Source of the DNA: Rhizobium sp. BT04
GTDB taxonomy: Bacteria; Pseudomonadota; Alphaproteobacteria; Rhizobiales; Rhizobiaceae
Length of the DNA: 64,000 bases
NCBI RefSeq assembly: GCF_030053135.1
Contig: NZ_CP125653.1
Coordinates: 124,001 to 188,000, forward strand
Reading direction: 5' to 3'
Made by a program: the position numbers and the translations under genes. The notes beneath the pieces were generated by a model, which was not told where the DNA came from, searched no databases, and saw only the letters and a list, made by a program, of their open reading frames with translations. Below are positions 1-64,000 of the stretch, one piece after another. Position 1 is the stretch's first letter, and every line of letters starts with the position of its first letter.

Positions 1-432
1 TACGCCCAGTCCAAGACGGCGAATGTGCTGTTCGCGGTCGAACTGGATCGTCGCTACGCAGCGGACGGGATTCGCGGGTACGCGGTCCATCCGGGGGTCG
101 TCGCCGGCACCAAGCTTAACAGCGCTGCCGGCGATGAAGCACTGCGCAGAATGGGCCTGATCGACGAGGCAGGCCTTCCAATTATCGATCCCATCATCGG
201 CAAGAAGACGCCTGCCCAGGGTGCCAGCACGATCGTCTTCGCTTCTGCTAGTCCTTTGCTTGACACCGTTAGTGGCGTGTATCTCATGGACAACGACATT
301 GCACCGCTGAACGATGAGCCTCGATCGCTTAATGATCAAAGCATCCCGGCCGACGCGGCGTCGCATTCAATCGATCCGCACTCCGCCAAGCGGCTTTGGG
401 ATATGAGCAAACGGCTGCTTCGGCGGACCTGA
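1..432 (+). CDS. Short-chain dehydrogenase/reductase, C-terminal part (5' end outside window)
   Basis: The reading frame is open from the first base and ends at TGA 430-432. It begins exactly at the catalytic YxxxK segment (YAQSK) of the SDR superfamily. This is followed by the helix that normally carries NVLFAVEL-type residues and then by a VHPGVVAGTKL segment, the usual substrate- and cofactor-side loop after beta-6. About 143 residues are visible, so the Rossmann half with the GxxxGxG motif lies upstream. The substrate cannot be told. The C-terminal tail is longer than in minimal SDRs, resembling retinol-dehydrogenase-like or WW-oxidoreductase-like members. The family call is firm; no specific reaction is claimed. 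Confidence 0.85.
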   Translation, partial: YAQSKTANVLFAVELDRRYAADGIRGYAVHPGVVAGTKLNSAAGDEALRRMGLIDEAGLPIIDPIIGKKTPAQGASTIVFASASPLLDTVSGVYLMDNDIAPLNDEPRSLNDQSIPADAASHSIDPHSAKRLWDMSKRLLRRT

Positions 433-888
433 CTTGAAAGTCACCGCGGCCGTATCACCCGCATTTCCATATCGGCACTTGCAACAAGCGAATGCCGGCT
501 TCGGGCCGAACCCGGTCTTCCAACGCGTTCAAATTATGCCGAGCTTTCGATCCTGGATTACCGGAAATCTCGGGCCTTAGGGAAGTTACTCGGCATAGTA
601 TCGGGCTCGGGATAAGTGCCCGTCTTCATATCGACACGTTGAAGATCAAGGCGCGGAATTTTCACTAACAAATGCCGTCGTCTCGCTTGGGCTTCGAAGT
701 CTTCGATGATTGCAACTGACGCGTTAGATGCAGCAATTACCAGCAAAAATTTCGTGTTTTTTCCCTGTTGCGATCTGCTAGATTCTTCATAGCCTATGAA
801 GCTGCAGGATTATTGATGGACGAGCAACTTGAACTCATCAATAACGCCTGTGGGCTGCTTTCCAGCATAATCCATCATTGGTCCACCG
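433..888. other. Non-coding or degraded stretch before the first IS, with a truncated small ORF
   Basis: No convincing gene is seen over about 450 bases. A short ORF starts at ATG 816, preceded by an AGGA-type ribosome site, and encodes MDEQLELINNACGLLSS and a few more residues before it runs into the IS end at 889 and stops at 914. It could be the N-terminus of a gene cut by the IS insertion. A minus-strand ORF of 62 codons at 558-746 has no recognisable family. Confidence 0.4.
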
Positions 889-1696
889 GGAGATGTCACG
901 TTATCGAGCTGTGATCGAACTACCCCAGCTGCCCCTGAGATCAGGCAGCAGCGCTTGTCACGGCTTTCCAATATGCGATTGCGAGGACGCGGTGAATGTG
1001 AGTGGCCAGGGCGGATCGTTTGTGATGCGGGGTGACGAAGAGATTTCGGAGTGCCGAGAAGATCGAGATGAACCGCTGCAAGCTGCCGGCTGACCGGAAA
1101 CCTTGCATCGTGCGTTCCCGTTTTCGCAGCGGCAGATGAGAATTTTCCGCTCGATTGTTGAGACCCTTGTGGGACCGGTGCTCGACAGCCGGCATAACAT
1201 CACGCTTGGCCGCGCCATACGAACGGAGCTTGTCGGTGATGATCCGTTTGGGCGGCATGCCTTGCTTCTTCAGCAGCCTAATGAGCAAGCGTCTGGCCGC
1301 CTTCGTATCGCGTCGGCTGTGAACAAGCTCGTCGAGAACGTACCCGTCTTGATCAACGGCACGCCAAAGCCAGTGCTTTCGGCCCGCGATCGAAACCACC
1401 ACCTCGTCCAGATGCCAGACGTCCCGCTGCGACGGCCGCCGGCGACGGAGTTGCTTGACGTAGGCCGGTCCGAATTTCCAACCCCATCGGCGGATCGTTT
1501 CATACGAGACGACAATGCCGCGCTCCAGCAGCATTTCCTCCACCAGCCGCAGGCTCAGCGGGAACCTGAAATACAGCCACACCGCATGGGCGATGACCTG
1601 TTGTGGGAAACGGTGACGCTTGTAGCTGATGGTTGAATTCTTCATCCCGCCATCTTTACACCCGACTCACTGACAGCAGGTTTATGTGACAACTCC
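889..1696 (-). mobile_element. IS6-family insertion sequence, apparently complete
   Basis: The element is about 808 bp, the usual size for IS6/IS26 relatives, and carries one transposase gene on the minus strand. The left end begins ggagatgtcac at 889. The right end, read on the minus strand from 1696, begins ggagttgtcac, so the tips form an imperfect inverted repeat. The eight bases outside the ends (881-888 gtccaccg and 1697-1704 tctctgcc) do not match, so no target duplication is visible. This fits loss of the original flanks by recombination with the second copy at 2950. Confidence 0.8.
941..1645 (-). CDS. IS6-family transposase (DDE)
   Basis: This 234-residue protein has the normal full length for IS6-family transposases. 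An N-terminal helix-turn-helix region (RYKRH/FPLSLR type, then ERGIVVSYETIRRW) precedes the DDE catalytic core. The catalytic residues fall in HLDEVVV (first D), IITDKLRS (second D) and NNRAENSH (E), followed by the basic RKRER stretch. It catalyses copy-in cointegrate transposition. The second copy on the opposite strand at 3001 is nearly identical but carries a one-base deletion, so this is the only intact copy in the window and could act on both. Start is the ATG matching that of the other copy. Confidence 0.92.
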   Translation of the reverse strand: MKNSTISYKRHRFPQQVIAHAVWLYFRFPLSLRLVEEMLLERGIVVSYETIRRWGWKFGPAYVKQLRRRRPSQRDVWHLDEVVVSIAGRKHWLWRAVDQDGYVLDELVHSRRDTKAARRLLIRLLKKQGMPPKRIITDKLRSYGAAKRDVMPAVEHRSHKGLNNRAENSHLPLRKRERTMQGFRSAGSLQRFISIFSALRNLFVTPHHKRSALATHIHRVLAIAYWKAVTSAAA

Positions 1697-1779
1697 TCTC
1701 TGCCATCAGCGCCGATCCGCCGCAGACAATCCGGCTAAAAATAAAACCCACCGCAATCGACCGCGATTTCGGCAGCCTG

Positions 1780-2811
1780 CTAAGCCTTCAATGCTTCCGA
1801 TGGCAAGTGTCCAAAGCGCTTCTTGTATTCGGCTGCGAACCGGCCGAGATGCGTAAATCCCCATTTTGCAGCTACATCTGAAATGGAGCTTTTCAAGCGT
1901 GAATCCAGCAGATCGCAATGAACGGCAGCCAGACGTAATTCACGCAGATGGCTCATAGGGGTCGTATTTCTGAACTGTCTAAAGCCTTGTTGTAGCGTGC
2001 GAATGCTGACATTCGTCGCGACCGCAATTTCGGCGAGCGATATCGGCTCGGCAATATGCTCGTGCATGAAGTCGATCGCCCGCTTTACGTGGCGCGGAAC
2101 CGGTGAGGGGACACTTTGGGCCAGCGCGTCCGAATAGCCATGTTGGCAGTTCTCGAGGATAAGATACGTTACGGCATCGCAAAGAGAGGCAAGAGCCAAG
2201 GGCGATCGCCTTAACGCTCCGTTTTCGTCAAGGCCGCGATGAAGCTGCTCGGCCAAATGCATCAATGCAAGACCCGAATTCGACGTAAGATCGATATAAG
2301 GATCGATATTGATTTTCCCGCGGATGGTCCGGTCAAGCATATGGCTAAGCAGGCTTAAAACCTTTGGTTTATCAATGAACAAAGCGAGATGGCGACGCGG
2401 GCCGATCAAGAGGGCACCGTTGTCAGATTCTCCTTCGAAGATGGCTGCCCGCGCTGGAGTCGATTCAATCGGCTTCCCAGGATAGTTGAAAACCGCATTG
2501 CCCTGCATTGGCAGAAAAATATCGATCTTTTCGCCTGGTGCCTCTCGCTTGGCAACGAATGTCCCTTCGTAGGAGCAATCGGCGACACTTACGGCACCCG
2601 CAGACAGAAAACTACAGCGGAAGGCAACAGGACTTTTGTCCAGAGTGGTAACGCTGATCGGTGACCTCGGAGTCGACAAAATCTCAGAGAGTTGATCCAC
2701 ATCAGTTCCACTAAACGCGACTTTGGATATGGGCGGCATTGCTTTATTTCCAAGCGTATCTCCGGCGTGAATGGGCATTTCTCCGCTTCGCGTACGAGAA
2801 TTTAGCGACAT
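1780..2811 (-). CDS. AraC-family transcriptional regulator
   Basis: About 343 residues. The N-terminal two thirds resembles the AraC_binding_2 type ligand domain (AAIFEGESDN, LALFIDKPKV). The C-terminus has the double helix-turn-helix of the AraC/XylS family: SLAEIAVATNVSIRTLQQGFRQF for the first unit and ISDVAAKWGFTHLGRFAAEYKKRFG for the second. Two ATGs lie side by side at 2814 and 2811; a GAGG five bases before the second favours 2811. The gene sits alone between two inverted copies of the same IS6-family element and has no obvious target gene beside it, so its regulon is unknown. It may have been carried in or stranded by IS-mediated rearrangement. Confidence 0.88.
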   Translation of the reverse strand: MSLNSRTRSGEMPIHAGDTLGNKAMPPISKVAFSGTDVDQLSEILSTPRSPISVTTLDKSPVAFRCSFLSAGAVSVADCSYEGTFVAKREAPGEKIDIFLPMQGNAVFNYPGKPIESTPARAAIFEGESDNGALLIGPRRHLALFIDKPKVLSLLSHMLDRTIRGKINIDPYIDLTSNSGLALMHLAEQLHRGLDENGALRRSPLALASLCDAVTYLILENCQHGYSDALAQSVPSPVPRHVKRAIDFMHEHIAEPISLAEIAVATNVSIRTLQQGFRQFRNTTPMSHLRELRLAAVHCDLLDSRLKSSISDVAAKWGFTHLGRFAAEYKKRFGHLPSEALKA

Positions 2812-2949
2812 CATAACCTCAACCAATTAAGCAACCTGCGAACGCTAAGCACCTCAAGATTCACCTAAGGATTTATTTTCTGCACGAAGCCCTTTACCCT
2901 CACCCATAGACTTTCTTGGTAATTAAACAATTTTCCCAGCGCAAACAAT

Positions 2950-3539
2950 GGAGTTGTCACATAAACCTGCTGTCAGTGAGTCGGGTGTAAAGATGGCGGG
3001 ATGAAGAATTCAACCATCAGCTACAAGCGTCACCGTTTCCCACAACAGGTCATCGCCCATGCGGTGTGGCTGTATTTGAGGTTCCCGCTGAGCCTGCGGC
3101 TGGTGGAGGAAATGCTGCTGGAGCGCGGCATTGTCGTCTCGTATGAACGATCCGCCGATGGGGTTGGAAATTCGGACCGGCCTACGTCAAGCAACTCCGT
3201 CGCCGGCGGCCGTCGCAGCGGGACGTCTGGCATCTGGACGAGGTGGTGGTTTCGATCGCGGGCCGAAAGCACTGGCTTTGGCGTGCCGTTGATCAAGACG
3301 GGTACGTTCTCGACGAGCTTGTTCACAGCCGACGCGATACGAAGGCGGCCAGACGCTTGCTCATTAGGCTGCTGAAGAAGCAAGGCATGCCGCCCAAACG
3401 GATCATCACCGACAAGCTCCGTTCGTATGGCGCGGCCAAGCGTGATGTTATGCCGGCTGTCGAGCACCGGTCCCACAAGGGTCTCAACAATCGAGCGGAA
3501 AATTCTCATCTGCCGCTGCGAAAACGGGAACGCACGATG
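2950..3539 (+). mobile_element. Truncated second copy of the IS6-family element, inverted relative to the first
   Basis: From 2950 (ggagttgtcacataaacctg) the sequence repeats the promoter-side end and transposase of the element at 889-1696, in opposite orientation. Identity runs to cgcacgatg at 3539, where a different IS6-type end (gcgatgtcagg) begins. The distal third of the transposase gene and the far inverted repeat are missing. The bases in front (caaacaat) do not duplicate anything beside the first copy. Confidence 0.85.
3001..3539 (+). pseudogene. Broken IS6-family transposase (frameshift and 3' truncation)
   Basis: The first 49 codons match the intact transposase at 941-1645 apart from one Phe-to-Leu change (WLYLRF). 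The run of three A in TATGAAACGATCC is two A here, near 3145, shifting the frame. The correct frame resumes on another phase from about 3147 and continues through the DDE residues as far as RKRERTM, where the copy is cut off by the next IS remnant. It cannot make a working transposase. Confidence 0.9.
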
Positions 3540-3753
3540 GCGATGTCAGGTTAACGGCGATGAAGCTGTTGGCTGATAGTTGGCGGTCATGATCCAGCCC
3601 GTTGTCAGATACAAGCGTCATCGTTTCCCACCCGCTGTGATCGCCCATGCGGTCTGGCTCTATTTCCGATTTCCGCTGAGCCTGCGTCTGGTGGAAGAGA
3701 TGCTGCTGGAGCGTGGCGACTTTGTTGCATCGATCACATTCCGGTCGAGATAG
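3540..3753 (+). pseudogene. N-terminal stub of a different IS6-family transposase
   Basis: After an IS-end-like leader (gcgatgtcaggttaacggcg) an ATG at 3589 opens a frame that starts MIQPVVRYKRHRFPPAVIAH and continues FPLSLRLVEEMLLERGD. It is clearly homologous to, but distinct from, the transposase at 941. Homology stops after about 44 residues at 3717, where the IS5-family element begins; the frame then runs 10 unrelated codons to TAG at 3751-3753. Only the N-terminal DNA-binding part survives. Confidence 0.8.
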
Positions 3754-4818
3754 CCCAACCCTTTAGATTTTTCATGCCACACGCCTGAACTCTGGACGGC
3801 CAAGCTCAGTCATCCGGTTGAGAACACGGACGCCGATTTTTGCTTCAGTCGTCTGATTGTCGAAATTCCTCGCTTTGAGTTTCGGCCCGATCACCGTCTT
3901 CCATCGACCCATTTGGGTCTCAACCCGGCTGCGCTGGTTATAGCCGGTGGATTTCTGCCAGGCCATTCGTCCCTTGGTCTCGATTTCCGCGACGTGGCGG
4001 TCGCGTATCGATGGGTCCAGCGCCGATTGCGGGCTTTGGACTGCTGTCTTGGGAGGCGGGATAATGACCTCCACGATTTCGCCATGGCGGTCCGCCAAAA
4101 GATCACGGGTCGGCGATCCATCGTAGGCACCATCGGCGATAAAGCGCTCCACAGAACCATCAATCTGATCCAGAAGATCAGCCAAGGCTGTGGGATCACC
4201 GACATCGTCTGTGGTCAGATTGGAGCAAATGATCTCGCCGCTGACAAGATCAAGACCAATGTGAAGCTTGCGCCATTTCTTCCGTTTGACTTTGATTTTG
4301 TGCTTGTTTTCCAGCCATTCGCCCTCACCAAAGACCTTCAGGCCGTGCTATCGACCACAAGATGAACGGGGGCCCGGCTTGCTGACCGGTACCGGATTGA
4401 CGGTAAAGCCAGTCCCTTACCCCGGCGCGACAGGGTGGAGAAATCCGGCACGGCAATATCAACTCTCATCAGTTTCGCGATACTGCGCATCAGGCCTTGA
4501 GTTTGGCGCAAAGGCAGATCGTAAACAACACGCAGGGTCAGACACATCGCAATTGCCAGGTCCGAATATTTCGGCTGGCCACCACGCGACGTCCGCCGCG
4601 ACGCCGACCACTGACCAAGCGCCTCATCGCTTACCCAGACCGTCAAATCACCGCGTTGTCTCAGGCTTTCATTATACGCCGACCAATTCGTGACCTTGAA
4701 TTTCTGCTTGGCTATCTTGTGCCGTCGGCCATCATTGAGCTTATGCGGCATCGAAAATATCCGGGGACGAAAAACGGTCGCCTGATATCAGACCGCCGGC
4801 GATCCGCGCAACAAGGTC
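3718..4818 (-). mobile_element. IS5-family insertion sequence with inactivated transposase
   Basis: About 1.1 kb bounded by related ends. The left end reads gactttgttgcatcgatcac from 3718; the right end, read on the minus strand from 4818, is gaccttgttgcgcggatcgc. The transposase gene lies on the minus strand at 3772-4751. The nine bases outside (gagcgtggc and gcaaaaagg) do not match, so no target duplication is seen. It inserted into, or recombined with, the IS6-type stub at 3540. Confidence 0.75.
3772..4751 (-). pseudogene. Frameshifted IS5-family transposase
   Basis: The N-terminal frame (4751 to about 4345) starts MPHKLNDGRRHKIAKQKF and runs through LRQTQGLMRSIAKLM, DFSTLSRRGKGL and HLVVDST, typical of IS5 relatives near IS903. 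At the first catalytic aspartate (DST) one base is missing, around 4341-4350; the frame then reads a stop. In the next frame the homology continues without loss: LKVFGEGEWLENKHK, then DGAYD (second Asp) and SRVETQMGRWK (Glu). A programmed frameshift is unlikely because relatives of this subgroup encode one uninterrupted ORF and no slippery run is visible at the break. Confidence 0.85.
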
Positions 4819-5699
4819 GCAAAAAGGGAGCATCCGAGGAGATTCGATCGAATTTTTGACGAAGGGTTTGTTGCGCCGGCAGGACACATCAGCCCAAGTC
4901 TTGAAGTCCTTCATATTCCCGGAATGGGTTCGCTCGTGCTTGTTCGTGTCGCTTTTTCACCTTCGGTAGCCACACCGGTTGGCTTTGCTCTTGTCGACAC
5001 TCTTGGAGTCGAAAGGGTCGGGAGATCGCTTCGCTGGGACAAGATCGCTGACCGATCGGAGGAACTTTGGTCAAGCGACGAAAAAAATCAGGGACTCGTT
5101 ACTGAAGAAGGCACGAGCTAATTAGGGGAGTGATGACCTTAGCCCTCCGAGCAGGCCGCCCGATGTTTCAGTATATAATCTGGTTCACAGCTCTTCCTCC
5201 AACACGTGTACGTAATGTTGCAACGCCCAGATGGGGTCAAGTGGAGGAGCGGGACAATTTCCCTGGCAGCTTATATTGAGGTTAAGTGTCCTCATCGCCA
5301 GGAAGGTCGCATCGTTCGCCGACATGGACTATGAAGCGTCCACGCAGATAGTCGTTGTGATAAAGCGGCGTAATGTCGAAGAGTTGACCGTCGGTGCCGC
5401 GCACTACAGAGTGGGCTGTGTAAACGACGTGATCGGGCCCGCCACTCATATATGCTATCCAGTTCGTGACCTCCGGTGGGCAGAACCGCATCGTCAACTA
5501 CCGAATGAAGGGCGACATGATGGTCGTCGGACCAGAGCTCCGCGGAAGATATTCGAAATCCAAGAGTGAACCTGGAGGTCGGCGACCTTTACTGCCGTCG
5601 ATACCCGCCGGAGTTCCATAAGCTATCTTATGGAACTCGTCCTCATCTCCAGCGTCGGCACCGGTTCTGGGCATTCTATCGACACCCGGTCATCGGAAC
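4819..5699. other. Gene-poor region between the IS cluster and the two-component genes
   Basis: About 880 bases with no intact gene. Short ORFs on both strands lack family features or good ribosome sites. The only protein-like piece is the minus-strand fragment at 5282-5497, described separately. The region is probably decayed remnants left by IS activity. Confidence 0.5.
5282..5497 (-). pseudogene. Possible remnant of a conserved hypothetical protein
   Basis: This 71-codon frame opens from a TTG just after an in-frame stop. It reads TNWIAYMSGGPDHVVYTAHS followed by VVRGTDGQLFDITPLYH. The pattern of a His-containing strand followed by G-LFDITP is reminiscent of small uncharacterised proteins in which a similar H...DG-L-DITP segment forms the C-terminal half. 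It has no start with a ribosome site and sits in degraded DNA, so it is treated as a relic. It may be only a chance ORF. Confidence 0.3.
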
Positions 5700-6422
5700 C
5701 TACTTTCCCTCCAGCCACTCCTGCAGCTCTGCTTCAGCCCGCTCCAGGGCGCTGTAGTTCAAGAGTTTGCGCAGGAAAGCGACGGTGACGGCGCGGGCGC
5801 GGAGATTGAAGCGGCCGTCCTCGTGGTCGTCGCCGGCGCTCTGGTAGACATCGAGCTTGTCGTAGAGCTGCTGCAGGCGGTTCTGCACGCTGCGCAGCGA
5901 CAGGCCCCGGCGTCTGGCAATCGCCCGGTCGGTGAGGCCGAGGGCGATATCGACGAGGATCTCGTATTCGGAATCGGTAAAACCGTTCGTCTGGCCGAGG
6001 CTCTTCTGCTGGAGGCCCCGCACCTCGCGGTCGATGACGCACTGGCTCTCGATGAAGATCGAGCGCAGCGCAAGCTTCAGCCGCTCGTCGGAGGCTGATT
6101 TCAGCACATAGCCGTAGGCGGCGCCATCCGGCACGATGCGCGAGACGCCGCGCACATAGGCTTCGTCCGAATAATTCGACCAGAACAGGATGCGGGTCTC
6201 CGGCCGCTCCTTCCAGATCGTGCGCGCCGCCTCGATGCCGTTGCGGTTCGCCATCTGCAGATCCATGACGATATGCGCCGACTTGTGGTCGCGGGCGAGT
6301 TTTTCGCCGACCGTCCCGTTCTCCGCCTCGATCACCGTGTCGCATTCCGGCAGGGCGGCGTTGACGGCCTCATGCAAATAGGAGCGGTGCAGCGGGTCGT
6401 CCTCGACGATCAGAACCTTCAT
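5700..6422 (-). CDS. LuxR/NarL-family response regulator
   Basis: 240 residues. The receiver domain starts MKVLIVEDDPLHR with the acidic pair at 8-9. The phospho-acceptor is Asp54 in IVMDLQM, and the conserved Lys is in YGYVLKSAS. A C-terminal LuxR-type helix-turn-helix follows (GFTDSEYEILVDIALGLTD, then LSLRSVQNRLQQLYDKL). The start at 6422 gives a standard receiver N-terminus, and an in-frame upstream extension is not homologous. It begins 13 bases after the histidine kinase gene, so the two are co-transcribed and form a pair. The probable target is the divergent sugar ABC operon at 7953. Confidence 0.92.
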   Translation of the reverse strand: MKVLIVEDDPLHRSYLHEAVNAALPECDTVIEAENGTVGEKLARDHKSAHIVMDLQMANRNGIEAARTIWKERPETRILFWSNYSDEAYVRGVSRIVPDGAAYGYVLKSASDERLKLALRSIFIESQCVIDREVRGLQQKSLGQTNGFTDSEYEILVDIALGLTDRAIARRRGLSLRSVQNRLQQLYDKLDVYQSAGDDHEDGRFNLRARAVTVAFLRKLLNYSALERAEAELQEWLEGK

Positions 6423-6435
6423 CGCGCCCTTCTCC

Positions 6436-7674
6436 TCAGTTCGGCTCGCGTGCCGGGTCGTGCGGGCCGAGCGGCAGCACGACGCGCACCACGGTGCCGC
6501 GATTGTTGTGGCCTGGTCCGGTCGCAAAGCGCGCCGAGATCAGCCGCGCCCGGGTCTTCATATTGTCGATGCCGCCGCCGATCCGCCCCCGCGCCTTGGC
6601 GAGCCCGGTGCCGTCGTCGGAGATTTCGATCGATAGCCGCTCGTCGTCGGCCTCCAGCCGCACCGTGACGGCGAGCGGCGCGGCATGGCGCACCGCATTG
6701 TTGATCGCTTCCTGGGCGATGCGGAACAGCGCGACGCTGACGGTCGGTTCCAGTTGCTCCAGCGCGCCATGCGTCTCGTCGACGAGGCCCCATTCGATGG
6801 CCGATCCGGTGTCGCGGGTCGAGCGGTCGAGATGATGCTCGATCGCCTGGGCGAGGCCGAAGAGCTGAAGCACGGAGGGTTTTGCCTGCTCGATAATCTG
6901 CCGCAGATCCTGCATGCAATGCTGCAGCGAACGGGAGAGCGGCTCCAGCGCCTCGGACGCCACCTCGCCGTTGCGCGACAGCCGATCGATCCGGCGGGCG
7001 AGCCGGGTCAGGTCGGCGAGCGTCTGGTCGTGCAGGTCCATGCCGATGCGCTGGCGTTCCTGTTCCAGGGCTTCGGTCAGCTTCAGCGCGCCTTGCCGCA
7101 GCCCTTCCTCGCGGGCGCGGGCCTCGGCCTCGACGATCGCCGAGCGTTGCGCCTGCTCGGCCGCCTGCAGCGCAAAGAAATAGGGTGTCAGCAGATCAGC
7201 GATGATGCGGGCGCGTTCGATATCCTCCATCGTATAGACGCTCGCCCGGTGCGACGAACAGGAGAGTGCGGCGATGATCGTGCCCTGCACCTTCATGGGC
7301 ACATGCAGGCGGCTGCGCAGCGACTGTTCGACGATCGGCCGCTTGAACGCGCCCTCGAAGTGGAAACGCGGGTCGGTCATGGCGTCGTCGGCCAGCAGAA
7401 ACTCCACCTCGCCCCGCAGCAGCGAGCGGATGGGGCTGTTGACCACAGGCGCGCCGGCGAGATCGCCCCAGGCGGTCTCGATGCCGGTCTCGTAGGCGGT
7501 GTGGTAGTTGCCGCCCTCCAGAAGCACGCAGACATCGAGATGGTCGTGCGGGATGATATGGGCGACCTCGGCTGCGACGGAGCGGATGGCCGAGCGGAAG
7601 TCGAGCTGGCCCGCGAGCAGCCGGGAAATACCGAGATAATGGTCGAACATGGCTGCGGGTGCAGGTTGCAGCAT
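6436..7674 (-). CDS. GAF-domain sensor histidine kinase (NarL/DegS type)
   Basis: 412 residues with no membrane segment. The N-terminal half, about 20-170, is a GAF-like sensor. A coiled stretch rich in Ala and Glu at 170-205 leads to a HisKA_3 dimerisation motif with the phospho-accepting His215 in MDLHDQTLADLTRL. The HATPase domain shows the N box (EAINNAVRHA), SDDGTGL and a C-terminal GTVVRVVLPL. GGAGG stands eight bases before the ATG at 7674. It is paired with the downstream LuxR-type regulator. A cytoplasmic GAF sensor beside a sugar transporter suggests that it senses an intracellular metabolite, but the ligand is not known. Confidence 0.92.
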   Translation of the reverse strand: MLQPAPAAMFDHYLGISRLLAGQLDFRSAIRSVAAEVAHIIPHDHLDVCVLLEGGNYHTAYETGIETAWGDLAGAPVVNSPIRSLLRGEVEFLLADDAMTDPRFHFEGAFKRPIVEQSLRSRLHVPMKVQGTIIAALSCSSHRASVYTMEDIERARIIADLLTPYFFALQAAEQAQRSAIVEAEARAREEGLRQGALKLTEALEQERQRIGMDLHDQTLADLTRLARRIDRLSRNGEVASEALEPLSRSLQHCMQDLRQIIEQAKPSVLQLFGLAQAIEHHLDRSTRDTGSAIEWGLVDETHGALEQLEPTVSVALFRIAQEAINNAVRHAAPLAVTVRLEADDERLSIEISDDGTGLAKARGRIGGGIDNMKTRARLISARFATGPGHNNRGTVVRVVLPLGPHDPAREPN

Positions 7675-7952
7675 TGTAGTTCCTCCCCGAGACGGCAACA
7701 GGCTCCTCAACCCGCCGCGATCTCTTGCAGTAAGCGCCTGCGGAAGCGCCGCGTCTTGCATAAACCCGCAGCTTGTTGCGCAAAACCCGCAAACGACGTG
7801 CTGCCTTGCCCCTGTACAGGCCGGTCGATCTCCCGCATCCTGCCCTTACTGAGAGGAGGAAGCTCAGTGCAAGAACAATTTTCACTCGGACCCCGATTGG
7901 GCCGGCAGGGTGAAGCGATCCGCCGACCGGCGCGATCATCAGGGAGGAAGAC

Positions 7953-8969
7953 ATGACAATCCGCAAGATGCTTCTGGCATCGGCCGCCATTGCTTGCGCC
8001 GCGATGCCCGTTTCCGCCTTTGCCGACACGTCGGCCAAGAAAATCGCCCTCTCCAACAACTATGCCGGCAACTCGTGGCGCCAGGCCATGCTGACGAGCT
8101 GGGGCAAGGTGACCGGCGAAGCCGTGAAATCCGGCATCGTCGCCGCTGCCGACCCTTTCACCACAGCCGAGAACCAGGCGACGGAACAGGCCGCGCAGAT
8201 CCAGAACATGATCCTGCAGGGCTATGACGCGATCGTGCTGAACGCCGCCTCACCGACCGCGCTGAACGGGGCGGTCAAGGAAGCCTGCGACGCAGGCATC
8301 ACCGTCGTGTCCTTCGACGGCATCGTGACCGAACCCTGCGCCTGGCGCATTGCCGTCAATTTCAAGGAAATGGGTCGTAGCGAGGTCGAGTACCTGTCGA
8401 AGAAGATTCCGGGGGGCGGCAACCTGCTCGAGATCCGCGGCCTGGCCGGTGTCTTCGTCGATGACGAGATCTCGGCCGGCATCCATGAGGGCGTCAAGCA
8501 GTTCCCGCAGTTCAAGGTTGTCGGCTCCGTTCACGGCGACTGGGCCCAGGACGTGGCGCAGAAGGCAGTTGCCGGCATCCTGCCAAGCCTGCCCGACATC
8601 GTCGGCGTGGTGACGCAGGGCGGCGACGGTTATGGCGCCGCACAGGCGATTGCCGCGACCGACCGGAAGATGCCGACGATCATCATGGGCAACCGCGAAG
8701 ATGAGCTGAAATGGTGGAAGGAGCAGAAGGAAGCCAAGGGCTACGAGACCATGTCCGTGTCGATCGCGCCCGGCGTCTCCACGCTCGCCTTCTGGGTCGC
8801 CCAGCAGATCCTCGACGGCAAGCAGGTGAAGAAGGACCTCGTCGTGCCCTTCCTGCGCATTGACCAGGACAATCTCGAAACCAACCTCGCCAATACCCAG
8901 GCCGGCGGCGTCGCCAACGTGGAATACACGCAGGCGGACGCCATCAAGGTCATCGAGCAGGCAAAGTAA
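7953..8969 (+). CDS. Ribose-type sugar ABC transporter, periplasmic binding protein
   Basis: 338 residues with a Sec signal peptide (MTIRKMLLASAAIACAAMPV, cleavage expected after AFA near residue 24). The mature part is a Peripla_BP_4 (RbsB/XylF-like) fold: NNYAGNSWRQAM at the start, ILQGYDAIVLNAASPTA, then DAGITVVSFDG and TQGGDGYGAAQA. AGGGAGGAAG precedes the ATG. It is the first gene of a five-gene operon (binding protein, ATPase, two permeases, SMP-30) divergent from a two-component pair. The sugar is not identifiable from sequence; a pentose, pentitol or sugar lactone would fit the SMP-30 partner. Confidence 0.93.
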   Translation: MTIRKMLLASAAIACAAMPVSAFADTSAKKIALSNNYAGNSWRQAMLTSWGKVTGEAVKSGIVAAADPFTTAENQATEQAAQIQNMILQGYDAIVLNAASPTALNGAVKEACDAGITVVSFDGIVTEPCAWRIAVNFKEMGRSEVEYLSKKIPGGGNLLEIRGLAGVFVDDEISAGIHEGVKQFPQFKVVGSVHGDWAQDVAQKAVAGILPSLPDIVGVVTQGGDGYGAAQAIAATDRKMPTIIMGNREDELKWWKEQKEAKGYETMSVSIAPGVSTLAFWVAQQILDGKQVKKDLVVPFLRIDQDNLETNLANTQAGGVANVEYTQADAIKVIEQAK

Positions 8970-9030
8970 ATCTCCCGGTGACTGCCGCCGCGGCCGCAAA
9001 TGGCCGTGCGGCACTCTTTGCGAAGCAGGC

Positions 9031-10494
9031 ATGGCGGGCAGCATGGATGAGGTTTTGAAGGCGGTGATCGCCGTCGATGGCGCCAAGGTGAGCTTCGGCG
9101 CGGTCAGAGCGCTCGACGGCGTCACGCTCCGCGTCATGCCGGGCGAATGCGTCGGCCTCGTCGGCCACAATGGCGCCGGCAAATCCACCATCGTCAGCGT
9201 CATCAATGGCGGCCTGACACCGCATGAAGGAAGTGTAGCGAGCGACGGCGAGCGGCTGGAGCGCTATGGCATCAACGCAGCGCGCGCCCGCGGCGTACGC
9301 TGCGTTTTCCAGGAGCTTTCGCTCTGCCCCAATCTCTCCATCGTCGAGAATACGCGCATCATGCATCGCCATCTCGGCGGCTTCGGCTGGCGCAGGCGCG
9401 CGGCAGAGATCATCGAGAAGAGCCTCGACACCGTCTTTCCCGGCCACGGCATCGACAGCGGCCGGACTGTCGGCGACCTTTCGATCGCCGAGCGGCAGAT
9501 GGTCGAGATATCAATGGCCTTTTCCGACGCCGGCACCCCGCCGCGGCTGGTGATCCTCGACGAACCGACCTCGTCGCTCGATGCCAGCCTTGCCCGGCAG
9601 ATGCTCGACCATGTCCGCCGCTTCATCGCCACGGGCGGGTCCGTCATCTTCATCTCGCATATCCTGCACGAGATCCTCGAAACCGCCGACCGCATTATCG
9701 TCATGAAGGACGGCCGTGTCGTCGCCGAGCGCCTGGCGCAGGGCTTCGATCATCACGGCCTGGTGGAAGCGATGGGCACCGTTGCCAAGGACGAGGCCGG
9801 GCAGCGCTCGGCGCGCGAACTATCCACCGCGCCGCTCATTCTATCGCATCAGGCAAAAGGCCTGCCCTTCACGGCGCGCAAGGGCGAGATCATCGGACTG
9901 GCGGGTCTGGCCGGCCACGGGCAGACCGAACTGCTGCTCGCCCTGCATGCCGCCCAGTCCGGCAACTGGCTGCCCGAGCGCGATCCGCTCGTCACCTTCG
10001 TCGCCGGCGACCGCCGCCTCAACGGCGTCTTCGAGCTGTGGAGCATCCTGCGCAACTTCTCCATTGCCTCGCTCGGCGATCTGTCCCGGCGCGGCCTGAT
10101 CCTCGCGGGCGCAGAGGAGACGAAAGGCGCCGACTGGAAGCGGCGGATCGAGATCCGCACGCCTGATATGGCCAACCGGATCCTGTCGCTTTCCGGCGGC
10201 AACCAGCAGAAGGTGCTCTTTGCCCGCGCCCTTGCGACGCGCGCGCCTGTCGTGTTGATGGACGATCCGATGCGCGGCGTCGATGTCGGCACCAAGCAGG
10301 AGGTCTACGCGATCATCCGCGAGGAGGCAGCGCACGGCCGCACCTTCATCTGGTACTCGACTGAAATGGACGAGGTCCGCCTCTGCGACCGCGTCTACGT
10401 TTTCCGCGAAGGCCGCATCACCGCCGAACTCGCCGGTGATGCCGTCAACGAGACGAATATCATCGCCGCCTCCTTCGAAGGGGTCGCCGCATGA
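9031..10494 (+). CDS. Sugar ABC transporter, double ATP-binding protein (RbsA/MglA type)
   Basis: 487 residues with two nucleotide-binding domains. The first has Walker A GHNGAGKST, a divergent signature (DLSIAERQMVEIS) and Walker B LVILDEPTSSLD. The second has the degenerate Walker A normal for this family (GLAGHGQTEL, no Lys), the signature LSGGNQQKVLFARAL and the Walker B region VVLMDDPMRGVD. This arrangement is diagnostic of the CUT2 sugar subfamily. ATG 9031 is chosen; ATG 9043 (MDEVLKA) is a close alternative. It overlaps the next permease gene by four bases. Confidence 0.93.
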   Translation: MAGSMDEVLKAVIAVDGAKVSFGAVRALDGVTLRVMPGECVGLVGHNGAGKSTIVSVINGGLTPHEGSVASDGERLERYGINAARARGVRCVFQELSLCPNLSIVENTRIMHRHLGGFGWRRRAAEIIEKSLDTVFPGHGIDSGRTVGDLSIAERQMVEISMAFSDAGTPPRLVILDEPTSSLDASLARQMLDHVRRFIATGGSVIFISHILHEILETADRIIVMKDGRVVAERLAQGFDHHGLVEAMGTVAKDEAGQRSARELSTAPLILSHQAKGLPFTARKGEIIGLAGLAGHGQTELLLALHAAQSGNWLPERDPLVTFVAGDRRLNGVFELWSILRNFSIASLGDLSRRGLILAGAEETKGADWKRRIEIRTPDMANRILSLSGGNQQKVLFARALATRAPVVLMDDPMRGVDVGTKQEVYAIIREEAAHGRTFIWYSTEMDEVRLCDRVYVFREGRITAELAGDAVNETNIIAASFEGVAA

Positions 10495-11438
10495 CGGTCC
10501 GGCTGTCGTCCGACGCCATGCGTCTTGCCATTCCCGCCCTGTCGCTGACGTTGCTGCTCGCCGCCGTCTTCTGGCTGCAGCCGCGCGCCATGAGTTATGT
10601 CGGGCTCAACCTGCTGTTCAACCTGGCTGTGCCGATCGCGCTGGCGACGATCGCCCAGATGCTGGTGATGGCGGTGAACGATCTCGATCTGTCGATGGGC
10701 ACCTTCGTCAGCTTCGTCGCCTGCGTCACCGCAACATTTTTGCGGGATGCCCCGGTGACCGGCGTGCTGATCCTTGCCGGGGCGATCACCACCTATGCGG
10801 CGCTCGGCGTCGTCATCCATCTGCGCAACCTGCCCTCCATTGTCGTCACTCTTGGCATGAGCTTCGTCTGGGGCGGCCTTGCCGTGCTGCTGCTGCCCGC
10901 ACCCGGCGGCCAGGCGCCGGACTGGGTGCGCTGGCTGATGACCGTCAAGCCGCCATTGGCGCCGATGGCGATTGTCGCCAGCATCGTCATCGCCTTAGTC
11001 GCCCATCTCCTCGTCATGCGCTCCTCGCTCGGGGTGCTGATCCGCGGCATCGGTGGCAACCAGCGCTCGGTCGAACGCGCCGGCTGGTCGATTGTCGGGG
11101 CGCGCGCCACCGCCTATGGACTTGCCGGCTTCTTCGCGGTGCTTGCCGGCATCGCCCTCGTTGGCCTGACCACCTCGGCCGATGCCAATATCGCGCTGCG
11201 CTACACGCTGCTGTCGATTGCCGGCGTCATCCTCGGCGGTGGCGAGTTTATCGGCGGTCGCGTTTCCCCCGTCGGCGCCGTCATCGGCGCGCTGACGCTG
11301 ACGCTCGCCGGCTCGTTCCTGTCCTTCCTGCGCATCTCGCCGGATTGGCAGATCGGGGCTCAGGGCGCGATCCTGATCATCGTCCTGGCACTCCGCCTGA
11401 TACTGAACCGCCTGGAGAAGCGGGAGAAGCGCCGATGA
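10491..11438 (+). CDS. Sugar ABC transporter permease (RbsC type), first subunit
   Basis: 315 residues, almost entirely hydrophobic with about eight or nine membrane helices, of the BPD_transp_2 family. Typical segments are LVMAVNDLDLSMGTFVSF and SIAGVILGGGEFIGGRVS. Translation is coupled to both neighbours: its ATG overlaps the stop of the ATPase, and its own stop overlaps the ATG of the second permease. Two different permease genes rather than one homodimeric RbsC suggest a heterodimeric channel. Confidence 0.92.
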   Translation: MTVRLSSDAMRLAIPALSLTLLLAAVFWLQPRAMSYVGLNLLFNLAVPIALATIAQMLVMAVNDLDLSMGTFVSFVACVTATFLRDAPVTGVLILAGAITTYAALGVVIHLRNLPSIVVTLGMSFVWGGLAVLLLPAPGGQAPDWVRWLMTVKPPLAPMAIVASIVIALVAHLLVMRSSLGVLIRGIGGNQRSVERAGWSIVGARATAYGLAGFFAVLAGIALVGLTTSADANIALRYTLLSIAGVILGGGEFIGGRVSPVGAVIGALTLTLAGSFLSFLRISPDWQIGAQGAILIIVLALRLILNRLEKREKRR

Positions 11439-12385
11439 GCCCTCTCCTTGGCCTGTTCCGCAAACCCTGGATCTGGTCGTGGCTGGCCGCCTTTGTCGTC
11501 TGGTTCCTGACGATCATGGTGACGCTCGGGGCGAGCACGCTCGGCCTGTCGCAGGCGGCCCTCACCTTCGCCGCTTTTTCGGTCGTGGTCGGCATTGGCC
11601 AGATGTTCGTCATCACGCTCGGCCCCGGCAATATCGATCTCTCGGTTCCCGCCACCATGACGCTTGCCGGCACGGTGGCGCTGAAGCTGATGAATGTCGA
11701 AAACGGCATGATCCTGCCCGGTCTTCTCGTTGCCATTCTTATCGGCCTTGTCGTCGGCCTCGGCAATTATGCGCTCATCAAGGCGCTGCGCATTCCGCCG
11801 ATCATCGCCACACTGTCGATGAGCTTCATCGTGCAGTCCGCGGCGATCTGGACGAACCGGGGATTGCGCATCAAGCCGCCGAGCCTGCTGGCCGAATTCA
11901 CCACGTCGAACACGCTCGGCGTGCCGAATGTGGCGATCGTCGCGCTCCTGATCTCGCTGCTGGCCTGGTTCCTGCTCGAGAAGACGATCTACGGGCGCTG
12001 GATCTCGGCGATCGGCCAGAGCATGCCGGCGGCGCGCATGGCCGGCATTCCGGTCGATGGCACGCGTTTTGTCACCTACCTCTTCTGCGCCGTGCTGGCA
12101 TCGGTCGCGGGTTATCTGCTCGCCTGCTTCTCCGGCGGCGCCGCGCTCAATATGGGTTCGGAATACCTCTTGATGTCGATCGCCGTTGTGGTGATCGGCG
12201 GCACGGCGGTTGCCGGCGGCGATTCCAACGTGCCGGGCATCTGGGGCGCATCGCTCTTCATGTTCCTGGTTGTCTCCATGCTCAACACCTACGGGGTCGG
12301 CGCCGGCATTCGCCTGATCATGACCGGCCTCATCATCATCAGCGTCATCATGCTTGCCGGCGGCCGCCGGGCCGGCATGCGATAA
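11435..12385 (+). CDS. Sugar ABC transporter permease (RbsC type), second subunit
   Basis: 316 residues, a BPD_transp_2 membrane protein with about nine helices and the characteristic MFVITLGPGNIDLSVPATM and AVVVIGGTAVAGGDSNVPG. It shares the fold of the preceding permease but is clearly diverged, so it is a partner subunit and not a recent duplicate. ATG 11435 overlaps the upstream TGA. The SMP-30 gene starts 14 bases after its stop. Confidence 0.92.
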   Translation: MSPLLGLFRKPWIWSWLAAFVVWFLTIMVTLGASTLGLSQAALTFAAFSVVVGIGQMFVITLGPGNIDLSVPATMTLAGTVALKLMNVENGMILPGLLVAILIGLVVGLGNYALIKALRIPPIIATLSMSFIVQSAAIWTNRGLRIKPPSLLAEFTTSNTLGVPNVAIVALLISLLAWFLLEKTIYGRWISAIGQSMPAARMAGIPVDGTRFVTYLFCAVLASVAGYLLACFSGGAALNMGSEYLLMSIAVVVIGGTAVAGGDSNVPGIWGASLFMFLVVSMLNTYGVGAGIRLIMTGLIIISVIMLAGGRRAGMR

Positions 12386-12399
12386 TTGGGAAGACTGCC

Positions 12400-13314
12400 A
12401 TGGCAGAGGCCAGCATCTACGAAATCCACGACCCGCGCTTCCGGCAGTTGATCGTCACGAGCGCCGGTCTCGACGAACTCTATTCCTCCTGCCGCTGGGC
12501 GGAGGGTCCCGTCTGGTTCAACGATGCGAACCAGCTCTTGTGGAGTGATATTCCCAACCAGCGCATGCTGCGATGGACGCCGGAAAGCGGCGTCTCCGTC
12601 TATCGGCAGCCCTCCAACTTCACCAACGGCCACACGCGCGACCGGCAGGGCCGGCTGATCTCCTGCGAACATGGTGCGCGCCGCGTCACCCGCACCGAGG
12701 TCGACGGCTCGATCACCGTGCTTGCCGATCGTTTCGAGGGCGCCAGGCTCAATTCGCCGAACGACGTGGTGGTGAAATCGGACGGCACGATCTGGTTCAC
12801 CGATCCCACCTACGGCATCATGTCGGACTATGAAGGCTATCGCGCCATACCCGAGCAGCCGAGCCGCAACGTCTATCGGCTCGACCCGGCGACCGGCGTG
12901 CTTGCGGCTGTCGTCAAGGATTTCACCCAGCCGAACGGCCTCGCCTTCTCGCCCGACGAGACAATCCTCTATGTGGCGGATTCGGCCGCTAGCCATGACG
13001 AAAGCCTGCCGCGTCACATCCGCGCTTTCGACGTGGTCGACGGCGAAAGGCTCACCAACGGCCGCGTCTTCTGCCTGATCGACACCGGCATTCCGGATGG
13101 CATCCGCACCGACGTGAATGGAAACCTCTGGTCGAGTGCTGGGGATGGCGTGCACTGCTTCGACCCAATGGGCAAGCTGATCGGCAAGATCCGCGTGCCG
13201 CAAACCGTCGCCAACCTCACCTTCGGTGGCCCCAGACGCAATCGGCTGTTCATTGCGGCGACGCGGTCGGTTTATGCGGTCTATGTCGCAGTCAGCGGCG
13301 CTCAGGTGCCGTGA
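12400..13314 (+). CDS. SMP-30/gluconolactonase family protein
   Basis: 304 residues of the SMP-30/Gluconolactonase/LRE six-bladed beta-propeller family. Expected metal-site motifs are present: the early glutamate in RWAEGPVWF, the asparagine in NSPNDVVVKSDG with WFTDPTYG, and the aspartate in FSPDETILYVADS. Such enzymes open sugar lactones to aldonic acids using a divalent metal. As the last gene of the ribose-type ABC operon it probably acts on a lactone formed from, or imported by, the transported sugar. There is no signal peptide, so it should be cytoplasmic. Confidence 0.9.
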   Translation: MAEASIYEIHDPRFRQLIVTSAGLDELYSSCRWAEGPVWFNDANQLLWSDIPNQRMLRWTPESGVSVYRQPSNFTNGHTRDRQGRLISCEHGARRVTRTEVDGSITVLADRFEGARLNSPNDVVVKSDGTIWFTDPTYGIMSDYEGYRAIPEQPSRNVYRLDPATGVLAAVVKDFTQPNGLAFSPDETILYVADSAASHDESLPRHIRAFDVVDGERLTNGRVFCLIDTGIPDGIRTDVNGNLWSSAGDGVHCFDPMGKLIGKIRVPQTVANLTFGGPRRNRLFIAATRSVYAVYVAVSGAQVP

Positions 13315-13328
13315 AAAGCTGACCCGCT

Positions 13329-14642
13329 CTAAACGGCAGCGGCGAGAGGCGGTGTCGAATATTGCGCGGTCGGATCCGGCAGCCCGAGGTTGGAACGCAG
13401 CGTGCCCTCGCCGTAGTCGCGCCGGTAGACACCTCTTTCCTGCAGGATCGGCACGACCCGGTCGACGAATTCGTCGAAGCCGCTGGGCGTCAGATGCGGT
13501 GCGAAGACAAATCCGTCGGCCGCGTCGGCCTGCACATAGCGGTTGATCTCGGTGGCGATTTCATCCGGCGTGCCGACGAAATGCTGCCGGCCGGTGACGC
13601 GAATGATCAGTTGGCGAATACTGAGCTTGTCGCGCTCGGCCAGCTCGCGCCAGACACGCGCGGTTTCCAGTCTGCCGGCGACGTCCTGATTGTTGGCGCG
13701 CCCCTGCGCCAGCCGCGTCTCGGAAATATCTGGCTCGATCTCAGGCAGAGGTCCCTCCGGGTCGTAGCTGGAAAGATCCCGGTTCCAGACTTGCTCCAGA
13801 AACACGATCGCATTCCTGGGGCTGACCTGCTGAAGACGGATCGCTCTCAGCTTCTCCTGCGCATCCGCCTGGGTGTCGCCGATGACGAAATTGGCGCCGG
13901 GCAGGATCTTCAGCGCATTCGGGCTGCGGCCGTATTTCGTCAGACGCCGCTTCACATCGGCATAGAAGGCCTGCCCGGCTTCGAGCGAGCCGTGGCGGGA
14001 ATAGATCAGGTCGGCATGGCTGGCGGCAAGCTCGCGCCCCTCGTCGGAATCTCCCGCCTGCGCGATCACCGGCGCGCCTTGCGGAAGCGGCGACAATGCC
14101 GATTGCCCGCCAATGTCGAAATGCCTGGAACCGGCCGCGAAGCCCCCCTCGGTCCACAGCTTGCGCGCGGTTTCGAGGAATTCGCGGGCGCGTTCGTAGC
14201 GCTCCCGGTGCGGCAGGTGATCGCCACGACGGAAATTCGCGCCGGTAAATGCGCCCGGGGAGGTGACGACATTCCAGCCGGCACGTCCGCCGGAGAGAAT
14301 ATCGAGCGTCGCCAGTTGCCGCGCCAGCGGATAGGGTTCGTTGAAGGTGGTGGTCAGGGTGCCGATCAGGCCGACATGATCGGTGATCGATGCCAGCGCC
14401 GTCAGGATCGCCAGCGTATTGGGGCGACCGGCGACATCAAGCTCATGGAAGCGGCCACCCTGCTCGCGGACCCGCAGACCCTCCGCCAGAAAGATGAAGT
14501 CGAATTTTCCGCGCTCCACGGTTTCGGCAAAATGCCGGAACGACGAAAACGCGATCTGGCTTCCGGCCGCCGGATCGCTCCAGACTGTGAAGTTGTTGAC
14601 GCCGGGAAACTGGGCTCCCAGGATAACCTGTTTCTTGGTCAT
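13329..14642 (-). CDS. LLM-class flavin-dependent monooxygenase (NtaA/SnaA/DszA family)
   Basis: 437 residues, the usual length for the nitrilotriacetate monooxygenase A branch of the luciferase-like superfamily. Hallmarks are FDFIFLAEGLRV near the N-terminus, HVGLIGTLTTTFNEPYPLAR, LDILSGGRAGWNVVTSPGAF and a C-terminal GFVFAPHLTPSGFDEFVDRV. These enzymes use reduced FMN and oxygen to oxidise sulfur- or nitrogen-containing organics. It is followed by another luciferase-like gene and a GNAT gene on the same strand. No flavin reductase is adjacent, so FMNH2 must come from elsewhere. Confidence 0.9.
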   Translation of the reverse strand: MTKKQVILGAQFPGVNNFTVWSDPAAGSQIAFSSFRHFAETVERGKFDFIFLAEGLRVREQGGRFHELDVAGRPNTLAILTALASITDHVGLIGTLTTTFNEPYPLARQLATLDILSGGRAGWNVVTSPGAFTGANFRRGDHLPHRERYERAREFLETARKLWTEGGFAAGSRHFDIGGQSALSPLPQGAPVIAQAGDSDEGRELAASHADLIYSRHGSLEAGQAFYADVKRRLTKYGRSPNALKILPGANFVIGDTQADAQEKLRAIRLQQVSPRNAIVFLEQVWNRDLSSYDPEGPLPEIEPDISETRLAQGRANNQDVAGRLETARVWRELAERDKLSIRQLIIRVTGRQHFVGTPDEIATEINRYVQADAADGFVFAPHLTPSGFDEFVDRVVPILQERGVYRRDYGEGTLRSNLGLPDPTAQYSTPPLAAAV

Positions 14643-14658
14643 GGACGGTCCTTTCCGC

Positions 14659-15645
14659 TCACGCAGCAGAGGTGTAGCGATTGATGGCCTTGGGCAGGCC
14701 GAGGCGCTCGCGAAGCGTCCCGCTTCCCGGCTTTCGTAAAAGAGACGCGGCTCTGAGCGCCGGAAGGAGTTCGTTGACGAGGTGATCGAGTTGGCTGGGA
14801 TCTCGGAGGATCAGGCGGACACCATCGGCGCCTGATGCTGCGACCCGGGCAACTTGCGCGGCAAACCCGGCGACGGAAATCGGCTCAGCATCGACGTCGA
14901 GATCGACAAAGACGGCTTGTGTTTTCGGATTACCTGGAAGGGTGCGGAGATTGATCCTTTCCGGGATGCCGGGCCGAATGAAGACGACATCGGCCGTGGC
15001 CGAGGCGTCGTCGCCTTCGATCTGGACGGCGGCCACGACCGGCTGGCCTTGCGGCGGGCGCGGTGTGATGGACGGCCCGAGGACTTTGAATGCCGCGCTT
15101 TCGAAATTGATGTAGTGCAGTTTGGCGCCGTCCAAGAAGCGAAAGCTCTCCCGGTCGCGGATGATGGCGTCTTCTTCCCAGCTGTCCCACAGGCGGCGGA
15201 TGACCTCGATCGCGTCTTTTGCGTCCTGTTCCAGTGCCGCCCCGTCTGTCGTGGGAAAACCGTCGAGTGCGCCGATCGCCTGCTTTGCCTGCAGGGCGCG
15301 ATCGCCGCGGAGCTGTTGCGCGAAAAGCCCGGCCCGGCCCTCGCTGACATAATCCAGGGTCGCGATGGCGGTCGAAATGTGGAAAGGTTCCAGATAGTTG
15401 ACCGGGGCGCCGGCGATGATGCCGATCTTGCGGCTGCGCGGCGCCAGCCAGTTGGCAAGCAGAATGGCATCCAGCCCGTCGCCGCCGGCTGCAGCGAAAC
15501 CGTCCTCCAAAGTGATGAATTCGACCACCTCGTCAAGACGGGAAACCAGGGTCCGCCAAAAATCGCGCTGGGAGGCGTGGTTGTCGAACGGGTATACGGC
15601 GAGATCAACGCCGATGCCGACTTGAAGTCCATTGGGAAGCGTCAT
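14659..15645 (-). CDS. LLM-class flavin-dependent oxidoreductase, short variant
   Basis: 328 residues with a luciferase-like barrel but less conserved than its neighbours: VEFITLEDGFAAAGG, LAPRSRKIGIIAGAPVNYLE, TAIATLDYVSEGRAGLFAQQ and the shared tail GSGTLRERLGLP. The central part, about 175-260, lacks several usual barrel motifs. The gene starts 45 bases from the GNAT gene and ends 16 bases before the NtaA-like gene, so the three probably form one transcript. The substrate is not known; an accessory oxidoreductase of the organosulfur cluster is the likely role. Confidence 0.82.
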   Translation of the reverse strand: MTLPNGLQVGIGVDLAVYPFDNHASQRDFWRTLVSRLDEVVEFITLEDGFAAAGGDGLDAILLANWLAPRSRKIGIIAGAPVNYLEPFHISTAIATLDYVSEGRAGLFAQQLRGDRALQAKQAIGALDGFPTTDGAALEQDAKDAIEVIRRLWDSWEEDAIIRDRESFRFLDGAKLHYINFESAAFKVLGPSITPRPPQGQPVVAAVQIEGDDASATADVVFIRPGIPERINLRTLPGNPKTQAVFVDLDVDAEPISVAGFAAQVARVAASGADGVRLILRDPSQLDHLVNELLPALRAASLLRKPGSGTLRERLGLPKAINRYTSAA

Positions 15646-15690
15646 GATCTGTTCCGTTGGAATGGTAGATTGGTAATGGCGCTCGCGCCG

Positions 15691-16317
15691 TCATGCGGCG
15701 GAGGCGTCGTGGCTTGCCAGCCGGTCCCTGATCTTCGCTTCCTGTGCTGTCTTCAGCGCGGTGACCCGCGCAGTCGCCTCTTCGAAGGAGGCTGCGGGCG
15801 GATAGATCGGTGTTGTCCCCACCTGCCCTGCCTTTTCGCCGATATGTTTTTCGAACGGCAGCGAACGATAGAGAGAGGGATCGGCTGATGGATCGAACAG
15901 CGGGCGGTAGCCGAGCGACAGATAAAGGGCGACCGCCTCGGGCTGGCGGAAGCCTGTCGAGAGATAGGATCTGGTGTAACCAAGCTGCGCGGCGCTTTCC
16001 TCGAGCGCCAGAACGATGGCGCGGGCCAAGCCCTGACGCCTGAGATGCGGATGCGTCCAGATCCGCTTCATTTCGGCCGTCTCATCGTCGTGGCTCATGA
16101 AGGCGCCGCCGGCAACGGTTTGACCATTCCGCTGCAGCAGCAGGAAATCTCCCAATGGATGGGAAAACAGCGAAACGGGATAACGGAAGATCTCCGCCCG
16201 CGCCCCGCCGGGGCGGCTCGCGGCTCCGTATCTCCCGTCATATTCGCTGACCAGCCCGTCGATCAGGGGCTGGGCAGCAGGGTCCAGCAATGATGACCGG
16301 ACAACTATATCAGTCAT
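15691..16317 (-). CDS. GNAT-family N-acetyltransferase
   Basis: 208 residues. A GNAT core is visible: AGGAFMSHDDETAEMKRIWTHP for beta-4, then the acetyl-CoA loop HLRRQGLARAIVLALEESAA (R/Q-x-x-G-x-A type) and TGFRQPEAVALYLSLGY near the end. ATG 16317 is preceded by GGAGG; an upstream in-frame extension has no ribosome site. The C-terminal 50 residues lie outside the fold. Together with flavin monooxygenases and serine acetyltransferase this recalls the Bacillus ytm/yxe loci, where S-substituted cysteines are N-acetylated before oxidation. The role is an inference. Confidence 0.88.
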   Translation of the reverse strand: MTDIVVRSSLLDPAAQPLIDGLVSEYDGRYGAASRPGGARAEIFRYPVSLFSHPLGDFLLLQRNGQTVAGGAFMSHDDETAEMKRIWTHPHLRRQGLARAIVLALEESAAQLGYTRSYLSTGFRQPEAVALYLSLGYRPLFDPSADPSLYRSLPFEKHIGEKAGQVGTTPIYPPAASFEEATARVTALKTAQEAKIRDRLASHDASAA

Positions 16318-16486
16318 GAACACGCCTCCGATGAAGGTCTGATCGCTTCCGGATGCGGTTTCAGTAAATGCCCTGAAGGTCGTCCGGCGCGCGCCTAGCA
16401 TCGTCAGCATGCCCGATCGGAGGATCGGTTTGCACGGCATGATTGTTGCGTTTGCCGCCGAATATTAAAAGATCATTGCTCGATTT

Positions 16487-16508
16487 GATAGTTTACTAAA
16501 ATTATAGA
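16487..16508. promoter_or_regulatory. AT-rich candidate regulatory site shared with the site at 27378
   Basis: GATAGTTTACTAAAATTATAGA lies in the divergent spacer between the GNAT gene and the luciferase-like gene at 16547. Its core TACTAAAATTATAGA differs at two of 15 positions from TACCAAAATAATAGA at 27378-27392, in front of the FAD-protein gene at the other end of the locus. The surrounding spacer is much richer in AT than the genes. The binding protein is unknown. Confidence 0.4.
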
Positions 16509-16546
16509 TTGCGTGTTTTAATCGACCTGCCGGGTCGGGAGCAGAT

Positions 16547-17548
16547 ATGTCATACGCCCTCAGTTTTCTCGATAAAAGTCCGATCCATGGCCCGGAACCG
16601 GCAGCCGCAGCGCTGCAACGCAGCCTGAGCCTGGCCAAAAGGGCCGAGGATCTCGGCTATCGGCGGTTCTGGGTGGCCGAACATCATAACTCTCCCAGCC
16701 TCGCAAGCTCGTCGCCTGAGGTGTTGATCTCATTTCTGCTGGCTCGAACAAGCCGCATCAACATCGGCTCCGGCGGAGTCATGCTCCAGCATTACAGTGC
16801 CTACAAGGTCGCGGAGAATTTCAACCTGCTTGCCGCTCTCGCGCCGGGCCGGGTCGATCTCGGCGTCGGCAAGGCGCCCGGGGGCCTGCCGCTGTCGACG
16901 CGCGCCCTGCAGCAGGCCTACGACCCCGAACGCAAGCCGTCCTTCTCAGAGCAATTGACCGAACTCGATGGTTTTCTGCACCACGGAGACGCCGGCCAAT
17001 CGCAGGACGAACGTCCTGTCGCCTTTCCGGTGCCGGACCAGCCGCCCGGCCGCTTTGTGCTCGGCGCAAGTGCGGAGAGCGCGACGCTCGCCGCCCGTCT
17101 CGGATGGGGCTTTGTCTATGCCGCGCATATCCACGGAGATGCGAGCGCGATCGCCGAAGCGCTGGCGGCTTACCGCAATGCGGGCGGCACATCGGCGCTG
17201 TTGGCCCTGAGCGTCATCACCGCAGAAACGAATGCGCTTGCCGAAAGCATCGGCGGCGAGACCCGCCGGTTCCGGGTCGAGGTCGAAGGCGGCCAGGCAG
17301 TGAATGTCGGCAGCGAGGATCAGGCGCGCGAATATGTGCGCCAGTCGGGCAAGACGCAGTACCAGATCGAGGAGCGAAGCCCGCGCCTCATTCGCGGCAC
17401 GCCGTCGAGCGTCCATGCCGAGCTGCAGCAGCTGCACAGGACCTATGGTGTCGCCGAATTCATCATTGACTGCCCGCTGTCGGATGGGGCGCAACGCCTG
17501 AAAACGATCGAACTCCTGGCAGCCGGGCGCGCAGCCATCGCCGCCTGA
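16547..17548 (+). CDS. LLM-class flavin-dependent oxidoreductase (MsnO8-like)
   Basis: 333 residues, a compact luciferase-like barrel. Diagnostic stretches are YALSFLDKSPIHGPEPAAAA, GYRRFWVAEHHNSPSLASSS, INIGSGGVMLQHYSAYKVAE and APGRVDLGVGKAPG. The WVAEHH segment is typical of the group containing YceB/MsnO8. It is the first gene of the rightward run containing both binding proteins, the permeases and the double ATPase. Thirty-one bases separate it from the first binding protein. The likely cofactor is FMN or F420-like flavin; the substrate is unknown but presumably enters through the adjacent transporter. Confidence 0.9.
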   Translation: MSYALSFLDKSPIHGPEPAAAALQRSLSLAKRAEDLGYRRFWVAEHHNSPSLASSSPEVLISFLLARTSRINIGSGGVMLQHYSAYKVAENFNLLAALAPGRVDLGVGKAPGGLPLSTRALQQAYDPERKPSFSEQLTELDGFLHHGDAGQSQDERPVAFPVPDQPPGRFVLGASAESATLAARLGWGFVYAAHIHGDASAIAEALAAYRNAGGTSALLALSVITAETNALAESIGGETRRFRVEVEGGQAVNVGSEDQAREYVRQSGKTQYQIEERSPRLIRGTPSSVHAELQQLHRTYGVAEFIIDCPLSDGAQRLKTIELLAAGRAAIAA

Positions 17549-17579
17549 TCATCGGACAACAAATCGGGGGGCCATCACC

Positions 17580-19217
17580 GTGGTAACAAGACGAGATTTT
17601 CTAGCCGGCACCGGCATTGCGGCCCTCTCCCTGTCGGCAGGATTGCGGCCTTCCCCGACAGAGGCCAAGGATCTGCCGGCCAGCGGCGGCTCGCTGAGCT
17701 GGGGCGTCGAAACGGAACCGAGCACGCTCAATCCGCATCTGAACGGCCAAGCCAAGGCCAAGCTGATCCTGCGGAATGCCTATGAAACATTGCTGGCCCG
17801 CACGCCGGATGGCGGCTACGTGCCGTGGCTGGCGAAAAGCTATTCGGTCTCCGACGATGGCAAGACCTATACTTTCACCCTGCGCGACGATGTGACCTTC
17901 AGTGACGGCGAAAAGCTCGATGCGGCCGCCGTGGCGCTCAACTTCACCAAGCTGAAAGAGCCGACCTATTCCGGCAGCATCAGTGCCGGTCACGTTTCGT
18001 ATGTCTCCGAAGCGATTGCGGTGGATTCCCACACGGTGGTGCTGAAGCTTAACGACGCCTATTCGCCCTTCCTCGACGGCGCCGCCGGCATAGAGATCCT
18101 GTCGCCGAAATCATTCTCGTCGTCGCAGCTGAAGTCGGGTGGCCCTGACATCGCAGGCACTGGCCCCTTCATTCTCGACCGCTATGTCAAGGGCCAGGAA
18201 ATCCGCTTCAAGAAGAACCCTGGTTATAATTGGGCTCCTGAAAACGCAGCTCATCAGGGCCCTGCCTATCTCGACGAGGTGATTTATCGTTTCCTGCCGG
18301 AGTCGGCGGTGCGAACGGGCGCGCTGACCTCCGGACAGGTGCATGTCATCGAAGGCATAGCCGGCAATGATGCTGCCGTTTTCAAGGACAATCCGGATTT
18401 CACCTACCAAAGCGCCATCAACACCGGAACGCCCTACACGCTCTTCCTCAACGTGACGGCCGGCCCGACCACCGACGTCAAAGTGCGCAAGGCGGTGTTG
18501 GCGGCCATCGACGTGGAGCGGGTGATCGCCTCGGTCTATCGCGGGGAACGCAAGCGTGCCTGGGGCATTCTCACGCCCGCCGACACGGATTTTTACGACA
18601 AGAGCATCGAGGGCCGTTACGGCTTCGACGCTGGGCTCGCCAACAGCCTTCTCGACGAGGCAGGCTGGACCGCAAGGGACGCCGATGGTTTCCGCACGAA
18701 GGATGGCAAGCGCCTGACCATCGAGATCGTGCAGTCCCAGGCGACGCTGCGTGACCAGCGCGACATCCTCCTCCAGGCCGTCCAGGCGCAGGCCCGCCAG
18801 AACGCCGGCATCGATCTTGCCTTGCAATATGTCGATGCCGGGACCTATGCGAACCGTCAGAAGGACGGGCAGTACGGCATCATCCCCAATTCGACCACGA
18901 CGCAGGAAAACGGCGTCACCATCTATTTCCATTATCTGCCGCGCGCCAAGGGCGGATCGATCAATTACAGCCGCACGGAAGCACCGGAAATTTCCGCCTG
19001 GCTTGCTGAAGCTGCCTCGACGCTCGATGCCGGGAAACGCTTCGAGATCTACGCTGAACTGCAGCGCTTTGCGCTGCTCGATCAAGCGCTCGGACTGCCG
19101 CTCTATGTGCCTGATGATCAGATCGCCGCCTCCATTGCGGTCAAGGGCGTCGGTTTCCGGCCGTTCAAGCGGCTTCCTGAAAACGCATACGACATCTGGC
19201 TGCAGCAGCCGGCATGA
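17580..19217 (+). CDS. Peptide/nickel-type ABC transporter binding protein (SBP_bac_5), copy 1
   Basis: 545 residues with a GTG start. A twin-arginine signal (RRDFLAGTGIAALSLSAG) precedes the mature SBP_bac_5 domain, starting GGSLSWGVETEPSTLNPHLN. Other family marks are YSVSDDGKTYTFTLRDDVTF, GTGPFILDRYVKGQEIRF and SINYSRTEAPEISAW. It is followed directly by a second binding-protein gene that aligns along its whole length. Both serve the same permease/ATPase set, suggesting two related ligands. The context of flavin monooxygenases points to an organosulfur compound and not to simple peptides. Confidence 0.93.
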   Translation: MVTRRDFLAGTGIAALSLSAGLRPSPTEAKDLPASGGSLSWGVETEPSTLNPHLNGQAKAKLILRNAYETLLARTPDGGYVPWLAKSYSVSDDGKTYTFTLRDDVTFSDGEKLDAAAVALNFTKLKEPTYSGSISAGHVSYVSEAIAVDSHTVVLKLNDAYSPFLDGAAGIEILSPKSFSSSQLKSGGPDIAGTGPFILDRYVKGQEIRFKKNPGYNWAPENAAHQGPAYLDEVIYRFLPESAVRTGALTSGQVHVIEGIAGNDAAVFKDNPDFTYQSAINTGTPYTLFLNVTAGPTTDVKVRKAVLAAIDVERVIASVYRGERKRAWGILTPADTDFYDKSIEGRYGFDAGLANSLLDEAGWTARDADGFRTKDGKRLTIEIVQSQATLRDQRDILLQAVQAQARQNAGIDLALQYVDAGTYANRQKDGQYGIIPNSTTTQENGVTIYFHYLPRAKGGSINYSRTEAPEISAWLAEAASTLDAGKRFEIYAELQRFALLDQALGLPLYVPDDQIAASIAVKGVGFRPFKRLPENAYDIWLQQPA

Positions 19218-19259
19218 GCCGAGCTCCGTCGGCTTTCCAACAAGGGAGACAAAACCGAA

Positions 19260-20882
19260 ATGCCTATCCGCAGACAGTTCCTGACCGTGACCGCAGCCGT
19301 TCTTGCGGCCTCCATGCTGCCGGGTCTTTCCATTGCTGAAGATGCCAAGCCTGTTAGTGGCGGCAAGTTGGCATGGGGCGTCGAAACGGAGCCCGCCACG
19401 CTCAACCCGCAACTGAACGGCCAGGACAAGACCAAGCTTCTGCTGCGCAACGCCTATGAATCGCTGCTCGCCCGAACGGCCAAGGGTGGATACGTTCCGT
19501 GGCTGGCGACCGAGTACAAGATTTCCGAGGACGGCAAGACCTACACATTCAAGCTGCGCAATGACGTCAGCTTCACCGATGGCCAGAAACTGAACGCTGA
19601 AGCCATCGTGACGAATTTCACCAAGCTCAAGGATGCGGCCTATTCCGGCAGTGTCAGCGCCGGCCCGGTCTCGCGTATCGAGGAGGTGAAGGCCGTGGGC
19701 GACGACACCGTCTCCTTCACGCTCAAGCAGGTCTATGCCCCTTTCCTCGACTATGTCGCCAGCTTGGAAATCCTCTCTCCTTCCGCTTTCGCCTCTTCGC
19801 AGCTGAAGTCCGGAGGACCTGAAATCGCCGGCACCGGACCCTTCATCCTGAAGCGCTACGCCAAGGGCCAGGAAATCCAGTTCGCCAAAAACCCCTCCTA
19901 TAACTGGGCGCCGAAAATTGCAGCCCATCAGGGGCCGGCCTATCTCGACGAAGTGACCTATCGCTTTCTGCCGGAATCCTCGGTGCGGGCCGGGGCGCTC
20001 ACCTCAGGCCAGGTCGACGTGATCGAAGGCATTTCCGGCAATGATGCGGCGCTGTTTAAGGAAAATGCCGATTTCAGCTATCAGACCGCATTGAACACCG
20101 GCACGCCCTATTCGCTCTTCCTGAAGGTCACCTGGGGGCCAACCCAGGATATCCAGGTGCGAAAGGCGCTGGTGGCGTCCATCGATGTGGATGCCGTGTT
20201 GAAAGCAGTCTATCGCGGCGAGCGCACGCGGGCCTGGGGCATCACCTCCCCGATCGATCCGCAGTTCTACGACAAGAGCATCGAAAAGGCCTACGGCGCC
20301 GATCCGAAGCTCGCCAACCGCCTGCTGGATGAAGCCGGCTGGACGACGCGCGATGCCGACGGTTTCCGCACGAAGGACGGCAAGCGTCTGACCATCGAGG
20401 TCGTTCAGGCCCAGGCCACGGTGCGCGACCAGCGCGACGTGCTGCTGCAGGCGCTGCAGGCGCAGGCGCGTCAGAATGCCGGCATCGATCTCGCCATCGT
20501 CTTCGTCGATGCGGGCACCTATACGGACCGGCGCAAAACCGGCCAGTTCGGCTCGATCGCCAATTCCAATACACCGACCGACGCCATCGACATCGAATAT
20601 CACTACCTGCCCCTGGATAAGGGCGGCACCATCAATTACAGCCGCGCCGCCGCGCCTGAACTGGCGCAATGGCTGAACGAGGCCGCCTCGACCCTCGACA
20701 ACAAGAAGCGCTTCGAACTCTATGCGGGTCTGCAGCGCTTTGCCATTGTCGACCAGGCTTATGCCCTGCCGCTGTACGAGCCTGAGGATCAGGTGGCGGC
20801 AGCCGACTATGTGAAGGGCATCAGCTTCCGTCCCTTCAAGCAGCTGCCCGAAAGCGCCTACGACATCTGGCGCAGCGAATAA
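19260..20882 (+). CDS. Peptide/nickel-type ABC transporter binding protein (SBP_bac_5), copy 2
   Basis: 540 residues. The N-terminus MPIRRQFLTVTAAVLAASML is a Tat-like or Sec signal with an RR pair. The rest aligns nearly without gaps to the preceding protein; by eye roughly two thirds of positions are identical (shared runs include GGYVPWLA, SGGPxIAGTGPFIL, DKSIE and DADGFRTKDGKRLTIE). This is a tandem duplication followed by divergence. Differences cluster in the regions around 370-440, where ligand contacts would be expected, so ligand range may differ. GGGAGAC precedes the ATG. Confidence 0.93.
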   Translation: MPIRRQFLTVTAAVLAASMLPGLSIAEDAKPVSGGKLAWGVETEPATLNPQLNGQDKTKLLLRNAYESLLARTAKGGYVPWLATEYKISEDGKTYTFKLRNDVSFTDGQKLNAEAIVTNFTKLKDAAYSGSVSAGPVSRIEEVKAVGDDTVSFTLKQVYAPFLDYVASLEILSPSAFASSQLKSGGPEIAGTGPFILKRYAKGQEIQFAKNPSYNWAPKIAAHQGPAYLDEVTYRFLPESSVRAGALTSGQVDVIEGISGNDAALFKENADFSYQTALNTGTPYSLFLKVTWGPTQDIQVRKALVASIDVDAVLKAVYRGERTRAWGITSPIDPQFYDKSIEKAYGADPKLANRLLDEAGWTTRDADGFRTKDGKRLTIEVVQAQATVRDQRDVLLQALQAQARQNAGIDLAIVFVDAGTYTDRRKTGQFGSIANSNTPTDAIDIEYHYLPLDKGGTINYSRAAAPELAQWLNEAASTLDNKKRFELYAGLQRFAIVDQAYALPLYEPEDQVAAADYVKGISFRPFKQLPESAYDIWRSE

Positions 20883-20944
20883 CTCCGTCCCGTCAACGCA
20901 ACCCGGCGGTCGTGGCCGCAGGGCCCATGCAGGAGCGACAGACA

Positions 20945-21961
20945 ATGACTGCTGATAACACGACGGTCCTGGGCAAGGCGCCCGCCGCCTTTTTCTCGCG
21001 GCGGCGCCGGCTGAATCGCAACAGCCTGAGCTCGCAGATCCTGGCCCGGTTCGGCTCCGGTATCCTTGTTCTGTGGGCGGCGGTGAGCCTGAGCTTCATC
21101 AGTCTCCAGCTCGCCCCTGGCGACATTGTCAGCCTTCTGATCGGTGAACAGTTGCGAACGCCGGAGGTGGAAGCCGCCATCCGCGCCGAGTGGGGTCTGG
21201 ATGAGCCGCTGCTGACGCAATATTTCTCATATCTCTCGCGTATCCTGCATGGCGATTTCGGCCGTTCCTACATCCTGCAAACCGACGTTTCCGGCCTGGT
21301 CCTATCGCAAATGCTGCCGACCTTGAAGCTGACGGCGGCGGCACTGGTGGTTGCGGTGGTATTTGCGGTGGCCAGCGCCGTCATCACCGCCGGCAAGCGC
21401 CTGCCCCGCAGCATCGCTGGCGGGATCGAGCTCATTCTGATCTCGACGCCGACCTTCTGGCTCGGCATCCTGCTGCTGTTCGTCTTCTCCTTCACGCTGA
21501 AGCTTTTCCCCGTCTCCGGCGACCGGGATATTTCCGCACTGGTGCTGCCGGCCCTGTCGCTCGGCCTCTCTCTCGGCGCCGTCATCGGCCAGGTTCTGCG
21601 TGAGGGGCTGGAGCGGGCTCTGGAAGAGCCGTTCGCCCTGACCGTTCGCAGCTGGGGTGCCGGCGACCTCGTCCTGCGGCTGCGGCATGGCCTGCGGCAC
21701 GCCGCTCTGCCCGCCGTCACGCTGACAGGCTGGCTGATCGGCAACCTGCTGTCCGGCGCCGTCATCACCGAGGCGGTGTTCGGCCGGCCGGGGCTTGGGC
21801 GGATCACGGTCAACGCCGTTCTGGCGCATGACCTGCCGGTCGTGCTGGCGGTCGCCGTGCTTTCCGCCTTCGTTTATGTCGTGCTGAGCACGCTGGTCGA
21901 CATTCTCTATCTGCTGCTCGACCCTCGCCTGCGCAACGACGCCAGGGGGGCAGGCCGATGA
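20945..21961 (+). CDS. Peptide-type ABC transporter permease (DppB-like)
   Basis: 338 residues with six predicted membrane helices. N-terminal features typical of DppB/OppB are LSFISLQLAPGDIVSLLIGE and AEWGLDEPLLTQYFSYLSRI with LHGDFGRSY. The BPD_transp_1 core contains the EAA-type loop (LREGLERALEEPFALTVRSW) and ends with GAVITEAVFGRPGLGRI. AGGAG lies ten bases before ATG 20945. Its last codons overlap the start of the DppC-like gene, giving coupled translation. Confidence 0.93.
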   Translation: MTADNTTVLGKAPAAFFSRRRRLNRNSLSSQILARFGSGILVLWAAVSLSFISLQLAPGDIVSLLIGEQLRTPEVEAAIRAEWGLDEPLLTQYFSYLSRILHGDFGRSYILQTDVSGLVLSQMLPTLKLTAAALVVAVVFAVASAVITAGKRLPRSIAGGIELILISTPTFWLGILLLFVFSFTLKLFPVSGDRDISALVLPALSLGLSLGAVIGQVLREGLERALEEPFALTVRSWGAGDLVLRLRHGLRHAALPAVTLTGWLIGNLLSGAVITEAVFGRPGLGRITVNAVLAHDLPVVLAVAVLSAFVYVVLSTLVDILYLLLDPRLRNDARGAGR

Positions 21962-22830
21962 GTGTTTCCTCCACGGCGCCGGAGCAAGGAAACGGCCGAC
22001 CCGTCCGCCTGCTCCGCGCGGCCCTGTCCCGACCGGGCGTTATCGTATCCTCACTTTTCCTGTTACTGGTGGCGGTTGCAACCATCTGGCCGCATGTCCT
22101 GACCGCGGCCGATCCGATCGCCGCCGACCCGTTGCAGGCGCAGTTGCCGCCTTCCATCAACCATTGGTTCGGCACCGATCATCTTGGCAGGGATGTCTTT
22201 TCCCGTGTCGTGCATGGCGCCCGCTACTCCATTCTGATCGGCGTCAGCGCCGTTGCCATCGCTGCCGTCGTCGGCTCGCTGCTCGGTCTTGTCTCGGGCC
22301 TCGCCCGCGGTCTCGTCGACGAAGCGATTTCGCGTTTCCTCGACGTGGTTTCCTCCTTTCCGGATCTGCTGCTGGCGCTGGTGCTGATCTCATTCACCGG
22401 TCCCGGCACCGTCAACCTGATCTTCGCGCTCGGCGTGGCATCGGTGCCCCGTTTTGCCAGGGTGGTGCGCGCGCAGACCTTCGTGATCGCCAAAAGCGGC
22501 TATGTCGAACAGGCCAAAACATTCGGGCTGACGCCGCGCGTGCTGGTCATCCGCCATGTCCTGCCGCATGCGATAGCCCAGGTTCCAATTCTGGCGACGA
22601 TCGGCCTCGGCACGACGATCATCCAGGCCGCCGGCCTGAGCTTTCTCGGCATGGGGCCGCAGCCTCCGGCACCGGAATGGGGCGCAATGCTGGCCGAAGC
22701 CCGCAATTACCTTCGCGTCGCCTGGTGGATCGGGGTGTGGCCCGGTCTTGCCATCACGCTGACGGTCATTGCCATCAGCGTTCTCGGAAAACGCTGGCAA
22801 TTGGCCTTCGAAGGCAGGAGGCAGTCGTGA
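21958..22830 (+). CDS. Peptide-type ABC transporter permease (DppC-like)
   Basis: 290 residues, the second inner-membrane subunit. The DppC signature HWFGTDHLGRDVFSRVVHGA is present, followed by five or six helices and the EAA loop (SGYVEQAKTFGLTPRVLVIR). The tail GLSFLGMGPQPPAPEWGAML is standard for the family. It overlaps the DppB-like gene by four bases, and its TGA overlaps the GTG of the ATPase gene. Confidence 0.93.
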   Translation: MSVSSTAPEQGNGRPVRLLRAALSRPGVIVSSLFLLLVAVATIWPHVLTAADPIAADPLQAQLPPSINHWFGTDHLGRDVFSRVVHGARYSILIGVSAVAIAAVVGSLLGLVSGLARGLVDEAISRFLDVVSSFPDLLLALVLISFTGPGTVNLIFALGVASVPRFARVVRAQTFVIAKSGYVEQAKTFGLTPRVLVIRHVLPHAIAQVPILATIGLGTTIIQAAGLSFLGMGPQPPAPEWGAMLAEARNYLRVAWWIGVWPGLAITLTVIAISVLGKRWQLAFEGRRQS

Positions 22831-24491
22831 CATCAGTCGTTCACATCACCAATCTCAGCATCGGCTTTCCGCAGAACGAACGCGCCAATGCCGTCGTCCA
22901 CGGCATCGACCTGACGATCGACAAGGGGGAGACCGTTGCTCTGGTGGGTGAATCCGGTTCCGGCAAATCCGTGACAGCCCGTTCGCTCATCGGCCTTTCC
23001 GGCGTCGGCGCCAATGTGCGTGCCGACCGGTTCGACATCGATGGTGAAAGCGTCCTCAATTTCGGCGAAAGGGACTGGCGACGCCTGCGTGGCGAAAAGA
23101 TCGGCTTTGTTCTTCAGGATGCGCTGGTGTCGCTCGATCCGCTACGGCGGATTTCCCAACAATTGTCGGATGCCTTCGGCAGACGCGGCCTTTTCTCCCG
23201 CCCGAATGTCGGCCGGGACAGCCACGCGCTGCTGCGGTCGGTCGGCATTCCCGACCCGGAAAGGCGCCTGCCGCAATATCCGCATCAATTGTCCGGCGGG
23301 CTGCGCCAGCGCGCCCTCATCGCCACGGCGATTGCCAGGCAGCCGTCGCTGCTGATTGCCGATGAGCCGACAACGGCGCTCGACACCACCGTGCAAAAGC
23401 AGATCCTCGATCTCCTGGCCGAGCGCCGGAAGGCCGGGCACACGCTGCTGCTGATCAGCCATGATCTCGCCGTCGTCTCGCGCCTGGCCGACCGCGTGCT
23501 GGTGATGCAGAATGGCAGGATCGTCGAGGAAGGACCGCCGGGCAGGATCCTGAGCAATCCGGAACATCCCTACACAAGGCAATTGCTCGATGCGGTGCCG
23601 TCGGCGGGATCGCGGGGCTTTCGTCTGTCTCCTCCCAGCGAGCTTCATTCCCGGCAACAGACTGCGCGGCCGCCTGCAGAACCAGTCGAGCGGTTGCGTA
23701 TTCCGCTGCCGGCCAAACATATCGACCAGGAGAACCGCGTCCTGTCGGCCCTTAATCTCTTCAAGCGTTACGGAGGGGCCGGCGGCGCATTTGCCGTCAA
23801 TGATGTGTCGTTCGACCTCGCCGCCGGCGAGGCGCTGGGCATCGTCGGCGAGTCCGGCTCCGGCAAGACCACCGTCGCGAAGATAGTCCTCGGCCTGGTC
23901 GAGCCGGACGACGGCACGGTGTTCATCGGCGGCGAGCAGTGGAGCAATATTCCGGAAACTCGACGCCGCTTGCGGCGCGCCAGCATGCAATTGATCGCCC
24001 AGGATGCCTTGAGTTCGTTCGACCCGCGCTACACGGTCGAAAAGATCGTCGGCGAGAGCCTCGACTCCGTCGGCATCTTCGGCGCGTCCCGCCGCGAGCG
24101 TGTGCTCGAAGTGCTGGATGCCGTCCGCCTGGGGTCGGCCTATCTCCACCGTCATCCGCGGGAGCTCTCCGGCGGCCAGCGCCAGCGGGTGGCAATCGCC
24201 CGCGCCTTCGCGCCGCGACCGCGGCTTCTGGTGGCCGATGAACCGGTCAGCGCCCTCGACGTTTCGGTGCAGGCACAGGTTCTTGATCTGCTCGCCGAAC
24301 TGCAGGCCGCCTCCGGTACGGCGCTTCTCTTCATCTCCCATGATCTCGGCGTCATCAACCATCTCACCGATCGCGTGCTGGTGATGAAGGACGGCCGGAT
24401 CGTCGAGGCGGGCGGCGTCGAGCACGTCTTTTCCGCTCCGCAGCACAGCTACACCCGCGCCCTGCTGGATGCGGTTCCGGCTTTGGCCTGA
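22827..24491 (+). CDS. Peptide-type ABC transporter, fused double ATPase (DppD-DppF type)
   Basis: 554 residues. Two complete ABC domains are joined in one chain. The first has GESGSGKSVTARSLIGLSG, LSGGLRQRALIATAIA and LLIADEPTTALDTT; the second has [31 protein letters not shown] and LLVADEPVSALDVS. An oligopeptide-transporter C-terminal segment (NPEHPYTRQLLDAVP; QHSYTRALLDAVPAL) follows each. Both Walker A lysines and Walker B glutamates are present, so both sites should hydrolyse ATP. GTG start 22827 overlaps the stop of the permease. It energises uptake through the two permeases for both binding proteins. Confidence 0.94.
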   Translation: MTSVVHITNLSIGFPQNERANAVVHGIDLTIDKGETVALVGESGSGKSVTARSLIGLSGVGANVRADRFDIDGESVLNFGERDWRRLRGEKIGFVLQDALVSLDPLRRISQQLSDAFGRRGLFSRPNVGRDSHALLRSVGIPDPERRLPQYPHQLSGGLRQRALIATAIARQPSLLIADEPTTALDTTVQKQILDLLAERRKAGHTLLLISHDLAVVSRLADRVLVMQNGRIVEEGPPGRILSNPEHPYTRQLLDAVPSAGSRGFRLSPPSELHSRQQTARPPAEPVERLRIPLPAKHIDQENRVLSALNLFKRYGGAGGAFAVNDVSFDLAAGEALGIVGESGSGKTTVAKIVLGLVEPDDGTVFIGGEQWSNIPETRRRLRRASMQLIAQDALSSFDPRYTVEKIVGESLDSVGIFGASRRERVLEVLDAVRLGSAYLHRHPRELSGGQRQRVAIARAFAPRPRLLVADEPVSALDVSVQAQVLDLLAELQAASGTALLFISHDLGVINHLTDRVLVMKDGRIVEAGGVEHVFSAPQHSYTRALLDAVPALA

Positions 24492-24560
24492 CCGGCGCTT
24501 GCAACAACGCCCGGCAAGAGCTTGCCGGAGACATGAAATTCCATCTGCGAGAAACCCGTC

Positions 24561-25883
24561 ATGACCCCTACCCGCAAACGTCGCCTGAAGACCCTGACCG
24601 GCGCCAGCAGCGTCATCTCCGCGTCGAATGACACAACGCCATCGACGGGTGCAAAGCGTGCCGTCGAGCTCGCCCGCAAAGCCGAGGCCGAGAAGATCAC
24701 CGGCTTGTTCACCGCCGATCTTCTGCATATCGACCCGGCCGGCCTTGCCGGCACAGCCGGCATCCAGGAACCGATCATCGCACTTGCGGCGCTGAGCCAG
24801 GCGACGTCTGAGATCGGCCTGATCGCCACCGTCTCGACCACCTTCCATCACCCTTACAATCTGGCGCGCCAGATCGGTACGCTGGATCATGCCAGCGGCG
24901 GCCGCACCGGTTGGAATGCGGTGACATCCTCAGTCGGCGAAGAGAATTTCGGAGAGACGCTGCCGAGCCCGGAGGAACGTTATGAACGCGCCGCCGAATT
25001 CATCGAGATCGTCAACGCGCTCTATGATGCCAATGAACGGGACGCGGCCCAGCGCAAGGGTTCCGGAGCCGTCGGCATCGACCCGGCCAAGTTCCATCGC
25101 ATCGATTATCGCGGCAAGCATTTCAGCGTCGCCGGCCCGTTGAACGTGCCGCCCTTGCCGCAGCGCCGCCCGGTGCAGTTTCAGGCCGGTCAATCCGAAG
25201 CCGGGGTGACGGTGGGCGCCCGCTATGCAGAGGTCGTCTACACCTCGCAGCCCAAGCTCGAGGACGCCATCGCCTTCGCGACCGATCTGCGCCGCCGCGC
25301 GGCGAGTTTCGGCCGTGGTAACAATCTGCCCTTCATCATGAATTCCTTCCATTCGGTGATCGGCGAGTCCGACGCCGACGTGGCGCGGCGGCTGAAGGAA
25401 AAGCACGAACGCATCGATTATGAGCAGGGTCGGCTGAAGCTCGCCGACATGCTGGGCGGCGATCTCGATCTCTCCGGCCTGCCGCTGGACAGGCCGCTGC
25501 CGGAAACATTGCTGCCTGACGTGACCAGCATCAACCGCAGGCGCGGCAGGGTGGAAATCTTTCGTCGCTACGCCCGCCAGGGGTTGACGCTGCGCGAGCT
25601 GATCATTCAGGCCCAGGAAACCGGCCACTGGTCGGTCGCCGGCACGCCGGAACAGCTGGCGGATGCGATCGAAGAGCGCGTCAAGGCAGGCGTTCTCGAT
25701 GTCCTGTCGCTGCACGGCCTGGGCAATCCCGACCAGGAGGACCTGCTGTTGAATGGATTGCTTCCGGAACTCCGGCGCCGTCAACTGATCGATACCGACT
25801 ATGTCGGAGAAGATTTCCGTTCCAATCTGGAACTGCCGCCGCTGGCGCCGCCGACGGTCAGCCAGTCATCGCGAACGGCCTGA
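24561..25883 (+). CDS. LLM-class flavin-dependent monooxygenase (NtaA/SnaA/DszA family), second paralogue
   Basis: 440 residues, same branch as the gene at 13329 but diverged. Motifs: ARKAEAEKITGLFTADLLH, EIGLIATVSTTFHHPYNLAR, DHASGGRTGWNAVTSS, QRRPVQFQAGQSEAG and a C-terminal GVLDVLSLHGLGNPDQEDLL. Members oxidise sulfonates, dibenzothiophene sulfone, N-acetyl-S-alkylcysteines or nitrilotriacetate with FMNH2 supplied by a separate reductase. It ends the rightward transcript; a strong hairpin overlaps its stop codon. As the fourth luciferase-like gene in 13 kb it marks this locus as specialised for oxidative attack on S- or N-organics. Confidence 0.92.
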   Translation: MTPTRKRRLKTLTGASSVISASNDTTPSTGAKRAVELARKAEAEKITGLFTADLLHIDPAGLAGTAGIQEPIIALAALSQATSEIGLIATVSTTFHHPYNLARQIGTLDHASGGRTGWNAVTSSVGEENFGETLPSPEERYERAAEFIEIVNALYDANERDAAQRKGSGAVGIDPAKFHRIDYRGKHFSVAGPLNVPPLPQRRPVQFQAGQSEAGVTVGARYAEVVYTSQPKLEDAIAFATDLRRRAASFGRGNNLPFIMNSFHSVIGESDADVARRLKEKHERIDYEQGRLKLADMLGGDLDLSGLPLDRPLPETLLPDVTSINRRRGRVEIFRRYARQGLTLRELIIQAQETGHWSVAGTPEQLADAIEERVKAGVLDVLSLHGLGNPDQEDLLLNGLLPELRRRQLIDTDYVGEDFRSNLELPPLAPPTVSQSSRTA

Positions 25884-25896
25884 CGGCAGGCCGTTC
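25873..25896. terminator. Hairpin between convergent genes
   Basis: GAACGGCCTG at 25873-25882 and CAGGCCGTTC at 25887-25896 form a perfect 10-bp stem with a four-base loop. It overlaps the stop codon of the monooxygenase gene and faces the convergent FAD-protein gene ending at 25923. There is no long T run, so it may act as a bidirectional intrinsic or RNA-stabilising hairpin. Confidence 0.5.
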
Positions 25897-25922
25897 CCAG
25901 TTCGGGAAGACGCATGTCAGTC

Positions 25923-27308
25923 TTACACGTCGTCAAGGACTTTGGCGACGTCGTGGGCTTTGGCCACCTCACCGATCCAGCTGTTGAGCAGTGACGCAGC
26001 CGCATGGCTTTGCGACACGATCTGAGGCACCAGATCGATATCCGGGAGGCTGCCGAGACCAAGCGGCCCCATTGCGAACAGCGCATGCAGCGCGCCCGAC
26101 CTGGTTCGCCCGCTTTCGTCTACGACGATCCCGATTTCGAGTTCGTCCCGCGTTGCCAGACCCGCAACGATCAGCGAGCGGACCAGCGGGCTATCGGTGC
26201 CGGACGGTCGGAATCGGCAGTCGATCGTCAGATCCGCGGGAAGGACCTCGAGCCCGGCCGGGGCCGAAAACAGCACGCCGTTCGTGGCGATACGATCCAC
26301 TTTTCCCTTCCTCACGGTAATCGCGCCGCTGGCGATCGCATGATGAAGGCGCTGATAGTGCTCAGGCGGCAAGCGGTTGCGATGGCTGTCGTAAATGGCC
26401 TTCACGTGGCGTTTGAACCGTGCACGTTCTTGTGGCGTCAGTCCCGCCCAGAGGTCGCGTGCGCGTGAACGAAAGCCGTTCATGATGCCTTGCCATCCCG
26501 TACCTTCCAGATCGGCCTTGCTCGCAGCCTCACGCAGGAAGCGGAATGCGCCGCGCAGCGTGCCCGGCACGGGTTGGTCGGTGAGAACAGCTCCGACGGC
26601 GGCGGCGGCATGCGACTGCGGCAGGAAGCCCGATTCCGAAATCAACGTGACATGGGAAATCTTGGCGTCTGCCAGCAATCCCAGCGCCCTGTCGACCGCG
26701 TGGATGCCGCCGCCGATCACGACAGCATTTTGCGCTCCGCCGGCAGGAGCCAAGTCCGACGTTTCCCGCAGGCCGTAACCGGTCGCGAGAAAGGCGGCAT
26801 CGAAACGGGTTCGCTGCTCAGGCCCGAGGAAAACCGAATATCCTCCACCCGGATGCCTGTCGATCGCCGTCACGGCATCCGAGCTAAACTGGACGATGAC
26901 ATCGGGCCGATGCGTCAGGGCTTCGGAGAAGCGTTTATACACATAGGTGCTGAAGATGTCTCCGGGCACGAAGGCGTGTTCGAGACCGGCAGGATCCGAT
27001 GTCAGGCGATCGCGCCATGTGTCGTCCGTTTCCAACCACCGGCGAAAATCGTCCGGCAGCTTGGGATCGACGGAAAGGTCGCGAACGCGGCTGGTCAGCA
27101 CCGTCGACGCCGGTTGACTGATGCCCTCGCTGATATCGATCTTTGCGCGCGGATCGAACATCACCAGATGGAAGGGCCGATCAACTCTCTTGAAAAGAGC
27201 GATTGCGGTCATGATCCCGGTAAAGCCCCGGCCGATAATCGCAATCCTTGCGAGATGGTCGGCATCCCTGCTCTCCGGGTTCGAAGAACGTGACGAGAGA
27301 AGAGTCAT
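25923..27308 (-). CDS. FAD/NAD(P)-binding protein (NAD_binding_9-like oxidoreductase)
   Basis: 461 residues. The N-terminal dinucleotide fold IAIIGRGFTGIMTAIALFKR (GxGxxG) binds FAD. A second nucleotide-binding stretch, NAVVIGGGIHAVDRALGLL, lies near 215. The segment DISEGISQPASTVLTSRVRD is typical of the YdhS/HI0933-like group that acts on small organic substrates. GGAG precedes ATG 27308. It is convergent with the monooxygenase gene and shares an AT-rich upstream motif with the head of the cluster. It might be an N- or S-oxygenase, or supply reducing power to the flavin monooxygenases, but the reaction is not known. Confidence 0.85.
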   Translation of the reverse strand: MTLLSSRSSNPESRDADHLARIAIIGRGFTGIMTAIALFKRVDRPFHLVMFDPRAKIDISEGISQPASTVLTSRVRDLSVDPKLPDDFRRWLETDDTWRDRLTSDPAGLEHAFVPGDIFSTYVYKRFSEALTHRPDVIVQFSSDAVTAIDRHPGGGYSVFLGPEQRTRFDAAFLATGYGLRETSDLAPAGGAQNAVVIGGGIHAVDRALGLLADAKISHVTLISESGFLPQSHAAAAVGAVLTDQPVPGTLRGAFRFLREAASKADLEGTGWQGIMNGFRSRARDLWAGLTPQERARFKRHVKAIYDSHRNRLPPEHYQRLHHAIASGAITVRKGKVDRIATNGVLFSAPAGLEVLPADLTIDCRFRPSGTDSPLVRSLIVAGLATRDELEIGIVVDESGRTRSGALHALFAMGPLGLGSLPDIDLVPQIVSQSHAAASLLNSWIGEVAKAHDVAKVLDDV

Positions 27309-27639
27309 TCATCGGCTCCTTCTGCGTTGGATCGCCCGGCCCCGTATCCGCCAGGTCCGATCGACCACATAATTCTCTACCAAAATAATAGAAAATGAAA
27401 TCCGGAACGCAAGCCCTATTCGACTGGAAACAATGACGGCCCGGTTTCGGTGTTCGGCGGGCCTTGGTTTTCCCCTTGCGGCTGCTAGCTCCAAGCCTTC
27501 CGGAGCACCGGTGACGGGGGATGCGGCGGCTTGGTAATAATTTCCCGCTCCTTGCGAAAAAAGAGAGGAATTTTAGAGTGACCGCGAAGATTGATGTAAT
27601 TTTAAACCATCTATCACAGGCAGGATTACCTTAACGTCT
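27309..27639. promoter_or_regulatory. Divergent intergenic region upstream of the FAD-protein and serine acetyltransferase genes
   Basis: No gene is seen. The stretch is AT-rich compared with its surroundings. It contains TACCAAAATAATAGA at 27378-27392, matching 13 of 15 positions of the site at 16494-16508. Further right it leads into the perfect palindrome at 27640. Promoters for both flanking genes must lie here, but no convincing sigma-70 pair was picked out. Confidence 0.5.
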
Positions 27640-27667
27640 GCATGCGGATGTCGCGACATCCGCATGC
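27640..27667. promoter_or_regulatory. Perfect 28-bp palindrome in front of the serine acetyltransferase gene
   Basis: The half GCATGCGGATGTCG (27640-27653) is followed immediately by its exact reverse complement (27654-27667). It ends 14 bases before the ATG at 27682, directly against the GGAAGGAAGG ribosome site. As DNA it would suit a dimeric repressor; as RNA it would form a strong hairpin beside the ribosome site and could control initiation. Which applies cannot be told from sequence. Confidence 0.6.
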
Positions 27668-27681
27668 GGAAGGAAGGTAGC

Positions 27682-28530
27682 ATGACGGTCCCCTTGGTCA
27701 GCTTGAGCAATCTTTCGACGGAGCCCCTGGCCTCGCCTCAGGTCGCCGCGATTTGGGAGGCTCTTTGCGCGGAGGCCGTCAATGCTTCGGCCAAGGATGC
27801 AGCCCTCACGCGCGCCATGAATTCGGCAGTGCTTTATCACGCGAGTTTCGCCCAGGCGCTCGCCCAGCGGGTCGCGATCAAACTGGCCAATCATGACCTC
27901 GACCATGACGAGCTGCTGGCGGTGATCGCCCAGGCCTTCATCGGCAATCGCAATATCGTTGCCGATGCCGCGGCGGATCTGACGGCGATCAAGGAACGTG
28001 ATCCGTCGAACACGGAAATCCTGACGCCATTCCTGTATTTCAAAGGCTTTGTGGCCTTGCAGGGCCAGCGCGTCGCCCACTGGCTCTGGCACCATGACCG
28101 CCTGCATCTGGCGCGCCACATCCAGAGCCGTATTTCCGAAGTTTTCGGCGTCGACATTCATCCGGCCGCAAGGATGGGCAGGAGCATCATGCTCGATCAT
28201 GGAAGCGGCCTTGTTATCGGCGAGACGGCTGTTGTCGAAGACGATGTATCGATCCTCCAGAACGTCACATTGGGAGGGACGGGCAAGGAGACCGGCGACC
28301 GGCACCCGAAGGTGCGGCGCGGCGCCCTGATCGGAGCCGGAGCCAAGATCCTCGGCAACATCGAAATCGGCGTCGGCGCCAAGGTGGGGGCAGGCAGCGT
28401 GGTCGTCAATGCCGTCGAAGCCTACACATCGGTGGCCGGCATTCCGGCGAAGCAGGTGGGCAAGCGCCACTTCAACCTGCCGGGCATCACCATGGACCAG
28501 ACCTTGTCTGAACCGGAGTATATGATTTAA
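27682..28530 (+). CDS. cysE: Serine O-acetyltransferase
   Basis: 282 residues. The N-terminal SATase helical domain (WEALCAEAVNASAKDAALTR, ILTPFLYFKGFVALQGQRVAHW) precedes a left-handed beta-helix of hexapeptide repeats: DIHPAARMGRSIMLDHGSGL, VIGETAVVEDDVSILQNVTL, GGTGKETGDRHPKVRRGALI. The catalytic His lies in DHG and the acetyl-CoA loop in the repeats; the end AGIPAKQVG is typical. It makes O-acetylserine for cysteine synthesis. ATG 27682 is chosen for its GGAAGG site and lack of conservation upstream. It is probably an additional copy dedicated to the organosulfur locus, since housekeeping cysE normally lies elsewhere. Confidence 0.93.
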   Translation: MTVPLVSLSNLSTEPLASPQVAAIWEALCAEAVNASAKDAALTRAMNSAVLYHASFAQALAQRVAIKLANHDLDHDELLAVIAQAFIGNRNIVADAAADLTAIKERDPSNTEILTPFLYFKGFVALQGQRVAHWLWHHDRLHLARHIQSRISEVFGVDIHPAARMGRSIMLDHGSGLVIGETAVVEDDVSILQNVTLGGTGKETGDRHPKVRRGALIGAGAKILGNIEIGVGAKVGAGSVVVNAVEAYTSVAGIPAKQVGKRHFNLPGITMDQTLSEPEYMI

Positions 28531-28854
28531 GGCGTGAGGTATGCTTGCTACGGCGATCCTGCCCGGCTCAGATCATCGCCGATCGGCCGTTTCTTCCGTG
28601 AGGGTTCTTTTCCAAAGGCGTTCGGCGTCGATGTAGCGTGACGCCGCAAAAAGTGCATGGAATCAACTGCATCTCGCGACTCGCGATATGAGCGGCGCAT
28701 GCGCCTTAAATCGTTGAATTTCGATTCGTTTCGACGCGGAACAACCCGCCGGCCGATTCGGTTGACTCGCATTGGTTGCGTCATGTCGTTAATGTCTGGA
28801 CGCACGGCGAAAGTCGGTCGAGGCCGAAATCGGTCCGGGAAGGTAAATTTGAAC
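28531..28854. other. Intergenic region between serine acetyltransferase and DNA ligase genes
   Basis: No gene or clear regulatory element is recognised in about 320 bases. A short inverted pattern (tcgcgactcgcga near 28675) and several in-frame ATGs of the ligase frame are present, but the protein sequence there is not ligase-like, so the ligase start was placed at 28855. Confidence 0.4.
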
Positions 28855-29910
28855 ATGACGCGCTCGCGCCGCCCCTCATTGCCATTCCTCAACGAGTCCA
28901 ACTCGACCCTGCAGTCTGGTCCGATCCGCAAGCGCGATCCTGACCAGCCAAGCCTTCCGTTCGATCCGATGCCGTCGAGGATCGAACCTTGCCTTGCGCT
29001 GCTGAAGCCCACCGTGCCGCTGGGATCGGATTGGCTGTACGAGGTGAAGTGGGATGGCTATCGGCTTGCGATCCATATCGAGCCGAAGGGCGTTCGTGTC
29101 ATCACGCGCGGCGGCCATGACTGGACTCACCGCTTTCCCGCCATCGCCGTGGCAGCAAAAGACCTGGGTGTGACCACCGCCATACTGGACGGGGAAGCGG
29201 TGGTTTTGGACGACCACGGCCGATCGGATTTCGGCGCGTTGCAACGTTCGCTTGGCGGCCGAGGCGGCAAACGGGTTTCGGCCGAGTCCATGCTCTACGC
29301 CTTCGACCTCTTGTATCTGGACGGGCATGACCTCACAGGCACCGAGCTCGCCGTGCGCCGGCACCTTCTTGAAGACCTGCTGCCGCAAGGCGGCGATGGG
29401 AAGATCCGCTTTTCCGAAGAGATTGAACTGCCCGCCGAAGACCTCCTCGCGCACGCCTGTCATCGTCAGCTGGAAGGCATTATCGCCAAGCATCGCGACC
29501 GGCCCTACCGCAGTGGCCGCACGGGCGACTGGCTGAAGATCAAGTGCGTAGAGAGCGAGAGCTTCATGATCGTCGGTTACGAACAATCGCCATCCGCCCG
29601 CGGCGGCATCGGCAGTCTGCTGCTCGCCGGCAAGAAGGGCTTCGACTGGGTCTATGTCGGGTCGGTTGGAACCGGTTTCAGCACACGGGATGCCGAGCAG
29701 TTGAAAAAGACGCTCGATCGCTTGAAGACGAGCCGGCCGGTCGTTTCCCTGAAGGGCAAGCGCTTCGTCTTCGTGCAGCCGACGCTCATCGCCGAGATCG
29801 AGTTTCGCGGCTGGACGGATGACGGCAGTCTCCGCCACGCCTCCTACAAAGGACTTCGCGAGGTTCAGGACAATGCCGCCGTGTTCGATATGTCCGGCTT
29901 CGGCCGTTGA
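28855..29910 (+). CDS. ATP-dependent DNA ligase, LigD ligase-domain type (standalone)
   Basis: 351 residues. The adenylation domain carries motif I YEVKWDGYRLAIH, with the Lys that takes AMP, then ILDGEAVVLDDHG (motif III region), EGIIAKHRDRPYRSGRTGDW (motif IV) and WLKIKC (motif V). An OB-fold follows: VGSVGTGFSTRDAEQL and LIAEIEFRGWTDDG. There is no phosphoesterase or primase-polymerase domain, unlike the three-domain LigD at 47599. ATG 28855 gives a leader with PDQPSLPFDPMPSRIEPCLA, the usual lead-in of such rhizobial ligases. It probably seals breaks in a Ku-dependent end-joining route, but no ku gene is in the window. Confidence 0.9.
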   Translation: MTRSRRPSLPFLNESNSTLQSGPIRKRDPDQPSLPFDPMPSRIEPCLALLKPTVPLGSDWLYEVKWDGYRLAIHIEPKGVRVITRGGHDWTHRFPAIAVAAKDLGVTTAILDGEAVVLDDHGRSDFGALQRSLGGRGGKRVSAESMLYAFDLLYLDGHDLTGTELAVRRHLLEDLLPQGGDGKIRFSEEIELPAEDLLAHACHRQLEGIIAKHRDRPYRSGRTGDWLKIKCVESESFMIVGYEQSPSARGGIGSLLLAGKKGFDWVYVGSVGTGFSTRDAEQLKKTLDRLKTSRPVVSLKGKRFVFVQPTLIAEIEFRGWTDDGSLRHASYKGLREVQDNAAVFDMSGFGR

Positions 29911-30225
29911 AGGACCACGATCATCAGCCTACCTCCCGGATGGTGCTCTGGCTTATGGATCGGGAGTTCGAACGAAAGTAGTTGTCGGTCGCGGATATCG
30001 AGCCATCAGTTCTTTAAGAACGGCCCGACCGCAGCACCTGGGCGGCCTAGCTGGATCCGGCCGTCTCTGCGACGTCGCTGATCAAGTCCCTGCCGCCCAG
30101 CACTGGCGATCGAACAGGTCGGCTAAATCGCCGCATCGTAAAATAAGATAAATAGTCGACGAAGCGGTCGACATCACGTATGCCGCTCGAATGTCGCTCC
30201 CGACAGGCAACAGAAAGTGGCAACT
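29911..30225. other. Intergenic region before the BrnA-like gene
   Basis: About 315 bases with no recognisable gene. Close to its right end an AT-rich stretch (aaaataagataaatag near 30137) precedes two GTCGAC palindromes spaced 12 bases apart (start to start) at about 30155-30172. This could be a promoter and operator for the antitoxin-like gene, which in BrnTA systems is autoregulated; no toxin gene is present. Confidence 0.35.
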
Positions 30226-30459
30226 ATGGCAAACCCGCCCCGCAGACCTGTCAATCCAATGGACGCTGCCGAAGCGTTGTTCAAACCAGCGAAGAAGAAG
30301 GTGGAACAAGCTGTTGAGCGACCGGCGCTGCCGAATAGCAAGGAGCTTGTTTCGCTCAAGATCGACAGTGATGTGCTTGCCTTTTTCCAAGAAGATGGCC
30401 CTGGCTGGCAGGATCGGATCAACGATATATTGCGCGCCGCGATGAAGAGCAGGCTCTGA
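30226..30459 (+). CDS. BrnA-like antitoxin, no partner toxin
   Basis: 77 residues from ATG 30226; a GTG at 30217 would add three. The C-terminal half reads LVSLKIDSDVLAFFQEDGPG followed by WQDRINDILRAAMKS, the BrnA pattern of a ribbon-helix-helix-like DNA-binding fold (VSLRLDxDVLxWFRxxGPGWQxRIN). The N-terminal half is a Pro/Lys-rich tail. BrnA normally follows brnT, the RNase toxin, but nothing BrnT-like is found on either side, so this is either an orphan or a stand-alone regulator. Confidence 0.75.
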   Translation: MANPPRRPVNPMDAAEALFKPAKKKVEQAVERPALPNSKELVSLKIDSDVLAFFQEDGPGWQDRINDILRAAMKSRL

Positions 30460-30559
30460 CCCTGCTGCACCGGAGTCGCGTCGCCGGCCGAGGCGTGGCC
30501 AGCTTCACTCGCAGTCTTCGACATGACCAGCTGCGGCAGTTCAGAGCTCGAAACGCCGA

Positions 30560-30856
30560 TCAGAGATTCTTCCGAAGAAGCCCAAAACTGGGCCGCCATT
30601 CGAATATATCGACGCTGCCGTAAACACCGGAGCGGACGAAGGGATCTCCTGCGCTGAACGCCTCGAACTCGGCGAGCGTTTCGACTTCCGCGATCACTAA
30701 GGCCGTAGAACCCTTGCCCTCCGCCGGCGGTGCAGACGGTCCGGATAGCAGGATGCGGATCGCCGCGCCATGCAGATAGGCCTTGTGTTCCTCGAGCAAT
30801 CGGGAACGTTCGGCAGCCTTGCCGGGGTCGGATAGCGCATAGCGGGCAACGATCAT
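30560..30856 (-). CDS. graE: YciI-like protein of the gamma-resorcylate operon
   Basis: 98 residues of the YCII-related ferredoxin-like fold: VARYALSDPGKAAERSRLLE, then HKAYL with the conserved His, and FEAFSAGDPFVRSGVYGSVD with the family Asp-Pro. It is the last gene of the operon and overlaps graB by four bases. The position matches graE of graDAFCBE, whose function was reported as unknown. YciI-like proteins in other aromatic operons are suspected of lactone or hydrolytic side reactions, so a role in maleylacetate handling is possible but unproven. Confidence 0.85.
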   Translation of the reverse strand: MIVARYALSDPGKAAERSRLLEEHKAYLHGAAIRILLSGPSAPPAEGKGSTALVIAEVETLAEFEAFSAGDPFVRSGVYGSVDIFEWRPSFGLLRKNL

Positions 30857-31701
30857 TGTCTATCCTCCACGGGCGTCAGCACGAAATCGAAGTCGGAGCG
30901 CCAGACCGTCGCACGATCGACACGCTCGAAAGGCGCGATCAGGCTGTTTTTGACACCAAACACCGTATCGGATTCCAGATAGGGATCGTCGCCGACGAAA
31001 GTGTGGGTCACGAGCTTCTGATAACCTGAAGCCGTGATCAGATAATGAGTATGGGCAGGACGGTAGGGATGGCGGCCGAGGGACGCCAACATCTGGCCGA
31101 CCGGGCCGTCATCCGGGATCGGATAGGAAACCGGCTTTATGCCGACGAAACTATAGGCGCCATCTGCGCCGGTGACGAAAATGCCCCGGTTGTTCCACTT
31201 CGGCTGGATATCCGGCTGCTGGACGTCGTAGAAGCCATCGGAATTATCCGACCATACATCGATCCGGGCTCCCTCGATCGGATTGCCGTTAAGATCCAGC
31301 ACTCGCCCGATGAAGAGACAGCTCTCGCCCTTGCCGTCGAGCGAAATGTTTTCACCCATCTGCCGTACCGGCGCCCCTTCGAGATGAAACGGTCCAAACA
31401 CCGTATTTTCCGTGGCGCCTGGTGGACGCCGGTTGTTGATCGCATCCACCAACATCGACAAACCCAGCGTATCGCTGAGCAGGATGAACTCCTGTCGCTC
31501 GTCATGGCAGAGATGGCCGGTTCGGGTCAGGAAGCCGATGGCCAGCTCCCATTCTTCCTGGGTCAGGCTGATATCCTTGGCAAAGGCATGCAGGTGCCTG
31601 ACAAGCGACGCCATGATTTCGGCGAGACGCGGATTAATGTCCTGCCCCATCCGTGAGTTGACGGCTTCCGCGGATCTTTCTTCGCTGAAATATTCAGGCA
31701 C
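30853..31701 (-). CDS. graB: Hydroxyquinol 1,2-dioxygenase
   Basis: 282 residues from a GTG start with GGAGG eight bases upstream. The N-terminal helical linker domain of intradiol dioxygenases (LTRTGHLCHDERQEFILLSD, LGLSMLVDAIN) is followed by the beta core. Predicted Fe(III) ligands are Tyr158 (DGFYDVQ), Tyr193 (VSYPIP), His217 and His219 (RPAHTHY). The segment ATENTVFGPFHLEGAP is characteristic of the hydroxyquinol and chlorocatechol branch. It cleaves 1,2,4-trihydroxybenzene to maleylacetate, which graC, the preceding gene in the operon, reduces. Twenty bases separate it from graC. Confidence 0.94.
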   Translation of the reverse strand: MPEYFSEERSAEAVNSRMGQDINPRLAEIMASLVRHLHAFAKDISLTQEEWELAIGFLTRTGHLCHDERQEFILLSDTLGLSMLVDAINNRRPPGATENTVFGPFHLEGAPVRQMGENISLDGKGESCLFIGRVLDLNGNPIEGARIDVWSDNSDGFYDVQQPDIQPKWNNRGIFVTGADGAYSFVGIKPVSYPIPDDGPVGQMLASLGRHPYRPAHTHYLITASGYQKLVTHTFVGDDPYLESDTVFGVKNSLIAPFERVDRATVWRSDFDFVLTPVEDRQ

Positions 31702-31721
31702 GTGGCCATCCTCCTAAGGCG

Positions 31722-32780
31722 TTAACGCGGCCGCGCGCCCTCCCAGGCGCTCTGCAACAAAGCCCGGATCGCTTCCCGTTCGATCGGGCGCGGGTTCCAG
31801 TAAGGGTTCTGGGCGGCGAGTTCCGCCGCACGGTCCAGATCGGCTGCCTTCATACCCAGATCGCGGAGCGCCAGGGGGGCACCGATCGAAGCGGCAAAAT
31901 CATAAAGACCGCCGCCCAGCGAGCCGCCGAAAAGATCGGCAGCCGGCTTTAACGCATCCGCTGCAGCCTCCGCGTTGTAGGCGGCAGAATGGGGAAGAAT
32001 GACCGCATGGGTTTCCGCATGCGACAGATCGAAGCTACCGCCCAGCGTATGGCAAAGCTTGTGATGGAGGGCCATGCCAACTGCTCCGAGCACTGTGCCG
32101 CACAGCCAGGAACCGTAAAGCGCTTCGCTTCGCGGCTCGATGTCCCTAGGCGAATTGACGATTTGAGGTAAAGCCTGCTTCAGCGCGCGCAGGCCCTCGA
32201 CCGCCATCATTGACGAAATGGGATTGCGATCCTGTGCATAGAGACCTTCGACCGCATGCGCCATCGCATTGAGCCCGCTGCTGACGCTGATGTTGACCGG
32301 CAATCCCAATGTCAATTCAGGGTCGTAGATCACCACTTCGGGCAGGATGCCGGGCCCGCGGACCGTCGTCTTCTGCCCGTTCTCTGTCTGGCCGAGGATC
32401 GGCGTAACCTCTGATCCCGCATAGGTCGTCGCCACCACGATTTGTGGGGCGTCGTTGCGATAGGCGATCGCCTTGCCGAGACCGATCGTAGATCCGCCGC
32501 CGATCGCGACCACGCAATCGGCGGCGGCTGCGTTATATGCCGCCATCGCGCGCTCGGTCACATCGACCGGCGTATGCATCGTCGCATCGTGGAATAGTCC
32601 TGCAGCAAGCGGACCGAGGGAAGCAGCGATCCGTTCAGCCTCCGCTTTCTGGTGCGGAGTCGAAAGGATCAGGGCGCGCTTGCCGCCCTGCCCTGCAATC
32701 GCCTCGGCGAGACGGTTCAACGAGCCGCTCCCGAAGAAGACCTGGGCCGCGCTGGCCGTGTATCTGAAAGGTGCAACCAT
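31722..32780 (-). CDS. graC: Maleylacetate reductase
   Basis: 352 residues, an iron-alcohol-dehydrogenase-fold enzyme. Motifs: VFFGSGSLNRL near the start, the NAD-binding CVVAIGGGSTIGLGKAIAYR, VATTYAGSEVTPILGQTENG and the metal/catalytic histidine region ALHHKLCHTLGGSFDLSHAE with HAVILPH. These are specific to maleylacetate reductases among Fe-ADHs. It reduces maleylacetate to 3-oxoadipate with NAD(P)H, feeding the beta-ketoadipate pathway. The ATG begins one base after the stop of graF, so the genes are tightly linked. Confidence 0.94.
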   Translation of the reverse strand: MVAPFRYTASAAQVFFGSGSLNRLAEAIAGQGGKRALILSTPHQKAEAERIAASLGPLAAGLFHDATMHTPVDVTERAMAAYNAAAADCVVAIGGGSTIGLGKAIAYRNDAPQIVVATTYAGSEVTPILGQTENGQKTTVRGPGILPEVVIYDPELTLGLPVNISVSSGLNAMAHAVEGLYAQDRNPISSMMAVEGLRALKQALPQIVNSPRDIEPRSEALYGSWLCGTVLGAVGMALHHKLCHTLGGSFDLSHAETHAVILPHSAAYNAEAAADALKPAADLFGGSLGGGLYDFAASIGAPLALRDLGMKAADLDRAAELAAQNPYWNPRPIEREAIRALLQSAWEGARPR

Positions 32781-32781
32781 G

Positions 32782-33762
32782 CTATCGATCGAGTTTGAAC
32801 AGTGAAACCGCGTTGGTGCGACCGATCTTCAGACGGTCGGCTTCGGAGATGGTCGTGCTGTCGAACCAATTTGCAGCATGGTCGATGTTCTCGAATGGCC
32901 AGTCCGTCGAGAACAGAATTCGGTCCGCGCCGATTTCCAGCATAGCATCGATAAGCGATTGCGTGCGGAAGTTCCCCGACGTCGTGATGTAGAAATTCTC
33001 GTTGAAATAATCGGCAATCGGGCGTTTGGCCGGATAGTTCTTTTCCACCTTGACCCACGCATTCCGGTTGTCGATGCGCCACATCATGTATGGTAGTCCC
33101 TCGCCCATGTGACCAACGATGATCCGCAAAGCCGGATGTTCGTCAAACAGGCCGGATCCCATCAAGCGTAGCGCATGAACAGCGGTCTCCTGCGCGAACG
33201 CCCATGTCGGCCCCATCAGCCAGGAATGGCCGGCATAGATCCGGCTATCCTGCGGCAGCGGGTTGCGCGGATGCAGATAGAAGGGAACGTTGAGCTTTTC
33301 GACTTCGGCCCAGAACGGACGGTATTGCGGCAGGTCGTAGTAGAGCAGCGTCGTTCCGTCGCCTTCCTGCGAGAAGCCATTGACCAGTGCGCCGACGAAA
33401 CCCATCGTTGTCACGCAGCGCTGCAATTCCTGCGCGGCTGCATCCGGATCCTGCAGGGGCAAAGCTGCAAATCCCAGGAAACGGCTCGGGTTCTTGACGC
33501 ATTGCTCCGCCAGAAAGTCGTTGGCGCGCCGGGAAATCTCCAGAGCCTTTGCCCTATCCGGGATCGCCTGCACGGCCGGAGCGTTCAGCGACAGGATCAT
33601 TTTCTCGATGCCGTGGGCATCCATCAGCCGCAAACGCTTGTCCTGGATATCCAGAAGACGGGCGGACAGTTCCGTCCAGTAGTCGCCCGGCACGAATCCA
33701 GCCGAATCCTGCAGCGTCTCGGGAATGGCGAAATGTTCTTCAAGCGCGATCTTGCCTTGCAC
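32782..33762 (-). CDS. graF: Gamma-resorcylate (2,6-dihydroxybenzoate) decarboxylase
   Basis: 326 residues from a GTG at 33762; this start gives KIALEEHFAIPE with Glu8 and His10, the first two metal ligands known for the rhizobial enzyme. Amidohydrolase_2 family features follow: VPFYLHPRNPLPQDSRIYAG (ligand His), HPALRIIVGHMGEGLPYMMW and ILFSTDWPFENIDHA (ligand Asp). It removes CO2 from gamma-resorcylate to give resorcinol, non-oxidatively and reversibly, using a divalent metal. Sequence and operon position agree closely with GraF of Rhizobium sp. MTP-10005. Confidence 0.95.
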   Translation of the reverse strand: MQGKIALEEHFAIPETLQDSAGFVPGDYWTELSARLLDIQDKRLRLMDAHGIEKMILSLNAPAVQAIPDRAKALEISRRANDFLAEQCVKNPSRFLGFAALPLQDPDAAAQELQRCVTTMGFVGALVNGFSQEGDGTTLLYYDLPQYRPFWAEVEKLNVPFYLHPRNPLPQDSRIYAGHSWLMGPTWAFAQETAVHALRLMGSGLFDEHPALRIIVGHMGEGLPYMMWRIDNRNAWVKVEKNYPAKRPIADYFNENFYITTSGNFRTQSLIDAMLEIGADRILFSTDWPFENIDHAANWFDSTTISEADRLKIGRTNAVSLFKLDR

Positions 33763-33809
33763 GATATGCTCTCTTTTCTGTCTTGTATCGAAATACTGAG
33801 GATGGCGGA

Positions 33810-35042
33810 TCAGAATTGCCCCTTGGGCGGAAGACCGAGCAGCTGCTGGCCGACCATGGTGCCCACGGCATCCCAGTTCATTGAAATGTGGCGGCCGACG
33901 GCATTTGCATCGCGCCATGCTCGCTGGACGGGGTTGGACATTTGAAGGCCGAGGCCGCCCGTCGATGCATTGAGTGCTTCCACAGCCCGAAGCGCCAGGC
34001 TGACCGCAAAGGACTGGCTGCGACGGGCGAGAATTCGATCGTCCTCGGTGATCTCGCCGGCGCCATCCTCGCGGGCCTGGGCCAGTTGCTGCGCTCGGGC
34101 AATATCGCGCAGAATGATTTCGCGGGCGGCATCCACGGATGCGGAGGCTTCTGCCACGCGCAGCTGGATCGTCGGAAATTCCGCGATCTTGTTGTTGCCA
34201 CCGGCAACCGCACCACGTGTCACACGAGCCCCCATATGGTCGATATAGCTCTCCAGTGCGCCCTTCGCCGCACCGACGGCTGCGCTGCCGAGGCAGAACG
34301 GAACCCCCATGAGGAGCGGAATGTTGAAAAGGCCGATACCCCTATAGCCACGTCCGCCCGGCGTTCTGCCGGAGGTCGCGTCCGGAAAACTCAGCATGCG
34401 GTATTCCGGAACGAAGACGTCCTTGAGGATCAGGCTTTTCGAGCCGGTGCCCGCCAGGCCGACCACGTCCCAGGTCTCGGCAATGCCATAGTCGCCGGCG
34501 GGAACCAGAAGGAACGCCGGCACAGGACGCTCCCCCTCGCCGTTTGGCGGAATGATCGCCGCACAGAGTGCCCACTGGGCATTTTCGCATCCGCTCGCAA
34601 AGGCCCAATCGCCAGATAACCGGAAACCACCTTCGACGCGTTCCGCGATACGGACCGGCGCATAGGAACCGCAGAGCAGCGCATCCGGATTGCTGCCCCA
34701 CACCTCCTGCTGAACCCTTTCATCGAACATGGCGAGGAGCCATTGATGCGCGGAAAGGAGGCCGGCAACCCAGCCGGTGGAGGCACAGGCCGACGACAGT
34801 TCGATATTTGCATCGACAAGCTCGGCAAACGATCCCTCCTCCCCACCGAAACGGGCAGGCTTGACGATATCGAAATAGCCGGCGGAGCGCAGCAGATCGA
34901 TATTGCGTGCCGGCACGCGGCCGGATTTTTCGGTATCGCGCGCGCCGGCACGGATCTCGTGCAGCACCGGGGCGATACGATCTGCAAGACATGCGTTCTC
35001 AACCCGCGCCGAGGCGGGAAACAGGGCAGCTGTATTGTTCAT
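33810..35042 (-). CDS. graA: Resorcinol 4-hydroxylase, large (oxygenase) component
   Basis: 410 residues with an acyl-CoA dehydrogenase fold, as in the FADH2-dependent two-component aromatic hydroxylases (HpaB-like/HsaA group). The N-terminal helices (ARNIDLLRSAGYFDIVKPAR, FGGEEGSFAELVDANIELSS) and the ACASTGWVAGLLSAHQWLLA segment are typical. The middle beta domain has GDWAFASGCENAQW, and the C-terminus GGLGLQMSNPVQRAWRDANA. It hydroxylates resorcinol to hydroxyquinol with reduced flavin from GraD, the gene just upstream (10-base spacing). Its position between graD and graF matches the known operon. Confidence 0.93.
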   Translation of the reverse strand: MNNTAALFPASARVENACLADRIAPVLHEIRAGARDTEKSGRVPARNIDLLRSAGYFDIVKPARFGGEEGSFAELVDANIELSSACASTGWVAGLLSAHQWLLAMFDERVQQEVWGSNPDALLCGSYAPVRIAERVEGGFRLSGDWAFASGCENAQWALCAAIIPPNGEGERPVPAFLLVPAGDYGIAETWDVVGLAGTGSKSLILKDVFVPEYRMLSFPDATSGRTPGGRGYRGIGLFNIPLLMGVPFCLGSAAVGAAKGALESYIDHMGARVTRGAVAGGNNKIAEFPTIQLRVAEASASVDAAREIILRDIARAQQLAQAREDGAGEITEDDRILARRSQSFAVSLALRAVEALNASTGGLGLQMSNPVQRAWRDANAVGRHISMNWDAVGTMVGQQLLGLPPKGQF

Positions 35043-35052
35043 GGAACTACCT

Positions 35053-35592
35053 TCAGTTCTGGGATGCGGGAAGTGCGTGCTGTGGCGCGCAGTATTTCGA
35101 ATTCTCGTACATCAGCGCGGTCGTGTCGTCGGAATGGCGTGTATCCACCACCTGCCCGATGAAGATCGTGTGCGTTCCATAGGGAACTGCGCCCATACGG
35201 CGGCAGACAACTGAGGCATGAGCGGAGCCCAGCACCATCATGCCGCGCTCGTGGCGAACCCAATCGGCAGCGTCGAAGCGGCGTTCAGGCGCAATCTTGC
35301 CGCTGAAACCTTCCGATACGGCTGCCTGCCTGTCGGTCAGAATGCTGACTGCGAATTCGGGCACCTCGAGCAGCATGTCATGCAGGTAGGTGCGATTGTT
35401 CAGGCAGATGATGAGAGATGGCGGATCCATCGAAAGCGATGTGACGGCCGTTGCCGTCATTCCATGATCCACGCCGTTGCGACAGGCGGAAATGACCGTC
35501 ACCGTCGCCGGGAAACGGCGCATGGTCGATCGAAACGCATCGCTGATCGGTGCGGGGGCCGGCGCTATGCCGAGGGCAGCAGTGGCAGACAT
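35053..35592 (-). CDS. graD: Resorcinol 4-hydroxylase, flavin reductase component
   Basis: 179 residues of the flavin_reduct family. Features: MRRFPATVTVISACRNGVDH, GMTATAVTSLSMDPPSLIIC and NNRTYLHD, which build the FMN/FAD site, and VCRRMGAVPYGTHTIFIGQV near the end. GGAGG stands before ATG 35592; the in-frame extension upstream lacks homology. It reduces free flavin with NAD(P)H and passes it to GraA. It is the first gene of the six-gene gra operon and is divergent from graR, with a palindromic site between them. Confidence 0.93.
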   Translation of the reverse strand: MSATAALGIAPAPAPISDAFRSTMRRFPATVTVISACRNGVDHGMTATAVTSLSMDPPSLIICLNNRTYLHDMLLEVPEFAVSILTDRQAAVSEGFSGKIAPERRFDAADWVRHERGMMVLGSAHASVVCRRMGAVPYGTHTIFIGQVVDTRHSDDTTALMYENSKYCAPQHALPASQN

Positions 35593-35626
35593 GATTTCCT
35601 CCCGTGTCTCCTCGGTGTCCAAATTA

Positions 35627-35653
35627 TTGCATTTGCAACTGTTGTCAATGCAA
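35627..35653. promoter_or_regulatory. Candidate GraR operator between graD and graR
   Basis: An imperfect 27-bp palindrome with ends TTGCATT and AATGCAA and inner CAAC/GTTG halves. It contains TTTGCAACTG (35632-35641), the exact reverse complement of CAGTTGCAAA found upstream of graK at 36252-36261. It lies 35 bases before the graD start. The position and symmetry fit a MarR-family dimer. Confidence 0.65.
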
Positions 35654-35790
35654 ATTTATAATTTAGGCGGAAAATGCTTGATCTACCAGCCGTTCTCGGC
35701 GGCCGAAAGCCAATCATGTTGTCATCCCGGTCATTTAGGTGCATGTCGAGAGAGCCCTCAGCAGGCCGAATCCCACCAGCAGACAGAGAT

Positions 35791-36243
35791 ATGTACAAAC
35801 TTACCGATTCCGTTCCGTATCTTCTCAACCGCGCCGGCGTGCGGATAGCCGAGGTGTTCGCGCAGAGAATTGCCGAAGACGATCTCAGCGTGGCGATGTA
35901 CCGGGTTCTGGCCATGCTCAAGGAGCGCCGGGAGAGCACCCTGGGGGATCTCGCCGACGTCGTCTCCGTCGAGATTTCGACACTTTCGCGCCTCGTCGGC
36001 ACACTGGCCAAGCGCAAGCTGGTGTCGCGAACACGTCCGGAAGATAACGGCCGTATCGTCATCGTAAGGCTGACCCCGCAGGGCGAAGCGCTGACGGAAA
36101 GGCTTATGCCGCTTGCCGTGGAACTTGAACGCACTGCGGTTCAGGACATGTCGGACGAGGAGGTCGCAGCCCTGAAGAAGGCGCTGCGCCGCATGCACAG
36201 CAACCTGCCGGCAATATCCGGAAAGGGAAAAGTTGCCAGCTGA
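35791..36243 (+). CDS. graR: MarR-family transcriptional regulator of the gra genes
   Basis: About 150 residues from ATG 35791; ATG 35743 would add 16 residues and neither has a strong ribosome site. The winged helix-turn-helix is clear: ESTLGDLADVVSVEISTLSR followed by LVGTLAKRKLVSRTRPEDN (wing) and GRIVIVRLTPQGEALTERL. The N-terminal helix YLLNRAGVRIAEVFAQRIAE forms the dimer interface. It is divergent from graD and upstream of graK, with related palindromes on both sides, so it probably represses both units until gamma-resorcylate or a product binds. A MarR-type GraR is described for this pathway. Confidence 0.88.
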   Translation: MYKLTDSVPYLLNRAGVRIAEVFAQRIAEDDLSVAMYRVLAMLKERRESTLGDLADVVSVEISTLSRLVGTLAKRKLVSRTRPEDNGRIVIVRLTPQGEALTERLMPLAVELERTAVQDMSDEEVAALKKALRRMHSNLPAISGKGKVAS

Positions 36244-36247
36244 AAAG

Positions 36248-36261
36248 TTTGCAGTTGCAAA
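36248..36261. promoter_or_regulatory. Candidate GraR operator upstream of graK
   Basis: TTTGCAGTTGCAAA is palindromic except for its two central bases and starts five bases after the graR stop codon. It shares CAGTTGCAAA with the site at 35627-35653 in opposite orientation. A TTGACA hexamer at 36302-36307 and the small inverted repeat CTCACGGGTGAG follow before graK. Confidence 0.6.
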
Positions 36262-36442
36262 TATTTTATTCGCAAGTATTTAATAACGTGTCATCGTTGT
36301 CTTGACATCGCCCGCTCACGGGTGAGTCTGGCGCTGGGAGGAACCACGCCGGCAACGATCCAGGAGGATTGTACATGGATCGACGCGGACCTGCCGCTGG
36401 CAGGAGCGTACTTCCTGTACTCAAATGTATGGGGAGGGAAAA

Positions 36443-37726
36443 TTGGCCATACAAGATCTCGCTATTGTCAAGGAACACGTTCGCAGCCCGAATGTCATCA
36501 TCGCCCTTTGTGGCCTGCTGATCCTGTTCGACGGCTATGACCTGATCGTTTACGGCGCGGTCGCGCCGGCGTTGCTCGGTGAAGCCAGCTGGGGCCTGAC
36601 GCCCGGCCTGGTCGGACGCGCTGCCTCCATCACCCTGTTCGGCATGCTGCTGGGGGCTCTGGTCGCAGGAACGCTCGCTGACAGGATAGGGCGCCGCAAG
36701 GTCATCATCGGCAGTCTGCTGAGCTTCTCCGTTATGATGATCGGCAGCGGTCTTGCGCCGAACTTTCTCGTTTTCGAGGGAACACGCTTTCTAGCCGGCC
36801 TGGGCCTTGGAGCTCTTTTTCCCACGGTAACCGCTCTAATCATCGAGTTTTCTCCGCCGAAACGGAAGGCAATGGCCTATTCGATTGCTCTTCTCGGTTA
36901 TCTGGCCGGCGGCATCATCTCGGGCGTCCTCGGAATGCTGCTGATACAGACATACGGATGGCGTCCACTGATGATCATCGGCGGCGCACCGATCCTGCTT
37001 CTGCCTTTCTTCATCCGCCTCATCCCTGAATCCCCCGAATGGCTGGCAACGAAGAACCGCCGGACCGAAGCCAACCAGATTGCAAACCAGTACGGGCTGC
37101 CCGATCCCGTAGCCAGGCCTGTTGCGTCACGCCAAGTGGGCATCCGGTCGCTGTTTTCCGAAGGTCGCCTGCTGCCGACATTGAACGCATGGGGCATCCA
37201 CTTCTGTTCGCTTCTGCTCACATTCGGCATGGTCAACTGGCTTCCGACCATCATGAACAAGATGGGCTATGACCTCGGTTCCGCCCTGCTCTTCTCCGTA
37301 ACCCTCAATCTCGGAGCCGCAATCGGCCTCCTGATCGGCGCAAGGATTGCCGACCGCGGAAATGTCAAAATAGTCGTCGCAGGCATGTTTCTTCTCGGAG
37401 CCTGCTCGATCTGGTTGCTGACGCAGGTGGATCAGGGCCTCCAGGTCTATGGACTCGTCGCACTTGCAGGTACAGGAACGATCGGCACGCAGATCCTCGC
37501 CAACGTTCTCGTTGGAAACCTCTATCCGGTCGAGATCCGTGGAACTGGCCTTGGCTTCTCGCTGGGCATCGGCCGTATCGGAGGCATGATAGGACCGGCC
37601 ATCGGCGGTGCGGTTCTGGGTGCAGGCCTGGCTCCGCAGTGGAACTTCTACATCTTCGCATCGGTCGGAGCCGTAGGATGCGTCCTCGCACTCATGACAT
37701 TGCTGTATCGGAGAAAGGCTGATTGA
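36443..37726 (+). CDS. graK: MFS aromatic-acid transporter, probable gamma-resorcylate carrier
   Basis: 427 residues with twelve membrane helices. Major-facilitator marks of the aromatic acid:H+ symporter group: ILFDGYDLIVYGAVAPALLG with the conserved Asp in helix 1, GTLADRIGRRKVIIGS (loop 2-3) and RFLAGLGLGALFPTVTALI. The start is taken as TTG 36443 because GGGGAGGG lies just in front; ATG 36425 has no ribosome site. PcaK-like proteins import benzoate-type acids by proton symport. Its place after graR and its shared operator argue that it brings in gamma-resorcylate. Confidence 0.9.
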   Translation: MAIQDLAIVKEHVRSPNVIIALCGLLILFDGYDLIVYGAVAPALLGEASWGLTPGLVGRAASITLFGMLLGALVAGTLADRIGRRKVIIGSLLSFSVMMIGSGLAPNFLVFEGTRFLAGLGLGALFPTVTALIIEFSPPKRKAMAYSIALLGYLAGGIISGVLGMLLIQTYGWRPLMIIGGAPILLLPFFIRLIPESPEWLATKNRRTEANQIANQYGLPDPVARPVASRQVGIRSLFSEGRLLPTLNAWGIHFCSLLLTFGMVNWLPTIMNKMGYDLGSALLFSVTLNLGAAIGLLIGARIADRGNVKIVVAGMFLLGACSIWLLTQVDQGLQVYGLVALAGTGTIGTQILANVLVGNLYPVEIRGTGLGFSLGIGRIGGMIGPAIGGAVLGAGLAPQWNFYIFASVGAVGCVLALMTLLYRRKAD

Positions 37727-37734
37727 TTGCCAGA

Positions 37735-37770
37735 TTGTCGGCGGGTCTGGGATCCAGTGCCTGCCGACAA
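37735..37770 (+). terminator. Possible terminator after graK
   Basis: TTGTCGGC (37735-37742) and GCCGACAA (37763-37770) pair, with further partial pairing (GGG/CCT) inside a 20-base loop. It lies eight bases after the graK stop and has no T run, so efficiency is doubtful. Confidence 0.35.
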
Positions 37771-37814
37771 TGCAAACCTGGTGAAGCCAAAAATCTGAAA
37801 GATTGCAACGTGCT

Positions 37815-38099
37815 CTAATGAACCATTCCGCGTGGTTTCGCCCGGTTGGCAAATTGGTGGACGAGCATGATGCCCTGCTCGAGGAGCAACTCGGCCGCCC
37901 GCAGATCGTGCGGCGCAAGCTCACCGGATAGTCCGCGGATCGTATTGGCGATGCAGACGGAGTTGGCGACGAAGCGGGCGTCGCCCTCCCCTTCGGCCTC
38001 CTCGGCGGTTGCTTCCAAGGCATCGGCGACGGTGTCGAGCAGGCTCGACCGTTCAACAAGCGTCATGTCGTTCAGGGTTTTCGAAATGCCGTTCATCAT
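37815..38099 (-). CDS. Small conserved-type hypothetical protein
   Basis: 94 residues from ATG 38099, with GAGGAG in front. The sequence is helical and acidic in the middle (ALEATAEEAEGEGDARFVAN), followed by SVCIANTIRGLSGELAPHDL and RAAELLLEQGIMLVHQFANR. There is no signal or membrane segment. No family is recognised. It lies between the gra cluster and a NUDIX gene on the same strand but well separated, so it is probably a single transcription unit. Confidence 0.7.
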   Translation of the reverse strand: MMNGISKTLNDMTLVERSSLLDTVADALEATAEEAEGEGDARFVANSVCIANTIRGLSGELAPHDLRAAELLLEQGIMLVHQFANRAKPRGMVH

Positions 38100-38268
38100 T
38101 GTCTCCTCGCGCGTTCTCAAGGCGGCCCGCAGCGCCGATTTCTCGATTTGAGAGAGGTGGCTGTGACTGTCAGATGGAGATGGATGTCTGCAGAAGCAAC
38201 GCATGGCTGCCGCGCGCTTCACGCATGCGTACAGCACGACGGGCGGATCAATCACTATTTCGCACCGA

Positions 38269-38733
38269 TCATTGCTGATGCTTCAGGAGGTCGGCAAGCA
38301 TCGCCCGCTGCCCTTTCAAGAGCTTTGTTGCTGCCTCGGCGAGGGAAAACCAGCCTGCACGATCAACCTCCGGAAAGCTCTTGACTCGGCCCGATTTCGG
38401 CGGCCACTCCATTTGAAATTCGGAGTTCCGGATCGCGGTCAGGTCGAGCACCGGATCGGCTTCGATCGACCAGGCGACGACGATCTTGCCGCCATGCTGC
38501 CGGTATTCACCCAGCCGTGTGAAGATGCCGTCGACGGCCACACCCAGCTCTTCGGCCGTCTCCCGCATCGCCGCCGCCAGCTCATCCTCTCCCGGCTCGA
38601 CCAGGCCTTTCGGGATCGACCAGGCAGCCTCGTCTTTCCCAGCCCAAAAGGGACCGCCTGGATGGACGAGAAGGACTTCGAGGTCCTTGGACACGCGCCG
38701 ATAGATGAGAAGCCCGGCGCTGCGGATTGCCAT
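38269..38733 (-). CDS. NUDIX hydrolase
   Basis: 154 residues. The Nudix box is complete: G-LVEPG-E-DELAAAM-RETAEELG fits Gx5Ex7REUxEExGU, with the metal-binding glutamates present. The N-terminal part (SAGLLIYRRVSKDLEVLLVH, PGGPFWAGKDEAAWSIPKG) resembles the diadenosine-polyphosphate or DUF-type NUDIX group that hydrolyses nucleoside diphosphate derivatives. It lies 24 bases after a small Cys-rich gene on the same strand and is probably co-transcribed with it. The substrate is not predictable. Confidence 0.9.
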   Translation of the reverse strand: MAIRSAGLLIYRRVSKDLEVLLVHPGGPFWAGKDEAAWSIPKGLVEPGEDELAAAMRETAEELGVAVDGIFTRLGEYRQHGGKIVVAWSIEADPVLDLTAIRNSEFQMEWPPKSGRVKSFPEVDRAGWFSLAEAATKLLKGQRAMLADLLKHQQ

Positions 38734-38757
38734 CGCGTTGTGCTCTTCTTGCGTTCA

Positions 38758-38925
38758 TCAAGAGGCCAGGCATTCCTCGCAGATGCCGCAGCCGTCGTCG
38801 TCCATCCACCGGCACCGGCGCTTGCAGCATAGGCAAGCACGGCCATCGGCCCGCTCTTTTGTGTCTTCCGGAGGAATGATCTCGATCGTCGTCTCGAACA
38901 GGGTGTCAGCTACAAGTTCCGCCAT
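38758..38925 (-). CDS. Small cysteine-rich, zinc-ribbon-like protein
   Basis: 55 residues, ATG at 38925 after a weak GGAG-type site. The C-terminal half holds six cysteines: CLCCKRRC near 31-38 and CGICEEC near 46-52. The pattern suggests binding of one zinc ion. The N-terminal half is acidic (FETTIEIIPPEDTKERADGR). It directly precedes the NUDIX gene. No family was recognised; it could be a nucleic-acid or protein adaptor. Length and frame are consistent with a real gene, and the opposite frames here carry no alternative protein. Confidence 0.6.
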   Translation of the reverse strand: MAELVADTLFETTIEIIPPEDTKERADGRACLCCKRRCRWMDDDGCGICEECLAS

Positions 38926-39036
38926 CTCGTCGCTCCATCGGTCTCTTCATATGAGATAGGAGGGGCGACCGACATCGGCAAGTTCTCCGCGACGGCAGCG
39001 GCAGGGCGTCTGCCGTGCCGCCGGGATTGGGGGATG

Positions 39037-39435
39037 TCAGTGACTGGCCGGAATGCGGGCGATGACCTTTATCTCGAAGTCGAAGCCGGCGAGCCAGTTT
39101 ACGCCAAGCGCCGTCCAATTCGGATAGGGCGGCTTGCTGAAAATCTCCTGCTTGACCGCCATGATCGTTCCGAACTGGTTTTCGGGGTCGGTGTGGAAGG
39201 AGGTGACATCGACGATATTATCGAGCGTGCAGCCCGCGGCACTCAGCGTCGCCTTCAGGTTTTCGAAGGCCAGCCGGACCTGGCGTTCGAAATCGGGTTC
39301 GGGCGTCCCGTCCGAGCGGCTGCCGACCTGTCCTGATACAAACAGTAGATCGCCGGATCGGATGGCGGCGGAATAGCCGTGCTCCTCGTAAAGAGCGTGC
39401 CTTTCGGCAGGAAAGATTGCTTCGCGTTGGGTCAT
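39037..39435 (-). CDS. RidA/YjgF/YER057c/UK114-family protein
   Basis: 132 residues. The RidA fold is evident: AIRSGDLLFVSGQVGSRSDG, QVRLAFENLKATLSAAGCTL, DNIVDVTSFHTD and a C-terminal segment with WLAGFDFEIKVIARIP, where the Arg normally contacts the substrate. Family members deaminate reactive enamine/imine intermediates; many operon-linked variants have narrower roles. AAAGAGAG precedes ATG 39435. It is divergent from a TetR-family gene with three operator copies between them, so it is almost certainly under that regulator. Confidence 0.9.
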   Translation of the reverse strand: MTQREAIFPAERHALYEEHGYSAAIRSGDLLFVSGQVGSRSDGTPEPDFERQVRLAFENLKATLSAAGCTLDNIVDVTSFHTDPENQFGTIMAVKQEIFSKPPYPNWTALGVNWLAGFDFEIKVIARIPASH

Positions 39436-39508
39436 TCTGATCTCTCTTTCTTGTTGGGAACACCGATGAGGGTCTGGCGACGCTTCACAAGCACGCCCTT
39501 CATTTGAT

Positions 39509-39572
39509 ATACGGTACGTATGTGATATAGCTGACATACGCGTCGTATGTAAAGTCCATATACGCTTCGTAT
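39509..39572. promoter_or_regulatory. Three tandem operator copies between the RidA and TetR genes
   Basis: The palindrome ATACG-N3-CGTAT occurs at 39509-39521 (spacer GTA), 39536-39548 (CGT) and 39560-39572 (CTT). Centre spacings are 27 and 24 bases, close to whole helical turns. Each copy is followed by GTGA or GTAA. The third copy ends 16 bases before the TetR start, so binding would also block the regulator's own gene. Confidence 0.8.
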
Positions 39573-39588
39573 GTGAATTGAGGATCGA

Positions 39589-40182
39589 ATGGCGAAAACA
39601 CGCAGCGAAACCGTGCAGGAAAACCGCGCCAAACTGATCGTGGCGGCGCGAAAGGCTTTTGCCGAAAAAGGGTACGCCGCAGCGTCGATGGACGAGCTGA
39701 CGGCTGACGCCGGTCTGACACGGGGCGCGCTTTACCACAACTTCGGGGACAAGCGCGGGCTGCTGGCAGCCGTCGTCGAGCAGATCGATACCGAAATGGC
39801 GGCGCGCGCCAAAGAGATCGGGGCGCGGGCAGGCAACGATTGGCAGGGCCTGCTCGCCGAGGGTGCGGCCTATATCGAGATGGCGCTCAATCCGGAAGTC
39901 CAGCGCATCGTGCTGCTCGACGGACCGGCGGTGTTGGGCGATCCCTCGCAATGGCCGAGCCAGAACAATTGTCTGCAGGTGACCAAGAGCGCTGTGGAGC
40001 GCCTAACCGCACAAGGCATCCTCAAGCCGCTGGACGCAGAAGCGGCCGCCCGATTGCTGAGCGGCGCGGCTCTCAATGCCGCTCTCTGGATCGCCGCCAG
40101 CGAAAACCCGCAGAGCGTGCTGCCGAAGGCGGTCGAGGCTTTTCATGCCTTGGCGGCAGGTCTGCTTTTGCAGCGTTTGTGA
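39589..40182 (+). CDS. TetR-family transcriptional regulator
   Basis: 197 residues. N-terminal TetR helix-turn-helix: NRAKLIVAARKAFAEKGYAA, ASMDELTADAGLTRGALYHN, FGDKRGLLAAVVEQ. The C-terminal ligand domain (TetR_C_33-like, with EGAAYIEMALNPEVQRIVLL, DGPAVLG) is of the type found in regulators of drug or quinone responses. It is divergent from the RidA gene; the three ATACG-N3-CGTAT sites in between are its obvious operators. It probably represses both genes. The ligand is unknown. Confidence 0.92.
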   Translation: MAKTRSETVQENRAKLIVAARKAFAEKGYAAASMDELTADAGLTRGALYHNFGDKRGLLAAVVEQIDTEMAARAKEIGARAGNDWQGLLAEGAAYIEMALNPEVQRIVLLDGPAVLGDPSQWPSQNNCLQVTKSAVERLTAQGILKPLDAEAAARLLSGAALNAALWIAASENPQSVLPKAVEAFHALAAGLLLQRL

Positions 40183-40191
40183 TCTGCTAGA

Positions 40192-40232
40192 GCAATTCCA
40201 GGCAAATCGCGAAGCGCTTTGCCTGGAATTGC
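40192..40232. repeat. Rhizobial-type palindromic repeat, possible terminator
   Basis: GCAATTCCAGGCAAA (40192-40206) and TTTGCCTGGAATTGC (40218-40232) are perfect 15-base arms around an 11-base loop. The element begins (ga)GCAATTCCAGG and ends GGAATTGCgttaaaaa, the form of a dispersed intergenic palindrome familiar from Rhizobium and Agrobacterium genomes. It sits between the convergent TetR and peroxiredoxin-like genes and may serve as a terminator. Confidence 0.7.
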
Positions 40233-40270
40233 GTTAAAAATAAAAAAGCTGGCTGACCGTTGGCTGCAGG

Positions 40271-40951
40271 TCAGTGCCCAAGGCTGCCGGCGGCGGCGAT
40301 GATCTCCGCCGCAGTCGGGAAGACGGAGAGGTTGTTCGGCTCGTCGAGCGCCTCGATTCGTGCCCAGCCGATGGTGCCGTTCGCATTAACCAGGAAGTGC
40401 CCGACGAGCTGGGTAGCGTGGTTCGCGAAGATCGCATGATCGGCTTCGGTCAGCTCGAAGCGGTCTTTGGCGTTGAGTATCGTGTTGGCTTCCATCGGGT
40501 GCAGCGGTTCCGGCAGTTCGCCGGTGGGGTTGATGCGTACCGCCTGGAACTGCGCCATCGTTGCGGCATAGGGCCATTCGGGCCGCTCGCGGCTCCCATC
40601 GGGCAGGAACTCGGCATGCGGCACACCGTAGGCCCGATGCGTGCGGCAGTCCGGGTCACATAGAAGCGTTATCGGCGTCGGCCGGTGGCGGAAATACAGG
40701 CGGGCACGTTCCACCGGCGTGTTGATAACGGCCACGGTCTCCACCCCGGCGGCGCGCAGGGTCGGCTCTACGCTGGCAAGCCGTTCCAGTTGGCGCCGGC
40801 AGAACGGGCAGTGCAGCCCGCGAAAGAAGCCGATCAGGAACGGGTGACCTCTCAAGTCGGCGAATGAGACCGTTCCGTCGAAGTTGGCTGCGGCCAGTGC
40901 GAATCCGGGCGCGGCTTCTCCAGGTTGCAGCGGGCGTTTCTGGTCTCCCAT
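40271..40951 (-). CDS. Peroxiredoxin-like/AhpC-TSA redoxin protein
   Basis: 226 residues with a thioredoxin fold. The active-site stretch FFRGLHCPFCRRQLERLASV has Cys48 and Cys51 (CPFC), giving a CxxC pair and not the usual peroxiredoxin PxxxTxxC. ETVAVINTPVERARLYFRHR and ITLLCDPDCRTHRAYGV follow, as in AhpC/TSA proteins. The C-terminal 70 residues include DHAIFANHATQLVGHFLVNA. It probably reduces peroxides or disulfides in the cytoplasm, since it has no signal peptide. A longer TetR-proximal palindrome ends its transcript. Confidence 0.85.
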   Translation of the reverse strand: MGDQKRPLQPGEAAPGFALAAANFDGTVSFADLRGHPFLIGFFRGLHCPFCRRQLERLASVEPTLRAAGVETVAVINTPVERARLYFRHRPTPITLLCDPDCRTHRAYGVPHAEFLPDGSRERPEWPYAATMAQFQAVRINPTGELPEPLHPMEANTILNAKDRFELTEADHAIFANHATQLVGHFLVNANGTIGWARIEALDEPNNLSVFPTAAEIIAAAGSLGH

Positions 40952-41074
40952 GGAATAATTCCTTTATCGTATCGTCCACGAGGACGACCGAAATTCAACT
41001 ATACCACTTGCGGCAAGAAGGCCCAGTGCTTGACGCTGAGACGCTGGATGTGGTCGGCAGGCCATTTGCCGCGG

Positions 41075-41974
41075 TCACTCCTTCACCGCCCCGGTCATCG
41101 AGGAAACATAGTAATCCACGAAGAACGAGTAGAGGATGACCACCGGGAGCGAGCCGAACAGGGCTCCCGCCATCAGCGCCCCCCATTCGAAGACATCGCC
41201 GCGCACCAGCTCGGTCAGCACGCCGACCGGGATGGTTTTGTTTTCCGAGGACTGAATGAAAGTAAGGGCATAGATGAATTCGTTCCAGGACAGCGTGAAG
41301 GCGAAGATGCCGGCGGAAATCAGCCCCGGCACGGCCAGCGGCAAGATGATCTTGATGAGGATCTGCCATCGGTTGGCGCCATCCACCAGCGCGCTTTCCT
41401 CCAGCTCGAAGGGGATCGAGCGGAAATAACCCATCAGCAGCCAGGTGCAGAAGGGAATGAGGAAGGTCGGGTAGGTGAAGATCAGTGCCAGCCGCGAGTC
41501 GTAGATCCCGAGCTTGAAGACGATGAAGGCAAGCGGGATGAAGAGGATCGACGGCGGCACGAGGTAGGCGAGGAAGATCACCAGGCCGACCGAACGCGAG
41601 CCGGTGAAACGGACGCGCTCGATGGCATAGGCGCCCAGGACCGAGGCCACCAGCGAGAGGAAGGTGGAGCAGACCGCCACCAGCATCGTGTTCCACAGCC
41701 AGCCCGGATAGGAGGTTTCGAGGAACAGATATTTGATGTGCGCGAGCGTCGGTCCCACCACCCAGAACGGGCTGTAATTGCTGTAGTCGGTCAGCTGTTC
41801 GTTGGGTTTCACCGCGGTGATCGCCATCCAGTAGAAGGGAAAGAGCAGCACGAAGACGAAGACGGCCATCGGCAGGTAGAGCATCACGATCCGCCGCGGC
41901 AGGCGGTTCAGATAGCTCATGCCTTCGGCATTGTCGGTCAGGGCCTGATCGGCGGTGTTGGAATGTGTCGACAT
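41075..41974 (-). CDS. Carbohydrate ABC transporter permease (MalG/UgpE type)
   Basis: 299 residues, six membrane helices. After a polar N-terminus the first helix is VMLYLPMAVFVFVLLFPFYW. The EAA loop GYFRSIPFELEESALVDGAN with the conserved Gly, and the C-terminal helix of the CUT1 family, are present. ATG 41974 is chosen as GGAG lies eight bases upstream; an ATG two codons earlier is too close to it. It is the distal gene of ATPase, binding protein, permease, permease on the minus strand. Confidence 0.92.
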   Translation of the reverse strand: MSTHSNTADQALTDNAEGMSYLNRLPRRIVMLYLPMAVFVFVLLFPFYWMAITAVKPNEQLTDYSNYSPFWVVGPTLAHIKYLFLETSYPGWLWNTMLVAVCSTFLSLVASVLGAYAIERVRFTGSRSVGLVIFLAYLVPPSILFIPLAFIVFKLGIYDSRLALIFTYPTFLIPFCTWLLMGYFRSIPFELEESALVDGANRWQILIKIILPLAVPGLISAGIFAFTLSWNEFIYALTFIQSSENKTIPVGVLTELVRGDVFEWGALMAGALFGSLPVVILYSFFVDYYVSSMTGAVKE

Positions 41975-41997
41975 CGTCATTCTCCAAATCTTGGCGC

Positions 41998-42930
41998 TTA
42001 ATCCTGGCCGCCCTGTTGCCATTTGCGCCGTTGCAGGCCGAAGAAGCTGAACATGATGGCGCCGAGCAGGAAGGGCACCATGGCGACCGCGATGGCCGCA
42101 CCCTCGCCGAGCTGGCCGCCGGGAATGCCGCGCTGGAACGACAGCGTTGCCATCAGATGCGTCGCGTTGACGGGGCCGCCCTTGGTCAGCACGTAGATGA
42201 GCTGGAAATCGGTAAAGGTGAAAAGCACCGAGAAGGTCATGACGACGGCGATGATCGGCGTCAGCATCGGCAGCGTCACATAGCGGAAACGCTGCCAGCT
42301 GGTGGCGCCGTCGAGCGAGGCTGCCTCCTGCAGCGATGCCGGGATGGTCTGCAGCCCGGCGAGCAGCGAGATTGCCACGAAGGGAATGCCGCGCCAGACA
42401 TTGGCGACGATGACGGAGATACGCGCATTGATCGGGTCGCCGAGGAAGTTGATCGGTCCGCTGATCAGCCCCAGCTTCATCAGCGACCACGAGATGATCG
42501 AGAACTGCGAATCATAGATCCACCAGAAGGCCAGCGCCGAAAGTACCGTCGGCACCACCCAGGGCAGCAGGACGATTGCCCGGAAGAAGGATTTGTAGGG
42601 CAGGTGCTGGTTGAGCAGCATCGCCAGCCAGAGGCCGAGCGCGAATTTCAGCACCGAGGCGACGAAGGTATACAGAACGGTGTTGAAGACCGACAGCCAG
42701 AACACCGAGTCGTCCATCAGGAACTGGTAGTTCTCAAGCCCGATGAAGATGCCGTCGCGGCCGATCCTCGTATCGGTGAACCCAAGCCAGACGCCGAGCC
42801 CCAGCGGGTAGGTGAGAAAGCAGACGAGGAACACCGCCGCCGGCAGCATGAACAGGAAGCCGAGCACATTGTTGTTCTGCAGGAGCGAAGAGACCGGCCC
42901 ACGTCTATTCTCCGAATTCGCCATCGACAT
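41998..42930 (-). CDS. Carbohydrate ABC transporter permease (MalF/UgpA type)
   Basis: 310 residues with six helices. Start: FLFMLPAAVFLVCFLTYPLG, LGVWLGFTDTRIG, typical of CUT1 first permeases. The EAA loop is LQTIPASLQEAASLDGATSW with QRFRYVTLPMLTP. The 24-base spacing to the next permease and the gene order indicate one operon. It forms the channel together with the MalG-type subunit. Confidence 0.92.
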   Translation of the reverse strand: MSMANSENRRGPVSSLLQNNNVLGFLFMLPAAVFLVCFLTYPLGLGVWLGFTDTRIGRDGIFIGLENYQFLMDDSVFWLSVFNTVLYTFVASVLKFALGLWLAMLLNQHLPYKSFFRAIVLLPWVVPTVLSALAFWWIYDSQFSIISWSLMKLGLISGPINFLGDPINARISVIVANVWRGIPFVAISLLAGLQTIPASLQEAASLDGATSWQRFRYVTLPMLTPIIAVVMTFSVLFTFTDFQLIYVLTKGGPVNATHLMATLSFQRGIPGGQLGEGAAIAVAMVPFLLGAIMFSFFGLQRRKWQQGGQD

Positions 42931-43012
42931 TGCTTATCTCCCAGATCGCCTTTTGAACCCCAGATCTTGCGGCATGCCGAAGGCCGGCATGCCGCTTGTT
43001 TCGAGGTGCGGG

Positions 43013-44317
43013 TCAGACGCGATAGTAGCGGTTTGCCCGGCGTTCAGCTTCCTTCATCGCATCCTCCGGCGACATCTGGCCGGTGACGGCGGCCGCATAC
43101 ATGTCGACCAGAACGTAGTCGGCCATGGTTGCTGCCGAGGCATAACCGAGCGGGCCGGCATAGCCGTTCGGGCGCAGCTTTTCCGAAGCCCGCGCATAGG
43201 GTGCGTGGATCGGATCGGATGTCCAGATCGGGTTCTTGGCGAAGGCCTTGAGCGGCTGGCAGCAATAGGCGCTGGAGCCCTGGATCCAGGCATTCATCTG
43301 GTCGGCTTCCATCATGAACTTGATGTAGGCCTTGGCCGCTTCGGGATATTTGCTGTGCTTGAAGAGCAGCAGCGAGCTCGTCTGGCAAAGTTCCACGCTC
43401 TTGCCGACAGGCCCGATCGGGAAGTTCGTCGTCCGGATATCCTTGGCGATCTCGGCGAGCTTCGGGTCGTTCTTGGCGGTGTAATAGACCGACACGCCGT
43501 TGGCGATCAGCGAGACCTGGCCGGCCAGGAAGGCGCGATTGTTGTTGACGTCCTGCCAGCTTTCCGTGCCCGGAATGAAGGTCGCGTAGAGTTCCCTGGC
43601 ATAGTTGATCGATGCCAGCGTCTCGGGGCTGTTGATCGTCACCTTGCCGCCTTCGTCGACCATCATGCCGTTGTGGCTCCACAGCAGCCAATGGGCATAG
43701 TTGTTGCCGTCGCCGACCGCCTTGCCGTGCGGGAAGCCGGCGGGCGTGCCCTTTGCCTTCATCGCCTTGCACAGCTCGAGGAAACCAGCCGTATCGTTCG
43801 GGAATTCGTTGAAACCGGCAGCCTTCACATGGGTGTCGCGATAGACGACGGCATTGCCGATCGCCGTCAACGGCATGGCGATGAACTTGTCGTCGCGTGT
43901 GGCGTAGCCCTTCACGCCGTCGTACCAGCCATCATACTTGTTGCCGAGATAGTTGCCGAGTTCGGTGAGATCGACCAGCTTGTCAGGATATTGATGGGCG
44001 TCATCGAACCAGCACATGATGAGATCGGGACCGGAGCCGACATTGGCGGCAACGGCTGCCTTCGGGCGAATGTCCTCCCAGCTTTCCTTGTCGATGCGGA
44101 CTTCCACACCCGTGGCTTCGGTGAATTTCTTGGTATTGGCGATCCAGGCCTCTTCGTCGCCCTTGACGAAAGGCGTCCAACGCAGCAGCCGCAGGCTGGC
44201 GCCGCTTTCCGGCGTGTAAGTCGGCTCGGCCTGCGCCAGAGATGGCCGGATGCCGAGGCCGGCGGCGCCGGCGACGGCAGCCGAGGCGGCAAGAAAGTCA
44301 CGTCTTCTGATCCTCAT
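43013..44317 (-). CDS. Carbohydrate ABC transporter binding protein (SBP_bac_1), Tat-exported
   Basis: 434 residues from ATG 44317, preceded by GGAGGA. A twin-arginine signal (RRRDFLAASAAVAGAAGLGI, cleavage near AQA) leads to an extracellular solute-binding family 1 domain: ANVGSGPDLIMCWFDDAHQY, WYDGVKGYATRDDKFIAMPL and KFMMEADQMNAWIQGSSAYC. Tat export implies folding in the cytoplasm. The ligand should be a sugar or sugar acid; the adjacent DenD-like dehydrogenase suggests a four-carbon or related aldonate. Confidence 0.92.
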   Translation of the reverse strand: MRIRRRDFLAASAAVAGAAGLGIRPSLAQAEPTYTPESGASLRLLRWTPFVKGDEEAWIANTKKFTEATGVEVRIDKESWEDIRPKAAVAANVGSGPDLIMCWFDDAHQYPDKLVDLTELGNYLGNKYDGWYDGVKGYATRDDKFIAMPLTAIGNAVVYRDTHVKAAGFNEFPNDTAGFLELCKAMKAKGTPAGFPHGKAVGDGNNYAHWLLWSHNGMMVDEGGKVTINSPETLASINYARELYATFIPGTESWQDVNNNRAFLAGQVSLIANGVSVYYTAKNDPKLAEIAKDIRTTNFPIGPVGKSVELCQTSSLLLFKHSKYPEAAKAYIKFMMEADQMNAWIQGSSAYCCQPLKAFAKNPIWTSDPIHAPYARASEKLRPNGYAGPLGYASAATMADYVLVDMYAAAVTGQMSPEDAMKEAERRANRYYRV

Positions 44318-44468
44318 GAGATTCCTCCTCATCAAAAAGCGGGTACGAACTTGCCGGCACTCACCTCCCGCTTGGTGAACGCCGCTCCTTGCATCCCTGA
44401 GAAGGGATGCGTGCCTGCCTGCAGGCGACGAGAGGGCTCCTCCGCCCCCGCGCCACCGCCGGCCGGCC

Positions 44469-45536
44469 TCAGTCGGTTAATCTCCGGCCGCTCTCGGCGT
44501 CGAAGAGATGAACATGCGCGGCGTCGATCGCCACGCGCAGGGTTTCGCCCGGCCGCGCGTTGACGCGTTCGCGGAAGACGCAGCTGAGGTCGCTGCCCCC
44601 GAGCTTGAGGATGAGATGCGTCTCGTAGCCGGTCGGCTCGATCACTACGATTTCGCCGGGCAGGCCATTGGCATCGAGCAGGATATATTCCGGACGAAGC
44701 CCGTAGACGAGATCGCGGCCGATGGCGTCGGTCGGCGGATTGGCGACCGGGAGCGCGGTGCCGTCTGGTGCGTTGAAACGTGCCGGGTTTTCCGGATCGA
44801 GCCTGCCCTTGATCATGTTCATCGCCGGCGAGCCGATGAAGCCGCCGACGAATAGATTGGCCGGCTTGTCGTAAAGCTCGAGCGGGCTGCCGATCTGCTC
44901 GACGACGCCGTCATGCATGACGACGATCTTGTCGGCCATGGTCATCGCCTCGATCTGGTCGTGGGTGACGTAGACCGTCGTCGTTTTCAGCCGCTGGTGC
45001 AACTCCTTGATCTCGGCGCGCATGGCGACGCGCAGCTTGGCATCGAGGTTGGAGAGCGGTTCGTCGAACAGGAAGACCTCCGGATCGCGCACGATGGCGC
45101 GGCCCATGGCGACACGCTGGCGCTGGCCGCCGGAAAGCTGGCGCGGATAGCGGTCGAGCAGCTTATCGAGACCGAGGATGCCGGCGGCATATTTCACCCG
45201 CTTCTCCGCTTCCGCCTTCGGCGCCTTGTTCAGCATCAGCGAGAAGCCCATGTTCTGCTCCACCGTCATATGCGGATAGAGCGCATAGTTCTGGAACACC
45301 ATGGCGATGTCCCGATCCTTGGGCGGCAGGGTGTTGACCACGCGCCCGCCGATCTTGATCTCGCCGCCGGAAATGTTCTCAAGTCCCGCCAGCATCCGCA
45401 GCAGAGTGGATTTGCCACAACCCGACGGGCCGACCAGGATCACGAACTCCCCGTCGGCAATGTCGATATCCACGCCTTTGATGACCGGAAATGCACCGAA
45501 TGATTTCCGCACATCCGCGAATTGAACGCCTGCCAT
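44469..45536 (-). CDS. Carbohydrate ABC transporter ATPase (MalK/UgpC type)
   Basis: 355 residues. ABC domain: [20 protein letters not shown] (Walker A), [20 protein letters not shown] (signature) and [16 protein letters not shown] (Walker B), with THDQIEAMT (switch His). A TOBE domain occupies the last 110 residues ([32 protein letters not shown]). GGAGGAG precedes ATG 45536. It is the first transporter gene downstream of the DenD-like and FadR-type genes; 163 bases separate it from denD, so it may have its own promoter. Confidence 0.94.
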
Positions 45537-45699
45537 ACTCACTCCTCCCAGAAATCGAGCGCTACATGCTGTGTATTGGTATTTTCGTTATGTCTTGCCG
45601 GCGGCTGTCATCTTCTCTCTCTCAGGTCCTTCAGCCATCGCAATCTCGCATCTGTGCGGGTGCCCGGGCGGGGACGTTCTCCCTATCGGGTTTTCCCCC

Positions 45700-46686
45700 T
45701 CATCGGGACGCATCCGGAGCGTCTTCGGCGAGGTAGACCTCGATCAGCTCGTCGACGCTGGTTTCGGCGGAAAAACCCAGCTGCGTCGCCCGTTCCGGCG
45801 TAAAGGATTTCGGCCATCCGGCGACGATCCCTTCAATCACCTCGTCGCGGCGACGGTCGATCAGCTCCGCCGCCTCCGGCCCGGCGACACGGCGCAACGC
45901 ATCGATCTGGTCGGCAACCGTGGCGGCAAGCCCCGGCATGGTGAGCGTGCGCCGAACGCCCAGCGACGATGTGTCGAGCGTGGCGGCGTGGATCAGGAAG
46001 CCGACGGCCGACCGCGGGCTCGCCAGCCAATGTTTGACGGTTTCCTCGACCGGAAGAACGGCGCGCTGGCCGGCCAGCGGTTCCCGCAGGATGCCGGAAA
46101 AGAAGCCTGAGGCGGCGGCGTTCGGCGCGCCGGGCCGGATCACGATGGTCGGCAACCGAATTCCGATGCCGTCGACGAAGCCGCGGCGCGAATAGTCGGC
46201 AAGCAGAAGTTCCGACATCGCTTTTTGAACGCCGTAGCTGGTGAGCGGCGCCAGCACATAATCGTCGGGAATGGGATCGGGAAACGGCGAACCATAGACC
46301 GCAATCGAGGAGGAGAAGACGAAACGGGGGATATAGGCCTGGCGGCTTCCTTCCCGGCGGATCGCTTCCAACAGGGCTCGCGTGCCGTCGAGATTGACCC
46401 GATAGCCGAGGTCGAAATTGCGCTCGGCTTCGCCGGAAACGATCGCGGCGAGATGAAAAATCACGTCGGCTCTGAAAGCCGCCAGGGCCGCCGCCGCACG
46501 GCTTTCGGAAATATCGGCCGCCAGCGCTTCGACCGGCACGGAGATGCCGGCGGGCACCGGCGGGGCCGCGACATCCGCGAGCGTCATGCGGGTGATTGCA
46601 TGATCGCCAAGGGAACCGCTACGCCCCAGTGTGGCGGCGAGCTTCCGGCCGATCATTCCTCCCGCCCCGATAATGAGAATATGCAT
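45700..46686 (-). CDS. NAD-dependent epimerase/dehydratase, DenD (D-erythronate dehydrogenase)-like
   Basis: 328 residues, an extended short-chain dehydrogenase. The Rossmann motif is ILIIGAGGMIGRKLA, the active site is SSSIAVYGS with TSYGVQKAMSELL (YxxxK), and the substrate end has RLPTIVIRPGAPNAAASGFF, the RPG-pNxAAS pattern of D-erythronate 2-dehydrogenases. Length agrees with DenD. It would oxidise D-erythronate or a similar aldonate to a 2-keto acid. Downstream kinase and isomerase partners (OtnK, OtnC/OtnI types) are absent, so the pathway is incomplete here. It is co-directional with the FadR-type gene, 21 bases after it. Confidence 0.85.
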   Translation of the reverse strand: MHILIIGAGGMIGRKLAATLGRSGSLGDHAITRMTLADVAAPPVPAGISVPVEALAADISESRAAAALAAFRADVIFHLAAIVSGEAERNFDLGYRVNLDGTRALLEAIRREGSRQAYIPRFVFSSSIAVYGSPFPDPIPDDYVLAPLTSYGVQKAMSELLLADYSRRGFVDGIGIRLPTIVIRPGAPNAAASGFFSGILREPLAGQRAVLPVEETVKHWLASPRSAVGFLIHAATLDTSSLGVRRTLTMPGLAATVADQIDALRRVAGPEAAELIDRRRDEVIEGIVAGWPKSFTPERATQLGFSAETSVDELIEVYLAEDAPDASR

Positions 46687-46707
46687 CGCGTTTCGCCTCC
46701 TTGCGAA

Positions 46708-47436
46708 CTACGAGAAGAGTAATTTGGTCGTCGTATAAATACGGGTTTCGTGGATTGCGAAGGCCGCGGCCGCGGCATCCGGGTCCCGCGTCTCCAAGCC
46801 GGCGAGGATCAACCGGTGATCGGCGATGCTGGTGGCGATCGTCCCGGGCTGCGATACGATGCGCCTTCGGTGGCTGAGAAGATAGGAATAGAGGTCGGCG
46901 GCCATGTCGGCCAGCACCGCATTGCCGCTGGAACGGTAGATGACGGTGTGAAATTCCCGGTCGCAGATCAAAAAACGGACGGGATCGTCGCAGGCGGCGT
47001 CCTGTGCTGCGATCGACTTGCGGAGATAATCGAGCGTCGACGGCTCCATCTTGACCGCCGCGGCCCTGACGACCTGTGCTTCGATCAGCAGCCGCGCCTC
47101 GTGAACATGGTCGAGACTGTAGGCCGCAATGTCGCGATACCGCGCAGCCTGGACCGCCAATTCGCCGACATCCTCTGACGCCACGACCGTTCGCGTTCCT
47201 TGTGCAACCGAGAGAATTCCATGCGTGGAAAGGATAAGGATCGCGCCGCGGACGGTCTCGCGGCTGACGGAGAGCGCGGAAGCCAGCTCCCGTTCGCTGG
47301 GCAGCGGGTCGCCGGCTTTGAGGATGCCGGTGGCGATGAAGGTCGCAATCTTCTGGACGACGAAGTCTTTCATCGACTTCTTCGGCGCTCCCCCAATCGC
47401 CGCAACGTCGTCTTCGAGCATCGCCCGAACATCCAT
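46708..47436 (-). CDS. GntR-family regulator, FadR subfamily
   Basis: 242 residues. N-terminal winged helix-turn-helix: AGDPLPSERELASALSVSRE, TVRGAILILSTHGILSVAQG. The C-terminal FCD domain shows the metal/ligand site residues in HEARLLIEAQVVRAAA, CDREFHTVIYRSSGNAVL and HRLILAGLETRD. Start at ATG 47436; ATG 47442 is too near the GGGAGGG site. A perfect 17-bp inverted repeat abuts its ribosome site. It most likely controls itself, the DenD-like gene and the sugar transporter, with a sugar acid as ligand. Confidence 0.92.
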   Translation of the reverse strand: MDVRAMLEDDVAAIGGAPKKSMKDFVVQKIATFIATGILKAGDPLPSERELASALSVSRETVRGAILILSTHGILSVAQGTRTVVASEDVGELAVQAARYRDIAAYSLDHVHEARLLIEAQVVRAAAVKMEPSTLDYLRKSIAAQDAACDDPVRFLICDREFHTVIYRSSGNAVLADMAADLYSYLLSHRRRIVSQPGTIATSIADHRLILAGLETRDPDAAAAAFAIHETRIYTTTKLLFS

Positions 47437-47447
47437 CGCCATCCCTC

Positions 47448-47494
47448 CCCCTGAGGTCTACTGGTCCGGTAAGTGGGCCAGTAGACCTCAGGGG
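47448..47494. promoter_or_regulatory. Long perfect palindrome upstream of the FadR-type gene
   Basis: CCCCTGAGGTCTACTGG (47448-47464) and CCAGTAGACCTCAGGGG (47478-47494) are perfect 17-base arms separated by 13 bases. On the coding strand of the FadR-type gene the proximal arm runs into the GGGAGGG ribosome site, 12 bases from the start. The core TGGTCCGGT and TGGCCCACT halves resemble GntR/FadR-type half-sites. It could be an autoregulatory operator, or an RNA hairpin that hides the ribosome site. Confidence 0.6.
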
Positions 47495-47598
47495 CAAGAG
47501 ATTGTCAACGCCTGGATGTCCTCGATCGATTCCACAGTTATTTGGAGTAGTTTCGTGAAGCGGCAATATCGGGCACGCAGAGAAATTCACTCGGATGC

Positions 47599-50244
47599 TC
47601 AAGCCGCCTTGGAAGCCTTGCCGAGGCGTTTGATCGCTTGCTCCAGCGGGCGCTGGCCATCGCAGTAATCCTCCCAAGCCGGCGATTTCGACAGCAGTGC
47701 CGGCACGGTGCGGATGGTGAAGCGTTTGGGGTCCAGATCTGATTTGACCTGGGTCCAGGTCAGCGGCATCGAGACGGTCGCGCCCGGCCGGGCGCGTGAA
47801 GACAAGGGCGCCACGGCCGTCGCCATGCGATCATTGCGGAGATAGTCGAGGAAGATGCGGCCGTTCCTCAGGCTCTTGGTCATCTTGATCAGATAGAGGT
47901 CGGGATTGTCGCGCGCCATCTGCTGGCAGACGTCGTGCGCGAAGCTCTTCGCCTGCGCCCAGGAAAGCGGCTTGCGCTTGTTGATCGCAAGCGGCGTGAC
48001 GACGTGCAGGCCCTTGCCGCCGGTCGTCTTGCAGAAACTGATCAGACCCAGTTGGTCGAGACGATCGTGCATTTCGCGGGCCGCGGAAACGACTGTGGAG
48101 AATGGCACATCGGGGCCAGGGTCGAGGTCGAAGACGAGCCGGCCCGGCACCTCCGGCTTGTGCGGTTCGCAATTCCACGGATGCAGCTCGACGGCGCCGA
48201 TCTGCGCGACGGCGGCCAGACCCTCGACCCGGTCGATCTGCAGATAGGGCTTCTTGTCGCCGAAGACCTTGACCAGTTCGAGAAGGTTCGAGGTGCCGGG
48301 CATCGCATGGCGCTGGAAGAACTGCTCGCCGCCGATCCCATCGGGCGCGCGGATGATCGAACAGGGGCGCCCCTCTATGTGCGCGATCATCCAGGCACCG
48401 ACGGCTTCATAATAGCGTGCCAGCTCTTCCTTGGTCACCGGCCTGCGGTCACTGGCATCAGGCCACAGCGTCTTGTCCGGATTGGAGATCAATACGCCCA
48501 TGACCTCGGCCTTGGCGCCCTTTCGGCGGATCGGCCCGGCCTTCACCTCCGCCGCCGGCTCCGGCACGTCGGTCTCGGCCGGCTTCGCCGGCCGTTCGGC
48601 CTTGACATCCCTCGCCGGTTTGTCCGCCCGCAGTCCCTTGAAGGCCGCCTGGCGGACGATGCCGTCGGCGGTCCAGCCTGCGAACTCGATTTCCGCCACC
48701 AGCCGAGGCTTCAGCCAAGTGACCTCGGCCTCCTTCTTCGGCGCGTCGAAGCCGGTGAAGGGCGATTTCGCCGTCTCGAGCGCTTCCAGCTTCGGCAGCA
48801 GCGTTTCCACTGTCTTTGCGCCATATCCTGTGCCGACGCGGCCGACATAGACGAAGTGGTCGCCGCGGTAGACGCCGACCAGCAAGGAGCGGAATTTGCC
48901 GTTGGTCTTGGCATAGGCGCCGATCACCACTTCGTGGCCGGCGCGGCATTTCGACTTCGCCCAGCTGTCGGTGCGGCCCGATCGATAGGGTGCATCGCCC
49001 TGTTTGGAGACGATGCCTTCCAGTGAGAGCTTGCAGGCAGAGCGAAGCACCGCATCGCCGCCGGTCTCGAAATGCTCGACGAAACGCAATCGAGGGTCGC
49101 TGCCGGCATCCGACAGCAAGTTTTGAAGCCGCGCCTTGCGGTCGACGAGAGGCAGCGACCGCAAGTCCTCGCCACCCTCATAAAGCAGATCGAAGGCGAA
49201 ATAGACGAGATCGCCGGTCTTGCCTTCTGAAATGGCAGCCTGCAGGGCGGCGAAATCCGGTGCGCCGTGGTCGTCGAGCGCGCAGATCTCGCCGTCGATG
49301 ATGGCGTCGGGCAGCGCCGCTGCCGCCTCGGCGATCTCGGGATATTTGCCGGTCCAGTCGAGTCCTTTCCTCGTCTTCAGCGTCACCTCGCCCTCGAGCG
49401 TGCGCATCTGGATACGGTAGCCATCGAACTTGATCTCGTGAATCCAGCCGGAACCACCAGGCGGACGCTCCAGGGTCTGGCAAAGTTGCGGCGCAATGAA
49501 GTCCGGGAGATCGACGGTCTTTACCTTCTTCGGCTGTCTCCCGGCCCGGGCCTCCTCTTTTCTCTCTTCGGCGGCCAGCCCGTGATTGCTATCCCAGACG
49601 GCATCCGCCTTGATATCGCCGCCTTTGATCATGAAGGGCTTCGGCTTGCGGCCTTTGCCGGCGGCGATCGCGTCCATCGTTCGGCCGGAGGCGACGGAGG
49701 TGTCGTTGTCTTCCAGGATCGCTTCGCCATTGTCGTCGACCGAGAAAGCGTCGTGGTGCTTGATCAGCAGCCAGTTGGTTCGCTTGCCACCGTCGCGATC
49801 ATTGCGCATGCGCACCAGCACGAAGCTGCCATGCAGCCGTTCGCCTTCCAGGGTGAATTTGAAGTCACCCTTGGCGAGGGCCTGCTCCGGACTTTTCTTT
49901 CCCTCGGGCTCCCAATAGCCGCGGTCCCACAACATCACCGTGCCGCCGCCATACTGGCCTTTCGGGATCGTGCCTTCAAAGTCGCCGTAATCAAGCGGGT
50001 GATCTTCCACCTCGACGGCCAGCCGCTTGTCGTGCGGATCGAGGGATGGGCCTTTGGTCACCGCCCAGGATTTGAAGACGCCGTCGAGCTCGAGCCGCAG
50101 GTCGTAATGCAGCCGGGTGGCATCATGTTTTTGGATGACGAAGCGACGGCGATTGCTGCGCGCGATCTGCTTATCGCCGCTCGGCTCCGCCGTCTTCTGA
50201 AAGTCGCGCTTCGATCGATATGTCGAGAGGTTGTCACTGGCCAT
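47599..50244 (-). CDS. ligD: Multifunctional DNA ligase D (phosphoesterase, ligase, polymerase)
   Basis: 881 residues, the full three-domain order PE-LIG-POL. Phosphoesterase, about 30-190: [40 protein letters not shown]. Ligase, about 245-540: motif [13 protein letters not shown] with Lys near 272, [33 protein letters not shown]. Primase-polymerase, about 590-870: [25 protein letters not shown] with the catalytic aspartates, [12 protein letters not shown] and [14 protein letters not shown]. It processes and joins double-strand breaks with Ku. ATG 50244 is used; ATG 50265 adds seven residues and has no better ribosome site. No ku gene is nearby. Confidence 0.95.
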
Positions 50245-50549
50245 GGTCGTTCCCGCAAGCAGCATCCAAGCATGGAATGCCGGCCGGCGGCAGGAAGTTC
50301 CATGACGGTCTTCTCCAGCTGAATATTGGAAAGAAGTGTGTCTATGCCGGGCCTCGCCTCATCGAGGAGAGGCCATCCCCGACATCAGAAAGCACAGCCA
50401 GGCGGGCCGCCCGGGACGGAGAAGCAGCCGGCTTTCCAGGCTCATCCGATTGCCGGCGGCAGGAAGCAGCGAGGATCGATGAAAATTTGCCCGGCTCGCC
50501 GCATCATTCTCTTGCGTCAAACGTTAATTGCTACCACCGGGGTGCAAAC
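50245..50549. other. Divergent spacer between ligD and the SLC13-type gene
   Basis: About 300 bases without a gene. A hairpin-capable stretch (GCCTC...GAGGC) lies near 50350-50375. ORFs that cross this region on the plus strand are extensions of the downstream gene's frame without protein-like composition. No promoter could be assigned with confidence. Confidence 0.4.
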
Positions 50550-52316
50550 ATGCGCGTTGATCAATGGCTTTCTCTTCTCGTCATCGCGCTCATGATGGGC
50601 GCCTTCGTATGGGGCCGTTATCGATACGATATCGTCGCCGTGAGTTCCCTTCTCGTGGCAATCATCGTCGGCATCGTCCCTGCCAAAACTGCCTTTTCCG
50701 GTTTTGCCGATGACATTGTCATCATCGTCGGCAGCGCGCTCATTGTCAGCGCGGCGATATCCAGGTCGGGCATCATGGATGTCGCGCTACGCAGATTGTC
50801 TCCCGAAAAACGCGGGCCACGGATGCAACTGATCATTTTGATTGCCATTGTCGCGGCCCTGTCAGCCTTCGTCAAAAATATCGGTGCGCTGGCGATCATG
50901 ATCCCGGTTGCCGTGCAAATGGCGCGGAAATCACGCGTATCGCCGTCCATATTCCTGATGCCGATGTCTTTCGCCTCTCTGCTTGGAGGGCTGATGACGC
51001 AGATCGGCACATCGCCGAATATCATCGTTTCCCGGGTGCGTGAGGAGATCACCGGGCAACCGTTCGCAATGTTTGACTATACGCCCGTCGGCTTGGCGCT
51101 CGCCGTCGCCGGCATCGTCTTTTTGGCGCTGTTCTACAAGCTGCTTCCTGAAAGATCGCGGATAGAAACGTCGATGGACGAGGCGGTGGCGATCAAGAAC
51201 TATACGACCGAAGCCAAGGTCACCACGCCATCGGGGGCGATTGGCCGGTCCGTCAGCTGGCTGCAGAAACCGGCTGGCGGCGATGCGATGGTCACCGCAA
51301 TTATCGGCGGCAGCGGCCAGAGACGAACGCCCCTTCCCGATACCGTGCTGAAGGATGGCGACCTTCTGATCATCGAGGGAGAGCAAAGCGCCCTCGACAA
51401 GATCGTCAGTGAAGCCAAGCTTCAATTGTCCGATCGCAAACACGAGCCCGAGATACGCCAGGACATCAGTTCGGTCGAAGCCATTGTCGGCGAACATTCC
51501 CGATTGATCGGCGTCAGCGCAAAAGAGGTTTCGCTCTTCCACAACACCGGCCTCAACCTTCTTGCCGTCAGCCGCCGGGACAGGCGCTTCACCGAGCGCC
51601 TGGGCGAGATCAAGATCCGCAATGGCGACGTCGTGGTCTTGCAGGGCGACTTGCAGAAACTGCCGGATCTTTTACGCGAATGGGGATGTCTGCCGCTGGT
51701 CGTACGCGATATGAAGCTCGGCAACGCTCGCAACGGCATGATCCCCGTCATGATCCTGATGGCAACGATGGGGGCGACAGCCTTCGGCGGCATTCCTGTC
51801 GCGACAGCATTTTTTGCCGCCGCCTTTCTGATGGTGGTCACCGGATCCGTTCCCTTGCGCGAAGTCTATCATCATCTTGATGCGCCCATTCTGATCATGC
51901 TGGCCGCTCTCATTCCGATCAGTGACTCGCTGAGAACCACAGGCACCACCGACATTATCGCGGACCTCCTCTCGCGAACCGCCGAAGTGCTCCCGCCATT
52001 CGGCGCTCTGGCATTGATCCTGGTTGCGGCCATGGCCGTGACGCCGTTTTTGAACAATGCGGCGACCGTTCTGGTCATGGCACCGATCGCCGCGACCTTT
52101 GCCGCCAAGCTGGGCTTTCGGCCCGATGCTTTTCTGATGGCGGTGGCGATCGGCGCCGGCTGTGATTTCCTGACGCCCATCGGACACCAGTGCAACACGC
52201 TGGTTATGGCGCCGGGCGGCTATCGATTTGGTGACTATGCGCGATTGGGCCTGCCACTTTCGCTCATCGTCCTGCTTGTCAGTGTGCCTGTCCTGCTGGC
52301 TGCCTGGTCAATCTGA
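50550..52316 (+). CDS. SLC13/DASS-type membrane carrier with TrkA_C (RCK) domains
   Basis: 588 residues. Two blocks of membrane helices (about 1-185 and 395-588) flank a soluble middle with two TrkA_C repeats (DTVLKDGDLLIIEGEQSALD; LGEIKIRNGDVVVLQGDLQK). Transport motifs: SAFVKNIGALAIMIPVAVQM, LLGGLMTQIGTSPNIIVSRV and, near the end, VTPFLNNAATVLVMAPIAAT with TPIGHQCNTLVM. This architecture is typical of citrate/anion-transporter relatives (SLC13, CitMHS) in which the RCK parts may sense nucleotides. The substrate, such as sulfate or a dicarboxylate, is unknown. Confidence 0.9.
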   Translation: MRVDQWLSLLVIALMMGAFVWGRYRYDIVAVSSLLVAIIVGIVPAKTAFSGFADDIVIIVGSALIVSAAISRSGIMDVALRRLSPEKRGPRMQLIILIAIVAALSAFVKNIGALAIMIPVAVQMARKSRVSPSIFLMPMSFASLLGGLMTQIGTSPNIIVSRVREEITGQPFAMFDYTPVGLALAVAGIVFLALFYKLLPERSRIETSMDEAVAIKNYTTEAKVTTPSGAIGRSVSWLQKPAGGDAMVTAIIGGSGQRRTPLPDTVLKDGDLLIIEGEQSALDKIVSEAKLQLSDRKHEPEIRQDISSVEAIVGEHSRLIGVSAKEVSLFHNTGLNLLAVSRRDRRFTERLGEIKIRNGDVVVLQGDLQKLPDLLREWGCLPLVVRDMKLGNARNGMIPVMILMATMGATAFGGIPVATAFFAAAFLMVVTGSVPLREVYHHLDAPILIMLAALIPISDSLRTTGTTDIIADLLSRTAEVLPPFGALALILVAAMAVTPFLNNAATVLVMAPIAATFAAKLGFRPDAFLMAVAIGAGCDFLTPIGHQCNTLVMAPGGYRFGDYARLGLPLSLIVLLVSVPVLLAAWSI

Positions 52317-52338
52317 CTTATGCCGGTCTTCTTTCGAG

Positions 52339-52551
52339 ATGCCAAATCTTGGCAACGATCCGCCAGCCGTCCTTGTCTTTCACAAGACACAGATACGGGT
52401 GCTGCTCGAAACCAGCCGCGTATCGCTTGATGAGATCGCTGCTGCGACGGGCCTGGGCAGGTCCGAGAATCTCCGATTGCAGTTCGTTCAAACCTATGGC
52501 GTCAGTCCGTCAAATTACCGGAAGCGGTTCGCGACGCCGGGAATGGGCTGA
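52339..52551 (+). pseudogene. Truncated AraC-family regulator, C-terminal fragment
   Basis: The frame encodes about 70 residues ending in SLDEIAAATGLGRSENLRLQ followed by FVQTYGVSPSNYRKRF, the second helix-turn-helix and signature end of GlxA/AraC-type regulators. The N-terminal domain and first helix-turn-helix are missing; the preceding codons (NDPPAVLVFHKTQIRVLLE) still resemble the linker. It starts only 22 bases after the carrier gene. It is most likely the remains of a deleted regulator gene. Confidence 0.65.
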
Positions 52552-52617
52552 TCGGAGAAGTGGCGGACCAGCTTTGATGCACCCAGCCGATCCTAAATTC
52601 GGGCATCCCTGCTGATT

Positions 52618-52642
52618 CAGGCTGCGCCACCGGCGCAGCCTG
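52618..52642 (-). terminator. Hairpin downstream of the small membrane-protein gene
   Basis: CAGGCTGCGCC (52618-52628) and GGCGCAGCCTG (52632-52642) make a perfect 11-bp stem with a three-base loop. It starts seven bases after the stop of the minus-strand gene at 52649. No T run follows on that strand, but its strength and position suit transcript end formation. Confidence 0.5.
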
Positions 52643-52648
52643 GCGGCG

Positions 52649-52888
52649 TTACTTCCACTGCGTCCCGTCGGCGGCGGCGCAGCCGTAAGGTGGCAGGGAA
52701 CCGGCAAAGGTGCTTTTGAGCTTGGCGCAGCCCCAGCTGTTGATCGGGCCGGGCATGGCATTGTTCAGCGTGATGCCGATTTCATCATAGGGGCTGTCGG
52801 TGTTGGTGACATAGCGATACCAGCGGAAACCGGTAAAAACGACGACAGCCAGAGCGATGATCAGCAGCAGGCGAACCAGTTTTTTCAT
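52649..52888 (-). CDS. Small secreted or membrane-anchored hypothetical protein
   Basis: 79 residues. The N-terminus KKLVRLLLIIALAVVVFTGF is a single hydrophobic segment with positive flank, acting as a signal anchor. The rest is a short periplasmic tail with two cysteines (NSWGCAKLKSTF and LPPYGCAAADG) that could form a disulfide. GGAAATATT precedes the ATG. No family function is known to me; proteins with this layout are common in Rhizobium. Confidence 0.75.
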   Translation of the reverse strand: MKKLVRLLLIIALAVVVFTGFRWYRYVTNTDSPYDEIGITLNNAMPGPINSWGCAKLKSTFAGSLPPYGCAAADGTQWK

Positions 52889-53045
52889 AATATTTCCTTC
52901 AAATGCAACCGCCGCCGTTTAGCACTCCCATGTCGAAGCTGAAAGCTCCGGCCTGGTGCAACACACGCCAAAAATGGTTGCTGAACGTGCCGATGAATGG
53001 CCCTACTGCATAATTCCTGAAATCGATTCTCTGACGGGATCTGCA

Positions 53046-53531
53046 ATGACCATCGAAGCGGCACGTAATTCGCATCCCATCTACTTCGTCGGCGCTTTTG
53101 CGACGGGCGGGCTCCTGACGTTCATGGTGCACCTCAACGGTGAGCTGGCCCGTTACGGCAATCCCCTGTTCTCATCCTGGACCGCGCACGGCACCGGCAT
53201 CATCGCCGCCGTCATCCTTCTCCTGGTGGTCCGCCGCCGACGCGTTGCGACGGCGGAAAAGCCCCCAAGCGCGCCGTGGTGGGCCTATTTCGGTGGGGTA
53301 TCGGGTGCGGCAACGGTCATTCTGACCTCGACCGCGGTCAACTCGCCGCTCGGGCTCTCCGGCACCCTGGCTTTGGGTTTGGCAGGCCAGGTCGCCTTCA
53401 GTCTCGCCGCCGACAGCTGGGGATTGTTCGGTCTGCCGAAGCGGCGCCCGGATATGCAAGACATCGCCGCCCTCGGCCTGGTTGTCACCGGGGGTGCACT
53501 CATTATCCTGTTTGGGCGAGGTGCGGCGTGA
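53046..53531 (+). CDS. DMT-family transporter, YdcZ/DUF606 type, first half
   Basis: 161 residues with five hydrophobic segments: YFVGAFATGGLLTFMVHLNG, GTGIIAAVILLLVVRRRR, YFGGVSGAATVILTSTAVNS, LALGLAGQVAFSLAADSWGL and IAALGLVVTGGALIILF. The N..GxLxxxxxxxxxS pattern (HLNGELARYGNPLFSSW) is the DUF606 signature. A second DUF606 gene overlaps its stop, so the pair probably forms a heterodimeric exporter of the small-multidrug or metabolite type. ATG 53046 follows GGGAT. Confidence 0.88.
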   Translation: MTIEAARNSHPIYFVGAFATGGLLTFMVHLNGELARYGNPLFSSWTAHGTGIIAAVILLLVVRRRRVATAEKPPSAPWWAYFGGVSGAATVILTSTAVNSPLGLSGTLALGLAGQVAFSLAADSWGLFGLPKRRPDMQDIAALGLVVTGGALIILFGRGAA

Positions 53532-53968
53532 CGGTGTTCGTTCTCCTGGCGTGTCTGGGCGGCGTGCTCGTCGGGCTCAGCCGTCAGCTCAATGGGCGGT
53601 TGAGCATATCCACCACGCCGCTGATCGCATCCTTCTGGAATCATGCCATCGGCTTTGCCGTGCTCACCTGCCTTGGCCTCTTTGTCGGAGGCCTGCTTCC
53701 TGCCGGTGCTGCCGAGGCGCCCTGGTATGCCTATCTGGGTGGTTCCATCGGCGTTGTTTTCGTAGCGGCCGGCAGCTGGGCGATTGCCCGCATAGGCGCG
53801 GTCAATTCGGCTCTGCTGATCATCGGTGGCCAGATGGTCACGGGGGTGGCGCTCGACTATGTCAGCGCCGTTCCAACGTCGTTCTGGGCGAACGCGACCG
53901 GAATTGTTCTCATCATCGGCGGAATGATGGTCAGCCGGAGACGCCGCAAAGCCGGCGGTTCGCAATAG
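53528..53968 (+). CDS. DMT-family transporter, YdcZ/DUF606 type, second half
   Basis: 146 residues from GTG 53528, overlapping the TGA of the first half. The same signature recurs (VGLSRQLNGRLSISTTPLIA, SFWNHAIGFAVL) and the other helices follow: YLGGSIGVVFVAAGSWAIAR, ALLIIGGQMVTGVALDYVSA, ANATGIVLIIGGMMVSRRR. The coupled start shows that the two chains are made together. The substrate is unknown. Confidence 0.88.
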   Translation: MTVFVLLACLGGVLVGLSRQLNGRLSISTTPLIASFWNHAIGFAVLTCLGLFVGGLLPAGAAEAPWYAYLGGSIGVVFVAAGSWAIARIGAVNSALLIIGGQMVTGVALDYVSAVPTSFWANATGIVLIIGGMMVSRRRRKAGGSQ

Positions 53969-54021
53969 CCAACGCTACGCATACCGAGAAGCGCAGCAAT
54001 CTCCGGGGAGATATAGCTAGT

Positions 54022-54240
54022 CTAGCTCGTGCGTCCAAGGGTGGACAGGGCGTCCTGCAGCCTGAGCGCCGCAAGTGCCTTCGTGGCCTCATCCGGAGGC
54101 CATCCCGCTTCCAGCGCCGCGGCCAGGACCAGCGATTCCGTCTGAAGCTCGAGCTTCTCATAGAGCGGCTCGATGGCTTCGCGCGCTGTGACAAGGTGCT
54201 GGTCGGGTGGAGTAATGGGTGTGGCGGCAACCCTGGGCAT
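54022..54240 (-). CDS. Small hypothetical protein
   Basis: 72 residues with a good GGAGGAG site before ATG 54240. The sequence is mostly helical: LVTAREAIEPLYEKLELQTE, SLVLAAALEAGWPPDEATKA, LAALRLQDALSTLG. There are no cysteines, signal or membrane segment. It might be a small adaptor or regulatory helix bundle. It stands alone between the DMT pair and the pirin-like gene on the same strand as the latter. Confidence 0.65.
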   Translation of the reverse strand: MPRVAATPITPPDQHLVTAREAIEPLYEKLELQTESLVLAAALEAGWPPDEATKALAALRLQDALSTLGRTS

Positions 54241-54326
54241 GAATGCTCCTCCTTTGAACGCTAAGGTTCGAAACCGATGACGGACATCCTTGTTCCGTCC
54301 AGATCGGCTTTTTGGCCCCGGAATCA

Positions 54327-55235
54327 TTACAGAGAGCCACGTATCCTGGTAGCCCGGCGGTCGGTCCTTCGCGGGCGGTCTTTGGCATCGGCGCAGTGCT
54401 TCGCGCGATATGAAAATTCGCGCGAAAAATGACGATACCACATATTGCGAAATATCCTCCACCTCAGAAATGCGCGAATGATGATTGCCGGCGGAATCTT
54501 TTTGTGGTCGCCGACAGTCCCCTGCTTGGTGATCGCTGCGTTCGGATCGAGCAGGAACGCAACCAACGTGCTTGGGCTCTTCGCTTCCACCTCGAGCCTG
54601 TCATCGGATACATGCAGTCCCTGCTCCCCTTCGGCAAACGCCTGGGCACCGACGACGACGGAACCGCCAAAGACGTAGAAATAGAGGTCTCGGCCTTGTT
54701 TCCGGGGGAATTCCACCTTGACCCCCGCGTCCAGCCTGACATCGAAGAAGTCGATCGCGCTGCGGACATAAAACGGCGCACCTTCCCCTTCCGGCCCGAC
54801 CAGGTGTCGCCAGACGTTTACCGCGACGGCCGGGACCGGTCCGTACTGGATCTTCGGCTCAAGATCGACCGCGTCAGGGCGAACAAGGATCTGCAGCATC
54901 CGCAACGGCGGATCGGATGCCAGCGTCTCTTCGGAATGCCAAAAGCTTGCTCCGGCATTCATCACCATGAGATGATCGCGATCGATCAGCAGCCGGCCGG
55001 CGGCCTTATCGTCATGACGCATGACACCTTCGGGCACCCAGGAGATGATCTCGTCATTCCTGTGCTCGTGCATCGCGATCAGCCGGCCAGGATCGAGAAT
55101 GGATTCAACGACCATGGCAAGCGGGCCATGGCCGTGATCGGTCGGCTTCGGCTTCAACCACCCCGGCATGTTGACGTGCGCGACGAAGCCTCCCGTATCG
55201 CGCACCACGAATGTCCGTTCGCCCTTGAGCAGCAT
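54327..55235 (-). CDS. Pirin-like (cupin) protein
   Basis: 302 residues. The first cupin of the pirin family is seen in LDPGRLIAMHEHRNDEIISW with VPEGVMRHDD, where the histidines and Glu would hold the metal, then AGASFWHSEETLASDP. The second, degenerate cupin is in RDLYFYVFGGSVVVGAQAFA, EGEQGLHV. ATG 55235 has GGAGG six bases upstream. A basic tail of about 40 residues (RAFLRWRIFRNMWYRHFSRE) is not part of the usual fold and looks added. Pirins can act as quercetinases or redox sensors; the role here is not known. Confidence 0.82.
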   Translation of the reverse strand: MLLKGERTFVVRDTGGFVAHVNMPGWLKPKPTDHGHGPLAMVVESILDPGRLIAMHEHRNDEIISWVPEGVMRHDDKAAGRLLIDRDHLMVMNAGASFWHSEETLASDPPLRMLQILVRPDAVDLEPKIQYGPVPAVAVNVWRHLVGPEGEGAPFYVRSAIDFFDVRLDAGVKVEFPRKQGRDLYFYVFGGSVVVGAQAFAEGEQGLHVSDDRLEVEAKSPSTLVAFLLDPNAAITKQGTVGDHKKIPPAIIIRAFLRWRIFRNMWYRHFSREFSYRAKHCADAKDRPRRTDRRATRIRGSL

Positions 55236-55499
55236 CGCATCCTCCATGCTTGCAAGGCAGTGGCGACAGCAGGCGACGACAGCGCCGCGCATCTTTTCAG
55301 ATGCGAAAAAGCCGCTGTAACACTCTGAATGACTGTATCATTTTATCCTCAAACCGGTTCCGATCTAAGGAATTATGCATCGGCCAGAAGGCCCGCCGGG
55401 ACGATCGCTGACCGGCAAAGCCATCGGCCGGGTCGCAAGCCACGGGGACGAAAGGACGGCGGGGATACCTCCCTGCCGTCACATCATTCAACTCCGGCC

Positions 55500-56387
55500 T
55501 CAGGCGAGATATTTCGTAAACCAGTCGACCGTCCGCTGCCAGGCGAGCTTGGCTGCCGCTTCGTCGTAGCGCGGCGTGGAATCATTGTGGAAGCCGTGAT
55601 TGACGTCGGGATAGACATAGGCTTCGTAGGTTTTTTGAGACGATTTCAGCGCGGCTTCATAGGCCGGCCAGCCTTCGTTGATCCCCTTGTCCAGCCCGGC
55701 ATAGTGGAGAAGCAAGGGCGCCTTGATCTTCGGCACGTCCTCGGCGCGCGGCTGCCTGCCGTAGAACGGCACGGCGGCGGCGAGTTCCGGATAGGCCACT
55801 GCCGCCGCATTGGCGACGCCGCCGCCGTAGCAGAAACCGGTGATGCCGACCTTGCCGGTGGTGAGATCGCTGTGCATCAGAAACTCGACCGCCGCGAAGA
55901 AGTCGTTCATCAGCTTCTCCGGGTCGACCTTCTGCTGCAGTTCCCGGCCCTTTTCATCGTTGCCGGGATAGCCGCCGACCGAAGTGAGGCCATCCGGCGC
56001 CAGCGCGATGAAACCTGCCTTCGCCACCCGCCGCGCCACATCCTCGATATAGGGGTTCAGACCTCTGTTTTCGTGAACGACCACCACGGCCGCGACTTTG
56101 CCGGCGGCTTTTGCGGGGCGGACGAGATAGGCGCGGACATCCCCATTTCCCTTTGGCGAGGGATAGGTGATGTATTCGGCTGATATATCGGGATCGGTGA
56201 ACTCGACTTGGGTCGCCAGCGCATAATCGGGGCTCAGCGACGCCAGAATGGCCGCCGCCGTCACGCCGCCGACGGCGAATTTGCCGGCCCGGTCGAGAAA
56301 CTCGCGCTTGGTGATTCTCCCATGCGCATAATAATCGTAGAGTTCGAGAAGTTCCTGAGGGAAATCCTTGGCTGTCATGCGGGTCAT
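55500..56387 (-). CDS. Dienelactone hydrolase family protein (YghX-like)
   Basis: 295 residues. An N-terminal segment [34 protein letters not shown] resembles a Tat-type signal set after about 23 residues, as in YghX relatives. The alpha/beta-hydrolase core has nucleophile Cys in [14 protein letters not shown], an Asp in [13 protein letters not shown] and His in [13 protein letters not shown], the Cys-Asp-His triad of carboxymethylenebutenolidase. GGAGGA precedes ATG 56387. It could hydrolyse a dienelactone or related ester, but it is far from the gra operon and probably independent of it. Confidence 0.88.
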
Positions 56388-56704
56388 GCTGGTTCCTCCT
56401 GGCCTCTTTTGTTCTCATGCCATCCTACACAGGTAAGCTCGCGACTCTTTTCAATATTTCGCGAGTTTCGCGTGAGCTTGCCGGCTGGGGCAACCGGCGC
56501 TGAACGACTGCCTTGGCTTCGGGAGCATGCGCGCTGCGTCGGCGAACCGCGTCCGGCCAGCCGCTGTAAGCAATCGGTCGCCAGCTATCGATCTATGAAA
56601 ATCAATTTCATGCTTGCGCTTCGATGCCCGTTTTCTATTGACGCCTCTCGTTTTTTGTCCCAACTTAAAGAAAATAAATTACCTAAATTGGGAACTTGAT
56701 CGGC
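56388..56704. promoter_or_regulatory. Divergent spacer with promoter-like and operator-like sequence
   Basis: No gene. TTGACG at about 56637-56642 is a plausible -35. Beyond a poly-T stretch lies the inverted repeat CCCAACTT...AAATTGGG, whose arms sit at 56659-56666 and 56685-56692, with an AT-rich centre. The latter ends 13 bases before the dehydrogenase start and would suit a repressor of the sugar operon, for example of the ROK or LacI type. Confidence 0.45.
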
Positions 56705-57862
56705 ATGAAAGTGGGAATCATCGGGCTCGGATTCCGGCTCGGCTATCTCGGCTATGTCTTTAAAGCGATCGATAGCAGCTTCGACATTGTCGGCTATGTG
56801 GATCCGGAACCTGCCGGGCTTCCCGGATTGACGGAAAAGGGGATTTCAGTCGGCAAGGCTTACGGTTCGCCGGAAGAGCTGCTGGCTTCGGAAAAGCTCG
56901 ATCTGCTGATGATCGGCTCCCCCAATCACCTGCATCTCGATCATATCAGGCTCGGCCTTCAGGCCGGTCTCAAGGTCTTCTGCGAAAAGCCGATCGTCAC
57001 CACGATTGCCGAAAGCATCGAGCTTGCCCATCTGATGGCGAAGTTCGGCCATGAGCGGCTGATGGTCGGTCTGGTGCTGCGTTACTCCCCGCTTTACAAG
57101 GATCTGCGCGCCATCCAGGCCGAGGGCAAGCTCGGTCAGATCGTGTCGATCGAGGCCTCCGAACATATCGAGCCCTATCACGGCGCCTTCTTCATGCGCG
57201 ACTGGCGCCGCTACGAGCGCTATTCCGGCAGCTTCATGCTGGAGAAATGCTGCCACGACCTCGACCTTTATAATGGTGTCGTCGGCGCGCGGCCGGAGCG
57301 CGTCGCCAGTTTCGGCGGCCGCAAGAGCTTCATTCCCGCCAACGACCCGGCGCGCGAAGGCATCAACGACCTCGAGCTCTTCCATCGCAAGCCGAGCGGC
57401 TGGATGGGTTCCGACAAGGTCTTCGACAGCGATGCCGATATTATCGACTACCAGGTGGCGATCGTCGAATATGCCAATGGCGTCGGCATGAACTTCCACA
57501 CCAATCTGAATGTGCCCGACCAGTTCCGCCGTTTCGCCATCATGGGCTCGCGCGGCATGGCCGAAGGCGATTTCGTGCGCGGCTATCTCGATGTGCACGA
57601 GCAGCTGACCGGCAATAAGGTGGTCGAAAACAAATATGCCGCCACCGAACTCTCCCAGCATTACGGCGCCGACGAACAGATGGCGAGCGACCTGCTGGAA
57701 AGCGTGCGCACCGGGCTCGAACTTCCGGTGTCCACGCTGAACGCGCTCGAAGCCGGCATTCTCGCCTTGGCGATGGACGAAGCGAGGATGAAGAAAACTG
57801 TCGTCGATCTCAGACCGATCTGGGACCGCTTCGACGAAGCCCTTCACGCAAGAGCGGCTTGA
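56705..57862 (+). CDS. Gfo/Idh/MocA-family dehydrogenase
   Basis: 385 residues. The NAD(P)-binding fold opens with KVGIIGLGFRLGYLGYVFKA. The family motif EKP is in LKVFCEKPIVTTIAES, and the active-site Lys/Asp/His region includes GSFMLEKCCHDLDLYNGVVG. The C-terminal domain is normal in length. Such enzymes oxidise or isomerise sugars, inositols and their derivatives. ATG 56705 gives the canonical start; a TTG at 56696 adds three residues. It heads an operon with a CUT1 sugar transporter and probably acts on the imported sugar. Confidence 0.92.
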   Translation: MKVGIIGLGFRLGYLGYVFKAIDSSFDIVGYVDPEPAGLPGLTEKGISVGKAYGSPEELLASEKLDLLMIGSPNHLHLDHIRLGLQAGLKVFCEKPIVTTIAESIELAHLMAKFGHERLMVGLVLRYSPLYKDLRAIQAEGKLGQIVSIEASEHIEPYHGAFFMRDWRRYERYSGSFMLEKCCHDLDLYNGVVGARPERVASFGGRKSFIPANDPAREGINDLELFHRKPSGWMGSDKVFDSDADIIDYQVAIVEYANGVGMNFHTNLNVPDQFRRFAIMGSRGMAEGDFVRGYLDVHEQLTGNKVVENKYAATELSQHYGADEQMASDLLESVRTGLELPVSTLNALEAGILALAMDEARMKKTVVDLRPIWDRFDEALHARAA

Positions 57863-57875
57863 GGAGGGCGGCAGG

Positions 57876-58760
57876 ATGAGTGTTCAAAGAAGCACGGTCA
57901 TCTTTGCCTGGATCCTTCTCCTTCCGGCCGTCCTTTATGTTCTTGCCATCGTCGCCTATCCCCTCGTCGATACGTTCATTCTCTCCTTCACCGACGCATC
58001 GCTCAAGAAGACCACCAATTGGGTGGGCTGGATCAATTACGAGAAGATCTTCAACGAGCGCTTTGCCGAAGTCATCTTCCGCACCTTCATCTGGACGTTC
58101 TTCTCGGTGGCGCTGAAAATGGTGATCGGCACGTTCGGTGCGACCATGCTCAATGCCGCCGTGCCGGGGCGCTCGCTGTTCCGGCTCTTGACCATGCCGC
58201 CCTGGATCGTGCCGATGGCGATCGGCATCTTCATGTGGGGCTGGATGTATAATGGCCAGTTCGGAATGATATCGGGCATGCTCCAGCGCTTCGGTCTCGT
58301 CGACGGCCCGGTCGCCTTCCTCGCTTATGGCAGCACCGCCTTCTGGGCAACGATCATCACCGACGTGTGGATCGGCGTGCCGCTGGTGACGATCTATTTC
58401 CTGGCGGCGATCCAATCCATTCCCAAGGATCTTTACGAGGCAGCCTGGACCGATGGCGCCGGCCGCTGGTACCGCTTTCGCCGCATCACTCTGCCGCTGA
58501 TGGTTCCGGCGATCATCACCATGTCGATGCTCTCGCTCATCGCCACCTTCAATTCGTTCGACATCATCTGGATCCTGACACAGGGCGGGCCGAGCGGCGA
58601 GACGACGACGATGATCATCGACACCTATCAGACCGCGATCGGTTCGAAGAAATACGGGGAAGGTGCTGCGCGCGCCGTGTTGATCTGCATCTTCCTGTCG
58701 CTTTTCTGCTTCGCCTATTTCCGCGTCACCCGCCGTCTCAATCCGGAGAAGCGCGCATGA
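57876..58760 (+). CDS. Carbohydrate ABC transporter permease (MalF/UgpA type)
   Basis: 294 residues, six helices: VIFAWILLLPAVLYVLAIVA, PLVDTFILSFTDAS at the start. The EAA loop is IQSIPKDLYEAAWTDGAGRW with YRFRRITLPLMVP. GAGGAGGG lies before the ATG. It follows the dehydrogenase by 13 bases and overlaps the next permease by four. Confidence 0.93.
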   Translation: MSVQRSTVIFAWILLLPAVLYVLAIVAYPLVDTFILSFTDASLKKTTNWVGWINYEKIFNERFAEVIFRTFIWTFFSVALKMVIGTFGATMLNAAVPGRSLFRLLTMPPWIVPMAIGIFMWGWMYNGQFGMISGMLQRFGLVDGPVAFLAYGSTAFWATIITDVWIGVPLVTIYFLAAIQSIPKDLYEAAWTDGAGRWYRFRRITLPLMVPAIITMSMLSLIATFNSFDIIWILTQGGPSGETTTMIIDTYQTAIGSKKYGEGAARAVLICIFLSLFCFAYFRVTRRLNPEKRA

Positions 58761-59614
58761 GCAGTGCAGCCATGATCGACCGTTACCGCTGGTGGGAAAT
58801 CATCCTGATCTATTGCGGCATCGCGCTGTTTCTCTTCTTCGTGCTCTCGCCCTTCGTCGAGGGCTTCCTCGTTTCCCTGAAGCCGCTCGCCCAGCTCTTT
58901 TCCTCACCCTACCGCTTCTGGCCCGAGAACGGCTCGCTCGAAGCCTACCGGACGATGTGGATCAGTGTGCCGGGTTTCGGCCGCTATATCTTCAACTCCT
59001 TCTTCATCTCGACCGTCGTCACGGTGATCGTGCTCTGCCTGGTCATTCCGGCGGCCTACGCTTTCGCGAAGTTCGAGTTCAAGGGCATGGGGATATTGCT
59101 CGGCGCCTTCCTGACGGTGAACATGTTCTCCGGCGCCGTGCTCCTGATCCCGCTCTTCCGCTTGATGCGCAGCATGGGCGTGCTCAACACCTATCTCGCC
59201 ATGATCGTGCCGGGCGTCGCCTTCCTGATCCCGTCGGCGATCTGGCTGCTGCGCACCTATATGATCCGCATTCCCCAGGAGCTCAACGAAGCGGCCTTCA
59301 TGGATGGCGCCAGCCATTTCTACACGCTTCGCCGTGTCATCCTGCCCATCGCGATGCCGGGCATTATCGTCGTCGCCATCACCACCTTCATCGGCGCTTA
59401 CGCCCAGCAATTCATCTTCGCGCTGACGTTCAACTCGAAGACCGAATACATGCCCCTGCCGGTGGGGCTCTTTGCTTACTTCGGCAAGCAGGAGGTCATC
59501 TGGAACGAACTGATGGCGGCTTCCTTCGTCGGCATCGCGCCGGCGATGATCGTCATCTTCTTCCTTCAGCGTTACCTTGTCGGCGGTCTGACCGCCGGTG
59601 CGGTGAAACAATAA
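58757..59614 (+). CDS. Carbohydrate ABC transporter permease (MalG type)
   Basis: 285 residues with six helices; LIYCGIALFLFFVLSPFVEG opens the first. The EAA loop TYMIRIPQELNEAAFMDGAS with HFYTLRRVILPIAMP is present. ATG 58757 overlaps the TGA of the preceding gene. It forms the channel together with the MalF-type subunit. The binding protein follows after 47 bases. Confidence 0.93.
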   Translation: MSSAAMIDRYRWWEIILIYCGIALFLFFVLSPFVEGFLVSLKPLAQLFSSPYRFWPENGSLEAYRTMWISVPGFGRYIFNSFFISTVVTVIVLCLVIPAAYAFAKFEFKGMGILLGAFLTVNMFSGAVLLIPLFRLMRSMGVLNTYLAMIVPGVAFLIPSAIWLLRTYMIRIPQELNEAAFMDGASHFYTLRRVILPIAMPGIIVVAITTFIGAYAQQFIFALTFNSKTEYMPLPVGLFAYFGKQEVIWNELMAASFVGIAPAMIVIFFLQRYLVGGLTAGAVKQ

Positions 59615-59661
59615 GAGCAAAAAACGAGTGAACAGCTAACAACCACAATGGGAGTCACGAC

Positions 59662-60894
59662 GTGAGCATTACCATTAAGACAGGCCTTATGGCGCTTGCC
59701 CTGCTCGGTTCGACGGCACTGACCGCAGTCACTGCTCAAGCGGCCGACAAGGAAATCAGCTGGATCTATTGCGGCGACACGATCGACCCGGTCCACACCA
59801 AATACATCAAGCAGTGGGAAGAAAAGAACACCGGCTGGAAGGTCACGCCCGAGGTTGTCGGCTGGGCGCAGTGCCAGGACAAGGCAACGACGCTCGCCGC
59901 CGCCGGCACGCCGGTCGCGATGGCCTATGTCGGCTCGCGCACGCTGAAGGAATTCGCCCAGAACGACCTCATCGTTCCGGTGCCGATGACCGATGACGAA
60001 AAGAAGAGCTACTATCCGCACATCGTCGATACCGTGACTTTCGAGGGCAATCAGTGGGGTGTTCCGATCGCTTTCTCCACCAAGGCGCTCTACTGGAACA
60101 AGGACCTCTTCAAGCAGGCCGGCCTCGATCCCGAGAAGCCGCCGAAGACCTGGGCTGAAGAAATCGAGATGGCCAAGACCATCAAGGAAAAGACCGGCAT
60201 TCCGGGCTTCGGTCTCTCCGCCAAGACCTTCGACAACACGATGCACCAATTCATGCATTGGGTTTACACCAACAACGGCGCAGTGACGGATGCCGAAGGC
60301 AAGGTCACGCTCGACAGCCCGCAGATTCTCGCCGCGCTGAAGGCCTACAAGGATATCGTCCCCTACTCCGAGGAAGGCCCGACGGCCTATGAGCAGAACG
60401 AAGTCCGCGCCATCTTCCTCGACGGCAAGGTCGCCATGATCCAGGCAGGATCGGGCGCCGCCTCCCGGCTGAAGGAGACGAAGATTGCCTGGGGCATCAC
60501 GACGCTGCCGCTCGGTCCCGACGCCAAAGGCCCCGGCACGCTTTTGATCACCGACAGCCTGGCGATCTTCAAGGGGTCCGGGGTCGAGGACAAGGCGACG
60601 GAATTCGCCAAGTTCATCACCTCGCCCGACGTCCAGTCGGAATACGAACTGCAGGGCGGCGCCGGCCTGACCCCGCTGCGTCCGTCGGCGAAGGTCGAGG
60701 AGTTCGTCGCCAAGGATCCCTATTGGAAGCCCTTGATCGAGGGCATCAACTATGGTGGCCCCGAACCGCTCTTCACCGACTATAAGGGCTTCCAGAACTC
60801 GATCATCGAAATGATCCAGTCGGTGGTGACGGGCAAGGCTGAACCGGAAGCCGCACTGAAGAAGGCTGCCGGCGAAATCGAAGCCTTCAAGTAA
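59662..60894 (+). CDS. Carbohydrate ABC transporter binding protein (SBP_bac_1)
   Basis: 410 residues from GTG 59662, preceded by GGGAG. Sec signal: [20 protein letters not shown], cleavage after AQA. The mature protein has family 1 features: [58 protein letters not shown] and [13 protein letters not shown]. It carries sugar to the two permeases. The ligand cannot be named; the leading Gfo/Idh/MocA dehydrogenase suggests a polyol or sugar it can oxidise. Confidence 0.93.
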
Positions 60895-60992
60895 GCTCTC
60901 TTGAGGCTTCTTCGGGTCGCGGCGGGATGGCCGCGGCCCCTCCCCTTATGACGATCGAATGTGCGACGAAGGCCGCTGGCGGAGACAGATTT

Positions 60993-62126
<1,134 letters not shown>

Positions 62127-62290
62127 ACCGACTTGGCGTCGTGTGGGCGGTTTGTCCTGCGAGCGGTTCGGGTCCGGGGCGAAATGGCACCCCTGGCAAT
62201 TATGGCTAGCGGGATTTGGCCGCCGCCTGGAAGCTGATCTTCCCCGACTAAGGGCGACGTGCTTGCGCTCTCTGACCACCTCTGCCGTGC

Positions 62291-64000
62291 CTAAGCCGAC
62301 TTTTCTTTAGGTTCTGGAATAGTCAGTTTGGCGATTGCTGCATCCAAATCCGCAGTTCCAGTTTGCTGCAGGATTGATGCCTGGTACGCATCGGTGAGAC
62401 GCGTTTTAATGCCCGCGTTTATGGCGTCACGAAGGTACGTAATACCATCACGACCTGCTTGCAGTTCTCCCTTGATAACGGCCTCAGCACTTCCAATTGC
62501 GAGCTCGGCAAGTTTTTTCGCAGAAACCTCGGCGATGTTCGCGGCAATTGATGTGTAGAGAACGCTTCCCACGCCATGGAATTGTTCGATTTCCTTCACG
62601 AGAACGGTGTTCGCATTCGGGGTTGCGGGCTGGACATAATTTCCCGTTCTACTACGGGTCTCACGTCGCCAAAGCATGTCCTTCGCCTCCGCCATTGTGA
62701 CATGATCTTGCAGCACAAGGATCACGGCCTTGACGCGCTGTCCTTCCTCGACGGGAACGAGGGTCGGGCTGCCTTTACGGGAGTTGCTTGAACGCGCGAA
62801 TTCGACCCGGAATGGTGTCAATATACCAGCCGACATTCGCCGAGCGATAACCTTTTCGAGTTCGGCACCTGGCTCGTTGATCAATGAGCCGTATGCGAGT
62901 ACTCCAATGGAGCGCTTCGGTTCTATCTCGGGAAGCTGTTTTGCGATCGCATCGACCAAAGAGTAACCTTTCCGGGTGTTCATGGTCCGTAAGGTCAAGT
63001 CCTGAAGGTGCGAACGTGACTTGATCCCCAAACACTCGGCGGCAACATCCAACAGACCCTTGTTGTCGTAGAGGGCAACGATCTTTTCGTATTCGCCCTT
63101 TACGATGTGGGTCCGGAATTCGGACAGCAGGGAGCCATAAATCTGTGCAGGGTCGATCTGAGCGGTTGCGATTTGATATTCACTCGCAAGAGCCGCGCTA
63201 TCCTTCGACTTCAGTCCGATTCGCTTGAGAGCCTGATCGATTTTTCGTTTCGTCGCGGATAATGCGTACTTCTCAGCATCGCTTGTCGCGAGTTTGAAGA
63301 CCCTTTGCTTCAGATCATTCAGGCGTTTGCTAGATTCCGCTTTGTCGAAGTGGCAAAGCGCAGCAAGTTCCTCGAATGGCTCCGGCAGCAACAGCAGGTT
63401 TTCAACCTCTGCCACTGCGAGTGCGTGGACATTTTTGGCTTTGAGGTGTTCGATCAGCCGGTCTTCACGACCATCGGCGTCAATCAACCCTGCGCAACCT
63501 AGACGGTGAAATGTCTTTTGTTTTTCCATGCTGGCGACCGCATGGATCACGCTATCGCAGCTGCCAATCGGCATTACGGTAAAGTCCTTGTAGACTGAGC
63601 GATAGATGGCAACGTCCAGACTTCCTGCATCACCCTCGGTGAAGAGCACAGGAAGCCGACTCCCCACGATGCGCGTGACAACCTCATCAGGGATTCCCGT
63701 GTCTGCGGGTATTTCCTCCAATTCCCACTGTTCACCCTGATCTCCGCTCTCGTAAGAATTGATAGCAAATTTTCGGGCCGTGGTTCGCGTCGCTGCGAAC
63801 TCAACATCGTGCGTCAGGTAAGCAAAGACACAATCATGTCGTGCAGCCTCGATTGCATCCCACATCTTCGCTAAGATCGATCGATTGATATGGAGTTCAG
63901 GCTCATCGATGAGGACAAGTGTATTCGGCCGTGCAAGCAGAGCTTGGCCGAGCATGTAGAAGATCGCACGCTCTCCATCGCTTAGCTCAGCGGCGTCGTA
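62291..64000 (-). CDS. AAA/ABC-type ATPase with DUF4435 (TOPRIM-like) and a C-terminal GGCT-like domain, partial
   Basis: Open to the window edge; 569 residues are visible and the N-terminus with Walker A is outside. Visible order: signature-like ELSDGERAIFYML, Walker B LVLIDEPELHIN and switch His in AYLTHD (the OLD/AAA_15-type ATPase end); then DUF4435, with VLFTEGDAGSLDVAIYR, GLIDADGR and VAEVENLLLL, the acidic residues of a TOPRIM-like nuclease; then, after a helical linker, IGVLAYGSLINEPG, TPFRVEFARSSNSRKGSPTL and WRRETRSR, which resemble the gamma-glutamylcyclotransferase-like fold (YGSL substrate loop). ATPase plus DUF4435 is the PARIS AriA-AriB pairing in anti-phage defence. The added third domain is unusual. 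Confidence 0.8.
   Translation of the reverse strand, partial: YDAAELSDGERAIFYMLGQALLARPNTLVLIDEPELHINRSILAKMWDAIEAARHDCVFAYLTHDVEFAATRTTARKFAINSYESGDQGEQWELEEIPADTGIPDEVVTRIVGSRLPVLFTEGDAGSLDVAIYRSVYKDFTVMPIGSCDSVIHAVASMEKQKTFHRLGCAGLIDADGREDRLIEHLKAKNVHALAVAEVENLLLLPEPFEELAALCHFDKAESSKRLNDLKQRVFKLATSDAEKYALSATKRKIDQALKRIGLKSKDSAALASEYQIATAQIDPAQIYGSLLSEFRTHIVKGEYEKIVALYDNKGLLDVAAECLGIKSRSHLQDLTLRTMNTRKGYSLVDAIAKQLPEIEPKRSIGVLAYGSLINEPGAELEKVIARRMSAGILTPFRVEFARSSNSRKGSPTLVPVEEGQRVKAVILVLQDHVTMAEAKDMLWRRETRSRTGNYVQPATPNANTVLVKEIEQFHGVGSVLYTSIAANIAEVSAKKLAELAIGSAEAVIKGELQAGRDGITYLRDAINAGIKTRLTDAYQASILQQTGTADLDAAIAKLTIPEPKEKSA

Follow-up and report, generated by a model that had tools for sequence, protein, structure and literature searches.

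We found that the end of a 64,000-nucleotide stretch of Rhizobium sp. BT04 DNA (the window) carries a gene whose predicted product is, almost certainly, a single chain made of an AriA ATPase, an AriB TOPRIM region and a tail with the GGCT/ChaC fold. What is new here is the joining of an intact PARIS-type protein to an additional domain, one whose family has no Pfam entry and has been fused to other proteins repeatedly; this tail may assist bacterial immunity in a way that has been overlooked. On balance, we favor the view that the gene product is a single-chain PARIS-type abortive defence protein with an additional C-terminal ChaC-like accessory domain that would act enzymatically and in cis. 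A candidate defence protein had been proposed in the first-pass annotation of the window, and the AriAB core, the fusions of the tail, single operons and the insertion site all support that proposal.

The minus-strand frame running from 62291 leaves the window at its end, and the N-terminus, which the annotation had left to be recovered from upstream, was obtained from the source genome (6.99 Mb, 7 contigs). The genome sequence beyond the window completes a full frame of 741 aa with a TTG start, or 740 aa with the next ATG, and contains an intact ATPase with Walker A Lys34. The single-gene AriAB model of PADLOC matched residues 4-532 (E 1.7e-117, model positions 28-568 of 570), bearing out the earlier reading of ATPase plus DUF4435 as a PARIS core; the second-best PADLOC model was another AriAB, at only E 1.9e-10. 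Both DUF4435 (34.1 bits against a cut-off of 27) and AAA_21 passed their Pfam cut-offs, and NCBIfam gave no match above cut-off among the best 25 of 30 families. Across an alignment of seven AriAB-type proteins, the window protein included, Lys34, Ser179-Glu182, Asp204-Glu207, Thr235-His236, Glu294, Asp346, Asp348, and Glu372 are invariant. The AriA half has Walker A, signature, Walker B, and H-loop, and the AriB half is a DUF4435/TOPRIM region with its Glu, DxD, and Glu. A PDB sequence search with the AriB part alone returned no relatives up to E 10, and the whole protein matched one phage in the phage records, phi9805 (two records), over residues 22-363 only.

Both PARIS domains are known to occur also as one-gene fusions (Rousset et al., PMC9122126, accessible text). 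AriA is described as a sensing ATPase that retains AriB until it detects phage proteins, Ocr being one example, and the AriB studied in E. coli as a TOPRIM tRNase that cleaves host tRNA (Belukhina et al., PMC12409363, accessible text). By analogy with this family, the core quite probably acts in a PARIS-like manner: the AriA half would hold the AriB nuclease half in an inactive state, and AriB, released when a phage product is detected, would cut host tRNA and so stop the infection.

Table 1. Positions of the features discussed, in window coordinates unless stated otherwise
Feature	Position	Strand	Remarks
AriAB-cyclotransferase gene, part inside the window	62291..64000	minus	residues 173-741 and stop; rest beyond the window, to 64513-64516
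Sugar-type ABC transporter ATPase gene, left flank of insertion site	60927..62126	plus	named by reading
Variable site, from sugar ABC transporter gene to D-threonine-aldolase-like gene	62127-64000, onwards to L002:2777
AriA-type ABC ATPase, C-terminal half	63767..64000	minus	whole ATPase about residues 1-250
Walker A Lys34	64415-64417, outside the window	minus	invariant in 7/7 AriAB-type proteins
ABC signature-like LSDGER, residues 178-183	63968..63985	minus	SDGE invariant in 7/7 AriAB-type proteins
Walker B Asp204-Glu205-Pro206-Glu207	63896..63907	minus	invariant in 7/7 AriAB-type proteins
AriB-type DUF4435/TOPRIM region	62915..63652	minus	Pfam match residues 289-486; AriAB model match to 532
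TOPRIM Glu294 (TEGDAGSLD)	63635..63637	minus	invariant in 7/7 AriAB-type proteins
TOPRIM DxD, Asp346 and Asp348 (LIDADGR)	63473..63481	minus	invariant in 7/7 AriAB-type proteins
GGCT/ChaC-fold domain, residues 537-735	62312..62908	minus	few residues link it to the AriAB end
YGSL loop, residues 542-545	62882..62893	minus	71/71 rows, partly by construction (inside search pattern)
Glu619, RRE motif, equivalent of ChaC2 Glu83	62660..62662	minus	71/71 rows; outside search patterns
Tyr694, DGIxYL, candidate equivalent of ChaC active-site Tyr	62435..62437	minus	71/71 rows, inside search pattern

The C-terminal GGCT-like domain seen in the first-pass annotation was confirmed, since the tail has a cyclotransferase fold, the YGSL loop and a conserved Glu619; it thus shows the GGCT beta-barrel, the YGS substrate loop and the catalytic-type Glu of the GGCT-like superfamily. 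The pairing of Tyr694 with the ChaC active-site Tyr is seen in relaxed alignments only, and residue 610, at the ChaC2 Glu74 position, is not conserved (Glu in 25/71 rows). The tail is 17% identical to ChaC2 and matched no Pfam family up to E 10, PF04752 included; two ChaC genes in the same genome do match PF04752 (2.5e-47 and 3.0e-29). Foldseek returned nothing for the tail at E 0.001 or better, a PDB sequence search gave one chance-level match (E 0.5) and, with the tail as a profile, none up to E 10, and a viral structure library yielded weak GGCT matches only (E 1.0e-2 and 2.1e-2). A C-terminus that is a plain extension of DUF4435, the case that would have told against the annotation, was looked for by fold comparison and among relatives and did not appear; we rejected it because the relatives end ahead of the tail and the tail has a separate fold.

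The gene lies between the transporter gene of Table 1 and a D-threonine-aldolase-like gene (named by reading). Its two parts have a G+C content of 53.0% and 53.4%, and the genes on either side have 62.3% and 63.5%. An assembly chimera of AriAB and tail is not favored, because the frame is intact, both parts are alike in G+C and a sister domain is fused elsewhere, in locus L018. Two right-flank genes were matched in 119 of 120 genomes of the same genus, and both flanks were present in 14 of the 16 regions read. Because the flanks occur without the gene in relatives and its G+C is lower than that of the flanking genes, we conclude that the AriAB-tail gene is an inserted gene, at a site with defence-type genes in at least 3 of 14 relatives. 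The site is nearly empty in two of the 14 (345 and 48 bases between the flank matches). In others it holds a protein matching DarT (E 7.9e-9) next to a macrodomain protein that resembles PDB 5m31 (E 4.2e-35), a pair that we take to be DarTG (L147); a SIR2_2 protein (E 1.2e-25), with ThsA matched in the PDB at 8.1e-9 (L152); a GmrSD_N protein (E 2.5e-24; L161); or a protein of 1045 aa that matches nucleoside phosphorylase at its N-terminus (E 1.5e-15; L146). A PDB search with the L147 DarT-like protein alone found nothing. The remaining 8/14 sites contain cargo without recognised defence genes; L156 and L160, for example, have cyclase-like genes. The same families occur at other places in such genomes (SIR2_2 in 10/14, GmrSD_N in 6/14, DarT in 2/5, and the phosphorylase in 5/5), each being found once at the site. 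These findings point to a location at which unrelated defence genes take each other's place in Rhizobium-like genomes.

Homologues with the same three-domain order, which the first-pass annotation had proposed to search for, were not found besides the window protein, so that the order is seen in one genome only; tail homologues fused to other defence enzymes were found. None of 53 plasmid records matching the protein covers 80% of its length. Among 394 Rhizobiaceae genomes, surveyed by scoring two candidates per genome so that misses are possible, seven others had an AriAB-type match of more than 380 residues, in no case including the tail, while one had a free tail and two had short tail fragments. 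Of the 78 Rhizobiaceae genomes with a match, the majority match weakly, through the ATPase alone. The tail is rare in the genomes sampled: outside its own genome it was found in 2/397 genomes of the order (one weak), 1/385 of the class, and 1/398 of the phylum (weak). The AriAB-tail fusion could be a rare accident.

The tail family itself is widespread. A scan of genome contigs with a four-sequence alignment gave 76 loci from proteobacteria, Bacteroidetes, several further phyla and archaeal assemblies; a search for AriAB in these loci, sensitive to close relatives only, gave no match. The commonest form is free-standing and about 200 aa long, and in 11 of the 76 loci the protein is extended by over 150 aa; in L069 and L077 the frames leave their contigs. 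Partners of the fused tail include an Eco57I-type IIG restriction enzyme (L064), an EVE-HNH part matching a PADLOC type IV restriction model (L077; Pfam EVE above and HNH below cut-off), an HExxH-containing part recognised by eye (L068), and weakly HEPN-like parts (L052, L060), HEPN-like proteins also being operon neighbors of the tail in L036 and L063; all HEPN matches are under the Pfam cut-offs, with the motif read by eye. The N-terminal 561-aa partner in L018 matched no Pfam family, and the partner in L069 is likewise an unknown part. When ten large partners were scanned singly with PADLOC, two (L035, L057) gave no match. At L064:5918-12585 the IIG-tail gene is followed by a HATPase-type protein (by reading) with a weak type II restriction match. 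In genomes of the same order, free-standing proteins with YGSL/WGSL that are more distantly related lie at L012:1510-2112 and L163:1408-2178 and possibly form a second subfamily.

In four loci (L027, L030, L042, L059) the tail is fused to a 460-aa part with a GD...EVK pattern in all four, which we take, by eye, to be PD-(D/E)XK; an AlphaFold model of this part, built from the four sequences, was too poor to test the assignment (pLDDT 56.6). One of these fusions, in a Sphingobacteriales assembly (L027:6348-11992), stands directly behind an OLD-TOPRIM gene of the GajA type and gajB, a row that may represent Gabija with a possible third component. Free-standing tails have REase_I (L078), REase_III (L086), HNH (L088), PDC-S06 and a BrxC-like protein (L075), and HEC-06/Orf5 (L089) as operon neighbors. 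In L067 the tail homologue is three genes away from an ABC-3C gene (CTD6), and relatives of the latter occur near L071 and L080.

On a tree of the family, made like its alignment without L091-L093 (short ORFs), L025, L040, and L050, the fusion label changes seven times (gains or losses), at least five of these changes being forced by well-supported branches. Five loci (L064, L065, L075, L078, L086) form one clade (support 99), four of which are tied by model matches to restriction- or defence-type genes; the neighbor in L065 is a helicase, read by eye. The nearest relative of the window tail is the L018 tail, a sister with support 100 and a different fusion partner. L018:2890-10621 encodes a protein of 1228 aa that looks hydrolase-like by eye, a PIN-TPR-GreABC-like protein whose match is sub-threshold, and the 768-aa protein with the tail. 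These data bear on the possibility that the tail is a passenger, joined to AriAB by accidental read-through from a neighboring metabolic-type gene and without effect on defence, as the so far unique domain order and the metabolic genes near some tail homologues would allow. We consider this quite improbable, given fusions that are scattered on the tree and include defence enzymes, a sister domain on another partner beside the PIN-TPR-GreABC match, and the intact active-site residues of the tail.

Part of the family has other surroundings. A molybdenum hydroxylase gene pair lies near L054, L070, L072, L081, and L083 and, at a distance of seven to nine genes, near L033, and PhyH lies near L041, L046, and L050; these neighbors were identified from gene clusters, with Pfam names assigned in two of the loci, L081 and L046. 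The pair is found near five of the six members of another clade (support 97), pointing to a non-defence setting for this part of the family (L054, L070, L072, L081, L083). In a PADLOC comparison at E 1e-8, the operon neighbors (60 proteins) matched 136 families and far genes of the same loci (60 of 93, mostly shorter ones being omitted) matched 124, so that both sets, whose genes were called by a simple ORF choice, were about equally rich. L091-L093 (short ORFs) and the near copies L025 and L040 were left out of these sets. The tally over the 60 operon neighbors includes PglX and AbiEii (PADLOC) and Mrr and GmrSD types (Pfam). Because the far genes may be island genes themselves, the comparison speaks neither for nor against enrichment, and because they are about as rich as the near genes, the defence link rests on the fusions and single operons. 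As to the expectation that neighbors of the homologues are defence genes, the fusions, single operons and the insertion site speak for it, whereas part of the family lies near metabolic genes and the control showed no enrichment; consistently housekeeping contexts, which would have spoken against the annotation, did not appear. A phage-borne family was rejected: viral contigs gave 47 pattern stretches, none of them confirmed, and phage records gave no confirmed relative.

How might the tail contribute to the PARIS-type protein? Its fold, its YGS loop and the retained Glu hint at gamma-glutamyl chemistry, and the fact that its nuclease partners are unrelated hints at a role that does not hinge on what the partner targets. 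Because its active-site residues are kept, the tail has most likely retained the ability to bind a gamma-glutamyl group and to cyclise it, which would release 5-oxoproline. Judged from its residues, it is somewhat more probably catalytic than a dead scaffold, and would be an enzymatic accessory of the nuclease in cis and not an inert extension. Candidate roles are removal of a tag from the nuclease, glutathione depletion, sensing and restraint. We tentatively consider, as a possibility below even odds, that the tail is an undescribed, partner-independent helper of nuclease-based immunity, a gamma-glutamyl cyclotransferase shared by PARIS, Gabija-type, type I/III/IIG restriction, PglX-type, EVE-HNH, and HEPN/PIN-type partners. 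In its boldest form, which is speculation, the tail would strip gamma-glutamyl or similar amide tags that phages, some of them with amidoligase-GGCT modules, attach to the defence nucleases of the host, so that the nuclease repairs itself in cis; equally speculatively, firing of the nuclease might be followed by glutathione depletion through the tail, which would then be a second arm of the abortive response.

Defence proteins commonly have tails by which sensing is replaced or widened, and the domain is attached to unrelated effectors. A catalytically dead or slow cyclotransferase fold could bind a gamma-glutamyl metabolite or protein that comes from the phage or is induced by infection, and could widen the detection by the ATPase, AriA being the sensing half in PARIS (PMC12409363, accessible text). 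Such a sensor seems unlikely to us, as a catalytic-type Glu in all 71 rows is more than a binding site strictly needs and the free-standing form predominates. A self-immunity or restraint function, in which the tail checks the tRNA-cutting half or reverses its modification like an enzymatic antitoxin fused to its toxin, would fit the pairing with diverse nuclease-type proteins, including the weakly HEPN-like ones, which suggests an effector-independent role. We regard it as rather improbable: AriA already restrains AriB in PARIS (PMC12409363, accessible text), the AriAB relatives found do without the tail, and the HEPN matches are sub-threshold.

If the tail, as we favor, works in defence, a small-protein family without a Pfam match would both serve as a sign by which immunity can be recognised and count among its helpers. 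Gamma-glutamyl chemistry would then join the nucleases, NADases and membrane effectors that have mainly shaped this field. Glu619 offers one clear handle, which can be mutated in the PARIS protein and in free-standing homologues beside restriction genes. In literature without most subscription papers, we found no paper joining cyclotransferase or AIG2 with phage defence or conflict systems, and none on TPR-GreAB-C-PIN; the accessible main text of a BREX survey contains no occurrence of cyclotransferase, GGCT or AIG2 (PMC12839542). Phages carry GGCT genes together with amidoligases, for which the authors suggest peptidoglycan modification or a role in host metabolism (PMC11945000, PMC11318856, accessible text). 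These modules resemble the tail family in their GGCT-type proteins and differ from it in that the family has no confirmed relative on viral contigs or in phage records; a link between them and defence nucleases is speculation.

From ChaC (PF04752) the tail differs by the absence of a Pfam match, the low identity to ChaC2 and the unconserved Glu74 position, and its family also occurs in archaeal assemblies and fused to restriction-type enzymes. With Gabija (GajA OLD-TOPRIM plus GajB helicase) the window protein shares the ATPase-TOPRIM logic, and the L027 tail homologue lies behind OLD-TOPRIM and gajB; however, the window protein matches AriAB at E 1.7e-117 against E 0.0012 for the listed GajA model, and the genes next to it were taken to encode a transporter ATPase and an aldolase-like enzyme, with no helicase. 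The closest known counterpart is single-gene AriAB of PARIS, whose model is matched over nearly its whole length by residues 4-532, with ATPase and TOPRIM residues intact, but the window protein carries about 200 extra residues with the GGCT/ChaC fold that are missing from the relatives found.
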